9,373 bases of DNA from DATKZS01 sp035527835 [NCBI: bacterium] (lineage in GTDB: Bacteria > RBG-13-61-14), in the NCBI GenBank assembly GCA_035527835.1, contig DATKZS010000010.1:1-9373 (forward strand), in the 5' to 3' direction. Numbering within the stretch: position 1 is the stretch's first letter; every line of letters begins with the position of its first letter. Made by a program: the position numbers and the translations under genes. This document shows, in pieces, positions 1-9,373 of the stretch. Below the pieces are notes generated by a model. It did not search any database and was not told the DNA's origin. It saw nothing but the letters and a program-made list of their open reading frames with translations.

Positions 1-41
1 GTCCGCCCTAAAATCTCATCCTTAGATATCCCCCATGCCTT

Positions 42-65
42 AAAAAATCCCCGCCCGAAGGGCGG
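42..65 (-). terminator. Intrinsic terminator of the small minus-strand gene
   Basis: Read on the minus strand, CCGCCC and GGGCGG form a 6-bp GC-only stem with a TTC loop (positions 65 to 51). The stem is followed by GGA and a run of six T (positions 47 to 42). This is the classic hairpin-plus-U-tract form. It lies about 30 bases beyond the stop codon of the 55-residue gene, so it most likely ends that transcript. On the plus strand no T run follows, so it should act in one direction only. Confidence 0.75.
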
Positions 66-75
66 AAACAAGGGC

Positions 76-98
76 GTGAGTACCAGCACCGTACTCAC
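76..98 (-). other. Perfect 8-bp hairpin covering the stop codon of the small gene
   Basis: GTGAGTAC (76-83) and GTACTCAC (91-98) are perfect inverted repeats around a 7-base loop. The stop codon of the small gene (95-97) sits inside one arm. No T run follows directly, so it is not itself a typical terminator. It could protect the 3' end of the mRNA or be a protein-binding dyad. The structure is seen; its role is not known. Confidence 0.5.
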
Positions 99-262
99 TT
101 ACCAAAAGCGGCGGTTCTCCATTTCCCGCTGAACCAGGACACGAAGGGGTTGCCCTTTTTCCCCGGGTAGTTTGCAGGAAAGAATTCGTTGATGGCGCCA
201 TCAGGCATTACTCGGGAAATACGCTCCAGGGCAGGATCGGGCGAGTAACGAGGTCGTGACAT
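95..262 (-). CDS. Small basic protein of unknown function (55 aa)
   Basis: I do not recognise this 55-residue protein. It begins MSRPRYSPDPALERI and ends FSGKWRTAAFGK. It is basic (nine Lys/Arg against four Asp/Glu) and rich in Pro, Phe and Trp toward the C-terminus. It has no clear membrane helix, signal peptide or cysteine motif. The ATG at 262 is chosen because AAGGAGGAG lies 4 bases upstream; the frame stays open upstream to an ATG at 298, but that start has no comparable ribosome binding site. A candidate promoter (288-316) and an intrinsic terminator (42-65) frame it as a single-gene transcription unit. That full set of signals is the main argument that it is real, since no homology is recognised. 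It could be a small nucleic-acid-binding or ribosome-associated protein, but that is a guess from charge alone. Confidence 0.62.
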   Translation of the reverse strand: MSRPRYSPDPALERISRVMPDGAINEFFPANYPGKKGNPFVSWFSGKWRTAAFGK

Positions 263-287
263 GTTCTCCTCCTTCCAACTGAATGGA

Positions 288-316
288 ATTATTATCATTT
301 CGAGGAGAAATGTCTA
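288..316 (-). promoter_or_regulatory. Candidate sigma70-type promoter for the small gene
   Basis: Minus strand: -35 TAGACA (316-311), 17-base spacer, -10 AATAAT (293-288). Each hexamer matches the consensus at 5 of 6 positions and the spacing is optimal. Transcription would start near 281, giving a leader of about 20 bases that carries the strong AAGGAGGAG ribosome binding site of the gene starting at 262. Confidence 0.5.
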
Positions 317-429
317 CCCAAACTCAATCGGGGGCCATGATTATAATGGCGCCCGAAGTTACGTAGTTTTTTACAGGGTGTTTTTATAAGGATTTCATGC
401 GATTATGGAACATTGTTGAACACCCTCTA
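317..429. other. Intergenic stretch with an imperfect dyad and no gene seen
   Basis: AT-rich, non-coding sequence between the small-gene promoter and the long inverted repeat. It holds an imperfect dyad at 331-354: GCCAT (334-338) and ATGGC (346-350) plus flanking GGG and CCC with one bulged base. Its centre contains a perfect TATAAT on the minus strand (345-340), but no good -35 lies upstream of it. The dyad could be an operator or a second weak promoter. Nothing else is supported here. Confidence 0.3.
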
Positions 430-506
430 TTAACAAGGATATTCAGGATTCCCAGGATAATTTAGGATTTTTTCTGAATCCTGAACATCCTGAATATCCT
501 TGTTAA
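430..506. repeat. Long inverted repeat of AGGAT-type units downstream of the agmatinase gene
   Basis: Two perfect 19-base arms (430-448 and 488-506) face each other across a 39-base centre. The centre is itself made of AGGATT and AATCCT units spaced about 9-10 bases apart. The element begins 38 bases past the agmatinase stop codon. It could fold into a long stem in RNA of either strand and so protect or separate transcripts, but no T run makes it a clear terminator. Its unit sequence and layout resemble the element at 1447-1540, so both probably belong to one dispersed intergenic repeat family. Confidence 0.8.
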
Positions 507-543
507 AAATTCTTGGGCAGGCCATGAAACCGCTTCTACCGTC

Positions 544-1422
544 TCACCGTCCGGTGGCGAGGTCGTTTCCCCAGAATGCTCCGATCAGCGTGTACAGGAG
601 CTGGGCCGCGAGGTAGTCGGGGTGGAAAAGCCCGGGGATGGGCGCGAGCTCGACCATGTCCATGCCGATGACCTCTTTGCCCGAGGCGGCGAGGGCGAGG
701 GCAAGGTCCAGGATGTGGTGATAGGAGATGCCTCCGGGCTCGGGGGTCCCGGTGGCGGGCATCTCGGAGGGGTCGAGACAGTCGAGGTCGAGGGTGAGGT
801 AAACATGGTCGGAGAGCGCGCCGATCACGCTCTCCACCCAGCCGCCGCCGCGGACGATGGCGCGGGCGGAAATGAAGTCGCGGCGCTCCGCGTCGAGCCA
901 TTGCCGTTCCTCGATGCTGAGCGCTCGGACGCCGGCCTGGACGAATTTCGCGCCGAGCTCGGCGATGCGGCGCATGACGCAGGCGTGGGAGAAGCGCGAT
1001 CCCCCGTACTCGTCGCGGAGGTCGGCGTGGGCATCGAGCTGAAGCACGGCAAGGTCCGGCCAGCGCTCGAGGCAGGCGCTCACCGCGCCCAGGCTGAGCG
1101 AATGCTCGCCGCCGACCACCACCGGCCGGCGCAGGGTCTCCAGCTCCGGGGCCACCGCGGCCTTGACCTTGAGCGCCGCCTGCCACGGGTCAGCCGGCAT
1201 CACCAGCGGCTCCCGGCCGTGGATCCCTAACTTGAACGTCTCGCGGCCCAGGATGGAATCGTAGAACTCGATGTAGGGCGACGCGGCGAGCATGGCGGCG
1301 GGCGCGTTGGCCGTGCCCTTGCCCCAGCTCACCGTGCCCTCGTAAGGCGCGGGTATGATCACGGCCCGGGCATGGCCGTAATCGCAATAAGGAGCGGGGA
1401 TGCCGAACCATGTCAAGGGCAT
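544..1422 (-). CDS. speB: Agmatinase-type ureohydrolase
   Basis: A ureohydrolase (arginase/agmatinase family) of 292 residues, normal length for the family. Numbered from the ATG at 1422, the manganese-binding signatures are all present: GGEHS (His107), DAHAD (Asp130, His132, Asp134) and DLDCLDP (Asp212, Asp214), followed by GTPEPGG (Glu228). The SHACVMRR segment is common in bacterial agmatinases. The expected reaction is agmatine plus water to putrescine plus urea in the cytoplasm. The upstream gene makes agmatine, which favours agmatinase over arginase, formiminoglutamase or guanidinobutyrase, though substrate cannot be proven from sequence. The ATG at 1422 is preferred because AGGTGA lies 5 bases before it. 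An in-frame GTG at 1431 is part of that ribosome binding site and would add three residues. It is separated from the decarboxylase gene by about 240 bases containing a repeat, so cotranscription is likely but not certain. Confidence 0.94.
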   Translation of the reverse strand: MPLTWFGIPAPYCDYGHARAVIIPAPYEGTVSWGKGTANAPAAMLAASPYIEFYDSILGRETFKLGIHGREPLVMPADPWQAALKVKAAVAPELETLRRPVVVGGEHSLSLGAVSACLERWPDLAVLQLDAHADLRDEYGGSRFSHACVMRRIAELGAKFVQAGVRALSIEERQWLDAERRDFISARAIVRGGGWVESVIGALSDHVYLTLDLDCLDPSEMPATGTPEPGGISYHHILDLALALAASGKEVIGMDMVELAPIPGLFHPDYLAAQLLYTLIGAFWGNDLATGR

Positions 1423-1446
1423 TGCGTTCACCTGCTCAGAAAATAA

Positions 1447-1540
1447 TTTTTGACAGGATTAACGGGATGAACAGGATGAAAGAAAATAAACGTCTCCTCA
1501 CTCCGGGAAATCCAGTTAATCCTGTTAATCCTGTCAAAAA
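1447..1540. repeat. Long inverted repeat of AGGAT-type units between pdaD and speB
   Basis: Arms 1447-1463 and 1524-1540 are perfect 17-base inverted repeats (core GACAGGATTAAC / GTTAATCCTGTC). The pairing continues imperfectly to 30 bases per arm (1447-1476 and 1511-1540, with 3 mismatches in the added 13). Each arm is a run of 9-base units such as GATTAACGG, GATGAACAG and GATGAAAG. The loop is about 34 bases. It lies between the end of the decarboxylase gene and the start of the agmatinase gene, 24 bases upstream of the latter. On a shared transcript it would form a strong hairpin just before the agmatinase ribosome binding site. It matches the element at 430-506 in design. Confidence 0.82.
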
Positions 1541-1665
1541 CCTTTTCATTATTTCAGGGCGCGGCTCGCGGCATGTGGAGCTGTTTAGAAGATAGTGGCG
1601 AGCAACGGGCAACGCGGAGGACGGGAGAATTCCCTCGATCCGCGCTCCTCGCTTCTCGATCCTCT

Positions 1666-2214
1666 TCACTCGATAGGGATGAACACGGCCGCCGCGAGGA
1701 CGGTGGTCCATTTGCCGCCCTTGTCGCCGCGGGCGGTCTGGGTGATCCCGCGCGAGCTCACGATCTGCCCGCTCATGCGGTAGATCTGCTTGCGCTCGTC
1801 CCAGCACTTGTCGGGATCAAAGGGGATGCCCAGCGTGGTCGCGAGCATGGTGGCCGCCAGGTCCTCCGCGTAGTCCCCCGCCACCTGCTTCTTCTCGCCG
1901 AACGAATGGTGCTCCGAGATGTAGCCGTAGGTCGAGCGGTCCGACGGATAGGCCATGCCCACGGAGGCCGCCAACTGCCGGCCCGGCTCGTTCGACGAGT
2001 TTTGCGACATGACGCAATAGGTGATCTGGCCCGGATTCAGCTTGCTGATGCCGCGTTCCGTGGTGATGATCCGGCAATTGGGGGGAAGGATGCTGGACAC
2101 GTAAACGAGGTTGAGCTTGGCGATCTTGGCGTGGCGCAACGCCATCTCGAAGCTCTGGAGCTTGTCTTTATGGACGCCCACCCCCTTCGTGAAGAACACT
2201 TCTTTCGGGATCAA
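1666..2214 (-). CDS. pdaD: Pyruvoyl-dependent arginine decarboxylase
   Basis: This is a PvlArgDC family enzyme: a proenzyme that cleaves itself at a Ser-Ser bond, turning the second serine into a pyruvoyl cofactor that decarboxylates arginine to agmatine. Numbered from the TTG at 2214 (182 residues), the cleavage site is VSS-ILPPN (Ser40/Ser41) and the conserved catalytic-type glutamate is in YISEHH (Glu101). The N-terminal [21 protein letters not shown] is typical of the family. The TTG is chosen because GGAGGAGG sits 9 bases upstream and the protein then begins exactly at the conserved IPKEVFF segment. A GTG at 2262 would add 16 non-conserved residues without a good ribosome binding site. 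An ATG lying between the GGAGGAGG and the TTG is out of frame. With the downstream agmatinase it forms an arginine-to-putrescine route. A histidine decarboxylase role is unlikely given the family signatures. Confidence 0.93.
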
Positions 2215-2298
2215 TTTCCATGCCCTCCTCCAAAGTGGTTTATGATCTTGAGCGGCCGCCACGCCCTGCCGGTGCGATGGCCGCCTCCTGGGTTCGTA

Positions 2299-2327
2299 AT
2301 ACTACGCCGGACGGATTGAAAAGTCAA
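2299..2327 (-). promoter_or_regulatory. Candidate sigma70-type promoter for pdaD-speB
   Basis: Minus strand: -35 TTGACT (2327-2322, 5 of 6 matches), 17-base spacer, -10 TAGTAT (2304-2299, 4 of 6). Transcription would start near 2291. That leaves a leader of roughly 75 bases before the TTG start at 2214. The promoter lies after the end of the glycosyl carrier gene (2452), so the polyamine pair need not depend on read-through from it. Confidence 0.5.
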
Positions 2328-2379
2328 GATGCTTACGGGTCGCATGCTTCATCGCGGCCGCGGGCGGAGTGCAACGTGG

Positions 2380-2397
2380 GCGGGCGAAGGCGCCCGC
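2380..2397. other. GC-rich hairpin in the gap between pdaD and the glycosyl carrier gene
   Basis: GCGGGCG (2380-2386) and CGCCCGC (2391-2397) form a perfect 7-bp stem with a 4-base loop. It lies 55-72 bases past the stop of the gene ending at 2452 and upstream of the pdaD promoter. No T run follows in either direction, so it is not a standard intrinsic terminator. It may still slow or stabilise transcripts at the gene border. The remainder of 2328-2451 shows nothing else that can be supported. Confidence 0.4.
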
Positions 2398-2451
2398 ATC
2401 ACGCATGGGCGACAGTGTCACCGACGGATCAGGAAAAGCCGGGGCGGGTCA

Positions 2452-4185
2452 TTAATATAAGGCCCCCAGGGCGATGAACCTTCCGATGACCACCCAGATG
2501 GGGATGCTGAAGATGAGGATCCAGAACAGGATTTTGAGGAGCTTGAGGCGGCGGCTGAGATACCGGCTTTCCAGAGTGTTGTGGACCATGACCTCGAGGG
2601 CCTCGGGGGAGGCGCAACTGGGCAGGATGGTATAGGCGCCGAGGCGCAAGAGGCCCAGGGCCGCGGGGCTTTCCGCGGAATCGGCCAGGACCAGGATGGT
2701 GACCTCCGGGCTCAGGATCTTGGTCCGGACCACCACGTCGGAAATTTCCTTGCCGTACTTCGATTCCTCGACGATCACGGCCCCCAGCTCGCCCCGCACG
2801 ATGGCCTCGCTGACGCTCTCCATGGAATCCGCCAGCACCGGCTCGTGGCCCAGGTTTTTCAAGAGGGAGCCCATGACCTCGCGCCAGTATTCGGAGGCCA
2901 GGACCAATACCCTTTCCGTCCGCTGCTCCTCGGCCCGGGTGAGCTTGTCCAGGAGATTGAACGTGAGAGCCGGCGGGTCATACTTCTTCTTGTCTTCCAG
3001 GGCCGGGGCAGGCTCCGCGCGGCCCGGCAACGGGACCGGCACTTCCCGGGCGGCGCCGCCCGCGCCCGCGGCGTTATTGCCGTGGTAGCCGATCCATTCC
3101 TTATAAGCATTTACGGCCTGGAGCGCGGCGGCCAACTGCTCCTCCAAATAGCGCATGGCCAGCAGCACGAAACTGATGAGCAGGGCCAGGAGACCCAGGG
3201 TGAGCAGGCGGTAGGACTGAGTGAGCCGGCTGATCACCAGTGCGAACATGCCGAAGGCCAGGCTGAAAAAATATATGACCAGCACGGTCTGTTTGTCCGT
3301 GAGCCCGATGGCCAGGAACCGGTGATGGATGTGCCGCGCGTCGCCCTGGAAAGGGTGCTTGCCCTGCGACAGCCGGCGCAGGAAGGCCATGGCCGTGTCC
3401 AGGATGGGGATGCCCAACACCAAAAGGGGGAAAAGCAGCGTGACCACCGCCGTCCCCTTCATGGTCTGGGTCATGGACAAAACCGCCAGGATGAAGCCCA
3501 GGAACATGCTCCCCGCGTCCCCCATGAAGATGCGCGCCGGAGGGAAATTATAGCGCAGGAAACCGAAACACACCCCGGACAGCCCCAGCGCGAGAAGTCC
3601 GCTGGAAGGCTCGCCGTTGACCACCTGCATCAGGAAGAGGAAAAAACTGGAGATGCACACCACCCCCGCGGCCAGGCCGTCAAGCCCGTCAATCAGGTTG
3701 ATCGCGTTGATCAGCAATACCGTCCATAATATCGTGACCGGCACCGTCAAGGGGCCGAACTCGATTATTCTGCCGAAGGGATGGCCGATCGCCGGAATGC
3801 TGACGTCCGTGAAAAGGCAAAAAATCAGGGCCGCGAAGATCTGGATGGGGAACTTGATCCAGGCCGACAGTCCCTTGATGTCGTCGTACACGCCCGCCGC
3901 CACCAGGATCACCGAGCAAAGCAGACCGACCGGAAGCCAGGCCGGACACGATTCGGGGAACAAGAGGCACCGGCCGAGGCCATAAACCGCGAAGGCCAGG
4001 AACATCCCGACCCCGCCCAGGTACGGGACCGGACGCTTGTGGATCTTGCGCTTGTCCGGCTGGTCGAAAATCTTGAGACGCACCGCGACCCGCCGGGCCA
4101 GGTACGTGAAACCGATGCTCAGCAGGAAGGCCGCCGCGAACAGGCCCGCCAACAAAAAAATCGTTATGAAAACGCCATAGCTCAT
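2452..4185 (-). CDS. WecA/TagO-type phosphoglycosyl transferase fused to a pseudo-receiver domain and a C-terminal membrane helix
   Basis: Residues 1-345 of 577 form a polytopic membrane enzyme of the MraY/WecA superfamily. Such enzymes move a sugar-1-phosphate from a UDP-sugar to undecaprenyl phosphate, starting cell-surface polysaccharide synthesis. The catalytic signatures are clear: YDD (Asp101-102), NLIDGLDG (163-170), FMGDAGS (220-226) and HIHHR (285-289). The last is typical of the WecA/TagO branch rather than MraY, so UDP-GlcNAc or a similar amino sugar is the likely donor. WecA-type proteins are usually about 350-380 residues. Here a helical stretch and a Pro/Ala/Gly-rich linker (370-405) lead to a receiver-like fold (about 423-540), then a hydrophobic helix (about 548-575). 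The receiver lacks its key residues: Glu473 replaces the phosphoacceptor Asp, and the Thr/Ser and Lys positions are also lost. The ATG at 4185 is chosen because the protein then starts just before the first membrane helix. A GTG at 4245 would add 20 residues. Ribosome binding sites are weak for both. Confidence 0.92.
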   Translation of the reverse strand: MSYGVFITIFLLAGLFAAAFLLSIGFTYLARRVAVRLKIFDQPDKRKIHKRPVPYLGGVGMFLAFAVYGLGRCLLFPESCPAWLPVGLLCSVILVAAGVYDDIKGLSAWIKFPIQIFAALIFCLFTDVSIPAIGHPFGRIIEFGPLTVPVTILWTVLLINAINLIDGLDGLAAGVVCISSFFLFLMQVVNGEPSSGLLALGLSGVCFGFLRYNFPPARIFMGDAGSMFLGFILAVLSMTQTMKGTAVVTLLFPLLVLGIPILDTAMAFLRRLSQGKHPFQGDARHIHHRFLAIGLTDKQTVLVIYFFSLAFGMFALVISRLTQSYRLLTLGLLALLISFVLLAMRYLEEQLAAALQAVNAYKEWIGYHGNNAAGAGGAAREVPVPLPGRAEPAPALEDKKKYDPPALTFNLLDKLTRAEEQRTERVLVLASEYWREVMGSLLKNLGHEPVLADSMESVSEAIVRGELGAVIVEESKYGKEISDVVVRTKILSPEVTILVLADSAESPAALGLLRLGAYTILPSCASPEALEVMVHNTLESRYLSRRLKLLKILFWILIFSIPIWVVIGRFIALGALY

Positions 4186-4329
4186 TGAGACACCGAAATG
4201 GATAATCCCGGCCGTCTTTCCCGCGCCACGGCTTGCCGCGGGCACGGTTAAACTGACCCCAGGATGCTCCCATTATAACTTTGGAATAATTTCGAGGCTG
4301 GAGATCACCGCCCCCAACAGCATTGTCCC

Positions 4330-4358
4330 TTGCCTTGGCATGAAACTGTTAAAATTAT
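4330..4358 (+). promoter_or_regulatory. Weaker candidate promoter toward uvrB, overlapping the divergent -10
   Basis: Plus strand: TTGCCT (4330-4335, 4 of 6), 17-base spacer, AATTAT (4353-4358, 4 of 6). Its -10 lies almost exactly over the minus-strand TATAAT. A nearer AT-rich box, TATTAT (4445-4450), lies 20 bases before the uvrB start codon but has no convincing -35. I saw no LexA-type operator (neither CTGT-N8-ACAG nor GAAC-N4-GTTC) in 4186-4470, so SOS control of uvrB is not supported here. Confidence 0.3.
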
Positions 4359-4383
4359 AGCACACCCCTGAAAACCGTTACAA
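4354..4383 (-). promoter_or_regulatory. Candidate promoter for the glycosyl carrier gene
   Basis: Minus strand: -35 TTGTAA (4383-4378, 4 of 6), 18-base spacer, and a perfect -10 TATAAT (4359-4354). The leader to the ATG at 4185 would be about 160 bases. A second perfect TATAAT lies closer to the gene (4277-4272), but I see no acceptable -35 for it. Confidence 0.5.
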
Positions 4384-4470
4384 CTTTTCATTTCCGGCAA
4401 TCCGCCCCATTTCCCCATCGCTGGAAGCCATCCGCCCGGCAAGCTATTATAAAGGGTTCAAGGCCACCAC

Positions 4471-6462
4471 ATGGACCATTTCGAATTGATCAGCTCCTTC
4501 CGTCCCGCCGGCGATCAGCCCCGGGCCATCGCCGAGCTGGTGAGCAACCTGAACCGAGGATTACCCCACCAGGTCCTCCTCGGCGTGACCGGATCGGGCA
4601 AGACCTTTACCATGGCCAACGTGATGGCGGAGGTCAACCGGCCCGCCCTGGTGCTCGCCCACAACAAGACCCTGGCCGCCCAGCTCTACGCCGAGTTCAA
4701 GGAGCTGTTCCCCAGGAACGCCGTCGAGTATTTCGTGTCCTATTACGATTACTATCAGCCCGAGGCCTACATCCCGTCCTCCGACACCTACATCGAGAAG
4801 GACAGCGCGATCAACGAGGAGATAGACAAGATGCGCCACAGCGCCACCCGCGCCGTGCTCGAGCGCCGGGACGTGGTCGTGGTGGCATCCATCTCCTGCA
4901 TCTACGGCATCGGCTCGCCCGAGGCCTACCACGGCCTCATGCTCCGCCTGTTCCAGGGACAGGAGGCCTCGCGCGACGCCGTACTGGAAAAGCTGGTCTC
5001 GATCCTTTACGAGCGAAACGACGTGGACTTCCACCGCGGGACCTTCCGCGTGCGCGGCGACGTGGTCGAGGTCTTTCCGGCCCACGAGAGCGACAAGGCC
5101 ATCCGCCTCGAGTTCTTCGGCGACACCGTGGAAGCGATCTCCGAGATAGACCCGCTGCGCGGCAAGGTCATCCGCCGGCTTCCCGACGCGGCCATCTACC
5201 CGAGCTCCCATTACGTCACCTATCAGGACACCCTCGAACGCGCGCTGGTCACGATCGAGCTCGAGCTCAACGAGCGGCTCAACGAGCTCCACGCCCAGAA
5301 CAAGCTGGTCGAGGCCCAGCGCCTGGAGCAGCGCACCCGCTACGACCTGGAGATGATGAAAGAGATGGGATTCTGCTCCGGCATCGAGAACTACTCCCGC
5401 CACTTGACCGGCCGCGCCCCCGGCGAGGCCCCCTACACCCTGATTGACTACTTCCCCGACGACTTCATCATGTTCATTGACGAGTCGCACCAGTCCATTC
5501 CGCAGGCCGGAGGCATGTACCGCGGCGACCGCTCCCGCAAGGAGACCCTGGTCGAGTTCGGCTTCCGCTTGAAAAGCGCGCTGGACAACCGGCCCCTCAA
5601 GTTCGAGGAGTTCGAGGCCAAGCTCAAGCAAGCCATTTACGTCTCGGCCACCCCCGCGGACTACGAGCTGAAAAAGAGCGGCGGCCTGGTGGCCGAGCAG
5701 ATCATCCGGCCCACCGGCCTTATTGACCCGAGGATCGAGGTCAGGCCCGCCGGCGACCAGGTGGATGACCTCTACTCCGAAATCCTGGAGCGCGTCAATA
5801 AAAAGGACAAGGTCCTGGTCACCACCTTGACCAAGCGCATGGCCGAGGACCTCACCCAGTATTACCAGGACCTCGGACTCCGCGTCGAGTACCTCCACTC
5901 CGACATCCATACCCTCGAGCGCTATGACATCATCCGCAACCTGCGCCTCGACAAGTTCGACGTGCTCGTCGGCATCAACCTCCTCCGGGAGGGACTGGAC
6001 ATCCCCGAGGTCGCCCTCGTCGCCATCCTCGACGCCGACAAGGAGGGCTTCCTCCGCGGCGAGCGCGCGCTCATCCAGACCGTGGGACGAGCCGCCCGCA
6101 ACGTGAACGGAACCGTCATCCTCTACGCCGACCGCGTCACCCGCTCCATGGAAGTCTGCATGAACGAGACCAACCGCCGCCGCAAAATCCAGGAAGAGTA
6201 CAACCGCGAGCACGGCATCACCCCCGCCTCCATCAAGAAGAACATCTCGGAAATCCGCCGGAGCGTGTACGAGCGCGACTACGTCACCATCGAGCCCGAG
6301 GAGGATCTGCCCGCGGTCAAGGACGCCGGTGAGCTCGAGCGCATGATCGCCGAGCTCCGCGCCGAGATGAGAAAGGCCGCCAAGGATCTCCAGTTCGAGC
6401 GCGCCGCCTCACTGCGCGACAAGATCAAGGACCTGGAGAAGATGGACATATTCCTGGGATGA
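4471..6462 (+). CDS. uvrB: Excinuclease ABC subunit B (UvrB)
   Basis: UvrB is the damage-verifying helicase-like subunit of nucleotide excision repair. It receives DNA from UvrA, opens it locally and recruits UvrC for incision. At 663 residues it is of normal length. Visible signatures are the Walker A motif GVTGSGKT (38-45), the beta-hairpin region [12 protein letters not shown] (91-102) that probes the damaged strand, and the DESH box (337-340). Further on are [10 protein letters not shown], the helicase motifs [13 protein letters not shown] and QTVGRAARN, and a C-terminal UVR domain (about 625-660) that contacts UvrC. All key residues appear intact. The ATG at 4471 has AAGG 7 bases upstream and begins the usual N-terminal F-x-L-x-S-x-(F/Y)-x-P-x-G-D-Q-P pattern. 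The gene is divergent from the glycosyl carrier gene. A toxin-antitoxin pair follows after 83 bases. Confidence 0.99.
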
Positions 6463-6486
6463 CCGCCTGGCTTCCGGTAAAAATGT

Positions 6487-6529
6487 TTGCGATTCATCAT
6501 CGTTCGTGGTATCGTATTACAATATATTG
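6487..6529 (+). promoter_or_regulatory. Candidate vapBC promoter and operator palindrome
   Basis: A -35-like TTGCGA (6487-6492) is followed after 17 bases by TATCGT (6510-6515). TGG directly before it makes an extended -10 element. Just downstream, CAATATATTG (6520-6529) is a perfect 10-base palindrome, 16 bases before the antitoxin start. AbrB-type antitoxins usually bind palindromes at their own promoter, so this is a reasonable candidate operator for autoregulation. Both assignments rest on sequence pattern alone. Confidence 0.42.
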
Positions 6530-6545
6530 ATCGAAGGAGGATGCG

Positions 6546-6752
6546 ATGCCCAAAGTTACCGTTTCCCCGAAGTATCAGGTGGTGATTCCGCGGGAAGCCC
6601 GCGAGGCCATGGGGATCGCCCCGGGTGAGAAGCTTGAGGTCTTTCAATACGGAAATCGCCTGGAATACGTCCCGGTACGGCGGATGCGCGAGCTGCGCGG
6701 ATTCCTCAAAGGCCTGGATCCGGACGTGAAACGCGACAAGGACCGCATATGA
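6546..6752 (+). CDS. vapB: AbrB/MazE-fold antitoxin (VapB type)
   Basis: A 68-residue protein whose first 45 residues form a SpoVT-AbrB/MazE DNA-binding domain: KVTVSPKYQVVIPREAREAMGI, then GEKLEVF and a final beta strand. These proteins dimerise into a swapped-hairpin barrel, bind the operon promoter and, through a flexible C-terminal tail, neutralise the partner toxin. The tail here (about 46-68) is charged and contains LRGFLKGLD, a plausible toxin-binding segment. The start is clear: AAGGAGG lies 5 bases before the ATG. Its last four bases overlap the toxin start (ATGA, 6749-6752), so translation is probably coupled. The gene stands 83 bases after uvrB with its own candidate promoter. It is a VapB because the partner is a PIN-domain toxin and not a MazF. 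Confidence 0.9.
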   Translation: MPKVTVSPKYQVVIPREAREAMGIAPGEKLEVFQYGNRLEYVPVRRMRELRGFLKGLDPDVKRDKDRI

Positions 6753-7135
6753 ACCTGGTGGATTCCTGCGGATGGCTCGAATACTTCGCTGACGGACCTG
6801 ATGCCGCTTTTTTCGCGCCGCCTCTCGAGCACACCGCCGATTTGCTGGTGCCTTCAATCTGTGTCCTCGAAGTGTTCAAGCGCGTTCTGACCGAACGCGG
6901 GGAAGGCCCGGCCTTGCAGGCCGCGGCCGCCATGCAGCAGGGCCTTATCGCCGATCTCGACCTCCCCACCGCCCTGGCCGCGGCCGGCATCGGAAATAGC
7001 TTCGGCCTTCCGCTGGCCGACAGCGTCATCCTCGCCACCGCCCGCCGCTACAAAGCCGTCATCTGGACCCAGGACTCACACTTCAAGAACATCCAGGGCG
7101 TCAAGTACAGGGAAAAAACCCGGAAGAAAAAGTAA
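6749..7135 (+). CDS. vapC: PIN-domain ribonuclease toxin (VapC type)
   Basis: A 128-residue PIN-domain protein. The four acidic residues expected to bind the catalytic metal are present: Asp5 (VDSCGWLEYF), Glu41 (CVLEVFKR), Asp91 (LPLADSVILATA) and Asp109 (WTQDSHF). VapC toxins are Mg-dependent ribonucleases that cut tRNA or rRNA and stop growth when free of antitoxin. The target here cannot be read from sequence. The full active site and full length argue for a working toxin, not a relic. AAGGA within the end of the antitoxin gene, 6 bases upstream, serves as ribosome binding site. The C-terminus is strongly basic (REKTRKKK), which could help RNA binding. The helicase gene begins 39 bases after its stop without a visible terminator, so read-through is possible. 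Confidence 0.94.
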   Translation: MNLVDSCGWLEYFADGPDAAFFAPPLEHTADLLVPSICVLEVFKRVLTERGEGPALQAAAAMQQGLIADLDLPTALAAAGIGNSFGLPLADSVILATARRYKAVIWTQDSHFKNIQGVKYREKTRKKK

Positions 7136-7174
7136 TCTGGCCAATCCCCCCGTCCCGCGTTATCATGAAAGCTC

Positions 7175-9175
7175 ATGGCCGGGTCGTTCCAGAAAGAGGT
7201 CGAGTGGTTCCTGGGCCCCAAAGGGCCGCTCCAGAAGCTGCTGCCAAAATACGAGTGCCGCCCGGAGCAGACCGACATGGCGGCCGCGGCCCTGCGCTCG
7301 CTCGACCATCAATCCGTGCTGGTCGTGGAAGCGGGCACGGGCACGGGCAAGACGCTGGCCTACCTGGTGCCCGCCATCTATTCCAGCCGCTGCGTGGTGA
7401 TCTCGACCGGGACCAAGGCCCTGCAGGAGCAGCTCATGCACAAGGACCTGCCGGTCCTCATGCGCCACTTCGAGATCAAGGCCGCCCTCATGAAGGGCCG
7501 CGCCAATTACCTTTGCTTCAAGCGTTACCACGAGTTCAGCCGACAGCCCATGTTCAAGTTCCGCGAAGACATTTCCCACTTCGAGCGCATCTCAAAGTGG
7601 GTGGAAACCACCCCGACCGGCGACCGCGCCGAGATCAAGGGCCTGCCCGACGACTACTCGGCCTGGCGCGAGGTCTCATCCACCTCCGAGCAGTGCCTCG
7701 GCCAGAAATGCCCGCATTTCCGCGAATGCTTCATCACGCGCATGAGAGCATGGGCCCAGCAGGCCGACATCGTGGTGGTCAACCACCACCTCTTCTTCGC
7801 CGACCTCGCCATCCGTAACGAAGCGCCCAGCTCCATCATCCCCGACTACGAGACCGTGATCTTCGACGAGGCCCACGGCCTGGCCGAGGTCGCCTCCGAG
7901 TACTTCGGCCGCCAGGTCAGCACCTGGCGCGTCCTCGATCTTTCCCAGGACATCAAAAGGATGGAGCGCGTCGGACGCATGCCCTCGGACGACCTCCGCG
8001 CCCTGCTCAAGGCCCTCGACAGCGCCGAGTTCGCCCTCACCTCCGTGTTCAAGGTGGTGGCCGACTTCGGACGGCGCGGCCAGGCAAACGGCGGCGAGGG
8101 CGCGCGCTTCTCGATCGCGCCTCTCCGCAGCAATGAGGAAGTACTCGAAGAAAGCGAGCGGGCCCGGGCCGAGCTCAAGAACCTGGGCAAGATCACCGCC
8201 GGCCTCGGCAAAAAGGACGAGTCGCTCCTGGCGCTCTCCGACCGCTGCGCGGCCATGTCCGATGACCTCGGATTCATCGTCTCCCAGGAGGACGCCGGCC
8301 ACGTGTTCTGGGCCGAGACCCGCGGCCGCGGCGTGATCATGCGCGCGAGCCCGGTCGAGGTCGGACCTATCATGCAGGAGCACCTCTTCGCCGAACCCAT
8401 GACGATGATCTTCACCTCCGCCACCTTGGCCGTCCAGGCCCGCGGCCAATGGTCGTTCGCCCACTTCCGCTCCGAGCTCGGCCTGAACGGGGGCGGGCGC
8501 AAGGTCGAGGAGCTCTGGCTGCCCTCGTCCTACAACTGGACGGAACAGGCCATGCTCTACGTCCCCGACCATCTCCCCGATCCCTCAGACCCGCGCTTCA
8601 TCAAGCAGGCCGCCGCCGAAATGGAAAAAATCCTGGCCGCCAGCAAAGGCCGAGCATTCCTCCTCTTCACCAGCTACCGAAACCTGGAGGCCGCCTACGA
8701 GCTGCTCGCCGACAAGCTGCCCTACACCGTGCTCAAGCAGGGGGACGCGCCCAAGAGCGAGCTCCTCGACCGCTTCAGGAAAGACGGCGCCGCCGTGCTC
8801 TTCGCCACCGCGAGCTTCTGGGAGGGTGTGGACGTGGCCGGACAGGCACTGTCCTGCGTGGTCATTGACAAACTCCCCTTCGCCTCTCCCGGCGACCCCC
8901 TCATGTCCGCCCGCATTGACCGCATCCGCAAAAACGGCGGCAACCCCTTCAACGACTACCAGCTCCCCGCCGCCGTGATCTCCCTGAAGCAGGGCCTCGG
9001 CCGCCTCATCCGCGCCCGCGAGGACTACGGCATCTTGGCCGTGCTCGACAGCCGCATCCATAAAAAGTCCTACGGCCAGACCTTCATCTCCAGCCTCCCG
9101 CCCGCGCCGCTCACCAGAAACGTGAATGACCTGGCAAATTTCATCCAACGTCATGAAAAGGGAGTTCCGAGGTGA
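7175..9175 (+). CDS. dinG: DinG/YoaA-type iron-sulfur DNA helicase
   Basis: A superfamily 2 helicase of the XPD/DinG group (666 residues). These 5'-to-3' helicases unwind forked DNA, D-loops, R-loops and G-quadruplexes during repair and replication. Motifs in order are Walker A AGTGTGKT (53-60), four cysteines positioned as a 4Fe-4S cluster (114, 174, 179 and 185), VNHHLFF (202-208), DEAH (231-234) and FTSATL (413-418). The second helicase domain has LLFTSYRNLEAAYE, FATASFWEGVDVAG, VIDKLPFASPGDP and QGLGRLIR (606-613). There is no N-terminal exonuclease domain of the kind seen in many Firmicutes DinG proteins, so it resembles the proteobacterial DinG/YoaA form. The ATG at 7175 has only a weak ribosome binding site, but the protein starts at a sensible distance from the Q-motif-like region. 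It is 39 bases downstream of the toxin gene and may be transcribed with it. The symbol is by family; the yoaA type cannot be excluded. Confidence 0.94.
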   Translation: MAGSFQKEVEWFLGPKGPLQKLLPKYECRPEQTDMAAAALRSLDHQSVLVVEAGTGTGKTLAYLVPAIYSSRCVVISTGTKALQEQLMHKDLPVLMRHFEIKAALMKGRANYLCFKRYHEFSRQPMFKFREDISHFERISKWVETTPTGDRAEIKGLPDDYSAWREVSSTSEQCLGQKCPHFRECFITRMRAWAQQADIVVVNHHLFFADLAIRNEAPSSIIPDYETVIFDEAHGLAEVASEYFGRQVSTWRVLDLSQDIKRMERVGRMPSDDLRALLKALDSAEFALTSVFKVVADFGRRGQANGGEGARFSIAPLRSNEEVLEESERARAELKNLGKITAGLGKKDESLLALSDRCAAMSDDLGFIVSQEDAGHVFWAETRGRGVIMRASPVEVGPIMQEHLFAEPMTMIFTSATLAVQARGQWSFAHFRSELGLNGGGRKVEELWLPSSYNWTEQAMLYVPDHLPDPSDPRFIKQAAAEMEKILAASKGRAFLLFTSYRNLEAAYELLADKLPYTVLKQGDAPKSELLDRFRKDGAAVLFATASFWEGVDVAGQALSCVVIDKLPFASPGDPLMSARIDRIRKNGGNPFNDYQLPAAVISLKQGLGRLIRAREDYGILAVLDSRIHKKSYGQTFISSLPPAPLTRNVNDLANFIQRHEKGVPR

Positions 9176-9239
9176 GAGGAACCATTCTGCTTTGCGGTCC
9201 CGGAGGGGCGGACGACAGTAGCCCACCAATTTATTGGCC

Positions 9240-9308
9240 AAGTGTCAGCATTTACTGACCACTTAAAATGTTGATTCATGACAAAGTGTCAGCAATTGCT
9301 GACCACTT
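9240..9308. repeat. Two near-identical 25-base repeats with internal dyads; possible insertion-sequence end
   Basis: Copies at 9240-9264 and 9284-9308 differ at 2 of 25 positions and start 44 bases apart. Each begins AAGTGTCAGCA and ends TGACCACTT, so each is also an imperfect inverted repeat (AAGTG / CACTT and TCAGCA / TGCTGA, one bulged C). Closely spaced repeats just ahead of a first gene are known for the ends of IS21-family elements, where they bind the transposase. Here the downstream gene is cut by the window edge, so this remains an inference. An operator for a local repressor is the main alternative. The rest of 9176-9239 shows no gene or clear terminator for dinG. Confidence 0.6.
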
Positions 9309-9335
9309 TTTCGATATTGGTTTAGGAAGCGCATA

Positions 9336-9373
9336 ATGGACCTCCTTGAGCAAAGGTTGTTGCGACGGATCGC
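9336..9373 (+). CDS. Possible start of a gene cut by the window edge
   Basis: An ATG at 9336 is preceded by AGGA about 8 bases upstream and opens a frame of at least 12 codons (MDLLEQRLLRRI) to the window edge. It lies 27 bases after the second 25-base repeat. The peptide is too short to assign to a family. If the repeats are an insertion-sequence end, this would be its transposase. It is equally possible that the true start lies beyond the window. Confidence 0.3.
   Translation, partial: MDLLEQRLLRRI

What the first reader, a model, noticed from the sequence alone, without database searches (positions are those of the whole stretch)
2452..4185. Glycosyl carrier enzyme fused to a degenerate response-regulator receiver and a last membrane helix
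Residues 1-345 carry all WecA/TagO active-site motifs. The added 230 residues contain a linker, a receiver-like alternating alpha/beta stretch (RVLVLAS..., GAVIVEES..., VTILVLADS..., LGAYTILPS...) and a membrane helix. In the receiver the phosphoacceptor Asp is Glu473, the switch Thr/Ser position is Ala501, and the conserved Lys is replaced near Pro522-Ser523. A Glu at the acceptor site can mimic a locked phosphorylated state. This suggests a fixed protein-interaction or scaffold module attached to the first step of surface polysaccharide synthesis, perhaps to recruit a partner or sense a non-phosphate signal. WecA-type enzymes usually end after the membrane core.
Basis: partly seen in the sequence, partly recalled or inferred. 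Interest (0 to 1): 0.68.

Follow-up and report, generated by a model that had tools for sequence, protein, structure and literature searches.

The report
Glycan-starting enzyme fused to membrane receiver
A bacterial enzyme of the kind that starts surface-sugar synthesis carries at its end a worn-out signalling switch plus a membrane anchor; in some other bacteria an intact version of that anchored switch is made by the very next gene, which suggests that signalling proteins can act directly on this first step.

Summary
The gene is real and lies on the minus strand (4185 to 2452, 577 aa). Residues 1-345 are a WecA/MraY-type phosphoglycosyl transferase. The tail is predicted as a receiver (pLDDT 90.7; Z 19 to NtrC1) whose last helix runs on into a membrane helix. 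New: the tail resembles a family of separate receivers with a C-terminal membrane anchor ("Rec-TM", my name), found in 9 of 395, 43 of 82 and 4 of 217 genomes of three phyla. Of 40 distinct separate copies read, 38 keep the active site; the other two lie beside a capD-type gene. In three genomes Rec-TM lies just downstream of an initiating transferase gene, twice wecA with an ATGA overlap. The window protein therefore looks like a fusion of two partners. Myxococcus EpsW~P activating EpsZ is the published precedent, in another transferase superfamily. Only this one fused sequence was found and its host lineage is unknown. Fold and fusion are well supported; function is inferred: a built-in, phosphorylation-independent regulatory or assembly subunit. 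The locked phospho-mimic remains possible but weakened.

The parts
2452..4185 (-). whole gene: polytopic phosphoglycosyl transferase - linker - pseudo-receiver - membrane helix, 577 aa
   Evidence: open frame, translation; third-position GC even along the gene
3151..4185 (-). residues 1-345, WecA/MraY-type core (ten hydrophobic helices seen by a simple hydropathy scan)
   Evidence: Glycos_transf_4 E 1.2e-43; MraY structures E 4.9e-10
3880..3885 (-). Asp101-Asp102, catalytic motif by recall
3676..3699 (-). NLIDGLDG motif, residues 163-170
3508..3525 (-). MGDAGS motif, residues 221-226
3319..3333 (-). HIHHR motif, residues 285-289; two hydrophobic helices (300-318, 326-344) follow it
2944..3150 (-). 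residues 346-414, linker rich in Ala, Gly and Pro with a charged stretch
   Evidence: translation
2557..2919 (-). residues 423-543, pseudo-receiver, (beta-alpha)5
   Evidence: AlphaFold2, Foldseek and VIA-align 2, window-free profile
2893..2898 (-). Ala430-Ser431 in place of the metal-binding acidic pair
2767..2769 (-). Glu473 in place of the phosphoacceptor Asp
2683..2685 (-). Ala501 in place of the switch Thr/Ser
2617..2619 (-). Ser523 in place of the conserved Lys
2467..2541 (-). residues 549-573, last membrane helix with the Rec-TM pattern (SIPIW..IG), continuous with receiver helix 5 in the model
   Evidence: helix 527-576; composition-corrected pattern scan 12.3 bits at 550-573

Best explanation
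A WecA-type initiating phosphoglycosyl transferase has been fused to a diverged, phosphorylation-dead member of a family of membrane-anchored receivers (Rec-TM). The receiver sits on the cytoplasmic side next to the active-site loops, because two membrane helices follow the HIHHR loop (cytoplasmic by recall), and it is tied to the membrane by a helix that continues receiver helix 5. In relatives the partners are two neighbouring genes and the receiver keeps its active site, so there a kinase could switch it. Most likely the fused pseudo-receiver is a permanent regulatory or assembly subunit: through its receiver surface and its membrane helix it stabilises the active (perhaps dimeric) state of the transferase or docks a partner, without phosphorylation. 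Shown computationally: fold, loss of active-site residues, resemblance to Rec-TM, gene adjacency elsewhere. Inferred: cytoplasmic placement, contact with the transferase, any effect on activity.
For: Window-free profile of 10 intact Rec-TM: 46.5 bits over 418-572, best of 1000 shuffles 4.8 bits; 12 rows including two degenerate ones: 59.8 bits, best shuffle 5.7. Composition-corrected scan of the membrane helix, built from 38 intact rows: 12.3 bits at the expected place; the best of 9499 other open frames made of real letters scores 3.8, masked runs of X up to 5.3. Receiver fold, pLDDT 90.7, helix 527-576 unbroken; Z 19.1, rmsd 2.0 to 1zy2. Rec-TM is a sharp class: in 395 genomes tail matches reach position 60-61 of 61 in 9 genomes (11 genes), while the other listed hits stop at about 30-40. 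Gene order: wecA then Rec-TM with ATGA overlap in G351 and G397, a PF02397 sugar transferase then Rec-TM in G119. Active site kept in 38 of 40 distinct separate copies. Precedent: EpsW~P stimulates the initiating transferase EpsZ by direct interaction (PMC12802240: abstract, passages and sections 11-12 seen).
Against: One fused sequence only; no homologue with the same order. Its closest whole-tail identity is 27%, to an ordinary NtrC-type receiver, on a very long branch (5.58), and its grouping with the two degenerate Rec-TM is weak (81/70). HMMER with the membrane helix alone, bias-corrected, gives 1.6 bits, rank 99, with the 10-row profile, and did not report it with the 38-row profile. The receiver model leans on an alignment of true receivers; without it pLDDT is 57.9. 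Pfam finds no receiver in the window. No polysaccharide gene other than this one was recognised in the window. G397 was found through its wecA neighbour, so the unbiased count of transferase neighbours is 2 of 8 genomes. None of 25 Rec-TM loci of the two other phyla has such a neighbour. No interaction or activity was tested.
Confidence: 0.55

Rival explanations
1. Locked phospho-mimic: Glu473 holds the receiver in the active state, so the transferase is always on.
For: Glu at the acceptor and Ala in the acidic pair recall the PhoB D10A/D53E constitutively active receiver, 2jb9, and HupR D55E, 2vuh (titles).
Against: Second acidic residue, Thr, Lys and the K-3 aromatic are lost too, so the usual Y-T switch (PMC12632262 section 7) is not available. 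The two other degenerate Rec-TM have Cys, not Glu, at the acceptor.
Confidence: 0.2
2. Independent fusion: an ordinary NtrC-type receiver plus an unrelated membrane helix joined WecA; likeness to Rec-TM is convergence.
For: Highest identity (27%) is to an NtrC-type receiver; long branch; membrane helix alone weak in HMMER.
Against: The match to Rec-TM profiles runs through the receiver into the helix without a break, and the helix has the family's pattern beyond hydrophobicity.
Confidence: 0.15
3. Vestige: the tail is a decaying remnant without function.
For: All five phosphotransfer positions lost; very long branch.
Against: Frame open, third-position GC even; fold and membrane-helix pattern kept.
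Confidence: 0.15
4. Ligand sensor: the pseudo-receiver binds a small molecule, as reported for a c-di-GMP-binding pseudo-receiver in ShkA.
For: PMC7010744 (search listing and start of abstract only).
Against: No ligand motif was tested or seen here; nothing specific points to it.
Confidence: 0.08

Closest known systems
EpsW/EpsZ of Myxococcus xanthus (PMC12802240)
   Same: A receiver acts after translation on the enzyme that starts polysaccharide synthesis; both are membrane-side partners.
   Different: EpsZ is a monotopic transferase, EpsW a separate, soluble, phosphorylated receiver; here a polytopic transferase is fused to a dead, membrane-anchored receiver.
Small monotopic phosphoglycosyl transferases with receiver domains (O'Toole 2021, known here only from the discussion of PMC12802240; paper not held)
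   Same: An initiating transferase carrying a receiver in one chain.
   Different: Another transferase superfamily; no statement seen about a membrane helix after the receiver or about loss of its active site.
WecA / TagO / MraY polytopic transferases (PF00953, TIGR02380)
   Same: Core domain, motifs, membrane helices.
   Different: The receiver and the extra membrane helix; score below the TIGR02380 cut-off (162 of 326 bits).
Pseudo-receivers (review PMC12632262)
   Same: Receiver fold without phosphotransfer residues; thought to act through protein contacts in several cases (section 19).
   Different: Neither 'transmembrane' nor 'glycosyl' occurs in the held text; Pfam does not recognise the window's domain.
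Separate membrane-anchored receivers ('Rec-TM', named here)
   Same: Receiver followed at once by one C-terminal membrane helix of the same pattern.
   Different: Separate genes, 38 of 40 distinct copies with an intact active site.

Membership tests
Polytopic phosphoglycosyl transferase (PF00953) | Glycos_transf_4 domain above cut-off | tested here: met
   149.3 bits, cut-off 27
Polytopic phosphoglycosyl transferase (PF00953) | Asp-rich and HxHH-type motifs on the core (motifs recalled) | tested here: met
   DD101, NLIDGLDG163, MGDAGS221, HIHHR285
WecA of enterobacterial common antigen (TIGR02380) | curated score cut-off | tested here: not met
   162.2 bits, cut-off 326.05
Response-regulator receiver | (beta-alpha)5 fold | tested here: met
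   the single-sequence control was poor
Response-regulator receiver | acidic pair, Asp, Thr/Ser, Lys | tested here: not met
   0 of 5 kept: A, S, E, A, S
Response-regulator receiver | Pfam Response_reg above cut-off | tested here: not met
   no match up to E 1
Pseudo-receiver | receiver-like but lacking residues for phosphotransfer | tested here: met
Rec-TM (named here) | one profile match through the receiver into the C-terminal membrane helix | tested here: met
   418-572, 46.5 bits
Rec-TM (named here) | membrane-helix pattern on its own | tested here: inconclusive
   pattern scan 12.3 against at most 5.3 bits; HMMER 1.6 bits
Rec-TM (named here) | grouping with the family in a tree | tested here: inconclusive
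   long branch, 81/70 with the degenerate pair
EpsW/EpsZ-type regulation | monotopic transferase (PF02397) | tested here: not met
   core is PF00953
EpsW/EpsZ-type regulation | phosphorylatable receiver | tested here: not met
EpsW/EpsZ-type regulation | receiver stimulates the transferase by contact | not testable with these tools
   needs biochemistry

The most novel reading that the evidence does not exclude
There is an undescribed class of membrane-anchored receivers that, in some bacteria, are dedicated subunits of the enzymes that start polysaccharide synthesis, across both transferase superfamilies (wecA-type in G351 and G397, PF02397-type in G119). There kinases would switch the first step through the membrane helix; degenerate copies (beside capD-type genes, and the fused one in the window) would be permanent, kinase-independent forms.
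Probability: 0.35. Interest if true: 0.78.

Novelty: new variant of a known kind. Interest (0 to 1): 0.6.

Why it matters
Undecaprenyl phosphate is shared by peptidoglycan and other surface polymers, so control of the first transferase decides who gets it. Direct control by a response regulator was shown only recently for a monotopic enzyme (PMC12802240). A fusion in the unrelated WecA superfamily, and neighbouring gene pairs with overlapping stop and start codons, would show that this logic arose more than once, and they name small, testable pairs. The membrane-anchored receiver itself appears to have no model of its own in the Pfam and NCBIfam scans made here.

Tried and rejected
Relatives of the whole protein by peptide patterns in genome contigs and viral contigs: none. 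Own genome: not held. The pyruvoyl arginine decarboxylase next door was used to find the lineage (80 loci); UvrB is closest to G001 (71%, next 64%), but its phylum holds only 3 genomes, whose WecA relatives are 31-34% identical over the core and match no further than residue 357, and whose hits with the Rec-TM tail profile stop at position 30-38. The lineage stays unknown.

Assembly artefact: rejected on codon use. The tail as one of the common WecA extensions: rejected; the 27 extensions over 60 aa fall into 17 soluble, 6 multi-helix and 4 helix-rich ones, the last CapD-like by eye. General polysaccharide role of Rec-TM: rejected for the family as a whole; in 25 loci of two other phyla (21 of the 43 genomes, 4 of 4) no transferase of either kind lies within the stretch read, and in the four Nitrospirota loci the neighbours look by eye like ftsK, lolA and a phosphatase. 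No Rec-TM match in 212 genomes of the phylum of G042 (an empty answer without a positive control). The Rec-TM searches scored only a part of the candidates in many genomes (9 to 77 per genome), so counts are lower bounds; one search drew on the same phylum. Membrane helix alone by HMMER: too weak to decide. Tree: uninformative for the window. Full-length model with WecA relatives: not made.

Literature: ten searches of an open-licence library showed no paper on a WecA-receiver fusion or on a receiver with a C-terminal membrane anchor among the listed rows; several lists were cut (50: 15 of 30, 89: 10 of 17, 93: 5 of 9), and subscription papers are mostly absent.

Full report
1. The gene. The open frame runs on the minus strand from 4185 to 2452, 577 aa. 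The finding gave the span but not the strand; the plus strand of the span has stops. Neighbours by Pfam: PvlArgDC (2262-1666, minus) and an arginase-family protein (1431-544, minus) downstream, UvrB (4471-6462, plus) divergent, a PIN protein and a helicase beyond. Gaps are 189 bp to the decarboxylase and 285 bp to uvrB. No whole genome is held and the host lineage was not identified.

2. The core. Residues 86-239 match Glycos_transf_4 (E 1.2e-43) and the core matches solved MraY structures (E 4.9e-10). The score for TIGR02380 is below its cut-off, so it is WecA-like and not a certified WecA. Motifs DD101, NLIDGLDG163, MGDAGS221 and HIHHR285 are present; hydropathy shows ten helices in the core and one at 549-567. 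Two of the ten follow HIHHR, so if that loop is cytoplasmic (recalled), the tail begins in the cytoplasm.

3. The tail is a receiver without its active site. Pfam sees nothing there and NCBIfam only a faint NtrC match (E 0.053). AlphaFold2 of residues 401-577 with 14 other receivers, all from loci allowed for the job, gives pLDDT 90.7 and pTM 0.77, five strands alternating with helices, and one helix from 527 to 576 that joins receiver helix 5 to the membrane helix. Foldseek finds NtrX, HupR, NtrC1 and others (best E 3.4e-7); VIA-align 2 gives Z 19.1 with rmsd 2.0 over 124 residues to 1zy2. The control without an alignment reached only pLDDT 57.9 and recovered the pattern in part, so the model leans on the choice of alignment; the profile evidence below does not. 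At the five phosphotransfer positions the window has A, S, E, A, S; the aromatic at K-3 is Ile.

4. A family of membrane-anchored receivers. While reading the loci of WecA relatives I saw that in G397 the frame after wecA is an intact receiver with a C-terminal membrane helix, and that G034 has a similar separate gene. A profile of these two and the window (A1) brought up more in 395 genomes of the phylum of G018, whose locus is titled Syntrophus; I call it Desulfobacterota by recall. A profile of the last 61 positions (A3) separates them: in the same phylum 11 genes in 9 genomes match to position 60-61 (G339, G119, G406, G316, G359, G397 and G351 one each, G084 and G434 two each; G351 weakly, E 4.5e-11), while the other listed hits stop at about 30-40, as receivers without the anchor do. 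All of these had been used for, or found with, A1, so one search added no new gene. In the phylum of G034, 43 of 82 genomes have one match to position 59-61 (one of them, in G508, in a frame of only 77 aa); in that of G028 (Nitrospirae by its locus title), 4 of 217; in that of G001, 0 of 3; in that of G042, 0 of 212. Candidates were only partly scored in many genomes, so these are lower bounds. From the loci held, 40 distinct separate copies passed a length filter; 38 keep DD (or ED), D, T and K; the two others, in G084 and G434, do not.

5. Is the window's tail one of them? A profile of the 10 intact copies without the window scores 46.5 bits over 418-572; with the two degenerate copies added, 59.8 bits; the best of 1000 shuffles scores 4.8 and 5.7. 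Taken apart with the intact profile, receiver alone 17.4 bits, residues 543-577 alone 19.9 bits, residues 515-577 33.9 bits. A pattern scan that removes hydrophobic composition, built from 38 intact rows, gives the last helix 12.3 bits at the expected place; among 9499 other frames the best made of real letters has 3.8, and frames that are mostly masked X reach 5.3. Against: HMMER on the helix alone gives 1.6 bits, rank 99, with the 10-row profile, and did not list it with the 38-row profile; in the tree the window is a very long branch, groups only weakly (81/70) with the two degenerate copies, and has its highest identity, 27%, with an NtrC-type receiver. I take kinship with Rec-TM as likely, not proven.

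6. Genes next to Rec-TM. In G351 the order is UDP-GlcNAc 2-epimerase, wecA-type gene, Rec-TM, UDP-sugar dehydrogenase, all on one strand; the wecA stop and the Rec-TM start overlap as ATGA. In G397 the same ATGA overlap joins wecA and Rec-TM. In G119 a Bac_transf (PF02397) gene lies about 170-200 bp upstream on the same strand. In G434 a Polysacc_synt_2 gene, a degenerate Rec-TM and an intact Rec-TM follow each other, with a CpsB_CapC gene nearby; G084 has the same degenerate-intact pair behind a short Polysacc_synt_2 frame, with a CpsB_CapC gene nearby. In G359 Rec-TM overlaps by a base a HAD phosphatase, next to a GHMP kinase end and a PMT_2 gene. G316 has a UDP-sugar dehydrogenase about 2.5 kb away; in G339 and G406 no polysaccharide gene was recognised among the few neighbours tested. 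So an initiating transferase is the gene before Rec-TM in 3 of 9 genomes; as G397 was found through its wecA, the fairer count is 2 of 8. In 25 loci of the two other phyla no such neighbour was found. The link is thus a feature of some Desulfobacterota and not of the whole family.

7. How it may work. EpsW~P, a separate receiver, stimulates the initiating transferase EpsZ of Myxococcus by contact and probably by favouring its dimer; its authors mention receiver domains in small monotopic transferases (PMC12802240: abstract, passages, sections 11 and 12). The window protein would be the same logic in the polytopic superfamily, with the receiver made permanent by fusion and no longer switched by a kinase. 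Degenerate receivers are known to work through protein contacts (PMC12632262: abstract, passages, sections 7 and 19). I prefer a constitutive regulatory or assembly subunit. The locked phospho-mimic stays possible: 2jb9 (PhoB D10A/D53E) and 2vuh (HupR D55E) are real cases of Glu at the acceptor (titles), but Thr, Lys and the K-3 aromatic are gone. None of this was tested for function.

8. WecA tails in general. Of 395 genomes, 170 have a match to the window protein at E 1e-30 or better. Of 30 loci fetched from the best of these, 27 have an extension over 60 aa: 17 soluble, 6 with several helices, 4 helix-rich (one of the 6 is cut by the contig end), 3 have none. In the longer alignments listed the core match ends by about residue 366; separate matches to 416-572 are to other proteins. 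A fused WecA-receiver was not seen outside the window.

9. Verdict. Observation confirmed; interpretation partly supported; new variant of a known kind. The weak point is that the fusion is a single sequence of unknown host.

Noticed in passing
L184 5739-6876 (G434) and L157 821-1971 (G084): Tandem pair of a degenerate and an intact membrane-anchored receiver behind a capD-type gene; the degenerate one has Cys at the acceptor position. It might be a dead partner that pairs with a live one.
   Followed up: partly
L119-L148 (loci): Most close WecA relatives in this phylum carry C-terminal extensions of at least three unrelated kinds (a soluble one, GAF-like by eye; a multi-helix one; a CapD-like one by eye). 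The WecA C-terminus seems to be a common fusion point.
   Followed up: partly
L274-L277: In four Nitrospirota genomes the membrane-anchored receiver sits in a conserved order that by eye looks like ftsK, lolA, Rec-TM, with a gph-type phosphatase shortly after.
   Followed up: no
loci (L229-L248, L250-L269): One membrane-anchored receiver per genome in 43 of 82 genomes of the phylum of G034, with varied neighbours; function unknown.
   Followed up: partly
window 544-2262: Pyruvoyl-dependent arginine decarboxylase followed by an arginase-family protein: a likely polyamine operon, often paired in the loci.
   Followed up: partly
window 6749-7135: PIN-domain protein between uvrB and a helicase gene; no partner antitoxin was looked for.
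   Followed up: no
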